A DNA stretch of 64,000 nt from Streptomyces sp. NRRL F-2580. GTDB lineage: Bacteria > Actinomycetota > Actinomycetes > Streptomycetales > Streptomycetaceae. A program made the translations under genes and the position numbers. The stretch's first letter is position 1. Each line of letters starts with the position of its first letter. The notes below the pieces were generated by a model. The model was not told where the DNA came from. It searched no databases and was given only the letters and a program-made list of their open reading frames with translations. Positions 1 through 64,000 of the stretch are shown here, in pieces. Where the stretch lies: positions 1-64,000 of the forward strand of contig NZ_JOIR01000007.1 in NCBI RefSeq assembly GCF_000720115.1, read 5' to 3'.

Positions 1-165
1 GTAGCGGCGGTGGCCGCCCTCGGAGCGGAGCGGGGTGATCAGGCGGGCCTCTCCGAGGGCACGGAGGAAGCCCTGGGTGGTGCCGAGCATGTCTGCCGCC
101 CGGCCCATGGTGTAGGCGGGGTAATCGTCGTCGTCGAGACGGCCGAACGAGTCGTCTGCTGTCAT
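1..165 (-). CDS. MerR/BldC-like DNA-binding regulator, 3' end cut by the window edge
   Basis: Only the first 55 codons are in the window. The reading frame starts at ATG 165-163 and runs off the left edge. It opens MTADDSFGRLDDDDYPAYTM and continues with a MerR-type helix-turn-helix (GRAADMLG, then [14 protein letters not shown], ending in GGHRRY). It is a paralogue of the complete gene at 4563-4901, differing at roughly 14 of 165 bases. By analogy with that copy the missing part should be about 57 residues ending in a short coiled coil. Its function is inferred as a one-domain DNA-binding regulator. The upstream 850 bp are also shared with the second copy, so this is a duplication of a regulator plus its leader. 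Confidence 0.85.
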   Translation of the reverse strand, partial: MTADDSFGRLDDDDYPAYTMGRAADMLGTTQGFLRALGEARLITPLRSEGGHRRY

Positions 166-1084
166 TGAACCTCTCTCATGGAACGCGTGGAGGGGCCCTG
201 GTGCCGTACGGCACCAGGGCCCCGAAGGAACTACTACACCATCTGTCGGCCCTGATACTGCGCCGACCCTGTGTTTCCGCCGACCCGACCGAGATGCTGC
301 CGGGTGTGCGGGGATCGCGGTTGCTTGACCGGAGACCACCTCACTATCGATGTCCTGCGGTACCCGGGCTCAACTTCCACCCGGGCGATCCTGATGGTGC
401 TCGGCTCCTCCGTTCTTCCCTCGGTGATCAACTGCTTACTGCTTACTGCTGGTACTGCTGGTACTGCGCTACTGCGTACTGCTGGTGGCCTGCGTCAGCG
501 CCACTCTTCGGCAGCCAGCCCCGTTGCCCATCCTGCGTCTGCTCTGGCTTAGAACCCCACTGCCGAACTTCCCGGTGCGCGCGCCCGCAGCCGACGCCTT
601 CACCGAGGTGCTGCTCATTACTTCACTGCTGGGTACTGCGCACTGCACTTACGGGTACTGCCACTGCGTTTACTGCGGTACTGCTCACGGCGGCCCCTGA
701 TGACTGCGGGCCACCCGGTCCGGTCGTCAGTCCCGTCGCCGTCCTTCAACAACCCTGGCTTCGGAACTCCACCACCGCACCGTCCTGCGAACTGCAACTG
801 CGGGTACTGCGTACTGCGGGTACTGCTGCCCGGCAGTTCGTCTCTGCCAGGCCGAGACCGTCGCGGCACAGCGGAAACGGTGTCCTGGAGGAGGGAAGAA
901 TCGTTTTGACGAACGTGACGGACGATCATTGGACGGACTCCTGCCGCGGCGCACAGGTCGGCAGCGGCAAGCGCAGAGCGGTGAGCCGTCTTCCGGAACA
1001 AGCGTGCCGAAGGTCGGCTCCACCTGGCGGGGAGCCCCGCCCCGTGGAGGGCGCAGCCGAGTCGGTTCGACCGGAGGCGCTCAC
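166..1084. other. Long non-coding region: probable structured leader of the merR copy
   Basis: No convincing gene is seen in these 919 bases. Open frames exist on both strands, but they have no plausible product and lie in GC-rich, repeat-laden DNA. On the minus strand this is the upstream or untranslated leader of the truncated merR gene. Conservation with the second copy, together with GCAGTACC-type repeats and self-complementary elements such as CTGCCCGGCAG, makes a structured RNA or a multi-site protein-binding region plausible. This is inference. The last ~230 bases (854-1084) are not shared with the second copy and show nothing recognisable. Confidence 0.5.
437..826. repeat. Dispersed TACTGC short-repeat array
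   Basis: About thirteen TACTGC hexamers, mostly as GGTACTGC, CGTACTGC or TTACTGC, lie in three clusters at roughly 437-482, 624-684 and 804-826. The first two clusters are missing or much shorter in the paralogous region near 5190-5370, so they look like recent expansions. The third cluster (GGGTACTGCGTACTGCGGG) is present in both copies. Confidence 0.7.
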
Positions 1085-1300
1085 GTGAACCACGCTGCAC
1101 TGGTGTGCCGGGGCTGCTTCGGCAACCTCTACGCCGTCTCCACCAGCTGCGCCCCCGCCGCACCCTTGCCCACCTGGGAAGTCGACCACGACCACACACC
1201 GGCTGACTGTCCCCTGCGCCCTCTCCTGCCGCTGGAGGGTGCGGCCGCTCACGTCCACGATCTCCCCGACGCCGGCCACGTCCTGACCGAGCCGGCCTGA
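1085..1300 (+). CDS. Small hypothetical protein (71 aa)
   Basis: A possible short gene starting at GTG 1085, with GGAGG about seven bases upstream, and ending in TGA at 1298-1300. The product has an N-terminal CxxC (C9, C12), a third Cys at 22, a fourth at 42, and an acidic/His stretch (WEVDHDHTPADC). That would fit a small metal-binding protein. No family is recognised. The frame stays open for a further ~150 bases upstream without a better ribosome site. Codon use is GC-rich as expected, but the short length makes coding status uncertain. Confidence 0.35.
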   Translation: MNHAALVCRGCFGNLYAVSTSCAPAAPLPTWEVDHDHTPADCPLRPLLPLEGAAAHVHDLPDAGHVLTEPA

Positions 1301-1405
1301 CGCGGTCCCGGCTCGTCACCATGGCCGGCCCGTCTGTTTAGGAGGGCTCCCACCGGTCATACGGGGTTCTGTAAGTCCTTTCCGACGAACAGGGAGTGAT
1401 CAGCT

Positions 1406-1579
1406 GTGTCTGGTGAGCAGAAGGCCGAGGCGAAGGGCGAGCAGGCCAAGGGCAAGCTCAAGGAGACCGCTGGCCGCCTGACGGGCAATGAGCGGCTGAC
1501 CGGCGAGGGCCGCGCGGAGCAGGCCAAGGGCGATGCCCGCGAGGCCAAGGAAAAGATCAAGGACACCTTCAAGCACTGA
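1406..1579 (+). CDS. CsbD-like general stress protein (57 aa)
   Basis: A very hydrophilic, Lys/Glu/Ala-rich protein with the CsbD pattern: repeated AEQAKGKLKE-type helices, the core AGRLTGNERLTGEGRAEQAK, then DAREAKEKIKD. The family is about 60 residues long, matching this length. In Bacillus CsbD is a sigma-B-dependent general stress protein of unknown biochemical role, and the same kind of cytoplasmic stress role is inferred here. The start is GTG 1406 with AGGGAG about nine bases upstream. A strong terminator follows 12 bp after the stop, so it is probably monocistronic. It lies between a regulator and the hsp18 cluster, in keeping with a stress island. Confidence 0.85.
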   Translation: MSGEQKAEAKGEQAKGKLKETAGRLTGNERLTGEGRAEQAKGDAREAKEKIKDTFKH

Positions 1580-1591
1580 CCGCTCGTGTGC

Positions 1592-1627
1592 ACGGGGCCG
1601 GGACCGCAGGAGCGGTCCCGGCCCCGT
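1592..1627. terminator. Perfect 16-bp hairpin after the csbD-like gene
   Basis: ACGGGGCCGGGACCGC, loop AGGA, then the exact complement. There is no long T-tract, as is common for Streptomyces terminators. It is placed between the csbD-like gene and the convergent DUF2267 gene, so it can serve both strands. Confidence 0.85.
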
Positions 1628-1654
1628 TGCATGTCCGCGCGCAGCCGGCTCCGG

Positions 1655-2101
1655 TCAGGCGGCGGCGCGCTGAGGCCGGCGCAGTTGCGCCTGTCCGAAG
1701 AGGAGGGCGTAGTCGTCGGGGAGTCGCTGGAGGACGCGGGCAAGGAGGTCGGGTCCGGCGAGCGCGGCGACGGTGGCGAGTACGGCGCCGGTGTCCCAGC
1801 GGGCGATGGCCGGGCTCACGCCGGTTCGGGCGGCCAGGTCCTTGACGAAGCCCCAGCCGGTGAGCTGCTCGGTCTCGGGGATCTGCGCGGTCAGGGCGAG
1901 GGCGGCTTCGACGGGCAGGCACTGGGCGAGGTCGACGCGCTCGTCACCGGTGACCTGGCGGCCGAGCGCGGCAAGAACGGTGCGGACGGCTTCTTCCGCG
2001 CGTTCGCGGGTGGGGTAGGCGCCCTCGTAGCGGACGCGTTCCAGCATCTGGTCGAACGTCATGGCGGGGGTGGGCCGGTTCGGTCGAGGCTGGTCGTACA
2101 T
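1655..2101 (-). CDS. DUF2267 protein (148 aa)
   Basis: A helical protein of the DUF2267 family. Recognisable features are MTFDQMLERVRYEG at the N-terminus, ERAEEAVRTVLAALGRQVTGDE, and the LAQCLPVEAALALT and WDTGAVLATVAALAGPDLLARVLQRLP blocks. The family is common beside Hsp20 and CBS-domain proteins in actinobacteria; its function is unknown and it is cytoplasmic. It is the last gene of a run hsp20 - DUF2267 - DUF2267 read leftwards, with a 54-bp gap to the previous gene. The start at 2101 has a weak, distant GAAAGG. A start at the internal ATG (MTFDQ, near 2061) is an alternative. Confidence 0.85.
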   Translation of the reverse strand: MYDQPRPNRPTPAMTFDQMLERVRYEGAYPTRERAEEAVRTVLAALGRQVTGDERVDLAQCLPVEAALALTAQIPETEQLTGWGFVKDLAARTGVSPAIARWDTGAVLATVAALAGPDLLARVLQRLPDDYALLFGQAQLRRPQRAAA

Positions 2102-2155
2102 GGTGCTGCGGTTGCCTTTCTCTTCGAAGGTTCGGGTTCCGGCCGTCGGCGCTGG

Positions 2156-2551
2156 TCAGGTGGGCTGGGGGTGGCCGAAGAGGAGGTCGTAGCCGGGCGG
2201 GAGCTGGAGCAGGACCTCGCGCATGAGGACGTCACCCGCCGCGGCGGCCACGGTGGACAGGACCGCGCCGATGTCCCACAGGGCGGTCTTCTCGGTGGCG
2301 CCTTCGATCCAGGCCGCGGTCGCGCGGACGAAGCGTTCGGGGGAGAGCGGTTCGGCGGCCTGCAGGGGATTGAGGAGGATCAGGGCGTACGTCTCGGGGA
2401 GCCGGGCCGCGAGTTCGGCTCGTATGGTGCCGGCCAAGTGCGCGCCGAGCAGGGCCAGGACGACGCGGGCCACGCGTTCGGCTTCCTGTGGGGTCTGGTA
2501 CTCGCCGCGTTCCCGGACGTGGGCCAGGAACGCCTCCCTGCGTATCGACAT
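2156..2551 (-). CDS. DUF2267 protein (131 aa)
   Basis: A second DUF2267 paralogue: MSIRREAFLAHVRERGEYQTPQEAERVARVVL at the N-terminus, then AARLPETYALILL, TAAWIEGATEK and WDIGAVLSTVAAAAGDVLMREVLLQLP. The tandem pair shares the WDxGAVLxTVAA signature and the terminal PxxYxLLFG. ATG 2551 is chosen because GAGG lies seven bases upstream; a GTG three bases earlier (2554) is also possible. It sits about 100 bp downstream of hsp20 on the same strand, so heat-shock co-regulation through the RheA-type operators upstream of hsp20 is possible, if transcription passes the weak hairpin at 2592-2636. Confidence 0.85.
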   Translation of the reverse strand: MSIRREAFLAHVRERGEYQTPQEAERVARVVLALLGAHLAGTIRAELAARLPETYALILLNPLQAAEPLSPERFVRATAAWIEGATEKTALWDIGAVLSTVAAAAGDVLMREVLLQLPPGYDLLFGHPQPT

Positions 2552-2591
2552 CACGTCACCTCAGGGGAGGGGTGAAGGGACGAGGAGGGGC

Positions 2592-2636
2592 GCGGAGGAC
2601 GGGCTGCCGGAGGGGGATCGGTTCCCCGTCCTCCGC
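2592..2636 (-). terminator. Possible attenuator or terminator after hsp20
   Basis: GCGGAGGACGGG and its complement are separated by a 21-base loop between hsp20 and the DUF2267 gene. The long loop makes this weaker than the other hairpins here. It may reduce rather than block read-through into the DUF2267 pair. Confidence 0.4.
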
Positions 2637-2653
2637 CGCTGGTGCCAGGCTGT

Positions 2654-3088
2654 TCAGCCGGAAATCTGCTTGCGGCCGGATTCGCCGCCGATGCTGATCT
2701 TGCGGGGCTTGGCCCGCTCGGCGATCGGGATCCGCAGGGTCAGGACGCCCGCGTCGTAGTCGGCTTCGATGTGCTCGGTGTCGAGGGTGTCGGCCAGCAT
2801 GACCTGGCGGGAGAAGACGCCCAGGGGCCGCTCGGAGAGCTCCATCTGCACACCGTCGGACTTCCCCGCGGGCCGGCGCTCGGCCTTCACGGTCAGCATG
2901 TTCCGCTCGACGTCGATGTCGATCGCCTCGGTGCTCACGCCGGGGAGGTCGAAGGCGATCACGTACACGTCGCCCTGCCGGTAGGCGTCCATCGGCATCA
3001 CGGACGGCTTCGACCAGGTACCCGACGTACCCGACAGCTGCTGGACGATCCGGTCCATCTCGCGGAACGGGTCAGTGCGCATCAACAT
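2654..3088 (-). CDS. hsp18: Hsp20/alpha-crystallin small heat-shock protein (Hsp18)
   Basis: A 144-residue small heat-shock protein that should act as an ATP-independent holdase in cytosolic oligomers. The alpha-crystallin domain spans about residues 36-135 (DVYVIAFDLPGVSTEAIDIDVERNMLTVKAER, then the GVLTLRIPIAERAKPRKI end). The N-terminus MRTDPFREMDRIVQQL is typical of actinobacterial Hsp20. It starts at ATG 3088 with a GGAGG motif about nine bases upstream. It diverges from the RheA-like repressor gene at 3215, and two 7-5-7 inverted repeats lie between them. Regulation by that repressor is inferred from the operator match. Length and motifs are intact. Confidence 0.95.
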   Translation of the reverse strand: MLMRTDPFREMDRIVQQLSGTSGTWSKPSVMPMDAYRQGDVYVIAFDLPGVSTEAIDIDVERNMLTVKAERRPAGKSDGVQMELSERPLGVFSRQVMLADTLDTEHIEADYDAGVLTLRIPIAERAKPRKISIGGESGRKQISG

Positions 3089-3155
3089 CGCGAAACACCT
3101 CCAGTTGGTTCAGGCAGGAACTGCCCATGCGCTTCAACGTGCTTCCGTTGTAACA

Positions 3156-3174
3156 TGTCATCGGAACGATGACA
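3156..3174. promoter_or_regulatory. RheA-type operator 1 (perfect)
   Basis: TGTCATC-GGAAC-GATGACA, a perfect 7-bp inverted repeat with a 5-bp spacer in the hsp18/rheA divergent promoter. It matches the sequence described for the RheA operator of Streptomyces hsp18 (TGTCATC-N5-GATGACA). Confidence 0.9.
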
Positions 3175-3181
3175 AGCAAGC

Positions 3182-3200
3182 AGTCATCCGGAGGGTGACA
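3182..3200. promoter_or_regulatory. RheA-type operator 2 (imperfect)
   Basis: AGTCATC-CGGAG-GGTGACA matches the operator consensus at 6 of 7 bases in each arm. Its centre lies 26 bp from operator 1. It is only a few bases upstream of the repressor's ribosome site (GGAG 3205-3208), so it should mediate autoregulation. Confidence 0.75.
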
Positions 3201-3214
3201 GACTGGAGACCGTG

Positions 3215-3874
3215 ATGAACGAGGCCCCTGAGCCGCCCGAGCCGATCCCTTTCCCGGCCGCCGCCGCAGCACTGGACGCGATCGACCAGGCCGTGAGGCA
3301 CGCGCAGCGTTCCTCTGCCGGAACGCCCCCGACCGAGCCGACAGGCGCGGGCCCGCACCCGGCGCTGGCCGCGCTGCTGATGCTGCGCGAGATCCGTGAA
3401 CAGCTCGCCGGCTGGGAGAGCGGCCTGATCGAAACAGCCCGGGGCCAGGGCGCGAGCTGGGCCGACCTCGCCGGACCCCTCGGGGTCGCGAGCCGCCAGG
3501 CCGCCGAACGCCGCTACCTGCGCCTGCGCCCCGGCACGGCCGGAAGCACGGGCGAGGAACGCGTCCAGGCCACCCGCGACACACGTGCCGCAGACCGCGC
3601 CGTCACGGCCTGGGCCCGGGACAACGCGGCCGACCTGCGCCGGCTCGCCGGCCAGATCACCGCCCTCACCGACCTTCCCGACGCCGCCGCGGCGGCCGTC
3701 GGCGAACTGAACCGGGCCCTGGCCGACAACGACGCAGCCCGCCTCGTCCGGCCCCTGACCGACACCCGGCCTCACCTGCGCCCCGAGGACTCGGCTCTCG
3801 TCGATCACCTCGACGCCATGACCCGACACACCGACCACCTCCGCCAGGACAGCCGCGACCGGCGCAGCACCTGA
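3215..3874 (+). CDS. rheA: RheA-like hsp18 transcriptional repressor
   Basis: A 219-residue cytoplasmic protein, mostly helical. A putative helix-turn-helix lies near residues 82-105 (GASWADLAGPLGVASRQAAERRYLRL). Its divergent position to hsp18 and the exact operator match identify it as the hsp18 repressor, a thermosensor-type regulator in Streptomyces. ATG 3215 is chosen because GGAG lies six bases upstream. GTG 3212 would leave only three bases. The C-terminal half (from about residue 115) is an Ala/Arg/Asp-rich helical region without an obvious ligand pocket. Homologues are usually annotated as HSP18 transcriptional regulator. It is followed by a terminator about 90 bp downstream. Confidence 0.85.
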   Translation: MNEAPEPPEPIPFPAAAAALDAIDQAVRHAQRSSAGTPPTEPTGAGPHPALAALLMLREIREQLAGWESGLIETARGQGASWADLAGPLGVASRQAAERRYLRLRPGTAGSTGEERVQATRDTRAADRAVTAWARDNAADLRRLAGQITALTDLPDAAAAAVGELNRALADNDAARLVRPLTDTRPHLRPEDSALVDHLDAMTRHTDHLRQDSRDRRST

Positions 3875-3960
3875 CCTCGGAACACGAACCGCACCGGGCC
3901 GACGCCGCGCAGCTGTTCGAGGATGCGGGGCAGCGGGGCCGGGCCCCGGCCTGGACACAG

Positions 3961-3996
3961 ATCAGGGCCGCGCAGCAACAGCTGCGCGGCCCTGAT
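3961..3996. terminator. 15-bp hairpin terminator after rheA
   Basis: ATCAGGGCCGCGCAG, loop CAACAG, exact complement ending CCCTGAT. It lies between rheA and the convergent cold-shock gene and can terminate both. Confidence 0.85.
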
Positions 3997-4107
3997 TCGG
4001 TACGCGGCGGATCCCGCCGACATCGCAGGCGTCCGCTGTTCAGGTCGGGCGGTACGGGCTGCGGGGCAGCCTTACGCGCCGGTCTCCGCGCCCGCGGGTG
4101 GTGAAGG

Positions 4108-4311
4108 TCAGGCCGGGTTGATGTTCTCGGCCTGGGGGCCCTTCTGGCCCTGGGTGACGTCGAACGTCACGACCTGGCCCTCCTGGAGCTCACGGAAGCC
4201 CGAGGAGTTGATCGCGGAGTAGTGGGCGAACACGTCCGGGCCGCCGCCGTCCTGGGCGATGAAGCCGAAGCCCTTCTCCGCGTTGAACCACTTCACAGTT
4301 CCCGTAGCCAT
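4108..4311 (-). CDS. CspA-family cold-shock protein (67 aa)
   Basis: A single cold-shock domain, a five-stranded OB-fold that binds single-stranded RNA/DNA and acts as an RNA chaperone. RNP1 (KGFGFIAQD, residues 13-21) and RNP2 (DVFAHYSAI, residues 26-34) are intact, as are the FNAEKG loop and the [17 protein letters not shown] end. The start ATG 4311 has GGAAGG about eight bases upstream. It lies about 250 bp downstream of the merR gene on the same strand, past a hairpin, and is 85% or so similar to the second Csp at 8750. A likely role is RNA-structure control in cold or general stress. Confidence 0.95.
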
Positions 4312-4527
4312 GTCTCATGCCTTCCAGTCGATGGACGCCTCCCGCTCCATGCGGAAGGCGGAGGTGATCGCCCTGGTTCCTGCGGCACAGCACAGCAAAA
4401 CGCCCACGCCGAACGCGCGGGCAAGGGGAACTTCCGAACCACGACAGCTGACGCAGACGCTACACGCCGACAGCAGGCTGTCACCAGAGGGAAACGAGCA
4501 CGCGTCGCGACCCGACATGCACGGGTG

Positions 4528-4559
4528 GGGCGCGCCCGCCGAAACCGGCGGGCGCGCCC
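4528..4559 (-). terminator. Hairpin terminator after merR
   Basis: GGGCGCGCCCGCCG, loop AAAC, exact complement (14 bp). It lies three bases beyond the merR stop on the minus strand, upstream of the csp gene. Confidence 0.8.
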
Positions 4560-4562
4560 GCC

Positions 4563-4901
4563 TCAGGCCGCTGTCCGTGGATGCACCTCGGCCGCTGCGC
4601 GACGGTACTCGGCGTTGACGCGCTGCGCTTCTTCGAGTCGGACTTCGAGCATCACGATCCGGCAGGCCGCCTCGATGGGGGTGCCGTGGTCGACGAGTTC
4701 GCGGGCGCGGGCGGCGATCCGCAGTTGGGAGCGGGAGTAGCGGCGGTGGCCGCCCTCGGAGCGGAGTGGGGTGATGAGGCGGGCTTCGCCGATGGCGCGG
4801 AGGAAGCCCTGGGTGGTGCCGAGCATCTCGGCGGCCCGGCCCATCGTGTAGGCGGGGTAGCCGTCGTCGTCGAGACGGCCGAACGGATCGTCTGCTGTCA
4901 T
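4563..4901 (-). CDS. MerR/BldC-like DNA-binding regulator (112 aa)
   Basis: A small cytoplasmic regulator. Residues 15-55 form a MerR-type winged helix ([28 protein letters not shown], then GGHRRYS). Residues 60-100 form a helix with heptad character ([32 protein letters not shown]) for dimerisation. No effector domain is present. It starts at ATG 4901. Its upstream region (4902-5530) is shared with the truncated copy at the left edge, and its downstream neighbour is a cold-shock gene. The merR-csp pairing suggests a stress-response role, but this is inferred. The target genes cannot be told from the sequence. Confidence 0.9.
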
Positions 4902-5530
4902 CGCACCTCACTGCGAAACAGGTAGGGAAAGGGGTCGGAACACGGAGAGGGGCCCTGGCGCGTACGACACCAGGGCCCCGAAGGAACTGCTACACCATCT
5001 GCCGGCCCTAGTCCTGCGCCGGCCTACTGTTTCCGCCTACCTGTCCGAACGGGGACAGGCTGTGCGGGGATCGCGGTTGCTCGACCGGAGACCACCTCAC
5101 TATCGATGTCCTGCGGTACCCGGGCTCAACTTCCGCCCGGGCGATCCTGATGGCGCCTCAACTCCTCCGTTCTTCCCTCGGTGATCAACTGCTTACAAAC
5201 GGGAGAGACTGCGCGTCCTGCTGGTGGCCTGCGTCAGCGCCACTCTTCGGCAGCCAGCCCCGTTGCCCGTCCTGCGTCTGCTCTGGCTTGGAACCCCACT
5301 GCCGAACTTCCCGGTGCGCGCGCCCGCAGCCGACGCTTTCACCGAGGTGCTGCTCACTTACTTCACGGCGGCCCCTGATGACTGCGGGCCACCCGGTCCG
5401 GTCGTCAGTCCCGTCGCCGTCCTGCAACAACCCTGGCTTCGGAACTCCACCACCGCACCGTCATGCGAATGCAACTGCGGGTACTGCGTACTGCGGGTAC
5501 TGCTGCCCGGCAGTTCATCTGTGCCGGGCC
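4738..5530 (-). repeat. Duplicated merR-leader module, copy B
   Basis: Partner of copy A at 1-853. It starts in the merR coding region and extends through the upstream non-coding DNA to the CGGCAGTTC block. Compared with copy A it lacks about 60 bp of TACTGC-rich sequence near 5365 and has AAACGGGAGAGACTGC where copy A has the first TACTGC expansion. The segment around 5220-5520 is nearly identical to 480-845. Confidence 0.85.
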
Positions 5531-5764
5531 CTGCGGTCTCTCTGGGCTACGAGAGAAACCGTACCCACGTCACTGCCCAATGTCTACCTCGGCCGTCATA
5601 GATTTTCGTCCCCGCCGAGGAGAGCAGAGCTTCGCGGTCGGCCCAGACGCAATCTGAGTCGGGTTGGCGTGCAGTGGGGGCGGGGGCGCAGGGATCAGAT
5701 AGCCAGGGGCCAGTAGTCCTCCCGGTCGAGAGAACGGGACGGCCGGTGCATAAAATCGGCTCCC
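4902..5764. other. Long non-coding leader/intergenic region upstream of merR
   Basis: 863 bases without a convincing gene. Bases 4902-5530 are the conserved leader described under copy B. The GGGTACTGCGTACTGCGGG element lies near 5477-5501. From 5531 to 5764 the DNA is unrelated to copy A and holds the promoter region of the next gene, including TAAAAT at 5751-5756. Confidence 0.5.
5751..5756 (+). promoter_or_regulatory. Possible -10 element of a leaderless transcript
   Basis: TAAAAT ends eight bases before ATG 5765, and no GGAGG-like site is seen between them. The predicted transcription start falls at or within a base or two of the start codon, consistent with a leaderless mRNA. The -35 region (GAGAGA) is weak. 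Confidence 0.35.
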
Positions 5765-6124
5765 ATGTCGAAGCCTGACGAGCTGCTCGTTGACGTTGCC
5801 ACCCTGGTGGAGTCCGGGCAGAGCAATCAGATGTCCCTGACCGTTGTCACCGGTGGCGCTGTCATCACCGGTCGGCTGGCACCCGAAGCCGTGTGGAGGC
5901 AGCGGGTGTCGGAGGTCCTGACGGACTCCGCCCGCCTGGGCGAGTTCGCCGCCATCTTCACCGCCACGACGCCCCAAGAGGGGCCGCCCACCCATCTGCA
6001 CTTCCACGTGGCCCGCATCCTTCAGGGCACGGTGGGGATCCCGGAGACGGGTGGGATGTATCGCGTCTCGATCGCGGATGTCAGCGCCTGGACCATGGGC
6101 GACTTCAGCTACTCCGACCACTGA
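5765..6124 (+). CDS. Conserved hypothetical protein (119 aa), weakly GvpU-like
   Basis: An acidic, soluble 119-residue protein: MSKPDELLVDVATLVESG, then a beta-rich segment (MSLTVVTGGAVITGRLAPEAVW), a helix (VSEVLTDSARLGEFAAIF), and a strand pair ending in HLHFHVARILQG and YRVSIADVSAWTMGDFSY. The pattern of an N-terminal helix followed by a short beta-sheet with GGxxxxGxLxP recalls gas-vesicle accessory GvpU-type proteins, but I would not assert this. No signal peptide or membrane segment is present. It stands alone, with a strong terminator 30 bp after the stop and possibly a leaderless mRNA. Its function is unknown. Confidence 0.7.
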   Translation: MSKPDELLVDVATLVESGQSNQMSLTVVTGGAVITGRLAPEAVWRQRVSEVLTDSARLGEFAAIFTATTPQEGPPTHLHFHVARILQGTVGIPETGGMYRVSIADVSAWTMGDFSYSDH

Positions 6125-6154
6125 CCCCACATTCGCGTAACCCCCGGGTATGCG

Positions 6155-6190
6155 GGAGGGCCCGACCGGCACGTGCCGGTCGGGCCCTCC
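6155..6190. terminator. Perfect 36-nt palindromic terminator
   Basis: GGAGGGCCCGACCGGCAC followed directly by its exact complement. It can form an 18-bp stem or a cruciform. It lies between two convergent genes. Confidence 0.85.
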
Positions 6191-6227
6191 TCGCTGTTCG
6201 GGTGTCGGCTCGCGCCGGTCCTGTCCG

Positions 6228-6539
6228 TCAGACGGTCACCGGGATGCCGAGCATCGCGGAAGCCTGCTGGAACGGGCTGAGGACGCGCGTGGGCACGGCG
6301 GCCCGGGGGAGGCTGCGGCAGGTGAACCCGAGCTGGGTCATGGCCCGGAGGACTTCACCGGCGCTGAAGTCACGGCGGTCCTGCCGAGTGATGACCTGGC
6401 CGACCTGCTTGGCGGGGTAGGTACGGCGCCCGATGATCACTGACTCGCCGACGACCTGCTCGGGCTTGATGCCCTTCATCGACTCCAGGACACCGCTCTT
6501 GGTCAGGTCGAACGGGAAACGGGCGATGACACAGCGCAT
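6228..6539 (-). CDS. Conserved hypothetical protein of the cold-shock/helicase operon (103 aa)
   Basis: A basic 103-residue protein opening MRCVIARFPFDLTKSGVLESM, followed by VIIGRRTYPAKQVGQVITRQDRRDF and FSAGEVLRAMTQLGFTCR. No catalytic motif, signal peptide or membrane segment is seen. I do not recognise the family by name. It starts at ATG 6539 with GAGG five bases upstream. It is the last gene of a leftward run: DEAD-box helicase, CBS protein, then this gene, with a 51-bp gap to the CBS gene. The neighbours suggest a role in RNA metabolism or stress, which is context only. The basic charge would suit nucleic-acid binding. Confidence 0.75.
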   Translation of the reverse strand: MRCVIARFPFDLTKSGVLESMKGIKPEQVVGESVIIGRRTYPAKQVGQVITRQDRRDFSAGEVLRAMTQLGFTCRSLPRAAVPTRVLSPFQQASAMLGIPVTV

Positions 6540-6590
6540 GTTGCCTCACAGGAAGAAGAAGGGGGGACGGTCGTGCCGTGGTGAGGCGGT

Positions 6591-6995
6591 TCAGCGGGCA
6601 AGGGCGAGGACGCCCAGAGCACTGCCCTGGTCATCGACGACCGGCAGGGCATCGAGCCGGCGGTAGCGCATCGCGTGTTCGGCTTCGGCCATCGTGGTCG
6701 CGGGTGAGGCGACCGGCCCGCGGTCCCCCAGCACGTCGCGGAGACGGACCCGGTCGGTGTACGCCGCGCTGTCGCGGATGGCGGCGAGCCGGCCCTGGGT
6801 GACCAGCCCGGTGCACAGGCCGTCCTCGTCGCAGACGAGCAGATGACCCGCGCGGGCGCCGGCCATGACGGCCAGGGCCACCTCGACCGTCATGTCGTCA
6901 TAGACCTGTGGACCGGCCGCCTCCATCGCGTCGTCCACCGTCCGGTGCACAGGGTTGGTGTTCGCCGAGCGGGGCTGCATCTGGACCAGCGTCAA
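6591..6995 (-). CDS. CBS-domain pair protein (134 aa)
   Basis: A Bateman module of two CBS domains: domain 1 about residues 18-75 (DDAMEAAGPQVYDDMTVEVALAVM, then GHLLVCDEDGLCTGLVTQGRL) and domain 2 about 80-134 (VRLRDVLGDRGPVASPATTMAEAEHAM, then RLDALPVVDDQGSALGVLAL). Such small stand-alone CBS proteins bind adenine nucleotides and are usually regulators. The start is taken as TTG 6995 because AGGAGG lies six bases upstream, which beats ATG 6980. Transcription is with the helicase 46 bp upstream. It lies in the same cold-shock cluster as two CspA proteins. Its partner is unknown. Confidence 0.85.
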   Translation of the reverse strand: MTLVQMQPRSANTNPVHRTVDDAMEAAGPQVYDDMTVEVALAVMAGARAGHLLVCDEDGLCTGLVTQGRLAAIRDSAAYTDRVRLRDVLGDRGPVASPATTMAEAEHAMRYRRLDALPVVDDQGSALGVLALAR

Positions 6996-7041
6996 AACGT
7001 GCCTCCTGCAGAGATGGGTCAGTTTCCTGATCAAGTGCTTC

Positions 7042-8438
7042 TCAGGCCGCCGCATCGAAGGCGGACTGCCGCACGCTCACGCGCCGGGCCGTCGAAGCGG
7101 GCCGGCGCCTGCCCCGGGAAGCGGTGCTGCGCTTGGCGCGTTCGACGACCGGTGCGGTGATGACGACGGGGACGCCGGAGGGGGCCTGGGCGCCGGTGAT
7201 GCGGTTCAGGGCCTCTTCGCCGGAGCGGACCTGGGTGGTCTGCGGGGTGATGCCGGCGGCCTGCATGAGGCGGGTCATGTCGCGGCGCTGGTTCGGCGTG
7301 ACCAGGGTGACGACGCTGCCGGACTCGCCGGCGCGGGCGGTGCGGCCGCCGCGGTGCAGGTAGTCCTTGGGGTCGGTGCGCGGACACCGCTGTTCAGCAG
7401 GTCCTGGGTCAGCCGGTCCACGGCGTGCTTGGTGTCCAGGAACATCATCACCCGGCCCTCGCGCGCCGCGATCTCCGTCGTCGTACGGTGCTTGTCGGCG
7501 CCGTGGACGTGCAGCACGTGGTGTTCCATCGTCGTCACCGCACCGGCCGAGGGGTCCACCGAGTGCACGACCGGGTCGGTGAGGTAGCGGCGGACCAGCA
7601 GGTCGACGTTGCGGTCGAGGGTGGCGGAGAACAGCATCCGCTGGCCCTCCGGGCGCACCTGATCGAGCAGGGCGGTGACCTGCGGCATGAAGCCCATGTC
7701 GGCCATCTGGTCGGCCTCGTCCAGGACGGCGATCGCGACCTGGTTCAGCCGGCATTCACCCCGGTCGATGAGGTCCTTCAACCGGCCGGGCGTGGCCACG
7801 ACGACCTCCGCGCCTCCGCGCAGCGCTCCGGCCTGCTTGCCGATCGACATGCCGCCGACGACCGTGGTCAGGCGCAGCTTCACGGCGCGGGCGTACGGGG
7901 TGAGGGCGTCCGTGACCTGCTGGGCGAGCTCGCGGGTGGGGACGAGGACCAGGGCCAGCGGCTGGCGCGGCTCGGCGCGCTGTCCGGCGGTACGGGCCAG
8001 CAGCGCGAGGCCGAAGGCGAGGGTCTTGCCGGAGCCGGTGCGCCCGCGGCCGAGGACGTCGCGGCCTGCGAGGGTGTTGGGCAGGGTGGCGCCCTGGATC
8101 GGGAACGGCACGCTCAGCCCCTGCGCGCCGAGGGCGGCCAACAGCTCGGCCGGCATGTCGAGATCGGCGAAGGCCTCGACGGCGGGCAGCGCGGGAGTGA
8201 TCGTCTTCGGCAGGGCGAACTCGCCTTGGATCGCGGCGGGCCGGCGGCCGTAGCCGCCGGAGCGGCTCGGACCTCCGGAACGGCTCGGACCTCCGGAACG
8301 GCTCGGCCCTCCGGAACGGCTCGGGGCCGACGAGCCGAAGCGGCTGCCGCGCTCCGAACCGGCGGCAGCGCCGAAAGCGGGGCCGCCGGTGCGGCTGCGG
8401 GTGCGAGAGGAACGGTCGTTCGTACGTGTGCGGTTCAT
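7042..8438 (-). pseudogene. DEAD-box RNA helicase broken by an out-of-frame deletion
   Basis: The N-terminal frame (8438 down to about 7380) carries a Ser/Arg/Gly tail, the Q-motif region, GRTGSGKT (motif I), PTRELA, TPGR, LDEAD (motif II) and SAT (motif III), and reaches the LLNSGVRA of the second RecA domain. It then changes frame. The other frame, from about 7380 to stop 7042, resumes at DPKDYLHRGGRTARAGESGSV (motif VI) and a basic C-terminus. In intact homologues about 50 residues, including the HGG block and the ATNVAARGIH motif V, lie between these two points. They are absent here, so the junction near 7378 is a deletion of roughly 145 bp, not a single-base error. The RBS AAGGAAGG before ATG 8438 is intact. 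A truncated protein could still be made, but it could not act as a normal helicase. Confidence 0.85.
8257..8328 (-). repeat. Four tandem 18-bp repeats in the helicase N-terminal tail
   Basis: Four near-identical 18-bp units (CCGGAACGGCTCGGACCT and variants) encode the SRSGGP repeats of the helicase's disordered N-terminal tail. They are prone to slippage; unit number may vary between strains. Confidence 0.9.
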
Positions 8439-8693
8439 TCAGAACCTTCCTTGATGCGGCACATATCAAGGAATTCCCGCAGCGGAAACGCAGCACGGGG
8501 AATCACAAGAACGGGCCGAATGGAATGCGAAAGCGACTCTGGCCCTACAGGGATTCTGTACGGGCGCATGCGCTGGGATGGGGCGGCGTCATACGGACGC
8601 GAAACCAAGAAAAAGCGAACGGGTGAAGCGCCGAGCAGGCTGTAACCCTGAATACTTCGTCACGCAGGTGACACCACTGCGGGAAATGCTTGC
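8439..8693. other. Leader of the helicase operon
   Basis: 255 bases between the helicase start and the terminator of the upstream cold-shock gene. The DNA is lower in GC than its surroundings and contains no gene. It should hold the helicase operon promoter; no clear -35/-10 pair could be picked. Confidence 0.4.
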
Positions 8694-8731
8694 AGCTGGG
8701 GCCCGCACCCCGAGGGATGCGGGCCCCAGCT
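8694..8731 (-). terminator. 14-bp hairpin terminator after the second csp
   Basis: AGCTGGGGCCCGCA, a 10-base loop that is itself partly paired, then the exact complement. It lies 19 bp beyond the csp stop codon. Confidence 0.85.
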
Positions 8732-8749
8732 ACGAAATGCGCGTCAGCG

Positions 8750-8953
8750 TCAGGCGGGAACGATGTTCTCGGCCGTCGGGCCCTTCTGGCCCTGCGCGAT
8801 GTCGAAGGTGACCTTCTGGCCTTCCAGCAGCTCGCGGAAGCCCTGGGCGGCGATGTTCGAGAAGTGGGCGAAGACGTCGTCGCCGCCACCGTCCTGCTCG
8901 ATGAAGCCGAAACCCTTGGCCGCGTTGAACCACTTCACGGTGCCAGACGCCAT
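8750..8953 (-). CDS. CspA-family cold-shock protein (67 aa), second copy
   Basis: A single cold-shock domain: [25 protein letters not shown]1 [12 protein letters not shown]2 DVFAHFSNI, and the ending [20 protein letters not shown]. It should be a cytoplasmic single-strand nucleic-acid binding RNA chaperone. The start ATG 8953 is fixed by AAGGAG seven bases upstream. The frame remains open far upstream, but nothing before this ATG resembles the family. It has its own terminator and a long lower-GC leader (8954 to about 9240), the arrangement expected for a cold-shock gene controlled through its 5' UTR. Confidence 0.95.
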
Positions 8954-9509
8954 GTCGTATCTCCTTTGGGGCAGTACACCGGCGGCCGCACTGTACGGAC
9001 ACCGTGTCGCCGCCATGATGCCCCGCCGGAAAATGACCCGGAAATATGAAGCACTCGAATGTGGCGCGGAGGCCGACTGGAGCGCTTGAAGTTTTTGGGT
9101 ACCAAAACTGCAACCGAGATCGACAGTAGCACGCTGCAGCGGTTTGTGTGCGCTAAATATCTTCATCGTGTGCGGTGCGGAAAAACTCTCCCTGCGGGGT
9201 CCATTAAACTCTCCGACCGCGGGGATAGATATTGACTCCCCTGGAGTGCAGCGTTTCGTGCCGGCGCTCGCTACACGTCTGTTCCGCAGCGCCACTGCCT
9301 TCATCCACCGGTGCGCCGCCTTCTTCGAGGCTCGCATCAGTGGGGACCGGTCTGAAAAGAGGACTAGGTGGTGCCGTCGAGGGCCTGAGCCAACCCCTCC
9401 GGCCAACCGCCCCTTGCTCCACGCCTTGACGGTGCGGGGTCGCCTCGTCGCGCGTCGTCCGGACAGCCCCAGGAGCTCGTGCAGGACGAGACGAGGTCCC
9501 TCAGCCATG
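8954..9509. other. Lower-GC leader region of the second csp gene
   Basis: About 550 bases without a gene. Bases 9060-9240 are conspicuously AT-richer than the rest (for example AAGTTTTTGGGTACCAAAAC and GATAGATATTGACTCC). On the minus strand this should contain the csp promoter and a long 5' UTR. From about 9250 to 9509 GC content is normal and nothing is recognised. Confidence 0.45.
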
Positions 9510-9545
9510 GCGGTGCCGCAGGCCGTTGTGTGCCTGCGGCACCGC
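9510..9545 (-). terminator. Hairpin terminator after the GH74 gene
   Basis: GCGGTGCCGCAGGC, 8-base loop, exact complement (14 bp). It lies 13 bp beyond the stop codon of the GH74 gene. Confidence 0.85.
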
Positions 9546-9558
9546 TCGGGCGTTGGGG

Positions 9559-12177
9559 TCAGGACGGGTCGCCGTACTGGAGGCCGCGTCCGTTGGTGCC
9601 GACATAGACGCGGCCGTAGGTGTCGGGGTCGCCGGCGATGACGCCGACGCCGCCGATGCTGCCCCACTGGTGGGCGTCGTCGTTGACGCGGAGCCAGGTG
9701 GCGCCCTTGTCGGTGGAGCGGAAGACTCCGGTGACGTCCTTGACGGTACCGATCAGGTACAGGGCCTGGTAGTCGGCGCCCGGCGCGGCCTTGCCGAAGC
9801 CGAGCGCGGAGCCGGACCGCACCGTGGTGAGCGTGGTGAAGGTGCGACCGCCGTCGGTGGAGTGCAGCAGCCCCTTGTCGCCGCCGGAGATCCACAGGTC
9901 CCCGGCGATGCCGGGGACGGCCGCGAGCCGGCCGGCGGGCAGGTTGGTGGCGCGGGCGGTGAAGGTCGCGCCGCCGTCGGTGCTGGCGTAGAGCGTGCCG
10001 TCGGCCAGTGAGTAGAAGGTCTTGGCCGAGGAGCGGTCGGCGACGACCACGGCGCCGGTGCCCAGGCCGCTGACCTTCGACCAGCTCGCCCCCTTGTCGG
10101 TCGAGCGGTACGGGGCCTGACCGGCCTCGGTCCAGACGATGGCGGAGCCGTCCGCCGAGAGCGCGACATGACCGCTGTCGGCGCTGCCCACCGGCTCCGA
10201 CTTGAAGCCGTTCCAGGTGCTGCCGCCGTCGGTGGAGTAGGCGCCGTCCTGCGCGCCGCCACGGCCGACGCGAACCATCGCCGAGGGATTGGACTGGGCG
10301 AAATCGATGTCGGTGCTGGTGATCATCATCGGGTTGTCCAGCCGCCCGGCGGGCACCTTCGTCAGGGAGTCGTGGCGGAAACCGCCCAGGTCACCCATGG
10401 CGGAGATGACGGTGGCGCCGCCGGGCGGGGCGACCACGTCCATCAGCGAGGTCTCCTCCAGCCCCCGGGACCCCACGATCCAGTGGCTGGTGCCGCCGTT
10501 GTCGGTGGCGCCCGCGTCCTTGCTGCGCCAGATGCCGCTGCCGGTGCCGTACAGCACGTGCCCGGAGTCGAAGGGGTCGATGGCCAGGGCGGTCATCCAG
10601 TGCCCGATGCCGGTTCCGACGTAAGGCGCACCGGAGGCGTCCCGCTCGGATTTCGCGGCCTGTGCCTTCCAGGTCGTGCCGCCGTCGGTGCTCCGGTACA
10701 GCTCGTCCTGGGGCCACCAGCGGTGGAGGGTGGTGACCATCACCGTGGACGGCTTCTGCGGGTCGACGGCCAGACCGGAGAACCCGTAGTTGCCCTGGGA
10801 CGGGGAGACGTTCTTCCACGCCCCGCCGGCGGGCGTGTACTTCCACACCGAACCCGCCGTCGCATCGCCGATGGAGTTGGCGTACGCCAGGTACAGCGAG
10901 CCGTCACCGGAGACCACGCCGTGCTGCGGTATCTCGCCGGTGGGCTGCCCGGAGACGGCCTGCCAGGTGCTGCCGCCGTCGGTGGAGCGGTACAGGGAGG
11001 TGGACTTGTCGGCGACGCCGACGTAGACCGTCCTGCTGCCGGCCGGGCCGTACGTCACGAAGGTGACGCCCGCGCCGCTGCTCGCCCCGTCCTTGACGGG
11101 GAACGAGGAGACCTGACTCCATGTCACGCCGTGGTCGGTGCTGCGCCACAGGCCGTTCTTGCGGGTGCCCAGCAGCAGGGTGCCGTTGTCCGCGGGGTTG
11201 ACCGCCAGCCGCTCGCCCGCTCCGCGGCCGTGCTCGTTGGCGCCCAGCTTGAACGGCAGAGCGGTGCGCTGGAAGGTGCGGCCCCGGTCCGTGGAGCGCA
11301 GGAGCTCGGCGTTGCCCGCCCAGCCGTTGGTGTAGGTGCCCGCCGCGGCGTAGAACCGGTTGGGGTCGACGGGGTCGGTGGCCAGCGAATCGATGCCCAG
11401 CAGGTTCCAGTCCTTCTCGCCGACCCAGTCGGTGAGCGGGATCCACTGCTCGGCCGCGGCATCCCAGCGGTAGGCGCCGCCCATGTCGGTGCGCGCGTAC
11501 AGCAGGCCCTTCTCGCGGGGGTTGAACACCAGCCCGGTGACGTAACCGCCGCCCACCACCTGGGCGTTGTTCCACACATACGGTCCGGTCGCGGTCGCCT
11601 GGGTCTTGGCCGTCTTCACCAGCTTCCACTGCTGGTTGGTGCTGCCCTTGCCCTGGTACTGGATGACTGCCGCGCCGTCGGCCGTGGACTCTCCGGAGAC
11701 GTCCAGGACCCGGCCGCTCCTGCGGGAGGTGAAGGTGACGGCGTCGGAACCGCTCACATCGTCGATCCGCCACTCCTGGGAAGTGGAGGAGCTGTCGGTC
11801 TGCTGCTCGGCAGCGGTCGCCTGGGCGGTCGAATCGCCCGCTATGCCCAGCACTTTGCCGCTGTTGCGGTTCACCAGCTCGTAGTAACCGTCCCCGGCGG
11901 CTCTCAGCTTCCATTGCTGGTTGGCGGTGTTCTGGTCGGTCCACTGCTGGATACGGGTGCCGTCGGCGGTGGAGAAGCCGTTGACGTCCAGCACCTTGCC
12001 GCTGCGCACGGAAACCAGCCGGTAGTAGGCATCGCCGTCGACCGTCGCCGCTTGTGAGTCCTCCTGCACGAACAGGAGGTACGGCACGACGATGGCGGGG
12101 ACGCCGAGCAGCAGGCTGGTCGCGGTCCAGCGACGGCGGTGACGCCCGCGGCGCCCGCCGTTCATGGGGTTCTTCAT
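9559..12177 (-). CDS. Secreted ricin-lectin/GH74 xyloglucanase (872 aa)
   Basis: An extracellular endo-xyloglucanase/xyloglucan hydrolase by family. Residues 1-43 are an Arg-rich signal sequence (RRGRHRRRW, then a hydrophobic core, cut near SQA-AT). Residues 45-187 are an R-type (ricin) beta-trefoil with three QxW-type repeats (IQQW, SQEW, NQQW). From about 198 to the end is the GH74 double seven-bladed propeller with BNR/Asp-box repeats ([24 protein letters not shown]). The strand [11 protein letters not shown] carries the likely catalytic Asp231; the second is probably in the [12 protein letters not shown] region. It starts at ATG 12177 with AAGGAGA upstream. It diverges from the sigma-CBM gene at 12572, and a terminator follows. 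The lectin is N-terminal, whereas many Streptomyces GH74 enzymes carry a C-terminal cellulose-binding module. Confidence 0.93.
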
Positions 12178-12571
12178 GGGGGGTGTTCTCCTTGCATGCC
12201 ACCAGAGGAAAGTGGATCCAGCTACCGGAACGGCCGGACCCGACTCCTTGTGGTAACAGGCCCCGCAAAGGGTTGCCTTGAGCCGGATTCTTTTTCAGGT
12301 CACCTCGTGGTGCGGTAGGCGTTGACCAATGGCCGGGTGGCACTGGTGCCCTTGGTGTCCACGGCCTTGGCCCGGAAGGACACGCGCCCGGATGATCTGT
12401 GGGAGTCGGCCACGGAACACCACCGACAAGCCCACAACGCGCGGTGCCGGGACCTCCAAGTCGGCGCGGGCCCCGTTCCATTGACCAAAACACAGGCTTC
12501 GGCCGCATACCCTTGCCGACGCCAAGGTGCGGCGCCGTACGCGGCGGATCGCTCCCCTGAGGGAGGTCGGA
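12178..12571. other. Divergent promoter region, GH74 / membrane sigma factor
   Basis: 394 bases between two divergent genes, without a coding region. They should hold promoters for both. On the minus strand the block GGCAACCCTTTGCGGGGCCTGTTACC (12253-12278) is a candidate for an ECF-type -35 (GGCAACC) of the GH74 gene. No CebR-type inverted repeat (TGGGAGCGCTCCCA) was found. Confidence 0.4.
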
Positions 12572-14122
12572 ATGGGGCTCATGGATGCGGACCACGCGAG
12601 GTTGGTCGTCGCGGCGCAGGGCGGTGACGATCGGGCGCGCGAGGAGCTGATCGCCGCGTACCTGCCGTTGCTCTACAACATCGTCGGGCGAGCGCTGAGC
12701 GGACATGCCGACGTTGACGACGTCGTCCAGGAAACCCTGCTGCGCGTGGTGCGCGACCTGCCTGCCCTGCGTGCCCCGGAGAGCTTCCGGTCCTGGCTGG
12801 TGTCGATCACCCTCCGCCAGATCCATACCCACTGGCAGCGGCAACGCGCCTTCGCCGGCCGGACCACGGTCATCGACGAGGCGCTCCAGATACCGGACGC
12901 CGGCGGCGAACCTGAGGACCTGACGATCCTGCGTCTGCATGTGTCGGACGAGCGCCGTCAGGTTGTCGAAGCCAGCCGGTGGCTCGACCCGGACCATCGG
13001 GTGCTGCTGTCGCTGTGGTGGCAGGAATGCGCCGGCTTGCTGAGCCGTGACGACATCGCCGCCGCGATGGGGCTCAGTGTCGCCCACGTCGGAGTACGCC
13101 TGCAACGCATGCGCGAGCAGCTGGAACTGAGCCGGACGATCGTCGCCGCGCTGGAGGCCGACCCGCGTTGTCCGCAGTTGGACGAGACCGTCGTCGGCTG
13201 GGACGGTCTCCGCGCCTCGGTGTGGCGCAAGCGGATCGCGCGGCACACCCGCGGCTGCCCAATCTGCATGGCGACGACGACAGAACGGGTTCCGGCCGAC
13301 CTGCTGCTCCTCAGCCTCGCGTCGCTGGCCGTCCCTGCCGGACTCATCGCCGCGCTGGCCGCCAAGGGCCTGCTGTCGGGTACGGCCGCGAGCGCCGCCG
13401 GGCTGGCCACGACACACGTCGCCGTCGGCACGGCGACGGGGGGAGGCGGTCTGCACAGCTCGCTGATCGGCAAACTCTTCGCGGTCACCGCTCATCCGGT
13501 GGCGAGCCTCGCCACCGGCGCGGTGCTCATCGCCGGCACCGCCACCTACGCGACCTGGCCCGAACCGGCGCACCGGGTGCCCAGCGTCATCGCCGCTCCC
13601 ACGGTCGGCAGTCCTACGCCGATCCCGTCGGGCACCACCACGTCGGCCGGACCGACCCCGGTGAGTCCGTCCGCCGTCGCAGGCACTGTTCCGCTGGGCG
13701 CACAGTCGCTGGAGTCCGTGGACGACCCCGCCCTGTACCTGACGTATGCCGACGACTTCGCGACGCTCGGGCGAGTCTCCCCGTCCAGCAGCGCGCAGAC
13801 ACGGCAGCGGGTCACGTTCACGGTCATCCGGGGGCTTGCCGACACGCGGTGCGTCACCTTCCGCGCCGCCGACGGCCGCTATCTGCGCCATCGTGACCTG
13901 CGGCTACGGCTGAGCACCAACGACGGCAGCGAACTGTTCCGTGAAGACGCCACCTTCTGTCCGCAGCCCGGCGCGGTCGCCGGGTCGGTAACCCTGCACG
14001 CGCACAACTATCCCGGATCGGTCCTCCGCCACCGTGACGGTGGCGTCTGGCTCGATGGCTCCGACGGCACTCGGGCCTTCGCCGACCAGGCTTCCTTCAT
14101 CATGCGCGGGGCCTGGGGTTGA
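12572..14122 (+). CDS. Membrane-anchored ECF sigma factor with zinc-finger anti-sigma motif and AbfB/CBM42-like domain
   Basis: A 516-residue multidomain regulator. Residues 10-90 are sigma region 2 (DVDDVVQETLLRVVRDLP) and 125-190 are region 4 (DIAAAMGLSVAHVGVRLQRMREQL). Residues 200-232 carry C200-x24-H225-x3-C229-x2-C232, the ligand spacing of zinc-binding anti-sigma (ZAS) proteins. Hydrophobic segments follow at about 243-264 and 303-328, with a weaker Ala-rich stretch between. Then comes a Pro/Ser/Thr linker (340-375). Residues 385-515 are an AbfB/CBM42-like trefoil (YLRHRDLRLRL, LFREDATFC, VLRHRDGGVWLDG). It is thus a sigma factor with its own anti-sigma finger and a sugar-binding domain. 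It is related to described ECF groups with C-terminal membrane extensions (the ECF52 type). Whether the CBM lies outside depends on whether two or three segments span the membrane. ATG 12572 is preferred (GGAGG five bases upstream) over GTG 12527. Confidence 0.88.
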   Translation: MGLMDADHARLVVAAQGGDDRAREELIAAYLPLLYNIVGRALSGHADVDDVVQETLLRVVRDLPALRAPESFRSWLVSITLRQIHTHWQRQRAFAGRTTVIDEALQIPDAGGEPEDLTILRLHVSDERRQVVEASRWLDPDHRVLLSLWWQECAGLLSRDDIAAAMGLSVAHVGVRLQRMREQLELSRTIVAALEADPRCPQLDETVVGWDGLRASVWRKRIARHTRGCPICMATTTERVPADLLLLSLASLAVPAGLIAALAAKGLLSGTAASAAGLATTHVAVGTATGGGGLHSSLIGKLFAVTAHPVASLATGAVLIAGTATYATWPEPAHRVPSVIAAPTVGSPTPIPSGTTTSAGPTPVSPSAVAGTVPLGAQSLESVDDPALYLTYADDFATLGRVSPSSSAQTRQRVTFTVIRGLADTRCVTFRAADGRYLRHRDLRLRLSTNDGSELFREDATFCPQPGAVAGSVTLHAHNYPGSVLRHRDGGVWLDGSDGTRAFADQASFIMRGAWG

Positions 14123-16920
<2,798 letters not shown>

Positions 16921-17453
16921 CCTGCCCGGTCCGCGGTGATCGCGATTCGGGGCGGCCTGCCAGTGCCGAGACGAGCGGTTTACGGCACGGGCAACTCCAC
17001 CTTCTGACCGATACCCACCGCCTCGAGGAACCCCAGCCGTGCGTCGGCTGGGGTTCCTCCCTTTTGCGGACTTTCATCGCGGGTACGGACCGAAGCACTA
17101 CGACGCCACCGCGGACACCGTGCCTTGGCGATCCGGTCCGACTTCGGCTCGTCCAGCCCGGCCAGGAGGCCGCAGTGCCGAGCAGGGCGGTGAGCACGGA
17201 GTGACCCGGCGCACCAGGGGCTTGTCGCCGCGCACTCGGAGCTCCTCCGCGCGGCATCCGTGCCGCCCAGCCCCATTTCCCCGCACTCCCGCGCCCAGTG
17301 AGCGGACCGATACGGGACGCAGCTGCCCGGCCGCCCCGGAAGACCCGCCCGTGCCGGCTTCCTCGTCATCCCCGGGGGGAACCGGCGGCAACCTTTTCGC
17401 ATCCTGCGGCGACCAAGGAGTGCACCTCGACTCGAATCTTCGAACGGACGGAC
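16921..17453. other. Intergenic region before the expansin gene
   Basis: 533 bases with a terminator at 17025-17059. The frame of the expansin gene stays open from 17298, but those residues do not look coding. The rest should contain the expansin promoter; no motif could be assigned. Confidence 0.45.
17025..17059 (+). terminator. 15-bp hairpin with T-run after the GH10-GH62 gene
   Basis: GAGGAACCCCAGCCG, loop TGCGT, exact complement, then CCCTTTT. One of the few hairpins here followed by a T-run, about 105 bp after the hemicellulase stop. Confidence 0.85.
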
Positions 17454-18413
17454 ATGCAGACTGCACGGCAGGCCGCGCGGCAGCGCCGGCGTAGACACAG
17501 GCTGATGAGGGGAACGGCGGTGACGCTGACCGCCGCGGGCGTCCTCGTCTGCCTGATAACGGCCATGCTCCCCGGCCCCAAGGCCGAGGTCGGGGCAGAG
17601 GTGGTGGCCCCCGCCGCCACCCAGGCGGAAGCCACGCCCTCGACCCCGACGAGCCCCGCGCCCCCGACGAGCCCCGCGCCCCCGACGGACAGCTCGCATG
17701 CCGCGGAAACCCCGACTGCGGCCGTCGGTACCACCACCGCGGCGCCCCAGCCTTCGGTGAAGGCACCCCCGCAGGCGGCGTCCAGCACGGCACCGTCGGC
17801 AGGCCGCATCCAGCCCGACACCACCTACAAGGGCGTCGCCACCGCCTACGCCGCCGGCGACGGCAACGGCGCCTGCCTGTTCGGCCCGAGCGACGACCTC
17901 ATGATCGCGGCGATGAACGCCACCGACTACGAGTCGTCCAGGGCGTGCGGCGCTTACGTGCGCGTCCGTGCCGCGAGCGGCGCCTCGATCACGGTCCGGA
18001 TCACCAACGAGTGCCCACTGCCCTGCGCCCCCGGGCAACTGGACCTCAGCGAACAGGCCTTCGCCAAACTGGCCGATCCCAAGCTCGGCCGCATCCCGAT
18101 CACCTGGAGCCTGCTGAGCCCCCAGACGTCCCGCACGATCTCCGTCCGGTACAAGGCCGGGTCCAACCCCCACTGGTGCGGCATCCAGGTGATCGACCAC
18201 CGCAATCCGGTCGCACAGCTGGAGGTACGCACCACCAAGGGCTGGCGGAGGCTGCCTCGTACCGAGTACAACTACTTCCTCTCCGCCGACGGCAGCGGGT
18301 GCGGCGGCGCGATGAGGATCACCGACATCCACGGGGAGCAGCTGACGGTCGACGGGACCGCGCTGCTGCCGAACGTCGCACAACCGACCCGGGTCCAGTT
18401 CGCTCCGCACTGA
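17454..18413 (+). CDS. Bacterial expansin (EXLX-type) with N-terminal linker
   Basis: A 319-residue secreted protein predicted to loosen cellulose networks without hydrolysis. Residues 1-40 are an Arg-rich signal sequence with one hydrophobic stretch (AVTLTAAGVLVCLITAM). Residues 45-120 are a Thr/Pro/Ser/Ala-rich linker. Residues 122-220 form the double-psi beta-barrel domain (YKGVATAYAAGDGNGACLFG, MIAAMNATDY, CGAYVRV, NECPLPCAPGQLDLS, whose Asp is the equivalent of the essential expansin Asp). Residues 221-319 are the CBM63 cellulose-binding domain (PHWCGIQVIDHRNPVAQLEV, GWRRLPRTEYNYF, MRITDIHGEQL). The start ATG 17454 has only a weak AACGGACGG upstream. ATG 17503 is an alternative. The start is the least sure part. 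Its neighbours are hemicellulases and sigma factors, consistent with plant biomass attack. Confidence 0.9.
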   Translation: MQTARQAARQRRRRHRLMRGTAVTLTAAGVLVCLITAMLPGPKAEVGAEVVAPAATQAEATPSTPTSPAPPTSPAPPTDSSHAAETPTAAVGTTTAAPQPSVKAPPQAASSTAPSAGRIQPDTTYKGVATAYAAGDGNGACLFGPSDDLMIAAMNATDYESSRACGAYVRVRAASGASITVRITNECPLPCAPGQLDLSEQAFAKLADPKLGRIPITWSLLSPQTSRTISVRYKAGSNPHWCGIQVIDHRNPVAQLEVRTTKGWRRLPRTEYNYFLSADGSGCGGAMRITDIHGEQLTVDGTALLPNVAQPTRVQFAPH

Positions 18414-18541
18414 CACCGCACCGCGGCCGGGTGGCGGATCCGGGGAGTGGCGCATCGGAGCGCCCTGGGCCGCAACGGGCGTTGGTACGCTGCCGCTCGG
18501 ATGTTGGCGCACACATTTGCGGAGGGGGCGAACCGACGGAC

Positions 18542-19075
18542 ATGGTCCTCGATGACGCGTCCGCGGAGTTCCACCACTTCTTCGAACGCCACTACGCCGA
18601 ACTCGCCCGGTTCGCCCATCTCCTGACGGGCGAGGCGGACGGTGCCGACGATCTGGCCGCGGACGCCCTGATCGCACTGTGGCAGCGCTGGGACCGGCTG
18701 CGCCAGGCCGAGTACCCACTCGCCTACGCGCGTGGCGTGGTCGCCAACCTGGCACGGTCACGGATCCGCAGCGCGGTTCGCGAGCGCCGCCGGATCGCCC
18801 TGTTCTGGTCCCGCGGCGCGGAGCCGTTGGACGGTCCGGACGTGGCCGCCGTGGTGGACGTGCGTACTGCTCTCGACCGGTTGCCGTTCCGGAAGCGGGC
18901 ATGCGTGGTCCTGCGGCACGCCTTCGACCTGTCGGAGAAGGACACCGCTCTGGCGCTCGGAATATCGGTCGGTACGGTGAAGAGCCAGACCTCGAAGGGG
19001 ATGGCCGAACTGGAACGGATGCTGGGCAGCACAGGAGCAGCCGGGGAACTGTTGGCGGGGAGGAGGAGCCGTTGA
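18542..19075 (+). CDS. SigE-family ECF RNA polymerase sigma factor (177 aa)
   Basis: A small sigma factor. Region 2 is at residues 10-80 (FFERHYAELARFAHLLTGEADGADDLAADALIALWQRW). Region 4 is at about 100-160 (RTALDRLPFRKRACVVLRHAFDLSEKDTALALGISVGTVKSQTSKGMAEL). It belongs to the actinobacterial SigE-family ECFs usually paired with a membrane protein. Here the partner gene starts at TTG 19072, overlapping this gene's stop by four bases, so the two are translationally coupled. The ATG at 18542 lacks a close ribosome site (GGAGGGGG is about 14 bases away). Its target genes are unknown, but the neighbouring expansin and hemicellulases are candidates. Confidence 0.9.
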   Translation: MVLDDASAEFHHFFERHYAELARFAHLLTGEADGADDLAADALIALWQRWDRLRQAEYPLAYARGVVANLARSRIRSAVRERRRIALFWSRGAEPLDGPDVAAVVDVRTALDRLPFRKRACVVLRHAFDLSEKDTALALGISVGTVKSQTSKGMAELERMLGSTGAAGELLAGRRSR

Positions 19076-19887
19076 ACGAGGAGCTCACCAGGCGGCTGCA
19101 CGCAGCCGCCGAGGCCCACCAGCCCGACCGCGCCCGGATCCTGGCACGCATGGAACGCGGCATGTCCGGCGCCCCCGCCGACCCCCGCGAGTCATCAGGC
19201 ACGAGGCCCTGGCCCAGGGTCGCGCTCGCCTCCCTCGCCACGGCCGGCATTCTGGCAGTCGGGGGTTTCGCCGTCGCCGCCATCGTCGAGTCCCCGCCGG
19301 ACCGGCCGGACATCTCAGCCACCCCCGCCGCACCGTCCGCTCCGTCTGCGCCGTCCGCGTCCGGGACTCCCCGCCCGACGCCGTCGGCGCCCACCACCGG
19401 TAGCCCGACCGCGCCGGACCGCCCGTCCTCGACGAGCCCCAGCCCTGCGACGTCAGGCAGCGCGGGCTCGGCCCGGCCCGGCAGCGCGCACGTCCAGGAC
19501 GGGCCCCTGTGGTCGGCCGGCTCCTTGGACGCGGGCAGCAACACCTACTGGGCGCAGAGCAACATCACGCTCAAGGCCACCCAGCCGCTCACCGCACTCA
19601 CCCTGGAACTGCGCATCACGCAGACCGGCGGAGTGCAGAGCACCGGCAGTTGGCGGACGCTGCCCGCCGACGACTTCACCGTGACCGTGCAGAACGAGGG
19701 CGGCGCAGTGGTCTACCGCTGGACTCTCAAGCCGGGCCGCACCGTCCCGGCCGGACAGCATGTCTTCGCCGGCCAGTACAACCACGCCGCCGGCGAGCGC
19801 GAGGCCCAGCACGACGGCTACCGCGTCGACGCCAACGGTCCCCGCGGCGCCCTCTCGGTCTGGGGCGGCTTCACCCCGACACGCTGA
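19072..19887 (+). CDS. Membrane partner of the ECF sigma factor, with extracellular domain (271 aa)
   Basis: A single-pass membrane protein. Residues 1-35 are a cytoplasmic helix (RRLHAAAEAHQPDRARILARMERGM) of the kind found in SigE-family partner proteins, presumed to bind the sigma factor. The transmembrane segment is at about 45-66 (VALASLATAGILAVGGFAVAAIV). A 75-residue Pro/Ser/Thr/Ala linker spans the wall. The C-terminal domain at about 145-271 is a beta-sandwich-like domain (GPLWSAGSLDAGSNTYWAQSNITLKAT, TALTLELRITQTGG, ADDFTVTVQNEGG, AGQYNHAAGEREAQHDGYRV). That domain recalls carbohydrate-binding modules, but I cannot name a family. The start is TTG 19072 with GGAGGAG upstream and a TTGA overlap with the sigma gene. 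No zinc-finger motif is present, so any anti-sigma activity would be of another type. Confidence 0.8.
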   Translation: MNEELTRRLHAAAEAHQPDRARILARMERGMSGAPADPRESSGTRPWPRVALASLATAGILAVGGFAVAAIVESPPDRPDISATPAAPSAPSAPSASGTPRPTPSAPTTGSPTAPDRPSSTSPSPATSGSAGSARPGSAHVQDGPLWSAGSLDAGSNTYWAQSNITLKATQPLTALTLELRITQTGGVQSTGSWRTLPADDFTVTVQNEGGAVVYRWTLKPGRTVPAGQHVFAGQYNHAAGEREAQHDGYRVDANGPRGALSVWGGFTPTR

Positions 19888-20160
19888 GGCCACGCCCCAG
19901 CCGGGTCGAAGCCACCCCCGCACCTGCGCGCCGCGGGGGTCGGCGAGGACGGCGAGGACGATGGCGCGGGTGCGGCGGCGGTCGAGGCCGTGGATGTCGA
20001 GAGCGTCCTCGGAACGAGCCCAGCTGATCCCACCGGCCGGAGGCTTCGCCCCAACGGGGTACAGGGAAAACCGGGCCGGGTCAGCCCGCCAAGCTCCACG
20101 TCGTACGGATCCGAACCGTTGTTCACGGTCCCTGCCGGCACGTTGGGTCACGGCCTTCCG

Positions 20161-21360
20161 TCATCCGCGCCACTCGAACAGGACGAGCGTCGCGTCGTCC
20201 GAGGTGGTTTCGCCCCGTGCCCGCATGAGGGTGTGGGACAGGTCCCGGGCCACCGCGCGGATCCCCTGGTCAGCCTGCTCCAGCTGGTTCACCCAGTCGA
20301 TCAGCTGCTCCTCGCCGAACTGTTCCTGCCCGCTCTGGTGTTCTTCGACCAAGCCGTCGGTGAAGCAGAGGACGCGGTCGCCCGGTTCCAGTGCCACCGC
20401 GCTGACCTGTGGCTGGGCCCCTCCGAAGCCGACGGGGAGGGTCGTGGGGCTGTCCAGACGGCGTACGACGCGGTGCGCGCGGACCAGCATCGGCGCGGGA
20501 TGCCCCGCGTTGACCCACTGGAGGCGTCCGGTGTCCGTGTCCAGGCGCATCATCTGCGCGGTCACGAAATGGTCCGGGTCGAACTGTTCGGCGATGGCCC
20601 GGTCCATGAAGAGGTAGATCTCGGACAGTTCGATGCTGATCCGGCGGGCGTGGCGGTACGCGCCGATGGCCACCGTGGCCATCGTGGCCGCGTCCAGGCC
20701 GTGCCCCATGGCGTCGACCATGGCGAGGTGCAAGACGTCGCCGTTCAGGGCGTAGTCGAAGCTGTCCCCCGCCACGGCGTAGGCGGGCTCCAGGACTCCG
20801 GCGACCGCGAAGCGCGGCATCACCATCGACAGTGGGGGCAACAGGGACCACTGGATCTCCGCGGCCACGCTCATCGGTTCGCTGCGGCGGGTGCGGAAGA
20901 AGAGGTCGGTGTAGCCGTTCTTCGTCTCCAGCAGGTCGGCCACCAGGCCCGCGACCCTGCGCAGGAGCCGGCGGGCGTCGTCGTCGATCCCGCCCAGAGT
21001 GACCGCCAGGACCCCCACCTGGTCGCCGCCGTCCAGCAGGGGCAGGTGGACCCGCACGCCGTCGGGCGTCAGGACTTCGACGGGGCGTGACTCCAGGAAG
21101 CACCGGCCGGCTTCGGACCGGTCGATGGGCTGCGGATCACCTGCGGCCAAGCCGCCGGCGGGCAGGGGGACCAGCTGTCGCTGGCCGTAGTCCTGGAGCA
21201 GGATCTGTGGTTCGCGGCCCCCCAGCCGGGCCACCGTCTCGGCGACGAGCGGGCCGACCAGGTGCGGCGCCAGCTCGGGCGCCCGGTCCAGGAACACCCC
21301 GAGCAGTTCCTCCCCGAAGCTCTCCGAGCGGTCCCGGTCCCCGCGCCCTCCGACGGTCAT
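20161..21360 (-). CDS. GAF/SpoIIE-type PP2C phosphatase (399 aa)
   Basis: A cytoplasmic Ser/Thr phosphatase of the RsbU/SpoIIE type that would dephosphorylate an anti-anti-sigma factor or similar STAS protein. Residues 1-170 form a GAF-like sensor region (FGEELLGVFLDRAPELAPHLVGPLV, then VHLPLLDGGDQVGVLAVTLGGI). The PP2C core is at about 185-398: EIQWSLLPPLSMVMPRF, VAGDSFDYALNGDVLHLAMVDAMGHGLDAA, WVNAGHPAPML, ALEPGDRVLCFTDGLVE, TSDDATLVLFEW. The metal-binding Asp of GDSFDY and of DAMGHG are present. It starts at ATG 21360. Flanking intergenic DNA (19888-20160 and 21361-21656) shows no gene. It stands alone, so its substrate is unknown. Confidence 0.9.
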   Translation of the reverse strand: MTVGGRGDRDRSESFGEELLGVFLDRAPELAPHLVGPLVAETVARLGGREPQILLQDYGQRQLVPLPAGGLAAGDPQPIDRSEAGRCFLESRPVEVLTPDGVRVHLPLLDGGDQVGVLAVTLGGIDDDARRLLRRVAGLVADLLETKNGYTDLFFRTRRSEPMSVAAEIQWSLLPPLSMVMPRFAVAGVLEPAYAVAGDSFDYALNGDVLHLAMVDAMGHGLDAATMATVAIGAYRHARRISIELSEIYLFMDRAIAEQFDPDHFVTAQMMRLDTDTGRLQWVNAGHPAPMLVRAHRVVRRLDSPTTLPVGFGGAQPQVSAVALEPGDRVLCFTDGLVEEHQSGQEQFGEEQLIDWVNQLEQADQGIRAVARDLSHTLMRARGETTSDDATLVLFEWRG

Positions 21361-21656
21361 CCTGTTGCCTCCAACCGGGCGGCGGGCTGGCGTCCGGCTG
21401 CACGGGCGGCCTGGCCTCCAGGATGCTCCCGCGCGACCGGGCCCGCCACACGGCTTCCGTGTCCGACGGCCTCCACCACCCGAATGCCCTGGTGGGCCGG
21501 TTCACGCAGGGCTTCCACGGTCGGGTCCCGGCGCGCGCCGACGGGGTCTGACCGGGTGCTACCACCCATTTTCCGGTTCGCCCAGCGTTCGCGTCCGCGC
21601 GCACGTCGGCCGACCCTGAACGCTCGTGATCAATACATGATGGCGTGCCTTTCGGA

Positions 21657-21941
21657 TCAGGCCGGGCCCGTGGCCGTCCCTTCCTCCTCGGCCTCCATGC
21701 GCCGGATTCCCTCGTGGGTGAGGGTGACCATCGCGGGGGTGTTGCCGGGTTCCCAGTCGACGGCGATCAGTCCTTCGCCGGCCAGGTAGGTGCAGGCGGC
21801 GGCCAGATCCTGTTCCGGTACGTGCAGGTCGCGCCGCAGCTGTGCTCCGGTGATGCCGAGGAGGCGGTTGCCTTCGACGGCTTCGTACAGGACCCGGAGC
21901 ACCTGTTCGCGGTAGGTCTTGCGTTCGCGCAGTGTGGCCAT
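21657..21941 (-). CDS. Small winged-helix-like protein (94 aa)
   Basis: The product begins MATLRERKTYREQVLRVLYEAVEGNRLLGITGAQLRRDLHVPEQDLAAACTYLAGEGLIAVDWEPGNTP and ends with VTLTHEGIRRMEAEEEG. The arrangement of helices followed by a beta-hairpin (LIAVDW, MVTLT) fits a winged-helix DNA- or protein-binding domain. ATG 21941 is chosen because AAAGGA lies about eight bases upstream and because residues further upstream are low-complexity Pro/Ala. No ligand domain is seen. It lies in a run of small genes read leftwards (23125 to 21657) whose common function is unknown. Confidence 0.8.
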   Translation of the reverse strand: MATLRERKTYREQVLRVLYEAVEGNRLLGITGAQLRRDLHVPEQDLAAACTYLAGEGLIAVDWEPGNTPAMVTLTHEGIRRMEAEEEGTATGPA

Positions 21942-21990
21942 GACCGCGTCCTTTCGGGTGTGGGGTGCACTCCGGGGCCGCCAGGGCTTC

Positions 21991-22260
21991 TCAGATCTCG
22001 TTGGAGTGGGCGCCGGTGCCGACGGGGGTCCGGCCGGCGGCCAGCCACGAGCGGGCGGCGGGGCCGGCGGGTGTTGCCGTGTCCACGCTGAGGTGGAGGC
22101 GGGTGTCACCGTCGAGGCCGGGGTAGCTGCGCTGTTCCGCTCCGGCGAAGCACCGGCGGAGGGCTTCCGCGACCGCGCGGGCGGCTTCGGGTGTGTGCGC
22201 GATGATCCGTACCTCGGCGTGCCCGAGCGACGGCAGGGTCTGGGTCTCGATGTATTTCAC
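21991..22260 (-). CDS. Small hypothetical protein (89 aa)
   Basis: VKYIETQTLPSLGHAEVRIIAHTPEAARAVAEALRRCFAGAEQRSYPGL, then GDTRLHLSVDTATPAG. The alternation of strand (YIETQTL, EVRIIAH), helix (PEAARAVAEALRRCF) and strand (TRLHLSVD) suggests a small alpha/beta fold of about 75 residues. No family is recognised. The start is taken as GTG 22260 with AAGGGA about nine bases upstream; the longer open frame upstream is low-complexity. It is likely co-transcribed with the winged-helix gene 49 bp downstream. Confidence 0.7.
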   Translation of the reverse strand: MKYIETQTLPSLGHAEVRIIAHTPEAARAVAEALRRCFAGAEQRSYPGLDGDTRLHLSVDTATPAGPAARSWLAAGRTPVGTGAHSNEI

Positions 22261-22355
22261 GTGGTCGTGTTCCCTTTCAGGGAGGGTGAGAGGCCGGCGG
22301 GCCGGGGCACCCGGGCGCCCCGACCGCCGCCCCCGGTCGGAGGAAGGTCTGTTCC

Positions 22356-22553
22356 TCACCGGTCGGCATCCGTGTGGAGGGCTCGACGACCGGTGTCGTC
22401 CGGTAGGCCGGGAGGCCTCGGCAGGGGGTCGCTGAAGTGGTAGGCCGCGATCCGCGCGTCGTGCTGGGCGTTCAGCAGGTGGATCCAGCGCATTCCGACG
22501 GCGATCGCGAGAATGATCACCGCGATGAGGACGACGGTCTCCACGAGGCTCAC
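22356..22553 (-). CDS. Single-pass membrane miniprotein (65 aa)
   Basis: The N-terminal half is one transmembrane helix (VETVVLIAVIILAIAVGMRWIHLL); the remainder is a hydrophilic tail (NAQHDARIAAYHFSDPLPRPP). GTG 22553 overlaps the stop of the upstream DUF5994 gene by four bases (GTGA). GTG 22544 is an alternative with GGAGG eight bases upstream. The overlap implies translational coupling. Function unknown. Confidence 0.7.
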   Translation of the reverse strand: MSLVETVVLIAVIILAIAVGMRWIHLLNAQHDARIAAYHFSDPLPRPPGLPDDTGRRALHTDADR

Positions 22554-23125
22554 CTCCAGCCGTTTCCGGGCAGCGGGAGGGTGCTTCGGTCCGGCAGGTT
22601 CCCGAAGGCGGACGCGCATGCCCCGCCTTCGCCCTCCCAGGTGTCCTGCCGGCGACGGGCGTCGCGGATGTCGCGTCCGATGGCGGCTTCGTTGGCCATC
22701 AGTGCGCCCGATGTGAGGACGCTGCCCGGTATCGTCGCGGCTGCCATCAGGCGGGCCGCGGCTGCGGGTGCCGTCTCGGGCGGGATGACGAGGAGGTCCC
22801 AGCGGCCGACGGTGTAGGAGAGGAGGATCAGCTTGTCGGGGTCCTGTTCGGTGAACCAGCCCACGTGCAGCATGCGCCCGTCCATGGGCACGGTGTGCGG
22901 TACGACGGGCCAGCCGGTGGGGTTCACGGTGACGCGGGTGATGCGGCCCCAGGGCTCGTCCAAGGCAGCCAGCAGCACCGGGAGCTCGGCTTCGAGGTTT
23001 CGTGAGTAGGGCCACCAGGCGCCGTCCAGCTGGCCGGCGAGCGTGCTCTTCGGGGTGAGGGACAAGCGAGCCGGAAGCTCTGCGGCGAGGTCGCGGGGCG
23101 CGGTCCGTTCGAGGGTCGTGGTCAT
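22550..23125 (-). CDS. DUF5994 family protein (191 aa)
   Basis: A soluble 191-residue protein with the DUF5994 signatures: LPARLSLTPKSTLAGQLDGAWWPYSRNLEAELPVLLAALDEPWGRITRV, NPTGWPVVPHTVPMDGRMLHVGWFTEQDPDKLILLSY, and GRWDLLVIPPETAP. The C-terminal 40 residues are variable and charged. Such proteins are widespread and often multicopy in Streptomyces; no activity is known. The start is ATG 23125. It is the first gene of the leftward run and is coupled to the membrane miniprotein that follows it. The intergenic region 23126-23408 before it has no gene but probably its promoter. Confidence 0.85.
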   Translation of the reverse strand: MTTTLERTAPRDLAAELPARLSLTPKSTLAGQLDGAWWPYSRNLEAELPVLLAALDEPWGRITRVTVNPTGWPVVPHTVPMDGRMLHVGWFTEQDPDKLILLSYTVGRWDLLVIPPETAPAAAARLMAAATIPGSVLTSGALMANEAAIGRDIRDARRRQDTWEGEGGACASAFGNLPDRSTLPLPGNGWR

Positions 23126-23408
23126 GATGTGGACCTGCCCCCGGGCTGCCCGTCGGCAGCCCGGTTTTTAGGCGATCGCCGGAAATGACACCCGCGTTAA
23201 AGCCGGTGTGCGAAGTACTTCCGGTGCTTTCACTGTACGCCTGTTCGGCCGACGATAACCGGCGTGACCAGGTATTTCCCGGCGGGCCGCGGAGTGGGTG
23301 GCGGGAGTACCGTGAAAGGACGGCAGGCCCGCGCACGTCGCCCGACGGCACCGCACTGGTGCCGACCTGCGACGCAGTACGGCGCACCGCGTAGAGGGGC
23401 GGATCCAC

Positions 23409-23654
23409 ATGGCTGACTCCGACACCCCCCACACGCCCCCACTGCTCCTGCCGGACGCCATCCACCGGGCAATCAAGCCCGGTCCGGCACTGCTGGGGAT
23501 CACGCTGACACGCACAGCGGCGGCCCGCATCATGTCGACTGCGAAGCGAGGCACACGGATGAGGCCCCTCCCCAGCGGGCAGCGTGGAAAGGCCGGCCAT
23601 CCGTCCAGCGCCGAGGAGGACGCTTCCGCACCCCGCCCGTCGGCCTCATCGTGA
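23409..23654 (+). CDS. Possible small hypothetical protein (81 aa)
   Basis: An open frame MADSDTPHTPPLLLPDAIHRAIKPGPALLG... ending in a Ser/Ala-rich tail. A weak GGGGCGGA lies upstream. It could be a real small gene or the start of a decayed one: the region that follows is degenerate. No family is recognised. Confidence 0.3.
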   Translation: MADSDTPHTPPLLLPDAIHRAIKPGPALLGITLTRTAAARIMSTAKRGTRMRPLPSGQRGKAGHPSSAEEDASAPRPSASS

Positions 23655-24070
23655 AAGGCGACTGACCGGACGGCAGCCACTCGACATCGGGTAGCGTCCG
23701 GGGCCCAACCTGACGCCCTACGAGTGCACTTGTGGCTGCTCGGATGGGGCACGCCCCGCTGCTGCGGAGAACGGGCAAGCCTTTCGCCGCTGTGCTGAAC
23801 GGGATTCGCGCGGGCAAGTCGTAGTGCACCGAATAACTGCCTGTGTGGTGGGAGGTACTGCACGGGTGCGCCTGCCCTGGTTCGATGGCAGGAACCCGCG
23901 TTGACGATCTTGGCGGCTGTCAGGGTGCTTTGCGCCGGCGCTCCTTATCCAGGCCTGGCCCCAATCGCCGTCCATGACGGAGGACGGGCTCTGAAGCGCC
24001 CAAATGGCCTTGGCCAGTGAGGCGGTGGCGTTGCGGTATCCCGAGCGCTCGCTCGCGTCATTCATGGTGA
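23655..24070. other. Degenerate intergenic region
   Basis: 416 bases. One plus-strand stretch near 23727-23823 reads ARMGHAPLLRRTGKPFAAVLNG... and stops at TAG 23821-23823, as if it were the 3' end of a lost gene. The minus-strand open frame 23718-24065 has no recognisable motif and a weak start. I call no gene here. Confidence 0.4.
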
Positions 24071-24958
24071 TCAGACCCGGGGTCTCGGTGCTCCTCGGAA
24101 GAGGTCGAGGTGCTCATGGAGGAAGGTTTCGAGGGTCCGGGGCGGGCGGCCGAGTATGCGGGTGACGGTGTCGTTGGGCTCTTCGGGGTGGGTGGTGGCC
24201 ATGTGCTGGATCTCGACGATGTGGGAGGCGAGCCAGCCGGGCATGTGGGCTGTGCCGGTGAGGTGGCGGTGCAGGTCCGTGCCCGGCAGGTCGACGTACT
24301 GGACGTTGCGTTCCAGCAGGCTGCCGAGCAAGTCGGCGAGCTGGGGGTGGCTGTAGGTCCGGTCGCCGGTGAGGGTGTAGGTGTGCCCGGCGATTTCGGG
24401 GCGCGTCAGCGCGGCTGCCGCCACGTCGGCGATGTCGCGGCAGTCGATGTAGTTGCAGGCCGCGTCCGCCATGGCGCCGTGGATGATGCCGCCCGCGGCG
24501 ACCCCGGGTGCGAGGAGGAGCAGTTTCTGCATGAACGCGTAAGGGCGCAGGACGGTGCGGGTGGGCCCCGAGCTCCGGAGGGCCACCTCGATGGTGTGGT
24601 GTCCGCGTGCGATGGCTACGGGAGAGTCGGGGCCGGCGCCGGGGGCGGAGAGTTTGACGATGTGCCCGATGCCGCTCTTGGCGGCTGCCGCGATCACGTT
24701 GGTCTCCAGGGCTACCTGAGCGGGGCTGTTGGCCATGGTGAGGAAGAGCTGGCTCGCGCCGGTGAATGCGGCCCGCAGGGACACGGGGTCGGCGGCGTCA
24801 GCGGCCAGGACTTCGGTCCGCGAGAGGGTGGTGCTGTCGAGTCGGGTGCGGAGCCGGCCGGGGTCGCGGCTCAATGCCCGCGTGGGTGCCCCGAGTTCGG
24901 TGAGGCGGTGCAGGAGGGCGCTTCCGGTCGCTCCGGTGGCGCCCATGACGACGATCAT
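24071..24958 (-). CDS. NmrA-like NAD(P)-binding reductase/regulator (295 aa)
   Basis: An atypical short-chain dehydrogenase of the NmrA/TMR type. The nucleotide-binding motif is at residues 2-14 (IVVMGATGATGSAL, GxxGxxG). Arg in TRALSRDP suggests NADP(H). Further markers are LFLTMANSPAQVALETNVIAAAAKSG, IVKLSAPGAG, the TVLRPYAFMQKL region and CNYIDCRDIADVAAAAL. The family includes NADPH-dependent quinone or azo reductases and redox-sensing regulators. The start is ATG 24958 with AAGGAAGG eight bases upstream. It is 74 bp downstream of a membrane-protein gene on the same strand. Control by the MarR protein at 25650 is inferred from the operator at 25550-25567. Confidence 0.88.
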   Translation of the reverse strand: MIVVMGATGATGSALLHRLTELGAPTRALSRDPGRLRTRLDSTTLSRTEVLAADAADPVSLRAAFTGASQLFLTMANSPAQVALETNVIAAAAKSGIGHIVKLSAPGAGPDSPVAIARGHHTIEVALRSSGPTRTVLRPYAFMQKLLLLAPGVAAGGIIHGAMADAACNYIDCRDIADVAAAALTRPEIAGHTYTLTGDRTYSHPQLADLLGSLLERNVQYVDLPGTDLHRHLTGTAHMPGWLASHIVEIQHMATTHPEEPNDTVTRILGRPPRTLETFLHEHLDLFRGAPRPRV

Positions 24959-25032
24959 TCGGTGTCCTTCCTTTGGGGCCCGCGTGCGTATCGCGCAAGG
25001 GCCCACCGATGTGGCGGATGCGGTGAAGGAGT

Positions 25033-25509
25033 TCAGTGGGTGACGCTGGTGACGCGGGTGGCTCCGCGCCAGCGCCAGGTGGTGATGGTGGCGGCGAGTG
25101 CCGCGGACAGCGGCAGGTCCAGTGGGAGGCGTCCGGGCCACGGCGTGCCGGACAGGAACGGCGCCGGCCATACAGCCAGGCCCTTGACGGCGAGGTGTGC
25201 GGCCCCTGCCGCGACGGCTGCCGCCACCAGCCCTGCCCCTGCCGCCAGTACGGCCTTCGGCAAGGAGGCGGCCCAGCGAGGACGGATGCCCGAATGCTGG
25301 AGTCGGGCGCCGGTGAGGGCGGCGACGAGCGCTGAGGTGCCCGCGATGGAGGTGAGCGCGGCGACGGTCAGGTCCTGCTGCCCCGAGACGAGTCCCCCGG
25401 CGCCGGCGGTCAGGGCGGGGGCGGCGTAGGCCACCAGTACTTCGCGCCACAGCGCGAAGCGCGGCGGGGTGTGTTCCTCGGCGGTCGGGATGCTTCTTCG
25501 TCTACCCAC
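25033..25509 (-). CDS. Membrane protein (158 aa)
   Basis: An integral membrane protein with about four hydrophobic segments: residues 24-42 (LVAYAAPALTAGAGGLV), 46-66 (LTVAALTSIAGTSALVAAL), 84-110 (AVLAAGAGLVAAAVAAGAAHLAV) and 130-145 (LPLDLPLSAALAATI). It resembles the small uncharacterised membrane proteins found beside MarR regulators; I do not recognise a transporter family. The start is GTG 25509 with AGAGG upstream. It is the first gene of a probable two-gene unit with the NmrA-like reductase. The palindrome at 25550-25567 lies 40 bp upstream. Confidence 0.75.
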   Translation of the reverse strand: MGRRRSIPTAEEHTPPRFALWREVLVAYAAPALTAGAGGLVSGQQDLTVAALTSIAGTSALVAALTGARLQHSGIRPRWAASLPKAVLAAGAGLVAAAVAAGAAHLAVKGLAVWPAPFLSGTPWPGRLPLDLPLSAALAATITTWRWRGATRVTSVTH

Positions 25510-25549
25510 GAGGGCCTCTCTCTCGCTTTCTGTTGGTTGGATTCGCTTG

Positions 25550-25567
25550 TAATTAGGTGCCTAATTA
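25550..25567. promoter_or_regulatory. Palindromic MarR-type operator of the membrane protein/NmrA unit
   Basis: TAATTAGG-TG-CCTAATTA, a perfect 8-bp inverted repeat and a conspicuously AT-rich island. It closely resembles the site upstream of marR at 26177-26194 (14 of 18 bases). Confidence 0.8.
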
Positions 25568-25649
25568 TATGGGCGTGCGAACCTGTGCATCCTTTGAACG
25601 CCTTGAACCTGCGGGGGCTTTGGGCTTTGGGTTGCGGGGTGTCGGTGGC

Positions 25650-26171
25650 CTACTGGTCGGTCAGTGCGCAGATGCCCCGGGTGACCCGAGAGAGCAGGTC
25701 GAGGAAGACGGTCCGCTCCTCGACGCTCAGGTCGGCCACCATGGCCTGAAGGCGACGGAAGTGGTCGGGGGCCAGGTCGCGCAGTTTCCGTGCGCCGCGA
25801 GCGGTGAGGACGACCACCGAGGCGCGCCCGTCCTGCGCGGACGGACGCCGCAGAACCAGTCCGTCCTTCTCCAGGGAGTCGATGAGCCCGCTGACCGTCG
25901 CACGGGAGACACCGAGGCTGGCGGCCAGGAGTGAGGGTGACTTCTCGCCCTCGCTGTCCTCCAGGTCCGCGAGAAGGCGGTAGCGGCCGGTGGACAGCCC
26001 GAACCGGGAGAAATGAACCTCGCTCGCCTGGCCGAGCCGGGCGCCGGCGGCCATCAGGCGCACCGCGACCAGTACGGCCTGGGGGTCGGAGTCGAGGCCG
26101 TAGTGCCGGATCTGGCGCCTGGCCTGCTCCAGTGTCGGGGCCTCCTCGGCCGGGGCCTTCTGTGCGTCCAT
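25650..26171 (-). CDS. MarR-family transcriptional regulator (173 aa)
   Basis: A winged-helix dimeric repressor. Residues 1-40 are a helical extension (MDAQKAPAEEAPTLEQARRQIRHYGLD). The MarR core is at about 45-165: EVHFSRFGLSTGRYRLLADLEDSEGEKSPSLLAASLGVSRATVSGLIDSLEKDGLVLRRPSAQDGRASVVVLTARGARKL. The wing (RRPSAQDGRASVVVLT) carries the family Asp/Arg pair. ATG 26171 is chosen because the operator-like palindrome lies directly upstream and no ribosome site supports the ATG at 26207. It is followed by the membrane/NmrA unit on the same strand. Regulation of both promoters by this protein is inferred from matching palindromes. Confidence 0.9.
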   Translation of the reverse strand: MDAQKAPAEEAPTLEQARRQIRHYGLDSDPQAVLVAVRLMAAGARLGQASEVHFSRFGLSTGRYRLLADLEDSEGEKSPSLLAASLGVSRATVSGLIDSLEKDGLVLRRPSAQDGRASVVVLTARGARKLRDLAPDHFRRLQAMVADLSVEERTVFLDLLSRVTRGICALTDQ

Positions 26172-26176
26172 GTGAA

Positions 26177-26194
26177 TAATATGGAGCCTAACTA
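26177..26194. promoter_or_regulatory. Imperfect MarR operator at its own start
   Basis: TAATATGG-AG-CCTAACTA, five bases upstream of the marR ATG. It matches the perfect palindrome at 25550-25567 at 14 of 18 positions. A repressor bound here would block its own promoter or ribosome access. Confidence 0.7.
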
Positions 26195-26517
26195 ACTGGA
26201 GTGTCAAGAGTGTTGGCTGCTCGACGCAGGCCGCGTCGTGGTGGCGGTGCCGTGGGCCCGTTCGATGGTCTGGGCCCAGTACGGTCCGGTGGCCATCAGT
26301 GCGGCGCCGAGGGCGGCGAGGGTTCGGGTCCCGGTCATGGGGTCGGCGCGTGGCAGGACCGGGAGATGGCCGGCGGCGCGGATCAGGAGCAACGCCGTGC
26401 CGCGATGGGCTGCACGGCTGTCAGGTGGAGCTCTCCATCGGGAGATTCGCTGAGGTGCGGTGGCCCCGACGCTCTTTACGGACAAGTGGTTCGCAAGTGG
26501 TGCGGGACTCCGGAACC

Positions 26518-26609
26518 GGTCTAGACAACGAAGAAGGCCCAGGTCGCTGACCTGGGCCTTCTTCAAATAGCGGACGACGGGAATCGAACCCGCACTATAA
26601 GCTTGGGAA
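26518..26609 (-). repeat. Left att-like direct repeat: 3' half of tRNA-Gly(CCC) plus terminator
   Basis: 92 bases matching 29432-29523 with only about eight differences. Read on the minus strand it contains the second half of the anticodon loop, the T-arm (GCGGGTTCGATTCCCGT), the 3' acceptor strand of tRNA-Gly, and the AAGGCCCAGGTC hairpin that terminates the tRNA. It cannot fold into a tRNA because the 5' half is absent. Confidence 0.9.
26531..26563 (-). terminator. Terminator hairpin in the left att repeat
   Basis: AAGAAGGCCCAGGTC, loop GCT, exact complement ending GGCCTTCTT (15 bp). It is the copy of the tRNA terminator carried by the left repeat. Confidence 0.75.
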
Positions 26610-26818
26610 TCACCCGGCACTTGGCCATGCGTATGGCATCTGACCTGCGAGAACGTCTGCTGGTGGCCCCGTTCTGGCTGCCTTGTCGGACCCTGTGTTG
26701 ACCGTTGTTTACCGGTCCTACTGGCACGTTGTGGCACTCGGCGCTGAGAGGTCGTGCCGTTGCTGCCGGGCATGCCGGGCATGCCGAGCCAGGGCACGCG
26801 CCAAGGGTCTGCGTGCCA

Positions 26819-26920
26819 ATGGGCTTTCGCTTCTACTTTTACGACCTGCGCCACACCGGCCACGCGCTCTCCACACAGTCCGGCGCCACCCTCAAGGACA
26901 CGCTGGTCCGTGCCGGCGAG
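26819..26920 (+). pseudogene. Tyrosine-recombinase (integrase) remnant
   Basis: 34 codons, MGFRFYFYDLRHTGHALSTQ and then SGATLKDTLVRAGE, match the C-terminal catalytic region of phage/ICE-type tyrosine integrases, where HxLRHTGxTLxxxxGA carries the catalytic Arg/His. Neither side continues the family: the frame upstream is low-complexity and downstream diverges before the catalytic Tyr. It is a decayed remnant about 210 bp from the left repeat. Confidence 0.75.
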
Positions 26921-27030
26921 TGCCTGCCGATCTGGGGCCCGGGGTGGCGGAAAGCCGTCCCGACCCCAGGGGCAGGTCAGGGCACACAGGTACGGTTTCC
27001 AGGGGCGGCCAGGCATCAGGAGGGGGAGCC

Positions 27031-28575
27031 TTGGAGTTCGAACACCGGACAGAGAATTTCGTCAACGCCTCCTGGTCCATGGTGTACTTGAGAGATCTCA
27101 TCTACGACATGCTGGGCCTGCTGTTCACCGAACTGAGCCAGCACGGCGGCATGGCGGGAGACGACGGAGCCGGGCGGGCGTTCGCTGCCGTGTACAAGCC
27201 GGCGGTGACGACTGTCTTCGCGTCGGCGGGCCATGCACACCAGGTCATGGCGAGCGGCGCCGGCACCCTCCTCAAGGCCGCAGAGGACTTCGTTCGACAG
27301 AACAGTGAGATTGCCGCGTCGTTCCTCAACCAGAGCCCGGCCACCCCCGGTATCGGCGCGCAGCCGTCCGGCCCGGACTGCAACCCACGTGCCAGCCACA
27401 AGGCAGAGGATCTTCCCGAGGTCGTAGGGGAGACGAGCTGGACCGACCAGTACCTCCTCGACAAACGCTTCCACGGGCAGCGCGACAAGCTGCGCAAGAC
27501 AGCAGCTGTCTGGAACTTGGCCGCGAAGATCCTCGAAGACGCCTACTGGGACTTGGGGACGGCGTGGAAGACGGCGACCACCAACCAGCAGGGCGAGACC
27601 GCCACCGCAGTGGAGGACTTCTTCAAGCTGTTCGTGGGCAAGACCCCGCCGCCCAGCGAAGTGGGTGGCGAAGAGACGCTGATGGCCAACCTCCCCACGG
27701 CCTGCCGCATGATCGCCAATGCCTGTGAGGCGTATGCGGACCACATCGAGACTGCCTTGAAGCGCATCCCTGAACAGGAGAACCCCATCACGGGTGACAC
27801 CCTGCTCCCCTGGGACCGACCCCGCCTGGGCGGTGACGGTCACGACGGCGGGCTGCACGAGCTGGTCGCCGGTGACATGCGCATCGCGAGCCTGGGCAAG
27901 ATCCCGCCCGCCATGGACAACTCCCAGGCCCGCGTCCCCATGCCACAGCCCGATGGGGGCGGCTTCCTGCCCTCGCTGCCGCCCTTCCTGGCACCTTTCG
28001 CTCGTGTACGTGTACCCCTTCTGGTCCCGGTGGCGTACCGTCCCGCGAACGGGCCGCGGGTCCAGCCGATAGCGCCACCGGCGCCACCCAATCCGCGGTT
28101 CCCTCCCCTCACGGCGCCGCAGCAGCAGAACTTCCAGACCTGGCTGAACTCGCTACGTGCCGGTGACGTGTCGGGCGGCAGGCCCGCCGAGGTTGCCTAT
28201 CAGCTCCGCGTAGCCGGCTATCCCGAGTACGAAGTCCCCATCGCCCCCGGCACAGGCAAGGGCACCACGCTGATGGTGGACGGCTTTCGCGACAGCGACG
28301 GGATGGCCGTCGAGGCCAAGTACGTCAACAACCCCGGCAAGAAGTGCTACCGGTCGCTCGAAGAACTCCGTACCAACCACCAGACGCGCAAGAAGGAGTT
28401 CCTCTTCGACCCCGACCGGAACGAGCTGCAGAAGTACGCCGCCGCACTGAACGACCCGCGCAACACAGAGATGCGCGGAGTGGAAACGGTCACCAACAAT
28501 CCCGACTCCGTCGCCTACTGGCGCGTGATGATGGCGGCATACGGCGTCAAGGGCTATGCCCGCTACGTTCCCTGA
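27031..28575 (+). CDS. Polymorphic toxin with WXG-like N-terminus and REase-fold C-terminus (514 aa)
   Basis: Residues 1-110 are helical (FVNASWSMVYLRDLIYDMLGLLFTEL, AGHAHQVMASGAGTLLKAAEDF), like the WXG100-type leader domains of type VII-exported toxins. Residues 130-250 are another helical region (DKRFHGQRDKLRKTAAVWNLAAKILEDAYWDLGTAW). A Pro-rich linker follows at 300-365. The C-terminal domain from about 370 (FQTWLNSLRAGDVSGGRPAEVAYQLRVAGYPEYEV) has VDGFRDSDGMAVEAKYV, a D...ExK arrangement of the restriction-endonuclease fold toxins (Tox-REase-5-like), so a DNase activity is inferred. TTG 27031 is chosen (AGGAGG seven bases upstream); the frame is open further upstream but reads as low-complexity. 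Its probable immunity gene starts 29 bp after the stop. Confidence 0.82.
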   Translation: MEFEHRTENFVNASWSMVYLRDLIYDMLGLLFTELSQHGGMAGDDGAGRAFAAVYKPAVTTVFASAGHAHQVMASGAGTLLKAAEDFVRQNSEIAASFLNQSPATPGIGAQPSGPDCNPRASHKAEDLPEVVGETSWTDQYLLDKRFHGQRDKLRKTAAVWNLAAKILEDAYWDLGTAWKTATTNQQGETATAVEDFFKLFVGKTPPPSEVGGEETLMANLPTACRMIANACEAYADHIETALKRIPEQENPITGDTLLPWDRPRLGGDGHDGGLHELVAGDMRIASLGKIPPAMDNSQARVPMPQPDGGGFLPSLPPFLAPFARVRVPLLVPVAYRPANGPRVQPIAPPAPPNPRFPPLTAPQQQNFQTWLNSLRAGDVSGGRPAEVAYQLRVAGYPEYEVPIAPGTGKGTTLMVDGFRDSDGMAVEAKYVNNPGKKCYRSLEELRTNHQTRKKEFLFDPDRNELQKYAAALNDPRNTEMRGVETVTNNPDSVAYWRVMMAAYGVKGYARYVP

Positions 28576-28604
28576 CCTACCCTGCACCGCCGAGGAGTAC
28601 ACCC

Positions 28605-29042
28605 GTGGACGCGTCCCAGCTCGCCGAACTGCGCACCATGTACGTCTTCACCCCCATAGAGGGGCAGACTTGGGGGCTGACGTACGACAGCCTGAAGGCC
28701 AGGCTCCTGGAGCGCGATCCGGACGAGTTCATCCGGATCCAGGAAGGCGGGCAGATCCGAGGCTCGGCCATGCACTACGGCATCACCCTCGAAGGCGAAG
28801 AGCTCGAAGGGTACGCACGGGTCCAGCCCGAGGGCATCTCGATCCTCGACTCCACCGCCCAGGCGGCTGCGAACTTCGTCGGCTGGCTCCGCGAGCACGT
28901 CGTCCCGGAGGGTGTGGCGATGACGTTCAACACCGCATGGGGGCTGGAAGAGGATCTGCCCGACGCCCCCGTCCCCGAAGTGACGCGGCCCCGGCTCGTC
29001 GCGGCCTTCCTCGCGCACCTCGAAGCCACCGGCCTGGAGTGA
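28605..29042 (+). CDS. Probable immunity protein of the REase-fold toxin (145 aa)
   Basis: An acidic, cytoplasmic 145-residue protein (VDASQLAELRTMYVFTPIEGQTWGLTYDSLKARLLERDPDEFIRIQEG, GSAMHYGITLEGEELEGYARVQPEGISILDST, AANFVGWLREHVVPEGVAMTFNTAWGLEEDL). The high acidity, lack of a signal and position directly after a toxin gene are typical of immunity proteins that cover a basic nuclease. I do not recognise an immunity family by name. The start is GTG 28605 with GAGGAG nine bases upstream. A terminator follows 26 bp after the stop. Confidence 0.75.
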   Translation: MDASQLAELRTMYVFTPIEGQTWGLTYDSLKARLLERDPDEFIRIQEGGQIRGSAMHYGITLEGEELEGYARVQPEGISILDSTAQAAANFVGWLREHVVPEGVAMTFNTAWGLEEDLPDAPVPEVTRPRLVAAFLAHLEATGLE

Positions 29043-29068
29043 GGGGCTCGCGCGGCAGGTTTCGCCCC

Positions 29069-29099
29069 ATGGGGCCAGGCGCATCGTGCCTGGCCCCAT
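29069..29099 (+). terminator. 12-bp hairpin terminator after the toxin-immunity pair
   Basis: ATGGGGCCAGGC, 7-base loop, exact complement. It lies 26 bp after the immunity stop codon. Confidence 0.85.
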
Positions 29100-29431
29100 C
29101 GCCCGCATCCACGAGCCCTGGCTTGTCGAGGCGGTCGCACTGTCTCTCCTCTGGGGTCAGGAGATAGACGTGGGCTCGCGGGGTGGTGGGACGGCGCGGA
29201 GGAGCTCCCACTGGGGTGGGATCCGTCGGCCCACTGGCTGAGGAGGTGGCGGTCGGGCTTTGGGGAGGCGAATTTGCGAAGAGGGGGCCACCTGTGGCGC
29301 AGATCGCATGAAATGCGTCTCGCGATGCGAGACGGTCCCGCGCTCAGGTGGTGCAAGTGGTGCGCGAAAGGCCCTCTGGGCAGCGCGGTCCTGCGAGTTG
29401 GGGCACGCGGAGGGCACGGAAGGGCCTGAGA
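29100..29431. other. Non-coding remainder of the element
   Basis: 332 bases between the terminator and the right repeat. There is no gene. A short shared stretch with the region before the left repeat (CAAGTGGTGCG, 29355-29365 and 26493-26503) may extend the repeat relationship. The rest shows nothing. Confidence 0.4.
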
Positions 29432-29523
29432 GGTCTAGACAACGACGAAGGCCCAGGTCGTTGACCTGGGCCTTCCTTCATGAGCGGATGACGGGAATCG
29501 AACCCGCGCTATAAGCTTGGGAA
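29432..29523 (-). repeat. Right att-like direct repeat overlapping tRNA-Gly(CCC)
   Basis: Partner of 26518-26609. It covers the 3' half of the functional tRNA and its terminator. Differences from the left copy are few and scattered, and the tRNA part here keeps the pairing needed for function. Confidence 0.9.
29448..29474 (-). terminator. Terminator of tRNA-Gly
   Basis: AAGGCCCAGGTC, loop GTT, exact complement (12 bp). It lies 9 bp past the tRNA 3' end on the minus strand. Confidence 0.85.
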
Positions 29524-29553
29524 GCTCATGTTCTACCATTAAACTACATCCGC
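29483..29553 (-). tRNA. tRNA-Gly(CCC)
   Basis: Read on the minus strand it starts GCGGATGTAGTTTAATGG and ends CATCCGCT. Acceptor strands GCGGATG/CATCCGC pair perfectly. The D-arm has GTTTAATGGTAGAAC, the anticodon arm TGAGC-TTCCCAA-GCTTA shows anticodon CCC, and the T-arm is GCGGG-TTCGAAT-CCCGT. CCA is not encoded. It reads glycine GGG codons. Its 3' half was the integration target of the element to the left. Confidence 0.97.
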
Positions 29554-29777
29554 GCGGTGGACCAGTTGCCTGGAGCTCCATCGTCGCCCACTCTACCTCA
29601 TGATCGACCCCCGGTGAATTTGCCGCGGGGTCGATGTCGTGTGTGGTGTGCACCGAGGCGTGTGGGCGCGGGAGTTGGGGCGTACGGTGTGGGTGCGGAG
29701 CGGCGGCTGGAGTGGGTGCCGATCATCCCCTAATGTGGCGATTCGTCGCAGTACGGCTCGTTGGGGAAAGGGACTCG

Positions 29778-29945
29778 ATGGAGCACACCGTCGTCCGTTG
29801 TGCCGAAGGGCACGTTTTCAGTACCGCCTCCTTCCCGCTGCAGCACCTCGGTGCCGGCCGGATCGGGCCCGGGCGGTTGCTGCGGTGTCCGCGGTGCGCG
29901 CGGTTGCGGCACGCCGTGCCCGTCGGGGCAGCGGTCAAGCGATAG
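29778..29945 (+). CDS. Small zinc-ribbon-like protein (55 aa)
   Basis: A basic 55-residue protein: [30 protein letters not shown], then [16 protein letters not shown]. The C8-x3-H12 pair plus CPRC (C41, C44) suggest a four-ligand zinc ribbon. It is conserved in Streptomyces in the same position before dcd, as far as I recall. AAAGGGA lies five bases before ATG 29778. Function unknown; a nucleic-acid contact is plausible from charge. Confidence 0.8.
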
Positions 29946-30010
29946 CGGACGGGCGCGCGGGCGCCGCTCTCGATTGGGGGTGGCCCGCGCGCTCTGCGTA
30001 TCCTCGGGAC

Positions 30011-30598
30011 GTGCTTCTCTCTGACAAAGACATCCGGGCCGAGATCGACAGCGGACGGGTTCGCATCGACCCGTTCGAGGAGTCGATGGTGCAGCCCTCC
30101 AGCATCGATGTACGTCTCGACCGGTTCTTCCGGGTGTTCGAGAATCACCGGTACGCCCACATCGATCCGGCGATCGAGCAGGCGGACCTGACCCGGATGG
30201 TCGAGCCGGAGGGGGACGAGGCCTTCATCCTCCACCCCGGTGAGTTCGTGCTCGCGTCCACGTACGAGGTCATCTCGCTGCCCGACGACATCGCCTCCAG
30301 ACTGGAGGGGAAGTCCAGTCTGGGCCGCCTCGGCCTGGTGACGCATTCGACCGCCGGATTCATCGACCCCGGGTTCTCGGGCCACGTGACCCTGGAGCTG
30401 TCGAACCTCGCCACGCTGCCGATCAAGCTCTGGCCGGGCATGAAGATCGGGCAGCTCTGCATGTTCCGGCTCAGCTCGCCCGCGGAGTTCCCGTACGGCA
30501 GCGAGCGCTACGGGTCCAGGTACCAGGGGCAGCGCGGCCCGACCGCCTCGCGCTCCTTCCAGAACTTCCACCGCACCCAGGTGAGGCACGACGCATGA
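30011..30598 (+). CDS. dcd: dCTP deaminase
   Basis: A 195-residue cytoplasmic enzyme that deaminates dCTP to dUTP, feeding dTMP synthesis. The family blocks are intact: [42 protein letters not shown] at the start, [54 protein letters not shown] (nucleotide binding and the catalytic Glu of HVTLELSN), and [13 protein letters not shown] at the end. The start is GTG 30011; no strong ribosome site is seen and the frame is open upstream, but homologues begin at this VLLSDKDI. It overlaps the next gene by four bases (ATGA). Confidence 0.96.
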
Positions 30599-31092
30599 GT
30601 GAAGTACGCGAGAACCTCGACTACGAGGGGTTCGGGCGGGCCGTGCGGCAGCTCGCGCAGACCATCGCCGACGACGGGTACGAGCCCGACATCATCCTGA
30701 GCATCGCCCGTGGCGGCGTGTTCGTCGCGGGCGGACTGGCGTACGCGCTCGACTGCAAGAACATCCACCTGGTGAACGTGGAGTTCTATACGGGTGTGGG
30801 GACGACCCTGGAGATGCCGGTCATGCTGGCGCCCGTCCCCGAGGCGATCGACTTCACGAACAAGAAGGTCCTCATCGCCGATGACGTGGCCGACACCGGC
30901 AAGACGCTCAAGCTCGTCCACGACTTCTGCCTGGGCCACGTCGCCGAGGTGCGCTCCGCCGTCATCTACGAGAAGTCCCACTCGCTCGTGAAGTGCGAGT
31001 ACGTGTGGAAGAAGACCGATGAGTGGATCAATTTCCCCTGGTCGGTCGAACCGCCCGTCGTGAAGCGTGAGGGTCAGGTTCTCGACGCCTGA
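30595..31092 (+). CDS. Purine/xanthine-type phosphoribosyltransferase (165 aa)
   Basis: A type I phosphoribosyltransferase. The PRPP-binding motif is [14 protein letters not shown] (about residues 98-111), preceded by [22 protein letters not shown] (the beta1 loop). It has the short hood of hypoxanthine/xanthine-guanine enzymes ([10 protein letters not shown]). Substrate specificity is not certain: hypoxanthine, guanine or xanthine. It overlaps dcd by four bases, so the two are translationally coupled and presumably serve nucleotide salvage together. A strong terminator follows 22 bp after the stop. Confidence 0.9.
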
Positions 31093-31113
31093 TCATCGAG
31101 TGCGAGTACGTGG

Positions 31114-31150
31114 AAGGGCCCCCCGCGCAGACACTGCGCGGGGGGCCCTT
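31114..31150. terminator. 17-bp hairpin terminator after dcd operon
   Basis: AAGGGCCCCCCGCGCAG, loop ACA, exact complement followed by TTCG. It lies between convergent genes. Confidence 0.9.
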
Positions 31151-31168
31151 TCGCGTGCGAGGGCAGGG

Positions 31169-32110
31169 CTAGATGGTGCCCAGTTTGATGATCGACAGCA
31201 GGGCGATCAGCTGGATGGCGGAGGCGCCCAGTGCCTTCGGCCACGGCAGGTCGTGCGACTTGCTGACCAGCGAGGTGAAGAGCGCTCCGGCCGCCACCCA
31301 GGTGGCCCAGCCCAGGACCTGCACGACCATGTTGTCGCCGCCGAGGAACACCGCGAACAGCAGGCGCGGCGCATCCGTTATGGACATGATCAGCATGGAC
31401 AGGCCGACCGTCGGCTGCCACGTGCCGTCGCCGCCCATCTGGCGGGCGAGCGTGTGGGTGACCGCGCCCAGGATCAGACCGCAGATGACGAAGGCGACGC
31501 CGGCGGACAGGACGATCGGGACGGCCTTCGACAGGGTCGCGTTGATCGCGTCCTCGCGGGCGTCGTCGAGGCCGAAGACCGCGAGGAGCCCGTAGAGGAA
31601 GGTCACGGTCAGCGCGGGACCCCAGACGGCGTAGTCGCGCATCTGCAGGAAGGTCTGGCCCGGCCGCGTCACGATGCCGCGCAGGAGCTCCTTCCACGGC
31701 AGTCGCGGCCCGGACGGAGCGGCCGCGGCCGCGCCCGCGTGGTAGGTCGCGCCCTGGCTGTACGGGTCCTCGCCGACCGCGAAGACCTGGGTGTGCCCCG
31801 GGTTGTCGTTCGTGTAGCCGCCGCCACCACCGCCGCTGTGGCCTCCGTGGCCGTACGGGGCCTGCTGGCCCGCCGGGTACGGCGGTTGCTGCTGCTGCCC
31901 GTACGGGTCGAAGTACTCCGGCTCGCCGTGGCCCCCGGCGCCCGGCTGCGGCCACTGCTGCTGCGCAGGTGGGCCTCCGGCGGGAGGGTACGGCTGCTGG
32001 CCGTACGGCGGCGGTGGTTGCTGCCGGCCGTACGACTGCTGCTGCTGCTGCGGGGGTTGTTGCGGAGTGCGGTTGTTGTCCCGGCCGCGTCCGATCCTGA
32101 ATCCAGCCAC
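31169..32110 (-). CDS. Yip1-family membrane protein with Gln/Pro-rich N-terminus (313 aa)
   Basis: Residues 1-110 are a disordered, Gln/Pro/Tyr/Gly-rich tail (many PPPPYGQQ and QQQQ repeats). The rest is a membrane domain with about five helices: DYAVWGPALTVTFLYGLLAVFGL, VPIVLSAGVAFVICGLILGAV, WQPTVGLSMLIMSITDAPRLLFAVF, VQVLGWATWVAAGALFTSLV, and GASAIQLIALLSII. The Yip1 fold is deduced from this layout. The function in bacteria is unknown. GTG 32110 is chosen (VAGFRIGRGRDN); GTG 32167 is possible but neither has a good ribosome site. It is alone on this strand. Confidence 0.8.
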   Translation of the reverse strand: MAGFRIGRGRDNNRTPQQPPQQQQQSYGRQQPPPPYGQQPYPPAGGPPAQQQWPQPGAGGHGEPEYFDPYGQQQQPPYPAGQQAPYGHGGHSGGGGGGYTNDNPGHTQVFAVGEDPYSQGATYHAGAAAAAPSGPRLPWKELLRGIVTRPGQTFLQMRDYAVWGPALTVTFLYGLLAVFGLDDAREDAINATLSKAVPIVLSAGVAFVICGLILGAVTHTLARQMGGDGTWQPTVGLSMLIMSITDAPRLLFAVFLGGDNMVVQVLGWATWVAAGALFTSLVSKSHDLPWPKALGASAIQLIALLSIIKLGTI

Positions 32111-32233
32111 GTGATCGAACGTACCTGGTCCGGCGAGCGTCTGTGGACGGTCGCCCGGAACACGCACCCTTTGCGGCTGACCTGTGACAACCCCTAGGGG
32201 AACCCCGAGGGCCTTACCGGGTGTCCGGTTTAC

Positions 32234-32876
32234 ATGGCTACGCCACAGTCCGCTGCTCTTCGTTACTTTGTCGATGGAATACGCACATATTGGGCCCGCG
32301 CGGCCACCGTCCTGGCCTCCCGGTCGGATCCGCCTTCGCGGACTCCCCGGCCGTTCCGGAGCCGGAGGTGCTGCCGGGCATCGAACAGCCGGCGGTGGAC
32401 CCGTTCGTGCCGTCAGTCGATCCGTCCGTGCCGCCGACGCCGCGGCCCACGACGCCGCCGGTCACGCCGAAGCCGAAGCCGAGCGTCCGTGCGTACGTCA
32501 CCACCGTGAAGCTGGCGGACGGCTCGGTCGCCAAGGTCTACAAGATCGGCGACAACCACTTCGAAGCCGACATCTTCGCCGGCTCGACGAAGCTGGACAC
32601 GCTGGTCAGCAAGGGCGGGGCCGCGGCGTACGGGCAGAACGACGGCCTGCACGTCGAGAAGGACGTCAAGAAGGAGAGCCCGGTGCGCGTCACCATGCCC
32701 GACGGGCGGATCGCCAAGCCGTCCGGGACGGCGGCGTGAAGGCCGGCGCGGAGGGGGTCGACCCGGCGGAGGGCGAGAGCCCGGCGCTGGTCGCCGCGGG
32801 CGGCAGCATGGCCTCGGGTGCGGCCGGGCTCGGCGTCGCGCTGCTGCGGCGCCGCCGTGCGGGGAGCGAGGGCTGA
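32234..32876 (+). pseudogene. Secreted/wall-associated protein spread over three reading frames
   Basis: A signal-like start (MATPQSAALRYFVDGIRTYWARAATVLAS) at 32234 runs in one frame. The body (SAFADSPAVPEPEVLPG..., then KLADGSVAKVYKIGDNHFEADIFAGSTKLDTLVSKGGAAAYGQNDGLHV) is in a second frame ending at 32739. The hydrophobic C-terminus (SPALVAAGGSMASGAAGLGVALLRRRR) is in a third frame from 32736. An intact version would be a secreted Pro-rich protein with a C-terminal membrane anchor. At least one of the two frame changes probably reflects mutation; the second could also be a real GTGA-coupled miniprotein. If intact, the body frame alone from GTG 32221 would encode 172 aa without a signal. 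Confidence 0.5.
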
Positions 32877-32902
32877 GGGACGCCCCACCCGGCCTGGAAC
32901 GC

Positions 32903-32944
32903 CGGAACGGCCGGTCCCCCCGCCTGGGGGGACCGGCCGTTCCG
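32903..32944. terminator. 19-bp hairpin terminator
   Basis: CGGAACGGCCGGTCCCCCC, loop GCCT, exact complement. It separates convergent genes. Confidence 0.9.
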
Positions 32945-32966
32945 TTCCGCGTGGTGCGGGCTGGTG

Positions 32967-35591
32967 CTACTTGGCATCCTCGGGCTTCGCCTCTGCCGCC
33001 GGCGCGGCCTCGGCTGCGGGCTCCGCCTCGGCGTCAGGCGCGGCCTCGACCGCCGCCACGCCCTCGGGCTCAGCCTCGGCGTCCGCCTCAGCCGCGGCCT
33101 TCGCTTCAGGCTCAGCCTCAGCCTCGGCCGCGGGCTCCGCCTCAGCCTTGGCCTTCGCTGCGGCAGCGGCCTCGGCCTCGGCCTTCGCAGCGGCCTCAGC
33201 CTCCGTCTTCGCAACGGCCTCAGCCTCGGCCTTCGCAGCAGCCTCAGCCTCGGCCTCCGCCTTCGCGGCGGCAGCGGCAGCGGCCTCGGCCTCCGCCGCG
33301 GCCTCCGCCGCGGCCTCCGCCGCGGCGGCCGCCTCGGCTTCCGCCTCCGCCGCCGCGGCCGCCAGCTCGGCCTCCGTGGGGCCGGGCGCCTTGACCGACT
33401 CCAGGAGGAGCTGGGCCACGTCGACGACCTGGACGTGTTCCTTCGCCTGGCCGTCGTTCTTCTTGCCGTTCACCGAGTCGGTGAGCATGACCAGGCAGAA
33501 CGGGCAGGCGGTGGAGACGATGTCGGGGTTCAGGGACAGGGCCTCGTCGACGCGCTCGTTGTTGATGCGCTTGCCGATCCGCTCCTCCATCCACATCCGC
33601 GCGCCACCGGCGCCACAGCAGAAGCCCCGCTCCTTGTGGCGGTGCATCTCCTGCTGGCGCAGCCCCGGCACGGCCGACATGATCTCGCGCGGCGGCGTGT
33701 AGACCTTGTTGTGCCGGCCCAGGTAGCACGGGTCGTGGTACGTGATCAGACCGTCCACCGGCGTGACCGGCGTGAGGCGGCCCTCGTCGATCAGGTGCTG
33801 CAGCAGCTGCGTGTGGTGGATGACCTCGTACTCGCCGCCCAGCTGCGGGTACTCGTTCGCGATGGTGTTGAAGCAGTGCGGGCAGGTCGAGACGATCCGC
33901 TTCGCCGACTTCGGCTTCTTCGTCTCCGGATCGTCGTCGTCCTCGCCGAACGCCATGTTCAGCATGGCCACGTTCTCCTGGCCCAGCTGCTGGAACAGCG
34001 GCTCGTTGCCCAGACGGCGCGGCGAGTCACCGGTGCACTTCTCGTCGCCGCCCATGATCGCGAACTTGACGCCCGCGATGTTCAGCAGCTCCGCGAAGGC
34101 CTTCGTGGTCTTCTTGGCCCGGTCCTCCAGGGCGCCGGCGCAGCCGACCCAGTAGAGGTAGTCGAACTCGGAGAGGTCCTCCGCGTCCTTGCCGATGATC
34201 GGGACCTCGAAGTCCACCTCCTTGGTCCACTCGACGCGCTGCTTCTTCGCCAGGCCCCAGGGGTTGCCCTTCTTCTCCAGGTTCTTGAGCATCGTGCCCG
34301 CCTCCGACGGGAACGCGCTCTCGATCATCACCTGGTAGCGGCGCATGTCGACGATGTGGTCGATGTGCTCGATGTCGACCGGGCACTGCTCCACGCACGC
34401 ACCGCAGGTCGTGCAGGACCACAGCACGTCCGGGTCGATGACGCCGTTCTCCTCGGCGGTGCCGATCAGCGGGCGCTCGGCCTCCGCGATCGCCGCGGCG
34501 GGGACGTCCTTCAGCTGCTCCGCCGTGGCCTTCTCATTGCCCTCCATGTCCTTGCCGCCACCGGCCAGCAGGTACGGGGCCTTGGCGTGCGCGTGGTCGC
34601 GCAGGGACATGATCAGCAGCTTCGGGGACAGCGGCTTGCCCGTGTTCCAGGCCGGGCACTGCGACTGGCAGCGACCGCACTCCGTACACGTGGAGAAGTC
34701 GAGGATGCCCTTCCAGGAGAACTGCTCGACCTGCGAGACGCCGAAGACGTCGTCCTCGCCCGGCTCCTCGAAGTCGATCTCCTTGCCGCCGCTGGTCATC
34801 GGCTGCAGCGCGCCCAGCGCGACCGCGCCGTCCGCGTTCCGCTTGAACCAGATGTTCGGGAAGCCCAGGAAGCGGTGCCAGGCGACACCCATGTTGGTGT
34901 TGAGCGAGACCGTGATCATCCAGGTGAAGGACGTGACGATCTTGAGCGCCGCGAAGAAGTAGGTGAGGTGCTGCAGCGTGCTCAGGCTCAGCCCGTCGAA
35001 GGCGGCGATCAGCGGGTACGAGGCGAAGAAGCCCGGCTCCCAGCCGTCGACGCCGTGCTGGGCCCCCTCCAGCGCGCGCAGCGTCATGATGCAGATGCCG
35101 ACGATGAGGATGACGGCCTCGACGAAGTACGCCTGGCCCGTCTTGGAACCCGCGAAGCGTGACTTGCGGCCCGCCTTGCCCGGCCGGCTCAGCTGCCGGA
35201 TCACGATCAGGGTGACGATGCCGAGCACGGTCATCAGGCCGAGGAACTCGGTGAAGATCTCGTACGGCAGCCAGTCGCCGATGATCGGGATCAGCCAGTC
35301 GGCCTGGAAGAGCTGGCCGAAGGCGTTGACGATGGTCAGCAGCAGCGAGAAGAAGCCCACTGCCACGAACCAGTGCGCCGCGCCGACGATGCCCCAACGG
35401 TTCATGCGGGTGTGGCCGAGGAACTCCTTGGCCAGCGTGATGGTGCGCTGCGTGGGGTCGCCGGTGCGCGTGCCTGCGGGCACTGGCTGGCCGAGGCGCA
35501 CGAAGTGGTAGATCTGCGCGACGGCACGGCCGAACAGCGCGACGGCTACCACCGTGATGACCAGCGACACGATGATCGCGGCGAGTTGCAT
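32967..35591 (-). CDS. Membrane-bound Fe-S oxidoreductase (HdrD/GlpC-like) with Ala/Glu/Lys tail (874 aa)
   Basis: Residues 1-260 hold about six transmembrane helices (VSLVITVVAVALFGRAVAQI, WGIVGAAHWFVAVGFFSLLL, MTVLGIVTLIVI and others), a NarI/HdrE-like part that may bind haem. At about 308-400 two 4Fe-4S motifs appear, CTECGRCQSQCP and CTTCGACVEQCP. Two CCG domains follow at about 450-720 (CTGDSPRRLGN, CPHCFNTIANEYPQL, YHDPCYLGRHNKVY, FCCGAGGARMWMEER), which bind a further cluster for disulfide or quinone chemistry. From about 738 the last 136 residues are an almost pure Ala/Glu/Lys repeat. The gene starts at ATG 35591. TTGACT with ATATAA nearby lies about 50 bp upstream. Related proteins are electron-transfer subunits; the electron partner is not known. 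Confidence 0.9.
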   Translation of the reverse strand: MQLAAIIVSLVITVVAVALFGRAVAQIYHFVRLGQPVPAGTRTGDPTQRTITLAKEFLGHTRMNRWGIVGAAHWFVAVGFFSLLLTIVNAFGQLFQADWLIPIIGDWLPYEIFTEFLGLMTVLGIVTLIVIRQLSRPGKAGRKSRFAGSKTGQAYFVEAVILIVGICIMTLRALEGAQHGVDGWEPGFFASYPLIAAFDGLSLSTLQHLTYFFAALKIVTSFTWMITVSLNTNMGVAWHRFLGFPNIWFKRNADGAVALGALQPMTSGGKEIDFEEPGEDDVFGVSQVEQFSWKGILDFSTCTECGRCQSQCPAWNTGKPLSPKLLIMSLRDHAHAKAPYLLAGGGKDMEGNEKATAEQLKDVPAAAIAEAERPLIGTAEENGVIDPDVLWSCTTCGACVEQCPVDIEHIDHIVDMRRYQVMIESAFPSEAGTMLKNLEKKGNPWGLAKKQRVEWTKEVDFEVPIIGKDAEDLSEFDYLYWVGCAGALEDRAKKTTKAFAELLNIAGVKFAIMGGDEKCTGDSPRRLGNEPLFQQLGQENVAMLNMAFGEDDDDPETKKPKSAKRIVSTCPHCFNTIANEYPQLGGEYEVIHHTQLLQHLIDEGRLTPVTPVDGLITYHDPCYLGRHNKVYTPPREIMSAVPGLRQQEMHRHKERGFCCGAGGARMWMEERIGKRINNERVDEALSLNPDIVSTACPFCLVMLTDSVNGKKNDGQAKEHVQVVDVAQLLLESVKAPGPTEAELAAAAAEAEAEAAAAAEAAAEAAAEAEAAAAAAAKAEAEAEAAAKAEAEAVAKTEAEAAAKAEAEAAAAAKAKAEAEPAAEAEAEPEAKAAAEADAEAEPEGVAAVEAAPDAEAEPAAEAAPAAEAKPEDAK

Positions 35592-35701
35592 GGAAGGGCT
35601 CCTCGGGCGGCACTTACTAAGCGGTAACTTATATAGTCAAGGCTTGAGGTTACCCAGTTCCGGCGCCGCAATGTAGCGGGGCGTGCGGTGATCTGTGTCG
35701 C

Positions 35702-36238
35702 TCAGGCGACCCTATGCCGCAAGGCCGCCCGTGGGGTCCGCGCCAGGATCGCCAGGTCCACCCCCAGCCAGTGGTTCTCCACATAGTGTCGGTCAAGCAG
35801 CGCCATTTCCTCCCACGGGAGGTCCGAGCGCGCGCTCACCTGCCACAAGCCGGTCATCCCGGGCCGTACGAGGAGCCGCTCGGGGCGGTCCGTGCGGGCT
35901 TCCGGGCGCGGCCCGACCAGCGACATCTCGCCGCGGAGCACATTGAGCAGCTGGGGGAGGACGTCGAGGGCGCAGCGGTCCAGGGCGGCGCCGAGCCGGC
36001 CCGTGTCGTCGGTGCGCAGCCGCCACGTCCGGAACGGCCTCCCGGCCAGGCCGACCACGGCCTCCCGCGCGAAGGGGCGGCGGCCGTGGGTCGCGTACAG
36101 CAGTGCGGTGACGCCGGCGAGCGGCAGGCCGAGCACCGCGAGCAGGGTCAGCGCCCCCAGCAGGTCCACCACCCGCTTGGCCGGCGGCCGGGCCGGCCGG
36201 AGCCCCGGCAGGGCGGGGAGGGGCGGCAGCAGGGGCAT
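35702..36238 (-). CDS. Bacterial sugar transferase (undecaprenyl-phosphate type), short
   Basis: Residues 20-45 are one membrane segment (VVDLLGALTLLAVLGLPLAGVTALLY). The catalytic domain of the WcaJ/PglC fold follows: PFAREAVVGLAGRPFRTWRLRT, LPQLLNVLRGEMSLVGPRPE (the GPRPE motif), and RPGMTGLWQVSARSDLPWEEMALLDRHYVENHWLGVDLAIL. The family transfers a sugar-1-phosphate to undecaprenyl phosphate at the inner membrane. At 178 residues it has the monotopic core but is shorter than typical. The start is ATG 36238; the ribosome site is weak, and the frame is open further upstream (to 36349). It stands between an Fe-S reductase and dnaK with no other polysaccharide genes beside it. Confidence 0.85.
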   Translation of the reverse strand: MPLLPPLPALPGLRPARPPAKRVVDLLGALTLLAVLGLPLAGVTALLYATHGRRPFAREAVVGLAGRPFRTWRLRTDDTGRLGAALDRCALDVLPQLLNVLRGEMSLVGPRPEARTDRPERLLVRPGMTGLWQVSARSDLPWEEMALLDRHYVENHWLGVDLAILARTPRAALRHRVA

Positions 36239-36392
36239 GCCAGCACGTTGCCGTATGCCTCCGGCGGTCTTGCGGTGGCGCGCGGCCACGGTGACCCGTT
36301 CGGCCGCCCCACCGCTGCCGGGGGCCGGCCCCCGACCCTCGCGCCTCAAACGCCGGCGGGGCTGGACGTGGTTGCGCGTAAGCGGGGCCTAA

Positions 36393-38329
<1,937 letters not shown>

Positions 38330-38330
<1 letters not shown>

Positions 38331-38992
38331 TGTCGGAGGAGACCCCGGGTTTTGACGAGAAGCCCGAAGTCCCCGCCGACGGCACGCCCGACGAGCCGCA
38401 GGCCGCCGACTCCGCCAAGGAGGAGGCGGCCCCGGCCGGGGACGCAGCAGCTCAGGCCGTCGGCCAGGAGGCAGCGCTGCTCGCGCAGCTGGACCAGGCC
38501 CGTACGGCGCTCTCCGAGCGCACCGCGGACCTCCAGCGGCTCCAGGCGGAGTACCAGAACTACCGCCGCCGGGTGGAGCGGGACCGGATCACCGTCAAGG
38601 AGATCGCGGTCGCGTCCCTCCTGACGGAGCTCCTCCCGACCCTGGACGACATCGGCCGGGCGCGGGAGCATGGCGAGCTGGTCGGCGGCTTCAAGTCGGT
38701 GGCCGAGTCGCTGGAGACGGTGGCCGCCAAGATGGGGCTGCAGCAGTTCGGCAAGGAGGGCGAGCCCTTCGACCCGACGATCCACGAGGCCTTGATGCAC
38801 TCGTACGCGCCGGACGTCACCGAGACGACCTGCGTGGCGATCCTGCAGCCGGGGTACCGGATCGGCGAGCGTACGATCCGTCCCGCACGGGTCGCGGTGG
38901 CCGAGCCCCAGCCGGGCGCGGCCCCCAAGTCCGAGTCCGCCGAGGGCGACGAGCCGTCCGGCGAGGACACGGATGCAGCCGACAAGGGCTGA
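38330..38992 (+). CDS. grpE: Nucleotide exchange factor GrpE
   Basis: A 220-residue co-chaperone that releases ADP from DnaK. An acidic, disordered N-terminus (1-50) is followed by the long dimer helix (LLAQLDQARTALSERTADLQRLQAEYQNYRRRVERDRITVKE) and the beta-domain (PFDPTIHEALMHSYAPDVTETTCVAILQPGYRIGERTIRPARVAV, which carries the family signature). The ATG overlaps the dnaK stop by one base (TGATG), so the two are tightly coupled. The C-terminal tail is acidic. Confidence 0.98.
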
Positions 38993-39031
38993 CGCAGTAC
39001 ACGTAGAGGTACGAGAGGAGGGACACCGGGG

Positions 39032-40213
39032 ATGAGCACGAAGGACTTCGTCGAGAAGGACTACTACAAGGTCCTCGGTGTCCCGAAGGACGCCACCGAG
39101 GCCGAGATCAAGAAGGCGTACCGGAAGCTCGCGCGCGAGTTCCACCCGGACGCCAACAAGGGCGACGCCTCGGCCGAGGCGCGCTTCAAGGAGATCTCCG
39201 AGGCGAACGACATCCTCGGCGACGCGAAGAAGCGCAAGGAGTACGACGAGGCGCGCGCCCTGTTCGGCAACGGTGGCTTCCGCCCCGGGCCGGGCGGGGG
39301 CGGCGGCTCGTTCAACTTCGACCTCGGCGACCTCTTCGGCGGTCAGCAGCCGGGCGGCGCGGGCGGCGGCTTCGGCGGCGGCCTGGGCGACGTCTTCGGC
39401 GGCCTCTTCAACCGCGGCGCCGGCCCGGGTCCGGGTACCCGCACCCAGCCGCGCCGCGGCCAGGACATCGAGTCGGAGGTCACCCTCTCCTTCACGGAGG
39501 CGGTGGACGGGGCCACGGTCCCGCTCCGGATGTCCTCCCAGGCACCCTGCAAGGCCTGTTCGGGCACCGGCGACAAGAACGGCACGCCCCGCGTGTGCCC
39601 GACCTGCGTCGGCACCGGCCAGGTCTCGCGGGGCAGCGGCGGCGGCTTCTCGCTGACCGACCCCTGCGCGGACTGCAAGGGCCGCGGCCTGATCGCGGAG
39701 ACCCCCTGCGACGTCTGCAAGGGGAGCGGCCGGGCCCGTTCCTCGCGCACCATGCAGGTCCGGATCCCGGCGGGCGTCTCCAACGGCCAGCGGATCCGGC
39801 TGCGCGGCAAGGGCGCGCCGGGCGAGCGCGGCGGCCCCGCCGGTGACCTCTACGTGGTCGTGCACGTCGATGCGCACCCGGTGTTCGGCCGCAAGGACGA
39901 CAACCTGACGGTGACCGTGCCGGTGACGTTCGCGGAGGCGGCGCTGGGCGCCGACGTCAAGGTCCCGACCTTGAACGGCCCCTCGGTGACGCTGAAGCTG
40001 CCGCCGGGCACCCCCAACGGACGGACCATGCGGGCCCGCGGCAAGGGGGCGGTCCGCAAGGACGGCACCCGTGGCGACCTGCTGGTGACGGTGGAGGTCG
40101 CGGTTCCGACCGAGCTGTCGGACAAGGCCCGCGAGGCGCTGGAGATGTACCGCGAGGCGACGGGGTCCGAGGACCCGCGCTCCGCGCTGTTCGAGTCCGC
40201 GAAGGGAGCATGA
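39032..40213 (+). CDS. dnaJ: Chaperone DnaJ
   Basis: A 393-residue type I J-protein. The J domain is at residues 8-78 (KDYYKVLGVPKDATEAEIKKAYRKLAREFHPD, with HPD intact). A Gly/Phe region follows (80-140). The four CxxCxGxG zinc repeats are at about 170-240 (CKACSGTG, CPTCVGTG, CADCKGRG, CDVCKGSG). The C-terminal substrate domain follows. It stimulates DnaK's ATPase. It is 39 bp after grpE with AGGAGG upstream of ATG 39032. It overlaps hspR by four bases. Confidence 0.98.
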   Translation: MSTKDFVEKDYYKVLGVPKDATEAEIKKAYRKLAREFHPDANKGDASAEARFKEISEANDILGDAKKRKEYDEARALFGNGGFRPGPGGGGGSFNFDLGDLFGGQQPGGAGGGFGGGLGDVFGGLFNRGAGPGPGTRTQPRRGQDIESEVTLSFTEAVDGATVPLRMSSQAPCKACSGTGDKNGTPRVCPTCVGTGQVSRGSGGGFSLTDPCADCKGRGLIAETPCDVCKGSGRARSSRTMQVRIPAGVSNGQRIRLRGKGAPGERGGPAGDLYVVVHVDAHPVFGRKDDNLTVTVPVTFAEAALGADVKVPTLNGPSVTLKLPPGTPNGRTMRARGKGAVRKDGTRGDLLVTVEVAVPTELSDKAREALEMYREATGSEDPRSALFESAKGA

Positions 40214-40686
40214 CCATGGACGGCCGCCGACGACAGTCCTCCCGCCTGGGCGGGGGCTACCAGCTCACCGACGAGACCCCGGTCTACGTGATCTCGGTGG
40301 CCGCCCAGCTCTCGGGTCTGCACCCGCAGACACTGCGTCAGTACGACCGTCTCGGCCTGGTCTCCCCGGACCGTACGGCCGGCCGCGGCCGGCGCTACTC
40401 GGCCCGCGACATCGAACTGCTCCGCACGGTGCAGGCGCTGTCCCAGGACGAGGGCATCAACCTGGCCGGCATCAAACGGATCATCGAACTGGAGAACCAG
40501 GTCGCCGCGCTCCAGCAGCGCGTGGCCGAGCTCTCCGCGGCGGTGGACGGCGCGGCGGCCACGCTGCAGGCCCGCGAGGCCCAGGTGCACGCCTCGTACC
40601 GGCGCGACCTGGTCAAGTACCGGCCCCCGCAGCCGGGCAGTGCCCTGGTCGTCTGGCGGCCCAGCCCCAAGCGCCCGATGGACTGA
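40210..40686 (+). CDS. hspR: HspR heat-shock repressor (MerR-like)
   Basis: A 158-residue repressor of the MerR fold that binds HAIR sites, with DnaK as co-repressor in Streptomyces. The DNA-binding part is at about 24-95: YVISVAAQLSGLHPQTLRQYDRLGLVSPDRTAGRGRRYSARDIELLRTVQALSQDEGINLAGIKRII. A coiled coil follows (ELENQVAALQQRVAELSAAVD). The C-terminus (RPPQPGSALVVWRPSPKRPMD) is the tail typical of this family. The start ATG 40210 overlaps dnaJ (ATGA). HAIR sites before dnaK and clpB in this window are its expected targets. Confidence 0.97.
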   Translation: MTMDGRRRQSSRLGGGYQLTDETPVYVISVAAQLSGLHPQTLRQYDRLGLVSPDRTAGRGRRYSARDIELLRTVQALSQDEGINLAGIKRIIELENQVAALQQRVAELSAAVDGAAATLQAREAQVHASYRRDLVKYRPPQPGSALVVWRPSPKRPMD

Positions 40687-40708
40687 CCCGGTCCCCGTTC
40701 CGCACCTT

Positions 40709-40737
40709 CAGGCTCCGCCCCTCCGGGGCGGGGCCTG
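40709..40737. terminator. Terminator of the dnaK operon
   Basis: CAGGCTCCGCCCC, loop TCC, GGGGCGGGGCCTG: 13 pairs including one G-T. It lies 23 bp after the hspR stop, between convergent genes. Confidence 0.85.
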
Positions 40738-40745
40738 ACGGCTTT

Positions 40746-41774
40746 CTAGAGGCCTTCCCGGACCTCGTCGGGGTCATGGCCCAGCTCCTCGCCGCAGTCC
40801 CGGTCAGGGGCCGAGGGCCGGCCCAGGATGCCCGACTGGGCGATGAGGTAGCCGAGCTGGGCGCGGCTGCCGCTGCCGAGGGTCGAGGCGAGCTTGGCGA
40901 TGTGGGCCCGGCAGGTGCGGACGTTCATGCCGAGGCGGCGGGCGATGGCCTCGTCGACGTGTCCCTCGATGAGGAGCTGGGCGATGGTCCGCTGCACGCC
41001 GGTGATCCCGCCGGGGGTGCTCCGGTAGGTCACCTCCTCCTGTAGGGGCACGGCGCGGTGCCACAGCTGCTCGAACACCTTGATGAGGTAGTCGACGAGG
41101 CCGGGGTGGCGCAGCTCCAGTGCGACCCGGCGGTCGTCGCTCACCGGGATGAAGGCGACGGTGCGGTCGAAGATGATGAGCCGCTCTATCAGCTCTTCGA
41201 GCGTGCGGATCTCCACCTTGCCCGTGGAGATGCGGTCCACGTAGGCGAGCGTGCCCTGGCTGTGCCGGGCGGTGTGCTGGTAGAGGGTCCGTATGCTGAC
41301 CCCGCGGTCGATCAGCGGCTGGTCGCGCTCCAGGGCCTGGGTCAGGGCCTCGGAGGGGCGGGCCCCGCCCGGCTGTACCGTCAGCACCTCGGTGTGGCAT
41401 TCGGCCGTCGCGAGGTTGAGGGCGGCGTTGATCCGCTCGAAGCCTTCCAGCACGGTGATGGCGTGGGTGTTGGCCGGGCTCTGCGCGCTGATGGCCAGGA
41501 AAGGCTCGAAAGTGTCGGTGAGATCTACAGCGCTGCGTCGGCGGTCTTGGATCTCGCGTTCAATCGGATGGAGCCGTTGAGCCAAAGCGACCGACGGGGG
41601 AACCGGGCGCAGTTGGTTCGCGTCATCCGGGTCGGGCTGTAGAAGGGCGAATTCAAGCAGGCAGGGGGCGTTCTGGATCTCGCCCCGGGCGATCCGGCCG
41701 GTGCTCAGTGCAGTCGCGTAGAGCCGCGTTCCCTCGGCGCACATGGACGTGACGGGGTGGGGATGTGTCGCCAT
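40746..41774 (-). CDS. LuxR-type HTH regulator next to the DTGWT peptide gene (342 aa)
   Basis: The C-terminal 65 residues are a LuxR/GerE-type helix-turn-helix (TGVQRTIAQLLIEGHVDEAIARRLGMNVRTCRAHIAKLASTLGSGSRAQLGYLIAQ). The N-terminal ~270 residues are a mixed domain (ALNLATAECHTEVLTVQPGGARP, ALERDQPLIDRGVSIRTLYQHTARHSQGTLAYVDRISTG, IFDRTVAFIPVSDDRRVALELRHPGLVDYLIKVFEQLW) that resembles the phospholipase-D-like/TrmB-type C-terminal fold of other actinobacterial regulators. It probably has a ligand site. The start is ATG 41774; the ribosome site is weak. It diverges from the peptide gene, so control of that gene is likely. Confidence 0.85.
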   Translation of the reverse strand: MATHPHPVTSMCAEGTRLYATALSTGRIARGEIQNAPCLLEFALLQPDPDDANQLRPVPPSVALAQRLHPIEREIQDRRRSAVDLTDTFEPFLAISAQSPANTHAITVLEGFERINAALNLATAECHTEVLTVQPGGARPSEALTQALERDQPLIDRGVSIRTLYQHTARHSQGTLAYVDRISTGKVEIRTLEELIERLIIFDRTVAFIPVSDDRRVALELRHPGLVDYLIKVFEQLWHRAVPLQEEVTYRSTPGGITGVQRTIAQLLIEGHVDEAIARRLGMNVRTCRAHIAKLASTLGSGSRAQLGYLIAQSGILGRPSAPDRDCGEELGHDPDEVREGL

Positions 41775-41921
41775 TGTCTCGTTTCGCGTCAAATCTCCAC
41801 CCCCCAGGGTCCTGAACATGCAAGAACATGATGCATCGTCCCTGTGGCATTGACGTGCCTGAATGAGCCATCGTCTGACACGCGGGGGAGAGGATTCCAT
41901 CAAGTGAGGACGAAGCCGACC

Positions 41922-42182
41922 ATGTTCAAGAGAATGCTTCGCTCGGTGCTTGCCATAGGTTTCTCCGCCGTTGCGGTTTTTGGGGCAGTCAGCGCCGTCG
42001 AAAGTGACGCGGGGAGCGCTAGGGGCGGTCAGGGCACCAGCCTGACGAGCACGGAGTTCGACACCGGCTGGACCACGGCGCCCGTGGGCAAGTACGCGGA
42101 CACCGGATGGACCAGCGGCCAGCTGGGCGGTAACGGCGGCGATACGGGTTGGACCGAGGCTCCTGTGACGGTGTCCGCGTGA
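41922..42182 (+). CDS. Secreted peptide with three DTGWT repeats (86 aa)
   Basis: Residues 1-25 form a signal peptide (MFKRMLRSVLAIGFSAVAVFGAVSA). Residues 26-45 form a short Gly/Ser/Thr spacer. Then come three units beginning DTGWT at residues 47, 60 and 74 (DTGWTTAP, DTGWTSGQ, DTGWTEAP). The size, leader and repeated core-like motif suggest a secreted signal or a RiPP-like precursor. No family is recognised. ATG 41922 has GAGGA 11 bases upstream. GTG 41904 in the same frame is an alternative with GAGAGGA. The next gene overlaps it by four bases (GTGA), and a LuxR regulator diverges from it. Confidence 0.75.
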   Translation: MFKRMLRSVLAIGFSAVAVFGAVSAVESDAGSARGGQGTSLTSTEFDTGWTTAPVGKYADTGWTSGQLGGNGGDTGWTEAPVTVSA

Positions 42183-42493
42183 CCCCCGACGACCGCGGCT
42201 TCCGCCGCGAGATGGCATCCGCCTACCGCTCGGGCTGGCAGTTCATCGATCTCGCCACGGCCATCCCCCACCCTGGCGACTCGTTGATGGTCACCCTGTT
42301 CGGCCAACCGATCGTCGTCGTGCGCGAGGAGGACGAGGACGTACGTGCCTACCGGTGCCTGCGCCGCCCGCGGGGCGCGCCGCAGCCCGTCCGCTGCGAG
42401 GTGCGCTACGGAATGGTCTTCGTCAATCTCGATCAGCGCGACCACCAGCTCTTCGAACCCGATATCACCACCGCCACCCCCCGCAGTGCCTGA
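42179..42493 (+). CDS. Small Rieske-like protein without visible Fe-S ligands (104 aa)
   Basis: FRREMASAYRSGWQFIDLATAIPHPGDSLMVTLFGQPIVVVREEDEDVRAYRCLRRPRG, then YGMVFVNLDQRDHQLF, resembles the N-terminal part of Rieske-type oxygenase alpha subunits. The CxH and CxxH ligand motifs of the 2Fe-2S site are missing: where CRHRG would be there is CLRRPRG, and the second loop is short. It is therefore a degenerate or repurposed Rieske fold. GTG 42179 overlaps the peptide gene's stop by four bases. It may modify, bind or export the DTGWT peptide, but there is no direct evidence. A 19-bp hairpin follows 43 bp after the stop. Confidence 0.7.
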   Translation: MTPDDRGFRREMASAYRSGWQFIDLATAIPHPGDSLMVTLFGQPIVVVREEDEDVRAYRCLRRPRGAPQPVRCEVRYGMVFVNLDQRDHQLFEPDITTATPRSA

Positions 42494-42536
42494 AGCGATT
42501 CCCCCGTCGTTACAGATCGCTCAGGCGCTACCCCCA

Positions 42537-42580
42537 CACAACGGCGCCATCGTGGACCTGACCACGATGGCGCCGTTGTG
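42537..42580. terminator. 19-bp hairpin terminator after the peptide operon
   Basis: CACAACGGCGCCATCGTGG, loop ACCTGA, exact complement. It lies between convergent units. Confidence 0.9.
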
Positions 42581-42627
42581 ATGCCCGCGTCCAGTGCCTG
42601 AACCGGACAAGATGAAGGATCAACGGC

Positions 42628-43038
42628 TCACGCGCGCCCCATGGCCCGGTCCAGGGTGATCTCGATGACCACGCGGTCGGGATTGGGCGACGGCGTGCGG
42701 CCGTACCGCACCGCGTAGCGCGCCACGGCGTCGGCGACCGACGCCTCGTCCGTACGGACCACCGCGCGCCCTTCGAGGGTGGCCCAGCGGCGCCCTTCCA
42801 TCTGGCAGACCGCGACCCGGGCCCCGCCCGCCGGCGCCTGCGCCGCGAGGACGTTGCGCACCTTCTTGCTGTGCTTGTTGCTGATCACCCGTGCCAGCCC
42901 GGCCTCCGGGTCGTACGTCACGCCCACCGGCACCACGTGCGGCGTGCCGTCGGGGCGCGGGGTGGTCAGCGTGCAGACGTGCCGCTCCCGCCAGAAGGCG
43001 AGGTACTCGGGCGTCGGGTTGAGTACGTCATGGGACAT
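42628..43038 (-). CDS. PPOX-class F420-dependent or FMN-binding oxidoreductase (136 aa)
   Basis: A pyridoxamine-phosphate-oxidase-like split beta-barrel: ATPEYLAFWRERHVCTLTTPRPDGTPHVVPVGVTYDPE, ARVISNKHSKKVRNVLA, VAVCQMEGRRWATLEGRAVV. The TTPRPDGTPHVVPV and KVRNV blocks are typical of actinobacterial PPOX proteins, many of which use F420. The cofactor here is inferred, not shown. The start ATG 43038 is followed by SHDV. It diverges from clpB. The HAIR at 43076-43096 lies between them. Confidence 0.88.
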   Translation of the reverse strand: MSHDVLNPTPEYLAFWRERHVCTLTTPRPDGTPHVVPVGVTYDPEAGLARVISNKHSKKVRNVLAAQAPAGGARVAVCQMEGRRWATLEGRAVVRTDEASVADAVARYAVRYGRTPSPNPDRVVIEITLDRAMGRA

Positions 43039-43075
43039 GCGCCGAAGGGTACGGGCCGGGGGTGTCCTCCCTTGC

Positions 43076-43096
43076 CTTGAGTGGAATAGACTCAAC
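43076..43096. promoter_or_regulatory. HAIR operator of clpB
   Basis: CTTGAGT-GGAATAG-ACTCAAC matches the HspR consensus at 13 of 14 positions. It lies about 70 bp upstream of clpB. Confidence 0.92.
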
Positions 43097-43163
43097 TTTG
43101 CATAGGTTGACCCTGTCAGAGTTCATACCTGAGTTCTGATCCCTCCGGAGAGGAGAAGACGCA

Positions 43164-45749
43164 GTGGACGCCGAGCTGACCAACAAGAGCCGGGACGCCC
43201 TGAACGCGGCCACCAGCAGGGCCGTCAAGGACGGTCATGCCGATCTGACCCCCGCGCACCTGCTGCTGGCCCTGCTCGCCGGCGAGGACAACGAGAACGT
43301 CACCGACCTGCTGGCCGCCACCGACGCCGACCAGGCCGAGGTACGGGCCGGCGCGGAGCGGCTGCTGGCCGCCCTGCCCAGCGTCACCGGCTCCACCGTC
43401 GCGCCCCCGCAGCCCACCCGCGACCTGCTCGCCGTACTCGCCGAGGCCGACGCCCAGGCAGGCAGGCTCGGCGACGAGTACCTCTCCACCGAACACCTGC
43501 TCATCGCCATCGCCGCCAAGGGCGGCGCGGCGGGTGAGGTCCTTTCCGCCCAGGGCGCGAGCGCGAAGAAGCTGCTGGCCGCCTTCGAGAACGCACGAGG
43601 AGGACGGCGGGTGACCACCCCCGACCCCGAGGGTCAGTACAAGGCCCTGGAGAAGTTCGGCACCGACTTCACGGCGGCCGCGCGCGAGGGCAAGCTCGAC
43701 CCGGTCATCGGCCGCGACCACGAGATCCGCCGCGTCGTGCAGGTGCTCTCGCGCCGCACGAAGAACAACCCGGTGCTCATCGGCGAGCCCGGCGTCGGCA
43801 AGACGGCCGTCGTCGAGGGCCTGGCCCAGCGCATCGTCAAGGGCGACGTCCCCGAGTCCCTGAAGAACAAGCGCCTGGTCTCCCTGGACCTCGGGGCGAT
43901 GGTCGCGGGCGCCAAGTACCGCGGCGAGTTCGAAGAGCGGCTGAAGACCGTGCTCGCCGAGATCAAGTCCAGCGACGGGCAGATCATCACCTTCATCGAC
44001 GAGCTGCACACGGTCGTCGGCGCGGGCGCCGGCGGCGACTCCGCCATGGACGCGGGCAACATGCTCAAGCCCATGCTGGCCCGCGGCGAACTGCGAATGG
44101 TCGGCGCGACCACCCTCGACGAGTACCGCGAGCGCGTCGAGAAGGACCCGGCGCTGGAGCGCCGCTTCCAGCAGGTGCTGGTCGCCGAGCCGTCCGTCGA
44201 GGACACCATCGCCATCCTGCGCGGGCTCAAGGGCCGCTACGAGGCCCACCACAAGGTCGTCATCAACGACAGCGCGCTCGTGGCCGCCGCCACCCTCTCC
44301 GACCGGTACATCACCTCCCGCTTCCTCCCCGACAAGGCCATCGACCTCGTCGACGAGGCCGCGTCCCGGCTGCGCATGGAGATCGACTCCTCCCCGCTGG
44401 AGATCGACGAGCTCCAGCGCGCCGTGGACCGGCTGCGGATGGAGGAGCTGGCGCTGAGGAACGAGTCCGACCCGGCCTCGGTCGAGCGCCTGGAGAAGAT
44501 CCGCAAGGACCTCGCCGACAAGGAGGAGGACCTGCGCGGCCTGACCGCCCGCTGGGAGAAGGAGAAGCAGTCCCTCAACCGCGTCGGCGAGCTCAAGGAG
44601 CGCCTGGACGACCTGCGCGGCCAGGCCGAGCGCGCCCAGCGCGACGGCGACTTCGACACCGCCTCCAAGCTGCTCTACGGGGAGATCCCGACCCTGGAGC
44701 GCGAGCTGGCGGAGGCCACCGAGGCCGAGGCCGAGGCGTCCAAGGGGACGATGGTCAAGGACGAGGTCGGCCCGGACGACATCGCGGACGTGGTGGGCGC
44801 CTGGACGGGCATCCCGGCGGGCCGCCTGCTGGAGGGCGAGACCCAGAAGCTCCTGCGCATGGAGGACGAGCTGGCCCGCCGCCTGATCGGCCAGGGCGAG
44901 GCCGTACGGGCCGTCTCGGACGCCGTGCGCCGCACCCGCGCCGGCATCGCCGATCCCGACCGCCCGACCGGCTCCTTCCTCTTCCTCGGCCCGACGGGCG
45001 TGGGCAAGACGGAGCTGGCCAAGGCCCTCGCCGACTTCCTCTTCGACGACGAGCGGGCCATGATCCGCGTCGACATGTCGGAGTACGGTGAGAAGCACAG
45101 CGTGGCCCGCCTCGTCGGCGCCCCGCCCGGCTACGTCGGCTACGAGGAGGGCGGCCAGCTGACGGAGGCCGTCCGCCGCCGCCCGTACAGCGTGGTGCTC
45201 CTGGACGAGGTGGAGAAGGCCCACCCCGAGGTCTTCGACATCCTGCTCCAGGTCCTGGACGACGGCCGCCTCACGGACGGCCAGGGCCGGACCGTCGACT
45301 TCCGCAACACCATCCTGATCCTGACCTCGAACCTGGGAAGTCAGTTCCTCATGGATCCCGCTACCCCCGCGGAACAGAAGAAGCAGCAGGTCCTGGACGT
45401 GGTCCGGAGCTCCTTCAAGCCGGAGTTCCTCAACCGCCTGGACGACCTGGTGGTCTTCTCCGCCCTGTCCGGCGACGAGCTCGCGCACATCGCCGAGCTC
45501 CAGATCGGCCGCCTGGCCAAGCGCCTGGCCGACCGGCGCCTCACCCTGGACGTCACGCCCGAGGCCCTGGCCTGGCTGGCGGACAAGGGCAACGACCCGG
45601 CGTACGGCGCCCGGCCGCTGCGCCGCCTGATCCAGACGGCGATCGGCGACCGGCTGGCCAAGGAGATCCTCTCGGGCGAGGTCCGCGACGGCGACACCGT
45701 CCGGGTCGACGTGGCGGGCGAGGACCTGCTGGTCGGCAAGGCGCTCTGA
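43164..45749 (+). CDS. clpB: ATP-dependent disaggregase ClpB
   Basis: An 861-residue Hsp100 disaggregase that works with DnaK. The N domain is at 1-145. AAA1 is at about 160-400 ([18 protein letters not shown], Walker B as [13 protein letters not shown]). The coiled-coil M domain is at about 410-520 ([30 protein letters not shown]). AAA2 is at about 550-760 ([36 protein letters not shown]). The C-terminus [23 protein letters not shown] is intact. The start is GTG 43164 with GGAG about 13 bases upstream. An HspR operator lies upstream. It is monocistronic as far as visible. Confidence 0.98.
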
Positions 45750-45859
45750 CCCGGCCGGGCGGACCCGTGTCCGCCCGCAGCGGATCGGCGCTGCGGGGCT
45801 GGACACGGGGTGGGCGGGATGGGGGAGGATGCATGTATCCGCACGAAGGGAAAAACACG

Positions 45860-46411
45860 GTGAGCATCGACCCGGCCTCGATTCCGAACTTCGGAGGGCA
45901 GCAGCCCGATCCGCAGGCCACAGGACCGGCGGGCCCCGTCGTCCCCGACCAGGATCTGGTCAAGCAGCTGCTGGAGCAGATGGAGCTCAAGTACGTCGTC
46001 GACGACGAGGGTGACCTCGCGGCGCCGTGGGAGGAGTTCCGCACGTACTTCATGTTCCGCGGCGAGGACGAGCAGCAGGTTTTCTCGGTGCGGACCTTCT
46101 ACGACCGTCCGCACAAGATCGACGAGAAGCCGCAGCTTCTCGAGTCGATCGACGACTGGAACCGCCGCACCCTGTGGCCGAAGGTCTACAGCCACACGCA
46201 CGACGACGGCTCGGTCCGCCTGATCGGTGAGGCGCAGATGTTGATCGGCACCGGCGTCAACCTGGAGCACTTCGTGTCCTCCACGGTCAGCTGGGTCCGC
46301 GCCTCCATCGAGTTCGACAAGTGGCTCGTCGAGCAGCTCGGTCTGGAGAAGGACATCGACTCCACCGACGGCGAGAACGACGGCGAAGGCGACGCCGACA
46401 ACGGCAACTGA
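45860..46411 (+). CDS. YbjN-domain protein (183 aa)
   Basis: An acidic 183-residue cytoplasmic protein. An N-terminal tail (SIDPASIPNFGG) precedes the YbjN domain at about 30-155 (DLVKQLLEQMELKYVVDDEGDLAAPWEEFRTYFMFRGEDEQQVFSVRTFY, LLESIDDWNRRTLWPKVYSHTHDDGSVRLIGEAQM, VSSTVSWVRASIEFDKWLVEQLGL). An Asp/Glu/Gly-rich end follows. YbjN proteins are type III-chaperone-like; function unknown. GTG 45860 is preferred because homologues begin with this SIDPxSIPNFGG; ATG 45833, with GGGAGG, would add nine residues. It converges with the mannosyltransferase gene without a gap. Confidence 0.88.
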   Translation: MSIDPASIPNFGGQQPDPQATGPAGPVVPDQDLVKQLLEQMELKYVVDDEGDLAAPWEEFRTYFMFRGEDEQQVFSVRTFYDRPHKIDEKPQLLESIDDWNRRTLWPKVYSHTHDDGSVRLIGEAQMLIGTGVNLEHFVSSTVSWVRASIEFDKWLVEQLGLEKDIDSTDGENDGEGDADNGN

Positions 46412-47605
46412 CTAGAGCGGCACCCGGGCCACCAGAAGCAGGTACAGCCCGTAGCCGTAACCGAGCCCGGCCACCACCGCGGTCACCACGACCGCGGTGC
46501 GGGGCCGGGCTCGCGCCATGACGGCGGCCGGCGGCAGGAGCAGCGGGAAGGCCGGCAGCAGGAAGCGCGGCTTGGACTCGAAGAAACCGGCCCCGCCGAA
46601 GGCCATCACCAGCAGGACCGCGGTGTACACGAGGAGCGCGAGCGGCGTGCGGTCCAGGAACAGCAGCACCGCGAGCAGCCCGGCCGCGGCCAGCAGCACC
46701 ACCGTCACGGTGGTGGCGAGGGGCACGTGCCCGCCGGTCAGCACCCGCTCGGCCGAGCGCAGCGCCCCGGCGCCGAAGTCGAAGCGGGAGCCCCAGCTGC
46801 GCTGCACGGCGAAGTAGCCGCCGAAGGGGTCGCGCACCTTCACCCCGACGGCCAGGACGTACGCCGCCCAGCCCGCCGGCGCCACCAGCCCGGCCACCCA
46901 CACCTCAGGCGCCCGGGATCTTCGTACGAGGATGGCGTGGAGGGCCAGGGCCGACACGGCGGCCGCGACGGCGAGGCCGGTGGGCCGGGTCAGCCCGGCG
47001 AGTACGGCGAGGCCGGCGGCCCCCAGCCAGCGGCCCCGCAGCAGGGCGTACAGGGCCCAGGCGGCGAAGGCGGCCAGCAGTGCCTCGGTGTAGGCGAGGG
47101 TGAGCACCACCGAGTGCGGCAGGGCCGCCCACAGCCCCACGAGCAGCAGCCCGGCGCGCGGCCCGAGGACCCGCTCCCCGACCCGGTAGATCCCGACGGC
47201 GGCGACGGCCGCGGCCGTCCAGGTGACGAGGAGCGCGGCGGGGACGGGCCCGCCGGGCAGGATGCCGGAGACGGCCCGTATCAGCGCCGGGTAGAGCGGG
47301 AAGAAGGCCTGGTCGCTCTGGACGGGCCCGGTGCCGGTGGCGGCGTCGGGCCACATCAGGGTGCGGCCGTAGCCGTGGGCCGCGATCCGGAGGTACCAGT
47401 CCGCGTCCCAGGACCGGCCGAGCACCCGCAGCGGATCCCGCCCGGCCCACCAGGACCCGAGGGCGAGCACCAGCACCCCGGCCCCGCGCACGGCGGCGAA
47501 CACCCCGAGCGCGATCACCGCCGGCGGCGCGGCCGACCGTACGGCGCGGACCGCGCGCATCTCCAGGGGCGACGCGGACACGGTCGCTCTGCCCGTTGCC
47601 ATCAA
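46412..47605 (-). CDS. Polytopic mannosyltransferase (GT-C, PIG-V-like; 397 aa)
   Basis: A GT-C-fold integral membrane glycosyltransferase with about ten helices. The first luminal loop has WDADWYLRIAAHGYG, with the Asp expected for GT-C catalysis, then QAFFPLYPALIRAV. Later segments include LLLVGLWAALPHSVVLTLAYTEALLAAFAAW, LAGLTRPTGLAVAAAV and AFGGAGFFESKPRFLLPAFPLLL. The layout fits the PIG-V/GPI-mannosyltransferase-2-like family, which uses polyprenyl-phosphate mannose at the outer face of the membrane. Donor and acceptor are not known here. The start is at 47605 (or 47602). It is single on this strand. Confidence 0.82.
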   Translation of the reverse strand: MMATGRATVSASPLEMRAVRAVRSAAPPAVIALGVFAAVRGAGVLVLALGSWWAGRDPLRVLGRSWDADWYLRIAAHGYGRTLMWPDAATGTGPVQSDQAFFPLYPALIRAVSGILPGGPVPAALLVTWTAAAVAAVGIYRVGERVLGPRAGLLLVGLWAALPHSVVLTLAYTEALLAAFAAWALYALLRGRWLGAAGLAVLAGLTRPTGLAVAAAVSALALHAILVRRSRAPEVWVAGLVAPAGWAAYVLAVGVKVRDPFGGYFAVQRSWGSRFDFGAGALRSAERVLTGGHVPLATTVTVVLLAAAGLLAVLLFLDRTPLALLVYTAVLLVMAFGGAGFFESKPRFLLPAFPLLLPPAAVMARARPRTAVVVTAVVAGLGYGYGLYLLLVARVPL

Positions 47606-47751
47606 TCCCGACTTCCGTCTCTCGGTGAGGTCCGCTCACCGGGAGGTGAGGGCTTCGGGCACTCGTGCGAGCGACAGCTTCACACCGGCCTCGGCCGGCC
47701 CGCAAGCACCCCTGCCGGCCCCAGTCGGACGGCAGGGTCCCGGGGCGGGTC

Positions 47752-48942
47752 TCAGAGGCCGCGCAGCCGTGAGGCGGCCTCCCGCAGGACGTCCTCGCGC
47801 TTGCAGAAGGCCCAGCGGACCTGGGTGGCGCCGGCGGACTTGTCGTCGTAGAAGACCTGGTTCGGGATGGCGACGACGCCGCAGCGCTCGGGCAGGGCGC
47901 GGCAGAAGGCGAGGCCGTCCTTCTCGCCGAGGGGGGTGATGTCGGTGGTGATGAAGTACGTCCCCTGCGGGCGGAAGACCTCGAAGCCGGCCGCCGCGAG
48001 GCCGTCGGCGAGGATGTCGCGCTTGGCGGCCAGGTCGGCGCGGAAGGCTTCGTAGTACGTGTCGGGGAGGACGAGGGCCTCGGCGATGGCGTACTGGAAG
48101 GGGCCCGAGGAGACGTAGGTGAGGAACTGCTTGGCCGAGCGGACCGCCGTGACCAGCTCCGGGGGCGCGGTGACCCAGCCGACCTTCCAGCCCGTGAAGG
48201 AGAAGGTCTTCCCCGCCGAGGAGATGGTGACCGTGCGCTCGCGCATGCCGGGGAGGCCCGCCAGGGGGACGTGGGCGCCCTCGAAGACCAGGTGCTCGTA
48301 CACCTCGTCCGTGACGACCAGCAGATCGCGCTCGACCGCCAGCTCGGCGATCGCGGCGAGCTCGGCCGCGGTCAGGACGGTGCCCGTCGGGTTGTGCGGG
48401 GTGTTCAGCAGGAGCAGCCGGGTGCGCGGGGTGACGGCGGCGCGCAGTTCGTCCAGGTCGAGGGCGAAGGCCCCGGCGTGCGGGCGCAGGGTGACCGGGA
48501 CGCGTACGGCGCCGGCCATCGCGATGCAGGCCGCGTACGAGTCGTAGTACGGCTCCAGGGCGATGACCTCGTCACCGGGCTCCAGCAGGGCGAGGAGGGA
48601 GGCGGCGATGGCCTCGGTGGCGCCCGCCGTGACCAGGACCTCGGTGTCGGGGTCGTAGGACAGGCCGTAGAAGCGCTGCTGGTGGGCGGCGATCGCGGTG
48701 CGCAGCTCGGGGACGCCGGGGCCGGGCGGGTACTGGTTGCCCCGGCCCGTGAGGACCGCGCGGGAGGCCGCCTCGGCGATCTCCGCCGGGCCGTCGGTGT
48801 CGGGGAAACCCTGGCCGAGGTTGATCGAACCGGTGCGGGCGGCCAGTGCCGACATCTCCGCGAAGATCGTCGTGCCGAAGGCCGCCAGCCGGCGGTTCAG
48901 GAAGGGGCGGTCGCTGCTCACGGGTGCGCTCATGGGCGTCAT
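47752..48942 (-). CDS. PLP-dependent class I/II aminotransferase (396 aa)
   Basis: A fold-type I aminotransferase of the DapC/kynurenine-aminotransferase type. SSAGKTFSFTGWKVGW carries the PLP Lys. NTPHNPTGTVLTAAEL, VVTDEVYEHLVFEG and GAGTxExI-like AGATEAIAASLLALLEPGDEVIALEPYYDSYAA are the other landmarks. N-terminal ARTGSINLGQGFPDTDGP is typical of this group. Substrate could be N-succinyl-LL-diaminopimelate, kynurenine or an aromatic amino acid; the tryptophan-degradation genes at 56-59 kb make kynurenine possible, though unproven. The start is at 48942. An alternative start at MSAPV lies nine bases further in. Confidence 0.9.
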   Translation of the reverse strand: MTPMSAPVSSDRPFLNRRLAAFGTTIFAEMSALAARTGSINLGQGFPDTDGPAEIAEAASRAVLTGRGNQYPPGPGVPELRTAIAAHQQRFYGLSYDPDTEVLVTAGATEAIAASLLALLEPGDEVIALEPYYDSYAACIAMAGAVRVPVTLRPHAGAFALDLDELRAAVTPRTRLLLLNTPHNPTGTVLTAAELAAIAELAVERDLLVVTDEVYEHLVFEGAHVPLAGLPGMRERTVTISSAGKTFSFTGWKVGWVTAPPELVTAVRSAKQFLTYVSSGPFQYAIAEALVLPDTYYEAFRADLAAKRDILADGLAAAGFEVFRPQGTYFITTDITPLGEKDGLAFCRALPERCGVVAIPNQVFYDDKSAGATQVRWAFCKREDVLREAASRLRGL

Positions 48943-49072
48943 CCTGGGGTCAACCTCTGGACTTCCTCAAGTGTGCTTTGGGCCGTGCGGCCCGGGGGCA
49001 TCCCCCCTTCACGCGGGACGAGGGGATCCCGCTCCCCGGGAAGACCGGGGCGTGAGAGAAGGGCGGACCGCA

Positions 49073-49297
49073 ATGTTCGTCTTCATCGTTGGAGCATTCC
49101 TGATCGTCGCGTTCGTCGTGGCGATCGCAGCCCGCTCGGCCAAGAGCGGGCAGACCCGCGGCGGCCGCAAGCGCAGCGGCAGCTCGTGGGTGGACGGGGG
49201 CGGCGGCTCGGGCTGCGGCTCCTCCTCGTCCTGCGGCTCCTCCTCGTCCTGCGGCTCGTCGTCCTCGTGCGGCGGCGGGGGGTGCGGTTCCAGCTGA
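49073..49297 (+). CDS. Membrane miniprotein with Cys/Ser repeats (74 aa)
   Basis: Residues 1-21 are one transmembrane helix (MFVFIVGAFLIVAFVVAIAA). A short basic segment follows (RSAKSGQTRGGRKRSG). The C-terminus repeats CGSSSS three times (GCGSSSSCGSSSSCGSSSSCGGGGCGSS, split here by its Gly turns), with six Cys in all. The repeats could bind metal or form disulfides outside the cell. No family is recognised. The start is ATG 49073 with AAGGGCGGA upstream. The gene stands alone on this strand, and its codons in the repeat are biased to TCC/TGC. Confidence 0.65.
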   Translation: MFVFIVGAFLIVAFVVAIAARSAKSGQTRGGRKRSGSSWVDGGGGSGCGSSSSCGSSSSCGSSSSCGGGGCGSS

Positions 49298-49641
49298 CAC
49301 GGGGCAGCGGGCACCGCGTGGACGAGGGCGCTCGGCGGTCCGGTTTCCGTCGGGCGTCCTCGTCGTTCTCCCCTGTGTGACGACTCGTTCGCCGATGCAT
49401 GACGACGCGCGGGACGCAACAAGTTGAACACGTGAACTGTGGAGCCCCCGGGGGGATGTAAACCACTTCAAGTTGGGTAAAAACGCTGTGAGTGCCGTGC
49501 CTTTCATGATTCCCTCGGTTGAGTAGACCAGTCCTCGGACCTCCCTGGACTTCCTGTGGACCCGTGCCGGTGTCCCCCCACCCGTTGACTACCGCTGGCG
49601 GGCCCCGGCCCATCTCCCTCGCGCGTTTGCGGAGCCGACTC
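49298..49641. other. Intergenic region before the DUF2617 gene
   Basis: 344 bases with no gene. The stretch 49430-49520 is lower in GC than its surroundings (TTCAAGTTGGGTAAAAACGC) and is the likely promoter of the next operon. Confidence 0.4.
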
Positions 49642-50190
49642 ATGCTCACGACCCTCCAGACCTCCTACACCGACACGCGTGCCGCCGATCTCGCCTGGGC
49701 CCTGGGTCGGGACCGGCTGCCCGCCCTGGCCGTACTGAATCTCGAACTGTCCGGAGCCAAGGTGGAGTTGCGCCTGCTCGGGGCCTCCCACCAGGTTCTT
49801 CTGGAAGAGGCCGAGGTGCTCTGCTCGGAGACGGTCGCCTGTATGCCCGGCAGCAGTACGCCGCTGCCGCTCGGCGTGGCCAAACGGGTGGGTGACTGGG
49901 AGTACGAGTTCGCCGCGCGGGTCGAGACGCTGTCCCGCGGGTCCTTCGCGGGGCGGGCGCAGGAACTGCTCGCACTGGTGGCTGACCACCCGAACGGGCT
50001 AGCGGGGACCTTCCCCGGAAGTCCGCACGCCTTCACGGCCATGCTCGCGCAGCGCTACGAGGGCCAGGTGCGCTGGCGGACCTGGCACGCGTACCCGCAG
50101 GAGGGCCAGCTGGTGGCCACCCGGACCCGGGTGGGCGTACGGACGGGGGCCCCGGCGGAGGCGGCGCTGGAATCGCCGGCGCTGCTGTAG
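49642..50190 (+). CDS. DUF2617 protein (182 aa)
   Basis: A 182-residue soluble protein of the DUF2617 family: TSYTDTRAADLAWALGRDRLPALAVLNLELSGAKVELRLLGASHQVLLE at the N-terminus, LPLGVAKRVGDWEYEFAARVETLS, then HAFTAMLAQRYEGQVRWRTWHAYPQEGQLVATRTRV. It is found in actinobacteria directly before the membrane spermidine synthase gene, as here. No activity is known. The start is ATG 49642; GGAG lies about eight bases upstream. It is probably co-transcribed with the synthase 211 bp downstream. Confidence 0.88.
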   Translation: MLTTLQTSYTDTRAADLAWALGRDRLPALAVLNLELSGAKVELRLLGASHQVLLEEAEVLCSETVACMPGSSTPLPLGVAKRVGDWEYEFAARVETLSRGSFAGRAQELLALVADHPNGLAGTFPGSPHAFTAMLAQRYEGQVRWRTWHAYPQEGQLVATRTRVGVRTGAPAEAALESPALL

Positions 50191-50401
50191 CGGCCGCGGG
50201 AGGCGCGGGTCGGGCGCGTGCGGGGCCCGGTCGGCCGCGTGCGGGGTCGGGTGCGTGCGGGGTCGGTCCGGGCGCGGGGCCGGCGGGCGCCGCCGGGGCG
50301 CGGACGGCCCGGCGCCGTTACGCCAACTGGCTGGATCGGTGCGCCACTTGCACTCATGTGGGTGACCGGATGTAGGAGGGTGGTGACGTACGGTTCGCTT
50401 C

Positions 50402-52045
50402 ATGATCGACCGTTCCGTCCCGCGCCGGGTGCTCCCGGCTCCGGAGCCGCGGGGCGCCGCGACCCTCCCGGCCGCCCTGCCCGTACGGCCCCGGACCGGC
50501 CGACTCCTCGTCCTGGCCACCGTGTTCGTCTGCGCCGCCTGCGGGCTCGTGTACGAACTGGAGCTGCTCGCCCTGGGCACCTACCTCATCGGCGACTCCG
50601 TCACCCAGGCGTCGGTCGTGCTGTCCGTCATGGTCTTCGCCATGGGCGTGGGCTCCCTGCTCGCCAAGCGCCTGCGCCACCGGCCCGCCTTCGGCTTCGG
50701 CGCCATCGAGGCCGGGCTCGCCCTCCTGGGCGGGCTCTCGGCCATGGCGCTCTACGCGAGCTTCGCCTGGCTGGGGGAGTCCCGCCCCGCCCTCGTCGCC
50801 TTCTCCTTCGCCATCGGGGTGCTCATCGGCGCGGAGATCCCGCTGCTGATGGTCCTCATCCAGCGCATCCGCAGACAGGACGCGGGCGGGGCCGTCGCCG
50901 ACCTGTTCGCCGCCGACTACGTCGGCGCCCTCGTCGGCGGCCTCGCCTTCCCGTTCCTGCTGCTCCCGGTGCTCGGCCAGCTCACCGGCGCCATGCTCAC
51001 CGGCACCGTCAACGCGGCCGTCGGCGGCGGGCTGGTCCTGTGGCTGTTCCGGCGCGACCTGAGCCGCCGCCGCCGCTGGCTGCTGATCGCCGCCAACGTG
51101 ACCGTGCTGGCCGTGCTCGCGTCGGCAACCGTCCTCGCCGACGATTTCGAGCGGGTGGCGCGGCGCGCCGTCTACGGCGGGGAGGTGCGCGTCGCCGTCC
51201 AGACCGGAGTGCAGGAGCTGGTCCTCACCGGCCCCCCGACCGGCTCCCCGCGCTCCCTCGACCTGTACCTCGACGGACGGCTGCGGGTCAGCGGCTACGA
51301 CGAGTACCGCTACCACGAGGCCCTGGTCCACCCCGCGATGACCGGTCCGCACGCCCGGGTCCTGATCCTCGGCGGCGGCGACGGGCTCGCCGCCCGCGAG
51401 GTGCTCCGCTACCGGGACGTCGCCTCCGTCACCGTGGTCGAGCTCGACCCCGGCGTGGTCGGGCTCGCCCGCACCGATCCGATGCTCTCCGCGCTCAACG
51501 GCCGGGCGTACGAGGACCCCCGCCTGGCCGTCGTCACCCAGGACGCCTTCCGCTGGCTGCGCGGGCCGGCCGCCTCCAGCCGTTTCGACGTCATCGTCTC
51601 CGACCTCCCGGACCCGGGCATCACCCCCAGCACGAAGCTGTACTCGCAGGAGTTCTACGGGCTGGCCGCGCGGGCCCTGCGCCCCGGGGGCCGGATCGCC
51701 GTGCACGCCGGGCCGCTGGCCACGCGCCCGCGTACGTACTGGACCGTCGACTCCACCCTGCGCGCGGCCGGCCTGCTGACCTCCCAGTACAGCGCGGGCG
51801 GCCGTCTGTCCGGCTTCGCCGCCGGACCCGACCGCAGCCCCCTCGGCGTGGCCGACGCCCCGCCGCAGGACTGGGGCTTCGTCCTGGCCGCCCGCGACGG
51901 GGTCCCCCCGCTGCGCGTGGACCGCGACACGCCCGCCCTGCGCTCGCTGTCGACGCGCTCGCTGCAGGACGCCGCGCGCGACGCGGAACGCACCCGGGTG
52001 CCCGGGCTCCCGCCGTCGACCCTTCCGCACCCGCGGTATTCGTGA
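50402..52045 (+). CDS. Membrane-anchored spermidine synthase-like protein (547 aa)
   Basis: Residues 35-260 hold about seven transmembrane helices ([61 protein letters not shown] and others). The C-terminal domain is a class I methyltransferase-fold aminopropyltransferase ([70 protein letters not shown]). The GGGDG and DxPDP motifs are intact. It would transfer an aminopropyl group from decarboxylated SAM to an amine, though the true product is uncertain. The start is ATG 50402. It follows a DUF2617 gene, the usual neighbour. The protein has a Pro/Ala/Arg-rich N-terminus. Confidence 0.9.
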
Positions 52046-52077
52046 CCCGGTGCGCTGTCGTCGGTAGGCTCGACCGC

Positions 52078-52893
52078 ATGGAGCATCAGGTGTTCGTCCC
52101 GGTACCGGCAGACGATCTCCGCGCCGTGCTGCGCGACCCCGCCCGGGTCGCCCGGTGCGTGCCGGGACTCCAGCAGGACGCCGACACCGACGCCGGGCCG
52201 GTCTCCGGCCGGCTGAAGGTCCGCGTCGGCGGGAGCACCGTGACCTACCGGGGGGCCCTGGCCGTCATCGAGCGGGACCCCGGGCACTTCACCTTCGAGG
52301 GTGAGGGCACGGAGGTCCGCGGCAGCGGGACGGTGAAGTTCTCCGTCGACCTGCGGCTGTCCCCCGCCGAGGAGGGGACCCGGCTGGACTTCACCGCCGG
52401 GGCCACCGCCGACGGGCGGGCCGCCGCCTTCAGCCCCCAGGCCGTGGCCGCCGCCGTACAGCGGCTGCTGGAACGGGCCGCCGGCCAGCTGAGCGCCGGA
52501 TCCGCCCTCGGTGACCCCGTCGCCGAGGCCGAGGAGGCGGAGGAGGCCGCGCAGGCCGGTCCCGGGTTCGTCGAGGACGACGTCACCGAGGTCAGTGCCT
52601 CCGTCTTCGACACCGAGGTACCGCCCCCGTCGCTGGACCCGTTCCTGGCAGGCGGGTTCGAGGAGCTGGACGGGGCCCCGCGGCCCCCGGCCGAGGCCGC
52701 GCACGCCCGCCGCACCATGATCGGCCGCAGTGCGGAGGAGGTGGACCACGCGCCGCCGCGCGGCCGGTACGCCCCGGTCCCCGCGCCCGCCTCCACCACC
52801 GCCGGCGACAGCCTGCGCTGGATCGCCCCGGCCGCCGCTCTCGCGCTGGCCTCGGCGGTCGTCATCGGCCGGGCCCTGCGCCGCCGTCGCTGA
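52078..52893 (+). CDS. SRPBCC/CoxG-like protein with C-terminal membrane anchor (271 aa)
   Basis: Residues 1-150 form a START/SRPBCC-type domain of the CoxG kind (MEHQVFVPVPADDLRAVLRDPARVARCVPGL, LKVRVGGSTVTYRGALAVIERD, FTFEGEGTEVRGSGTVKFSVDLRL). An acidic, Glu/Ala-rich linker follows (155-235). Residues 240-262 form a single transmembrane helix (IAPAAALALASAVVIGRAL), and the end is RRRR. CoxG proteins assist CO-dehydrogenase maturation, but no cox genes are visible here. A lipid- or ligand-binding role at the membrane is all that can be inferred. The start is ATG 52078. Confidence 0.85.
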   Translation: MEHQVFVPVPADDLRAVLRDPARVARCVPGLQQDADTDAGPVSGRLKVRVGGSTVTYRGALAVIERDPGHFTFEGEGTEVRGSGTVKFSVDLRLSPAEEGTRLDFTAGATADGRAAAFSPQAVAAAVQRLLERAAGQLSAGSALGDPVAEAEEAEEAAQAGPGFVEDDVTEVSASVFDTEVPPPSLDPFLAGGFEELDGAPRPPAEAAHARRTMIGRSAEEVDHAPPRGRYAPVPAPASTTAGDSLRWIAPAAALALASAVVIGRALRRRR

Positions 52894-52926
52894 CCTGCGG
52901 CCGCGGCCCGCATTAGGGTCGACCGC

Positions 52927-53715
52927 ATGAGTACGCAACTGAGCGCCGGCGGCGCCGAGGTGACGGTCGACCAGGAGAACGGCTGCCGCATCAGCAGCCT
53001 GCGCATCGACGGGACGGAGCTGCTGCGCCAGGGCCCGCGGTACGGGGCGTTCCCGATGGTCCCGTGGTGCGGCCGGATCGAGAACGGCCGGTTCCGCGAC
53101 GGCGCCACCGTCCACCAGATGCCGGTCAACCACCCGCCGCACGCCCTCCACGGGTTCGGCCGCGACGCCCCCTGGCGCCCGGCGGGGGCCACCGCCACCG
53201 AGGCGGCGTTCACCTACGACCTCGGCGAGCCGTGGCCCTACCCCGGCCGCGTCACCCAGGTCTTCGCGCTCACCGAGGACGCGCTCACCCTCACCCTGGG
53301 CGTCGAGACCTACGGGGACTCCTTCCCGGCGCAGGCCGGCTGGCACCCCTGGTTCCGGCGCGACCTCGGGACCGGCGGCGGGGCGGCGGAGCTCTCCTTC
53401 GAGCCCGCCTGGCAGGAGGAGCGCGGCGCCGACCACCTCCCCACCGGCCACCGCATCGACCCGAAGCCCGGCCCCTGGGACGACTGCTTCGGCATGCCGC
53501 ACGGCGTCGACGTCACCCTCACCTGGCCCGGCGCCCTGGAACTGCGGCTCACCAGCCGGGCCGAATGGGTGGTCGTCTACGACGAGGAGTCCGAGGCCGT
53601 CTGCGTGGAGCCGCAGTCCGGTCCGCCGAACGGGCTGAACACCCTGCCGCGCCTGGTCACACCCGTCGATCCGCTGGAGGTCTCCACGACGTGGACGTGG
53701 CGGCGGCTGCGCTAG
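52927..53715 (+). CDS. Aldose 1-epimerase family protein (262 aa)
   Basis: A galactose-mutarotase-like beta-sandwich enzyme that interconverts sugar anomers. ISSLRIDGTELLRQGPRYGAFPMVPWCGRIENGRF, HPPHALHGFGRDAPWRP (the His of HGFGR is expected to be the acid), YPGRVTQVFALTEDALTLTLGVET, and the later AGWHPWFRR with the second catalytic His. A GluGlu/Asp pair (ESEAVCVEPQSGPPN) follows. The sugar is not known. The start ATG 52927 follows the SRPBCC gene after 33 bp and pyrE starts 21 bp after the stop, so the run 52078-54276 may be one transcription unit. Confidence 0.9.
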   Translation: MSTQLSAGGAEVTVDQENGCRISSLRIDGTELLRQGPRYGAFPMVPWCGRIENGRFRDGATVHQMPVNHPPHALHGFGRDAPWRPAGATATEAAFTYDLGEPWPYPGRVTQVFALTEDALTLTLGVETYGDSFPAQAGWHPWFRRDLGTGGGAAELSFEPAWQEERGADHLPTGHRIDPKPGPWDDCFGMPHGVDVTLTWPGALELRLTSRAEWVVVYDEESEAVCVEPQSGPPNGLNTLPRLVTPVDPLEVSTTWTWRRLR

Positions 53716-53736
53716 GGCGCAATTAAGCTCAGGGCC

Positions 53737-54276
53737 ATGAGTGACGTACGGGATGCGCTTCTGCAGCAGATCAAGGACAAGGCCGTCGTGCACGGCAAGG
53801 TGATCCTCTCCTCCGGCCGGGAGGCCGACTACTACATCGACCTCCGGCGGATCACCCTCGACGGCGAGGCGGCCCCGCTGGTCGGTCAGGTCATGCTTGA
53901 CCTGACCGCCGAGCTCGACTTCGACTGCGTCGGCGGTCTGACCCTGGGCGCCGACCCGGTCGCGACCTCGATGCTGCACGCCTCCGCCGCGCGCGGACAG
54001 CGCCTGGACGCCTTCGTCGTCCGCAAGGCGCAGAAGGCCCACGGCATGCAGCGCCGCATCGAGGGCACCGACGTGAAGGGCAAGCGCTGCCTGGTCGTCG
54101 AGGACACCTCGACCACCGGCGGTTCCCCGCTGACCGCCGTCGAGGCGGTCCGCGAGGCCGGCGGCGAGGTCGTCGCCGTCGCCACGATCGTCGACCGCGG
54201 CGCGGCCGACGCCATCGCCGAGGCCGGTCTCCCGTACCTCACCGGCTACCACCTCGGGGACCTGGGCCTGTCCTAG
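53737..54276 (+). CDS. pyrE: Orotate phosphoribosyltransferase
   Basis: A 179-residue type I phosphoribosyltransferase that makes OMP from orotate and PRPP in pyrimidine synthesis. LQQIKDKAVVHGKVILSSGREADYYIDLRRITLDGEAAPLVG at the start, LGADPVATSMLHAS and VVRKAQKAHGMQRRIEG (the dimer loop), and the PRPP-binding motif CLVVEDTSTTGGSPLTAVEAVREAG. It has the length of actinobacterial PyrE. The start is ATG 53737. It is followed by a palindrome that contains parS and may terminate transcription. Confidence 0.96.
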   Translation: MSDVRDALLQQIKDKAVVHGKVILSSGREADYYIDLRRITLDGEAAPLVGQVMLDLTAELDFDCVGGLTLGADPVATSMLHASAARGQRLDAFVVRKAQKAHGMQRRIEGTDVKGKRCLVVEDTSTTGGSPLTAVEAVREAGGEVVAVATIVDRGAADAIAEAGLPYLTGYHLGDLGLS

Positions 54277-54394
54277 GAAGGGCCTCCTTCCGGGTCTCCT
54301 TTCGGGGCCCGGGGGCGCCGGACCGGCCACCGGGACAACTGGTGACGAAGGTCCTCGCCGACGCCTGAGCCGGTCCTGACCTGCGCTTTCGTGG

Positions 54395-54430
54395 CGGCCC
54401 GGGATGTTTCACGTGAAACATCCCGGGCCG
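54395..54430. promoter_or_regulatory. parS-containing perfect 36-bp palindrome between pyrE and fba
   Basis: CGGCCCGGGATGTTTCAC is followed at once by its exact complement. The centre, TGTTTCACGTGAAACA (54405-54420), matches the ParB-binding parS consensus, whose Streptomyces core is GTTTCACGTGAAAC. The flanking GC-rich arms also allow a terminator stem, so it may both nucleate ParB and end the pyrE transcript. Streptomyces parS sites cluster around oriC; this suggests an origin-proximal position. Confidence 0.85.
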
Positions 54431-54560
54431 TTCGCCCAGCACGTGAGACCGGCAGGCTGGACCCCCGCGCTGAGTCTGGAAAGATAGGCGCGACGATGAC
54501 GTCGCCCCCAGGTCAGGGCCCGCAATAAGCACACTCCCCGCACATCCAAGGAGCGGACAG

Positions 54561-55583
54561 ATGCCCATCGCAACCCCCGAGGTCTACAACGAGATGCTCG
54601 ACCGGGCGAAGGCAGGCAAGTTCGCCTACCCGGCCATCAACGTGACCTCCTCCCAGACCCTGCACGCTGCCCTGCGCGGCTTCGCGGAGGCCGAGAGCGA
54701 CGGCATCATCCAGATCTCCACCGGTGGTGCGGAGTTCCTGGGTGGCCAGCACAACAAGGACATGGTCACCGGTGCGGTAGCCCTGGCCGAGTTCGCCCAC
54801 ATCGTGGCCGCCAAGTACGACATCACCGTCGCGCTGCACACGGACCACTGCCCCAAGGACAAGCTGGACGGCTATGTCCGCCCGCTGCTCGACATCTCCG
54901 CCGAGCGCGTGGCCCGCGGTCTGAACCCGCTCTTCCAGTCGCACATGTGGGACGGCTCCGCCGAGACCCTGGCCGACAACCTGGCCATCGGCCAGGAGCT
55001 GCTCGCCAAGGCCGTCGCCGCGAAGATCATCCTTGAGGTCGAGATCACCCCGACCGGTGGCGAGGAGGACGGCGTCAGCCACGAGATCAACGACGAGCTG
55101 TACACCACCGTCGACGACGCCATCCGCACCGCCGAGGCCCTGGGCCTGGGCGAGAAGGGCCGCTACCTGCTGGCCGCGTCCTTCGGCAACGTCCACGGCG
55201 TCTACAAGCCGGGCAACGTCGTCCTGCGCCCCGAGCTCCTCAAGGACCTCCAGGCCGGTGTCGGCGAGAAGTACGGCAAGGCCTCGCCGTTCGACTTCGT
55301 CTTCCACGGCGGTTCGGGCTCCACGGCCGAGGAGATCGCCACCGCGCTGGAGAACGGCGTCGTGAAGATGAACCTCGACACCGACACCCAGTACGCCTTC
55401 ACCCGCCCGGTCGTGGACCACATGTTCACCAACTACGCCGGTGTCCTGAAGGTCGACGGCGAGGTCGGCACCAAGTCGAAGTACGACCCGCGCACCTGGG
55501 GCAAGGCCGCCGAGGCCGGCATGGCCGCGCGTGTCGCCGAGGCGTGCGCGAACCTGCGCTCCACCGGTACCAAGCTGAAGTAG
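54561..55583 (+). CDS. fba: Class II fructose-bisphosphate aldolase
   Basis: A 340-residue Zn-dependent aldolase of glycolysis/gluconeogenesis. MPIATPEVYNEMLDRAKAGKFAYPAINVTSSQTLHAALRGFAEAESDGIIQISTGG at the N-terminus, TVALHTDHCPKDKLDGYVRPLLDIS (HxDHC, with metal His and the catalytic Asp), EVEITPTGGEEDGVSHE, SFGNVHGVYKPGNVVLRPEL (metal His), and VFHGGSGSTAEEIATALENGVVKMNLDTDTQYAFT (substrate loop). It starts at ATG 54561 with AAGGAG upstream. It is the usual neighbour of pyrE in Streptomyces. A terminator follows. Confidence 0.98.
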   Translation: MPIATPEVYNEMLDRAKAGKFAYPAINVTSSQTLHAALRGFAEAESDGIIQISTGGAEFLGGQHNKDMVTGAVALAEFAHIVAAKYDITVALHTDHCPKDKLDGYVRPLLDISAERVARGLNPLFQSHMWDGSAETLADNLAIGQELLAKAVAAKIILEVEITPTGGEEDGVSHEINDELYTTVDDAIRTAEALGLGEKGRYLLAASFGNVHGVYKPGNVVLRPELLKDLQAGVGEKYGKASPFDFVFHGGSGSTAEEIATALENGVVKMNLDTDTQYAFTRPVVDHMFTNYAGVLKVDGEVGTKSKYDPRTWGKAAEAGMAARVAEACANLRSTGTKLK

Positions 55584-55610
55584 TCGGCCCCAGCGGCCAC
55601 CCCGCACCAC

Positions 55611-55653
55611 CGAAGGGCCCGGCCCCCGTCCGCGACGGAGGCCGGGCCCTTCG
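55611..55653. terminator. Terminator after fba
   Basis: CGAAGGGCCCGGCC and its exact complement enclose an inner CCGTC/GACGG stem: 14 + 5 pairs. It lies 28 bp after the stop. Confidence 0.88.
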
Positions 55654-55812
55654 CGTACGTGCCCGGGCGCCGCACGGCTCGAACGAGGCGGGCGTGCGCG
55701 ACGGTTCGAGGGGGCGCCGGGGGCACCGGCGGGGCCGCGGATCCGCGACTCCCGCACCGGAGCGCGGCCACCACTGCGCCGCCCAGCGGCAGCGGCCCGG
55801 CAGACTGGGGGC

Positions 55813-56226
55813 ATGTCCATTCACCAGAACCTGCTCGGGGGCCCCGCCCCCACCCACCTCCCCGACGAGCCGGGCCGCGAGGCCATCGCCGCCGGCACCC
55901 CCGCCGTCGAGGTGGCCGCCGCGCACCCGACGTCCTCCCTTGCCTGGGCGATCCTCGCCGACGAGGCCTTCGCCGCCGGCAGCACGGTCGAGTCGTACGC
56001 CTACGCCCGCACGGGCTACCACCGCGGCCTCGACGCCCTGCGCCGGGCCGGCTGGAAGGGCCACGGCCCGGTGCCGTGGGAGCACGAGCCGAACCGCGGT
56101 TTCCTGCGGGCCCTGCACGCCCTGGCCCGCGCGGCCGAGGCCATCGGCGAGAAGGAGGAGTACGAGCGCTGCTCGACCTTCCTGCGCGACTCGTCCCCGA
56201 CGGCGGCGGACACGCTGAGCGCCTGA
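55813..56226 (+). CDS. DUF3151 protein (137 aa)
   Basis: A 137-residue protein of the DUF3151 family: HQNLLGGPAPTHLPDEPGREAIAAGTPAVEVAAAHPTSSLAWAILADEAFAAG and YARTGYHRGLDALRRAGWKGHGPVPWEHEPNRGFLRALHALARAAEAIGEKEEYERC. Mostly helical and cytoplasmic. It lies downstream of fba in actinobacteria, as here; function unknown. ATG 55813 (MSIHQNLL) is the start used by homologues. A kyn operon begins 167 bp downstream. Confidence 0.88.
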   Translation: MSIHQNLLGGPAPTHLPDEPGREAIAAGTPAVEVAAAHPTSSLAWAILADEAFAAGSTVESYAYARTGYHRGLDALRRAGWKGHGPVPWEHEPNRGFLRALHALARAAEAIGEKEEYERCSTFLRDSSPTAADTLSA

Positions 56227-56392
56227 TCCCGTACGGCGGGGAGTGACGCGGACCGTATTTGTGTGGTCTGTGTCACTCTCCGCTGGAGCGCCGGCGCGCC
56301 GGTGTCCTATGCTGCGGGCAGGGGACCGGGGCTCCACTCACCTCACGGAAGGAGCGGACCGCTACCCGGAAGCACGTGTCGAGGAGACAGAA

Positions 56393-57241
56393 ATGTCGAA
56401 CACCCTTGATGCCTCCGGAGTCGGCGGGTCGGACACCCCGAACCTCGACTTCGACGGCACCACCCCGTACGAGGACTACGTCCAGGCGGACGTTCTCACC
56501 CACCTCCAGCACCTCCGCTCGGACGACCCGGGCGAGATGGTCTTCCTGGTCACGACCCAGGTCATGGAGCTGTGGTTCACGGTCATCGTCCACGAGTGGG
56601 AAACCGCCGCGAAGGCCCTGCGCGAGGACCGCATCCCGGTCGCGATGGATGCGCTGAAACGTTCCCTCCGCGAACTCGAAGCCCTCAACGCCTCCTGGCG
56701 CCCGCTCGCCCAGCTCACCCCGGGCCAGTTCAACGCCTACCGTTCCGCGCTCGGCGAAGGTTCCGGTTTCCAGTCGGCGATGTACCGCCGGATGGAGTTC
56801 CTGCTCGGCGAGAAGTCCTCCTCCATGCTGGTCCCGCACCGCGGCGCCCCGCGCGTCCACGCGGAGCTGGAGAAGGCCCTCCACGAGCCGAGCCTCTACG
56901 ACGAGGTCCTGCGCCTGCTCGCCCGCCGCGGCTTCCCGGTCCCGGCCGCCGTCCTCGACCGCGACCTCTCGCTGCGCTACGAGCCCTCGGCCGAGGTCGA
57001 GGCCGTCTGGACGGGCCTCTACGCCACCCCGGACGCGCACCTGGACCTGCACCGCCTCGGCGAGGTCCTCACCGATGTCGCCGAGCTCGTCTGGCGCTGG
57101 CGCAACGACCACCTGGTCGCCACCCGCCGCGCGATGGGCGCGAAGACGGGCACGGGCGGCTCGGCCGGCGTGACCTGGCTGGAGAAGCGCGCCACGAAGA
57201 ACGTCTTCCCGGAGCTCTGGACGGCCCGCAGCCATGTCTGA
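56393..57241 (+). CDS. kynA: Tryptophan 2,3-dioxygenase
   Basis: A 282-residue haem enzyme that opens the indole ring of tryptophan to N-formylkynurenine. NLDFDGTTPYEDYVQADVLTHLQHLRSDDPGEMVFLVTTQVMELWFTVIVHEW gives the N-terminal helices; RLSPGQF-like QLTPGQFNAYRSALGEGSGFQSAMYRRMEFLLG, and WRWRNDHLVATRRAMGAKTGTGGSAGVTWLEK with the proximal-His region and the conserved GTGGS. It starts at ATG 56393 with GAGGAG upstream. Kynureninase overlaps its end by eight bases, so the two are coupled. Part of the kynurenine pathway to anthranilate. Confidence 0.97.
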   Translation: MSNTLDASGVGGSDTPNLDFDGTTPYEDYVQADVLTHLQHLRSDDPGEMVFLVTTQVMELWFTVIVHEWETAAKALREDRIPVAMDALKRSLRELEALNASWRPLAQLTPGQFNAYRSALGEGSGFQSAMYRRMEFLLGEKSSSMLVPHRGAPRVHAELEKALHEPSLYDEVLRLLARRGFPVPAAVLDRDLSLRYEPSAEVEAVWTGLYATPDAHLDLHRLGEVLTDVAELVWRWRNDHLVATRRAMGAKTGTGGSAGVTWLEKRATKNVFPELWTARSHV

Positions 57242-58439
57242 GACCTCCGGCCCCGCCGACCTGGCGGCCCGCGCGGCGTCCCTGGACACCGCCGACGAGC
57301 TGGCCAAGCTCCGCGGGCGCTTCACCCTCCCCGACGGAGTCGTCTACCTGGACGGCAACTCCCTCGGCGCGCTCCCGGCCGGCGTCGCCGACACGACCGC
57401 CGACGTCGTCTCCCGGCAGTGGGGCGAGCTCCTCATCCGGTCCTGGGACGAGAGCGGCTGGTGGACCGCCCCCGAGCGGATCGGCGACAAGATCGCCCCG
57501 CTCGTCGGCGCGGCCCCCGGCCAGGTCGTCGTCGGCGACTCCACCAGCGTCAACCTCTTCAAGGCCCTGGTCGGCGCGGCCCGCCTCGCCGCCCCCGGCC
57601 GGACCCGGATGCTGGTCGACGCGGCCACCTTCCCGACCGACGGCTACATAGCGGAGTCGGCGGCCCGGATGACGGGCCTGACCGTCACCCCGGTGGACCC
57701 TTCGCACGCGGCCGAGGCGATGGACGCGGACACCGCCGTGGTCCTCCTGAACCACGTCGACTACCGCACCGGGCGCCTCCACGACCTGCCCGCCCTCACC
57801 GCGGCGGCCCGAGCCGCCGGGGCGGTCACGGTCTGGGACCTCTGCCACTCCGCCGGGGCCCTCCCCGTCGGCCTCGACGCGCACGCCGTCGACCTCGCGG
57901 TCGGCTGCACGTACAAGTACCTCAACGGCGGTCCGGGTTCCCCGGCGTACCTGTACATCGCCGCGCGCCACCAGGCCGGCTTCGACTCCCCGCTCCCGGG
58001 CTGGAACGGGCACGCGGACCCCTTCGCGATGACCCCGGCCTTCGAGGCGGCCGAGGGCGCGACCCGCGGCCGCGTCGGCACCCCGGACATCCTGTCCATG
58101 CTGGCGCTGGAGTCGGCCCTCGACGCCTGGGAGGGCGTCTCCGTCGAGGCCGTACGGGCCAAGTCGCTCGCCCTGACCGATTTCTTCCTCGAATGCGTGG
58201 CGGCGTACGTCCCGCAGGGCCGGGTCGAGTCGGTCACCCCGGACGGGCACGGGCAGCGCGGCAGCCAGATCTCGCTGCGCACCGAGAACGCCCGTGAGGT
58301 CATGGGGGAACTCATCTCCCGCGGGGTCATCGGCGACTTCCGCGCGCCCGACGTCCTGCGCTTCGGCTTCACCCCGCTCTACGTCGGTTTCGCCGACGCC
58401 GAGCGCGCCGCGCGCACACTGGGTCGCATTTTCGGGTGA
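57234..58439 (+). CDS. kynU: Kynureninase
   Basis: A 401-residue PLP enzyme that cleaves kynurenine to anthranilate and alanine. VYLDGNSLGALPAGVADT at the start, GDSTSVNLFKALVGAARL, LLNHVDYRTGRLHD, VWDLCHSAGALPVGLDAHAVDLAVGCTYKYLNGGPGSPAYLYI with the PLP Lys in TYKYLNGG. The family's typical GTPDILSMLALESALD is present. It starts at ATG 57234, overlapping kynA by eight bases. A strong hairpin follows 22 bp after the stop, before the formamidase-like gene. Confidence 0.97.
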   Translation: MSETSGPADLAARAASLDTADELAKLRGRFTLPDGVVYLDGNSLGALPAGVADTTADVVSRQWGELLIRSWDESGWWTAPERIGDKIAPLVGAAPGQVVVGDSTSVNLFKALVGAARLAAPGRTRMLVDAATFPTDGYIAESAARMTGLTVTPVDPSHAAEAMDADTAVVLLNHVDYRTGRLHDLPALTAAARAAGAVTVWDLCHSAGALPVGLDAHAVDLAVGCTYKYLNGGPGSPAYLYIAARHQAGFDSPLPGWNGHADPFAMTPAFEAAEGATRGRVGTPDILSMLALESALDAWEGVSVEAVRAKSLALTDFFLECVAAYVPQGRVESVTPDGHGQRGSQISLRTENAREVMGELISRGVIGDFRAPDVLRFGFTPLYVGFADAERAARTLGRIFG

Positions 58440-58461
58440 CTCGGTAGCGAAACGTCACATC

Positions 58462-58497
58462 ACCGGGCGGGCGGGGCTACGGCTCCGTCCGCCCGGT
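58462..58497 (+). terminator. 16-bp hairpin terminator after kynU
   Basis: ACCGGGCGGGCGGGGC, loop TACG, GCTCCGTCCGCCCGGT, 16 pairs including G-T wobbles. Confidence 0.85.
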
Positions 58498-58610
58498 CAC
58501 ATCCCGGACCCTGCACGGAACCTCTCGTTCCAGACTGATACGGTCCCGCTCTGCCGGAACACCGGAACATCTGTCCCCGCTGTCCCACGCGTTACCGAGA
58601 GGTTGAGCCG

Positions 58611-59492
58611 ATGACGGACCCCGCCGCCGTGGAACGGGACGCCGCCGAGGCCGCCTCGGCCTTCTCCCATCCGGCCGTCGCGCCGGACGCGACCGGCGCG
58701 TACGGGGAACACCCCGACCAGGTCGTCGACTTCTACGCCCCGCGAGCCGAGACCCCGGGCGGCCCGGTCCCGCTGGTGGCCGTCCTGCACGGCGGCGCGT
58801 GGCGGGCCCCGTACGACAGGCGGCACATCACCCCCTTCGCGGACTTCCTGGCCCGGTGCGGTTTCGCCGTCGCGAACGTCGAGTACCGGCGCGGGAGTTC
58901 CCTCCCGCACCAGCACGCCGACGGGCCGGTCGCCGGGCGCTGGCCGGAGACCTTCGACGACGTCGCCGCCGCGATGGACGCCCTCCCGGAGCTGGCCGCC
59001 GCCGCGCTCCCGCAGGCCGATGTCCGCCGCCTGGTCGTGACCGGCCACTCGGCGGGCGGGCACCTCGCGCTGTGGGCCGCTGCCCGGCACGTGCTCCCGT
59101 ACGGCTCCCCGTGGAGGCTGCCCTCCCCGCCGGTGCTGCGCGGCGTGGTGGCGCTGGCGCCGATCGCGGACTTCGAGGTGGCGGAGGAGCTGGGCGTGTG
59201 CGGCGGCGCGAGCGCGCAGCTGCTGGGCGGCGAGGCGTACTTCGCGGACCGCCTGCCGTACGCGGACCCGGCGGCCCTGCTGCCGACGGGGATCGCCACG
59301 GCGGTGGTGCAGGGACGGGACGACATCGTGGTCCCGCAGCAGGTGGCCGAGGCGTACGTGGCGGCCGCGGCGAAGGCGGGCGAGATGGTGGGGCTGACGC
59401 TCCTCGACGGGATCGGGCACTTCCCGCTCATCGACCCGGCGGCGGACGCGTGCGCGGTGGTGTCGGAGGAGATCGCGCAACTGGCCTGGTAG
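58611..59492 (+). CDS. Alpha/beta hydrolase, probable kynurenine formamidase (293 aa)
   Basis: An alpha/beta hydrolase with the HGGAW oxyanion motif (VAVLHGGAWRAPYDRRHITPFADFLARCGFAVANVEYRRG), the nucleophile elbow GHSAGGHLALWAA, and the late Asp and His (VVQGRDDIVVPQQVAEAY, GIGHFPLIDP). Arylformamidases of this kind (N-formylkynurenine to kynurenine) have exactly these motifs. That function would complete the path between the TDO and kynureninase just upstream; it is strongly suggested by context but not certain. ATG 58611 has GAGAGG upstream. It has its own position after a terminator. Confidence 0.85.
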   Translation: MTDPAAVERDAAEAASAFSHPAVAPDATGAYGEHPDQVVDFYAPRAETPGGPVPLVAVLHGGAWRAPYDRRHITPFADFLARCGFAVANVEYRRGSSLPHQHADGPVAGRWPETFDDVAAAMDALPELAAAALPQADVRRLVVTGHSAGGHLALWAAARHVLPYGSPWRLPSPPVLRGVVALAPIADFEVAEELGVCGGASAQLLGGEAYFADRLPYADPAALLPTGIATAVVQGRDDIVVPQQVAEAYVAAAAKAGEMVGLTLLDGIGHFPLIDPAADACAVVSEEIAQLAW

Positions 59493-59637
59493 CGGCCGAC
59501 GGTCAGTGGCCGGCGGCCCGCCGGGGACCGGGGCGGGGTGCCCGTCCCGGCTGTTCCGGCGGTGTGCGAGGATCCGCGCACAGGCACCGAGCCCCGGTGG
59601 ACCGAGGGCTCTTGGACCGGTCGGCGGGAGGGCGGAC

Positions 59638-59679
59638 ATGAGCAGCAGCACCCTGTGGCGGTTCGGGGAGCGCGCGTAA
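59638..59679 (+). CDS. Possible 13-aa leader peptide
   Basis: ATG 59638 has GGGAGG seven bases upstream and encodes MSSSTLWRFGERA, then TAA. The stop overlaps the next gene's ATG by one base (TAATG at 59677-59681). It may couple translation or sense a nutrient. A 13-codon frame can occur by chance. Confidence 0.45.
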   Translation: MSSSTLWRFGERA

Positions 59680-59957
59680 TGGCCCGGTGGGGGCTGCTCG
59701 TCGAGCAGCACATGGGCAGTGGTGAGGGCCGCGAGTGGTCCATCAAGGTCCTGGGGCACGTCGACGGGACGCGCGAGGAGGCGGTCGCCGCACTGCGGGA
59801 ACACGCCGAAGACTACAAACCCCAGCACCCGTACAGGCCGAAGCGACGGGTGCTGTACCGGGACGGCGATTCCTTCCTGTTGGTCCTGGACGGACGCTGG
59901 CAGGTCTTCCACTGCCGGTTCACGGTGGCGGAGCAGCTGAGCGACAGCGCGGGCTGA
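59679..59957 (+). CDS. Conserved small hypothetical protein (92 aa)
   Basis: A soluble 92-residue protein: MARWGLLVEQHMGSGEGREWSIKVLGHVDGTREEAVAALREHAEDYKPQHPYRPKRRVLYRDGDSFLLVLDGRWQVFHCRFTVAEQL. The order strand-helix-strand-strand (WSIKVLGH, EEAVAALREHAEDY, RRVLYRDG, FLLVLDGRWQVFHCRFTVAE) suggests a small alpha/beta fold. Its length and the ending FTVAEQL are kept in many Streptomyces homologues by memory. Function unknown. The start is ATG 59679, one base overlapping the leader peptide's stop. Confidence 0.78.
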   Translation: MARWGLLVEQHMGSGEGREWSIKVLGHVDGTREEAVAALREHAEDYKPQHPYRPKRRVLYRDGDSFLLVLDGRWQVFHCRFTVAEQLSDSAG

Positions 59958-60089
59958 GGGGCGGCCCGGCGCGCGGGCAGGATCTCGCCAACTCCCCCTC
60001 CCTGCGGTGGTATCGGCTGATCATGCGACGAGGATCTATGTACTGTGGCCCAGACAGTTCCTGAGCATGTTCAAAAAATGGGGGGAACG

Positions 60090-61775
60090 GTGCGCAGTCG
60101 CCGTCTCGTAATTTCCGTTGCCGTCATAGCGGCCACGGTCGGTCTCGTCCCGGGGATGGCCCACGCGGCCGGTCCCGGCGCTCCGGTCGCACCGGTCGCG
60201 CAGGGCGCGCAGGGCGTGGCCGCTCCCGCCGTGGATCTGGGGAAGGCCGCGGCGCCGAACTTCAAGACCTTCAAGAGCCCCGCCGAGCGCTCGGTCCGCA
60301 AGGACCTGCCCGGCGGGAAGGCCGGGGCCAGCGCCTCGCAGGCCGCCGGCAACCCGGACCTGGCCATCGTGCTGAACGCGGCGAGCACCACCGCGCACGC
60401 ACTGGACCTGGAGACCACCGTCATCAGCGCGGACTCCACGCTGAAGGTCACCGTCGACTGGGGCGACGGGAACACCGACGGGATGGACGCCTACGGCTCC
60501 ACCGTCCTCAAGAGCAGCCACACCTACGCCGAACTCGGCGAGTACACCGTCAAGGTCACCGTGACGGACCCGGCGAACCAGGCCGAGGTCGTCAACGAGT
60601 TCCAGGTCATGACCGCGGGCTCGGACTTCGTCCCGTACGCGCCCACCCGCCTCCTCGACACCCGTGACGGGACCGGCGCGGCCAAGGGCAAGGTCGCCCC
60701 GTACGGCTCCACCCGCGTGAAGGTCGGCGGCAACGGCGCCATCCCCGCCGGGGTCACCGCCGTCGTCCTCAACCTGACCGTCACGAACACCACCGCGGGC
60801 GGGCACGTCACGGCGTTCCCCGAGGGCACGGAGCGTCCGACCACGTCGAACGTCAACTTCGAGGCGGGCCAGAGCGTCCCGAACCTGGTGATCGTGCCGG
60901 TCGGCAAGAACGGCTACGTGGAGCTCGCCAACCGCGGCGAGGCGTCGGTCGACCTGATCGCCGACGTGACCGGCTACTTCACCCGGACCGAGGCGAGCGG
61001 CTACGCGCCGATGACCCCGGCCCGTTTCGTCGACACCCGCGAGGGTCTCGGCACGAACAAGGGCCAGCTCGGCGGGCGGAAGACCTTCTCCACCCAGATC
61101 GGCGGCCTGCGCGGCGTGCCCGAGGGCATCACCGCCGTGGCGCTCAACGTGACGGTCACCAACCCGAAGGAGGCCGGCCACCTGTCGGTCTTCCCGGGCG
61201 GCGGCGCCATCCCGACCGCCTCCAACCTGAACTTCACCCCCGGTCAGACCATCGCCAACTCGGTGATCGTGCCGGTCGGTGCGGACGGCAGGATCAGCGT
61301 CTTCAACGGCGCCTGGGCGGGCACCGACGTGATCGTCGATGTCGTCGGCCACTACAGCAAGGACAGCAAGGCGTCCTTCATGCCGCTCCAGCCGGGCCGC
61401 ATGATCGACACCCGTGACCCCGCCTGGCCCTACGGCCCGTTGCGCGCCCGGAACTACATCTACACCTACAACGGGATCTCGCCCGGCGAGGTGGGCATCG
61501 ACGGGTACGTGCTGAACACCACCGTGACCAACACGACCGGCACCGGTTTCCTGTCGGTCGCACCGGACCCGAACTCGGTCCAGCAGTACAAGGACAAGAC
61601 CGCGGTCTTCCCGCCGCGCCCCGGCTCCTCGACCCTGAACTGGACGGCCGGCAAGACCGTCCCGAACCTGGTCCAGGCGAGCTCCGGCAACAACGGAATC
61701 GTCGACTACTGGAACCAGGGCTGGGAGGACGTCGACCTCGTCGTCGACATCTTCGGCTACTACGAGTCCAAGTGA
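60090..61775 (+). CDS. Secreted protein with PKD domain and three beta-repeats (561 aa)
   Basis: Residues 1-29 form a signal peptide (VRSRRLVISVAVIAATVGLVPGMAHAA). Residues 85-170 are a PKD-like domain (STLKVTVDWGDGNTDG, SHTYAELGEYTVKVTVTDPAN). Three repeats of about 120 residues follow, each with an RxxDTRDG-type start (TRLLDTRDG, ARFVDTREG, GRMIDTRDP), an ALNVTVT-type strand and an SNLNFxxGQxxxN motif. This repeat is common in secreted Streptomyces proteins; its role is unknown and could be adhesion or glycan binding. GTG 60090 is chosen (GGGGGA upstream); ATG 60078 in the same frame is an alternative. A bidirectional terminator follows. Confidence 0.85.
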   Translation: MRSRRLVISVAVIAATVGLVPGMAHAAGPGAPVAPVAQGAQGVAAPAVDLGKAAAPNFKTFKSPAERSVRKDLPGGKAGASASQAAGNPDLAIVLNAASTTAHALDLETTVISADSTLKVTVDWGDGNTDGMDAYGSTVLKSSHTYAELGEYTVKVTVTDPANQAEVVNEFQVMTAGSDFVPYAPTRLLDTRDGTGAAKGKVAPYGSTRVKVGGNGAIPAGVTAVVLNLTVTNTTAGGHVTAFPEGTERPTTSNVNFEAGQSVPNLVIVPVGKNGYVELANRGEASVDLIADVTGYFTRTEASGYAPMTPARFVDTREGLGTNKGQLGGRKTFSTQIGGLRGVPEGITAVALNVTVTNPKEAGHLSVFPGGGAIPTASNLNFTPGQTIANSVIVPVGADGRISVFNGAWAGTDVIVDVVGHYSKDSKASFMPLQPGRMIDTRDPAWPYGPLRARNYIYTYNGISPGEVGIDGYVLNTTVTNTTGTGFLSVAPDPNSVQQYKDKTAVFPPRPGSSTLNWTAGKTVPNLVQASSGNNGIVDYWNQGWEDVDLVVDIFGYYESK

Positions 61776-61786
61776 TCCACCGCTGA

Positions 61787-61820
61787 GCGCCCCGGGGACG
61801 GTCCGCCGTCCCCGCGGCGC
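61787..61820. terminator. Bidirectional hairpin terminator
   Basis: GCGCCCCGGGGACGG, loop TCCG, CCGTCCCCGCGGCGC: 14 pairs with one C-C mismatch. It lies two bases before the MASE1 stop (minus strand) and 12 bp after the repeat protein. Confidence 0.8.
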
Positions 61821-61821
61821 C

Positions 61822-62790
61822 CTAGCGTTCCGGTCTGCCCCGCGCGAGGTGTTCCACCAGTTCGGCGAGGTCCTCGCAGACCTGCTCGATCTTCAGGCGG
61901 ACGTTGTTCTGTTCGGTGACCATCGCCGACAGGAGCAGCCCGGTCAGGGCCGCCGCCCCGTTGAGGGCCTGGAGGTTGATCATGATGGCCAGCAGGCCCT
62001 GCCCGTCGAACGGCCCCGTGCGGTCGCTCGCCGCCGAGATCGCCAGGACGGACACGAGCAGGGTGCACGGCGCGCTGCCGGCCAGCTGGAAGCGTACGGC
62101 CGCCCAGATGATCACCGGGAAGACGAGGAACAGCAGGGACAGGGAGCTCCGGGTGGCCACGACGGTGACGACGACGGACGTGAGCACCAGGGCCGACACC
62201 TCGGCCACGCGGTAGCCGCCCTCCCCGGGCCGGCGGATGCGGCGCAGGACGAGCAGGAGCGGCGTCACCACGAGCACACCCATCGCGTCCCCGGCCCACC
62301 AGGCCGACCACACCGGCCAGAACCGCGCCGAGGGCAGGTCGCCGCTGAGCACCAGCGTCCAGGTCCCGATGGTGGCGCTGATCAGCATCGGCAGCAGACC
62401 GCCCAGGAAGACCAGCGCCAGGGCGTCCCGCAGCCGGTCGACCTCGCTGCGGAAGCCCACCCGGCGCAGCATCAGGTACGCGCACACGGGTGCGAGGGTG
62501 TTCCCCGCGACGATGCCGAGGCCGGAGAGGTTGAAGTCGCCGATCCGCTCGATGGCGAGGTACGTGCCGAGGGCGATCCCCGGCCAGGTCCGCAGCCCCA
62601 GCCAGAGCAGGGCGGCGAGGGCGATGCCGGTGGGCGGCCACAGGGGCGTGACCTCGGCCCCGTTGACGATCACGGACTGGTGCAGGCCGATCCGTCCGCC
62701 CACGTAGTAGGCGAGGGCGACGGCGAGGATCAGCAGGACAGCTGTGGACAGACGTCGCCATTCCTCGGTGCGCACCACAGCATCAGACAA
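61822..62790 (-). CDS. MASE1-type membrane sensor protein (322 aa)
   Basis: An integral membrane protein with about eight helices of the MASE1 sensor domain (AVLLILAVALAYYVGGRIGL, VTPLWPPTGIALAALLWLGLRTWPGIALGTY, IVAGNTLAPVCAYLMLR, ALALVFLGGLLPMLISATIG, WSAWWAGDAMGVLVVTPLLLVLRR). The last ~35 residues form a coiled coil (VRLKIEQVCEDLAELVEHLARG). Normally MASE1 feeds a kinase, GGDEF or phosphatase domain in the same polypeptide; here no such domain follows. Its start overlaps the stop of the SpoIIE-type phosphatase gene by eight bases, so the output is likely that phosphatase. Confidence 0.88.
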   Translation of the reverse strand: MSDAVVRTEEWRRLSTAVLLILAVALAYYVGGRIGLHQSVIVNGAEVTPLWPPTGIALAALLWLGLRTWPGIALGTYLAIERIGDFNLSGLGIVAGNTLAPVCAYLMLRRVGFRSEVDRLRDALALVFLGGLLPMLISATIGTWTLVLSGDLPSARFWPVWSAWWAGDAMGVLVVTPLLLVLRRIRRPGEGGYRVAEVSALVLTSVVVTVVATRSSLSLLFLVFPVIIWAAVRFQLAGSAPCTLLVSVLAISAASDRTGPFDGQGLLAIMINLQALNGAAALTGLLLSAMVTEQNNVRLKIEQVCEDLAELVEHLARGRPER

Positions 62791-63631
62791 CAGGCCCGCG
62801 CCCCGGCGGGGCGTGACGCGCCGCGTCGTGGGTCAGGACGAGCACTGCGGCGTCATCGGCATGGCCGGTGGAGTCGGCCACCTTCATCACCTCGGCGGCC
62901 AGCTCGTCGGGATCGGTGCCCGCCGCCTCCCGCACGACGCGTACGACGCGCTCCAGCCCCACCTCGATCGGGAACCTCGGGCCCTCGACGACGCCGTCGG
63001 TGAGCAGGACGATCGATCCCGCCGTCGTCAGACGGCGCCGGGTCACGCCGTACCCCGATCCGGACTGCAGGTTCAGCGGCAGTCCGCCGTCGTCCTCGGT
63101 GATCCCGTACTGGCCGTCGACGGTGGCCCAGACCGAGGGCACGTGCCCGGCCCGGGCGCTCTCCAGCTCCCACGTCCGCGGATCGAAGCGGAGCAGGCTG
63201 CAGGTCGCGAAGAGATCGCGGTCCATGGAGAGCAGCACCTCGTTGGCCCGGCCGAGCACCTCGCCCGGATCGGCGACCACGGCAGACACGGCCCGCAGAC
63301 AGATCCGGATCTGCCCCATGAAGGCGGCCGCGTCCACGTCGTGTCCCTGGACGTCGCCGATGCAGAAGGCGAGGGCGCCCTCGGGCAGCTGGAAGCCGTC
63401 GTACCAGTCGCCGCCGATGTCCAGGCCGTGCCGGGCGGGCGCGTACCGGGCCGCGGCGCGCAGCCCCGGCAGCACGGGCAGGGCGGTGGGCAGCATCTCG
63501 CGCTGCAGCGCCTCGGCCAGCTCGACCCGGGCCTGCTGCAGCTCGACCCCTTGCCGCGCCTGGGCGGTGAGCCGTCCGAGCATGCTGAGGAGGTCGGCGC
63601 TCGCCACGCGCGGGGGGCGGCGCGGGCTCAT
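62783..63631 (-). CDS. SpoIIE-type PP2C phosphatase coupled to a MASE1 protein (282 aa)
   Basis: A stand-alone PP2C/SpoIIE domain with a short N-terminal helix (LLSMLGRLTAQARQGVELQQARVELAEALQREMLP). Motifs: DIGGDWYDGFQLPEGALAFCIGDVQGHDVDAAAFMGQIRICLRA, RAGHVPSVWATV, TAGSIVLLTDGVVEGP, and GHADDAAVLVLTHD. The metal Asp residues of GDWYD, GDVQGHD and HADD are present. It probably dephosphorylates an anti-anti-sigma protein. The start ATG 63631 (MSPRRPP) has GGAG seven bases upstream. It overlaps the MASE1 gene by eight bases, consistent with a split sensor-phosphatase system. Confidence 0.9.
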   Translation of the reverse strand: MSPRRPPRVASADLLSMLGRLTAQARQGVELQQARVELAEALQREMLPTALPVLPGLRAAARYAPARHGLDIGGDWYDGFQLPEGALAFCIGDVQGHDVDAAAFMGQIRICLRAVSAVVADPGEVLGRANEVLLSMDRDLFATCSLLRFDPRTWELESARAGHVPSVWATVDGQYGITEDDGGLPLNLQSGSGYGVTRRRLTTAGSIVLLTDGVVEGPRFPIEVGLERVVRVVREAAGTDPDELAAEVMKVADSTGHADDAAVLVLTHDAARHAPPGRGPVV

Positions 63632-63743
63632 GGAACGCTCCGAGGTGCATCCATTCGTCCCTGCTTCCGCTCCGTTCACGAGCCCGTGCACATCATATTT
63701 CCGGGCACCCGGAACGCGCCCCCCGAGACGGCCCCGGGGGGCT

Positions 63744-64000
63744 TCAGTCCCACTGCGCGTCGGCCAGCGAGGCGACCGGCTGCGGCTTGCCGATGACCGC
63801 CAGGGCGATGAAGAAGTTGATCTGGCCGATCGCGATGGTGAGGGTGGCCAGCGCCTTCTCGCCGTAGTGCTCCGCCACCTCGGCGTACAGCTCGTCGCTC
63901 ACGCGCTCCCGGCCGTGCGGGGCGGGCTGGAGGGTGGCCTCCACCAGGGCGAGCGCGGCGCGCTCGGCCGCGGTGAAGTACGGGGCGTCCTGCCACGAGG
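63744..64000 (-). CDS. Carboxymuconolactone decarboxylase/AhpD-like protein, 5' end outside the window
   Basis: The last 85 residues of an all-helical AhpD/CMD-type protein: WQDAPYFTAAERAALALVEATLQPAPHGRERVSDELYAEVAEHYGEKALATLTIAIGQINFFIALAVIGKPQP. The FTAAERAALALVEA and QINFFIALAVI blocks are typical of the family. The peroxidatic ExxCxxC pair of AhpD would be upstream or absent and cannot be judged. The start lies beyond 64000. Confidence 0.85.
   Translation of the reverse strand, partial: SWQDAPYFTAAERAALALVEATLQPAPHGRERVSDELYAEVAEHYGEKALATLTIAIGQINFFIALAVIGKPQPVASLADAQWD

Follow-up and report, generated by a model that had tools for sequence, protein, structure and literature searches.

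Members of Streptomyces rank among the major degraders of plant matter; how an insoluble polymer is detected outside their cells is, to our knowledge, an open question. A sigma factor gene that adjoins a hemicellulase gene in Streptomyces sp. NRRL F-2580 raises the question of whether one protein could perceive such a polymer and switch on the matching enzyme. We analyzed it computationally in a window of 64,000 nt, the whole stretch of DNA studied (contig NZ_JOIR01000007.1, positions 1 to 64,000). The first-pass annotation of this DNA had described a 516-aa open reading frame (ORF) in which a sigma factor is followed by a zinc anti-sigma (ZAS) motif and hydrophobic segments, then by a Pro/Ser/Thr linker and an AbfB-type domain. 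Its length and coordinates were correct for the ATG at 12572; an alternative GTG at 12527 would yield 531 aa. The gene and its parts are as follows.

12572..14122 (+): sigma-ZAS-TM-AbfB gene, 516 aa, from the ORF, profile searches and relatives
12635..13126 (+): extracytoplasmic function (ECF) sigma part, residues 22-185, TIGR02937 71.3 bits (cut-off 42.9)
13169..13267 (+): zinc anti-sigma motif C200-x24-H225-x3-C229-x2-C232, kept in 121/121 sequences
13295..13366 (+): hydrophobic segment 1, residues 242-265, V254-P255 invariant, KD 2.3
13475..13558 (+): probable single transmembrane segment, about residues 302-329, from hydropathy and homology to CAP-domain paralogues
13580..13690 (+): Pro/Ser/Thr/Ala linker, residues 337-373, from sequence
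13706..14101 (+): AbfB/CBM42 beta-trefoil domain, residues 379-510, Pfam 139 bits and Foldseek

Hydropathy, sequence and Pfam searches confirmed the hydrophobic segments, the linker and the AbfB-type domain in one protein, and the layout proposed for a one-protein sensor, with sigma factor, ZAS motif, membrane segment, linker and AbfB domain in a single ORF, was supported. The Pfam profiles suggested as a check agreed in part: AbfB and Sigma70_r2 (54 bits, residues 26-92) matched, whereas sigma region 4 gave a weak score of 15.5 bits, below the cut-off of 25.7, and zf-HC2 had no match in the Pfam search of the 516-aa protein. Assignment to the ECF sigma factors is carried by TIGR02937 over residues 22-185 together with Sigma70_r2. 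Foldseek matched a weak model to sigmaE (1or7) with E 6.9e-6 but an rmsd of 22 Å. The cysteine-histidine cluster has exactly the annotated spacing, with an upstream ligand preceding Hx3Cx2C as in Class I zinc anti-sigma domains, throughout a 121-sequence set comprising the window protein (P0001) and its 120 best-listed relatives. Both profile and beta-trefoil fold place the C-terminal domain in CBM42/AbfB. PF05270 had one match only in the 8.4-Mb genome (E ≤ 0.001), namely this protein, whose Pfam matches include no RsgI-type domain. A sequence search retrieved 3482 relatives at E ≤ 0.001; AbfB and Sigma70_r2 were both present in all of the best 120 of these, for which the organism names given were Streptomyces or Kitasatospora.

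The AbfB domain aligns with solved CBM42 structures, including that of RsgI5 (9fnk), and Foldseek matched 9fnk and 3kmv. In the beta pocket of AtAbf43C, arabinose is described as being held by His, Tyr and Asp (PMC12493170). With the pocket mapped by eye, the beta-pocket residues H440 and D459 are invariant in 121/121 of the best-listed set; the Tyr position is occupied by Leu in 120/121, with no Tyr at the same spacing, and the gamma-pocket Asp is replaced by Gly in 103/121. One working arabinose pocket is plausible. Family membership and the conserved pocket residues point to an arabinose polymer as the probable ligand, with arabinan or arabinogalactan as possible as arabinoxylan.

Two neighboring genes are relevant to what the sigma factor might control.

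14557..16920 (+): GH10 xylanase - ricin-B lectin - GH62 arabinofuranosidase, proposed target (390, 95 and 521 bits)
9559..12177 (-): GH74-like beta-propeller protein with ricin-B domains, divergent (ricin-B and BNR/Sortilin repeats)

Scanning the genome collection gave 63 loci, of which 58 are Streptomyces-type, three are from Micromonospora and two (L063 and L064) are paralogues with other sensors. In 57 of the 58 Streptomyces-type loci, a GH10(-GH62) gene begins behind the sigma gene after a gap of 185-1078 bases (median 389); the exception, L010, has a GH74-like gene in place of GH10-GH62, and L015 and L022 match less closely in their GH62 part. A profile search found no AbfB domain in the window's GH10-GH62 enzyme. 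These loci contain 42 strong GH74-like matches: 38 share the direction of GH10-GH62 and lie downstream of it (27 at a distance of 40-46 bases), and three are divergent, as in the window. The annotated divergent GH74 neighbor was borne out in its orientation; its ricin-B and BNR/Sortilin beta-propeller repeats presumably fit GH74, yet no GH74-named model appeared among the Pfam matches of 9559-12177 (-). Dozens of species share the architecture, the order of the genes and a conserved intergenic block, so the observation goes beyond chance. Elsewhere in the window, a DPBB-domain protein (17298-18413 (+), 44.6 bits), expansin-like by eye, adjoins the hemicellulase genes. Beyond it, the region 18542-19887 (+) holds a second, ordinary ECF sigma gene with Sigma70_r2/r4 and, directly behind this gene, a protein with a hydrophobic segment and a C-terminal part with no Pfam match over cut-off; the region is possibly a two-gene sigma/anti-sigma sensor.

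The gap between the sigma gene and GH10-GH62 contains a promoter-like site and a weaker copy of it.

14274..14307 (+): promoter-like site TTTTCGTTACG-N17-GCCTCC, proposed sigma target, in the conserved gap block
14218..14246 (+): GTAACG-N17-GCCTCA, a second and weaker version of the site, 61 bp ahead of it

An alignment of 57 gap sequences (56 loci and the window, with L058 omitted for length) contains TTTTYYGTTACG-N17-GCCTCC, and the consensus of the site at window positions 14274-14307 is TTTYYGTTAC-N20-CTCC. Scored over 13 positions with spacers of 20-22, the GH10 gap reached 13/13 in 56 of 57 loci and 12 in the other. Whole loci scored 13 in 60 of 63 cases, including L064, where the site precedes a CAP paralogue. 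The strict pattern was found once in 57 of 63 loci and matched three times in the window's genome, including the window's own site. The conserved block exceeds one promoter in length and includes a second element; in 47/56 loci the site is preceded, at 61 or 62 bases, by a weaker copy, a count biased by choosing the best match within the interval searched. The copy at 14218..14246 may represent a tandem promoter or a site for another regulator. A 51-aa ORF (14405-14560 (+)) has a stop overlapping the GH10 start codon and a start region common to many relatives. A leader peptide before GH10 is not claimed; the ORF occurs in only part of the alignment and its length varies.

Upstream of the sigma gene itself, the best site within 500 bases scored 11 or less in 62/63 loci; only the CAP paralogue L064 scored higher, and the AbfB branch thus shows no sign of autoregulation. 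Alignment of this region revealed a conserved element near the start that is housekeeping-like by eye. The GH74-like gene was set aside as a sigma target in this genome, given that nothing upstream of 9559-12177 (-) exceeded 9/13.

Across genomes, the site is linked to the presence of the sigma factor. Searching 61 genomes for the enzyme returned 30 loci: the window, five with a close AbfB-sigma and 24 from other genomes. Enzyme loci in 5/5 genomes with a close AbfB-sigma scored 13, while the best upstream score at 24/24 homologous loci in other genomes was 8-10, which is the random level, in a comparison set where many loci are GH62-type or distant paralogues and the only close GH10 matches without the sigma factor are G016 (72%), G033 (77%) and G011 (internal stop). 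Random 700-bp stretches scored 7-10 in 389/400 cases; the remaining 11 scored 13, probably because the sampled loci include the site itself. G007, counted among the 24, carries a 45%-identical AbfB-sigma; its site lies before a divergent AbfB-bearing protein, and a GH43-AbfB piece is on the other side. No matching site was found for the 54% relative in G045, which is surrounded by GH26, GH12 and GH30 genes, and no hemicellulase was identified behind the site in the three Micromonospora loci (L053, L056 and L062), where L062 has a repeat protein and L053 a small ORF. The linkage to GH10-GH62 that the annotation had drawn from adjacency was strengthened by the 57/58 loci and by a conserved gap site missing at the 24 homologous loci elsewhere.

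The motif also extends to other sensors. A pattern of TWACG-N17-GCMTCM was too loose (42 matches versus 38 for the control in eight genomes) and was replaced by TTTYYGTTAN{20,21}CTCC, which gave 36 matches versus one for the reversed control in 61 genomes. We examined the 30 matches with loci; 25 of them stand in front of a related sigma gene, a GH10-GH62, AbfB or CAP gene, or a lyase-like gene. By position, five lie before GH10-GH62 beside an AbfB-sigma, one beside the G007 AbfB-sigma, five close upstream of paralogous sigma genes, two upstream of free CAP genes (one a fragment), eight before alginate-lyase-like proteins (grouped by eye; the one tested matched PF05426 at 40 bits) and four before another family (one tested, no family over cut-off); five have no clear target. 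Counted from the sigma genes, a site is present upstream of 4/36, in a set with two loci entered twice.

Sensors of the paralogues include CAP, Lcl_C, a Pel9A-like beta-helix and domains without a Pfam match. One of the latter (L162, residues about 345-557) occurs in 8/37 Streptomyces genomes, the same eight that have lyase-type sites (Fisher p 2.6e-8 from hand-entered counts, noticed afterwards and with phylogeny ignored). It is also found in the non-Streptomyces genomes G041, G048, G049 and G051, and weakly in G039 and G044, where no lyase-type site was detected. The window's genome encodes one close sigma-ZAS-TM paralogue with a CAP domain (L085 / G000:C34:36358-37170), and no TTTYYGTTA site was found upstream of it. 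We tentatively propose, with slightly less than even confidence, a plug-in family in which one sigma/anti-sigma/membrane chassis and a promoter, TTTYYGTTAY-N~20-CTCC, are combined with exchangeable outside domains that match the controlled proteins. An AbfB sensor would go with GH62 or AbfB enzymes, a CAP sensor with CAP proteins and the unnamed domain with lyase-like genes. As the sensor would match the substrate or a domain of the controlled proteins, it would predict the regulon. Domain sharing is partial, since the window's enzyme is devoid of AbfB and the genes that follow the sites of the unnamed sensor showed no copy of its domain.

Whether the AbfB domain faces outward depends on the number of membrane passes, which the first-pass annotation had regarded as its weak point. 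Two passes would leave the domain in the cytoplasm, with the sigma factor answering imported arabino-oligosaccharides or the domain serving another role. We consider this unlikely, even though segment 242-265 (KD 2.3) equals the later segment in hydrophobicity and AbfB members show no positive-inside bias (Lys/Arg 0.94 before and 1.07 after the last segment, with more before in 0/121). Against it stand the CAP-domain paralogues, where Lys/Arg are richer before than after the last hydrophobic segment in 120/120 (best 120 of 4127), at 8.6 versus 0.8 per 20 residues. Their two segments are joined by a linker with a mean length of 76 residues, of which on average 17.5 are charged or His. This charge distribution fits a single pass with the sensor outside, and CAP domains and S/T/P linkers are usually extracellular. 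Both AlphaFold models (pLDDT 61 and 65) break segment 242-265 near P255, with low confidence there; they contain no membrane helix, are poor and are uninformative for topology, and have short helices at the position of anti-sigma helix 4. In known complexes, an anti-sigma helix after the zinc motif is described as binding sigma region 2 (PMC7406223), and we infer that segment 242-265 is such a helix rather than a membrane pass. Given the missing charge bias and the weak models, the outside location in AbfB members themselves is predicted by homology to the CAP-domain paralogues, which largely answer the worry over membrane parity; the AbfB members give no charge signal of their own.

The site could also be read by another sigma factor or a hemicellulase regulator, the sigma gene merely traveling with the island. 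Room for this is left by a conserved block longer than one promoter, with its second element, by the non-Streptomyces genomes in which the no-Pfam sensor occurs without a lyase-type site (G041, G048, G049 and G051), and by the fact that we infer recognition by the AbfB-sigma. We nevertheless rate it as improbable: the site is missing at all 24 homologous enzyme loci in other genomes, the same pattern precedes paralogous sigma genes, and lyase-gene sites occur in exactly the eight of 37 Streptomyces genomes with the no-Pfam sensor, a post hoc match that ignores phylogeny. Even less probable, in our estimate, is that the AbfB domain serves to attach the cell to plant material without signaling while the sigma factor receives its input, for example redox, through the zinc motif. 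Zinc anti-sigma domains, soluble ones above all, are described as often being redox sensors (PMC7406223), but a redox model does not predict the fit between sensor and enzymes, namely AbfB with GH62, or AbfB with the AbfB and GH43-AbfB proteins in G007, and the pairing of a CAP sensor with two free CAP genes behind such sites.

We therefore return to a one-protein arabinofuranoside sensor whose freed sigma factor transcribes GH10-GH62, a reading that we consider probable and that builds on the computed architecture, conservation, synteny and promoter-like site with its link to sigma presence. Inside the cell, the fused zinc anti-sigma domain, together with the hydrophobic helix behind it, would keep sigma regions 2 and 4 inactive. 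A single transmembrane segment (residues about 302-329) and the Pro/Ser/Thr linker would carry the AbfB (CBM42) domain outside, where it would bind terminal arabinofuranose of arabinoxylan or arabinan. Ligand binding would trigger proteolysis, or a conformational change, that frees the sigma factor; inhibition and proteolytic release are assumed from the protein class. The freed sigma factor would then initiate transcription from TTTYYGTTACG-N17-GCCTCC before the GH10-GH62 gene, so that, in this proposal, contact with the polymer would lead the cell to produce the enzyme for cutting it.

By domain architecture alone (zinc finger, membrane helix predicted by hydropathy and homology, Pro-rich stretch, carbohydrate-binding domain), the protein is of the ECF52/ECF53 type. 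The annotated kinship to these groups stood, and the novelty claim narrowed, as sigma factors of this type with carbohydrate-binding domains were already published (PMC5826349). Reports on ECF52 and ECF53 describe the zinc finger, membrane part and carbohydrate-binding domain, propose proteolytic activation and present experimental validation of the predicted sugar domains as outstanding (PMC5826349, PMC8999054, PMC10766802). SCO4117, an ECF52 member from Streptomyces coelicolor, is similar in having an ECF sigma, zinc finger, TM, Pro-rich stretch and carbohydrate module in Actinobacteria, but its module is described as smart00776 and its regulon as developmental and pleiotropic, with CSGYN-17-SRHA as the proposed motif (PMC5826349); the window protein has instead an AbfB/CBM42 sensor, a GH10-GH62 neighbor and the site GTTACG-17-GCCTCC. 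ECF53 and ECF48 share a C-terminal anti-sigma-like, membrane-bound extension with expected proteolytic removal, and some ECF52/ECF53 members have predicted glycosyl hydrolase or carbohydrate-binding domains; the accounts of ECF53 and ECF48 in these sources give no AbfB example, target promoter or target gene (PMC8999054, PMC10766802). RsgI5 of the SigI/RsgI systems in Clostridium thermocellum likewise displays a CBM42 on a membrane anti-sigma factor, with plant-polysaccharide genes and proteolytic signaling (PMC4711584, PMC12203970; 9fnk), but is part of a SigI-type pair of two separate proteins, unlike the single ECF fusion studied here. IutY from Pseudomonas putida (ECF243) also unites a sigma factor with its membrane anti-sigma part in one protein, from which proteolysis releases the sigma factor; it differs in its siderophore signaling and Gram-negative host, and its description in PMC8999054 mentions no sugar-binding domain. 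Literature searches, with subscription literature mostly outside their scope, found no paper on an AbfB-bearing ECF sigma factor. Within a known ECF52/ECF53 class, this analysis adds the variant with AbfB, its pairing with GH10-GH62 and the promoter-like site.

If this reading is correct, a single protein would read an arabinose polymer and switch on the matching enzyme from a defined promoter, with possible use as a one-gene sugar sensor. It would supply an input-output pair of the kind described as still awaiting experiment for ECF52/ECF53 (PMC10766802), and regulons would become predictable from sensor domains.
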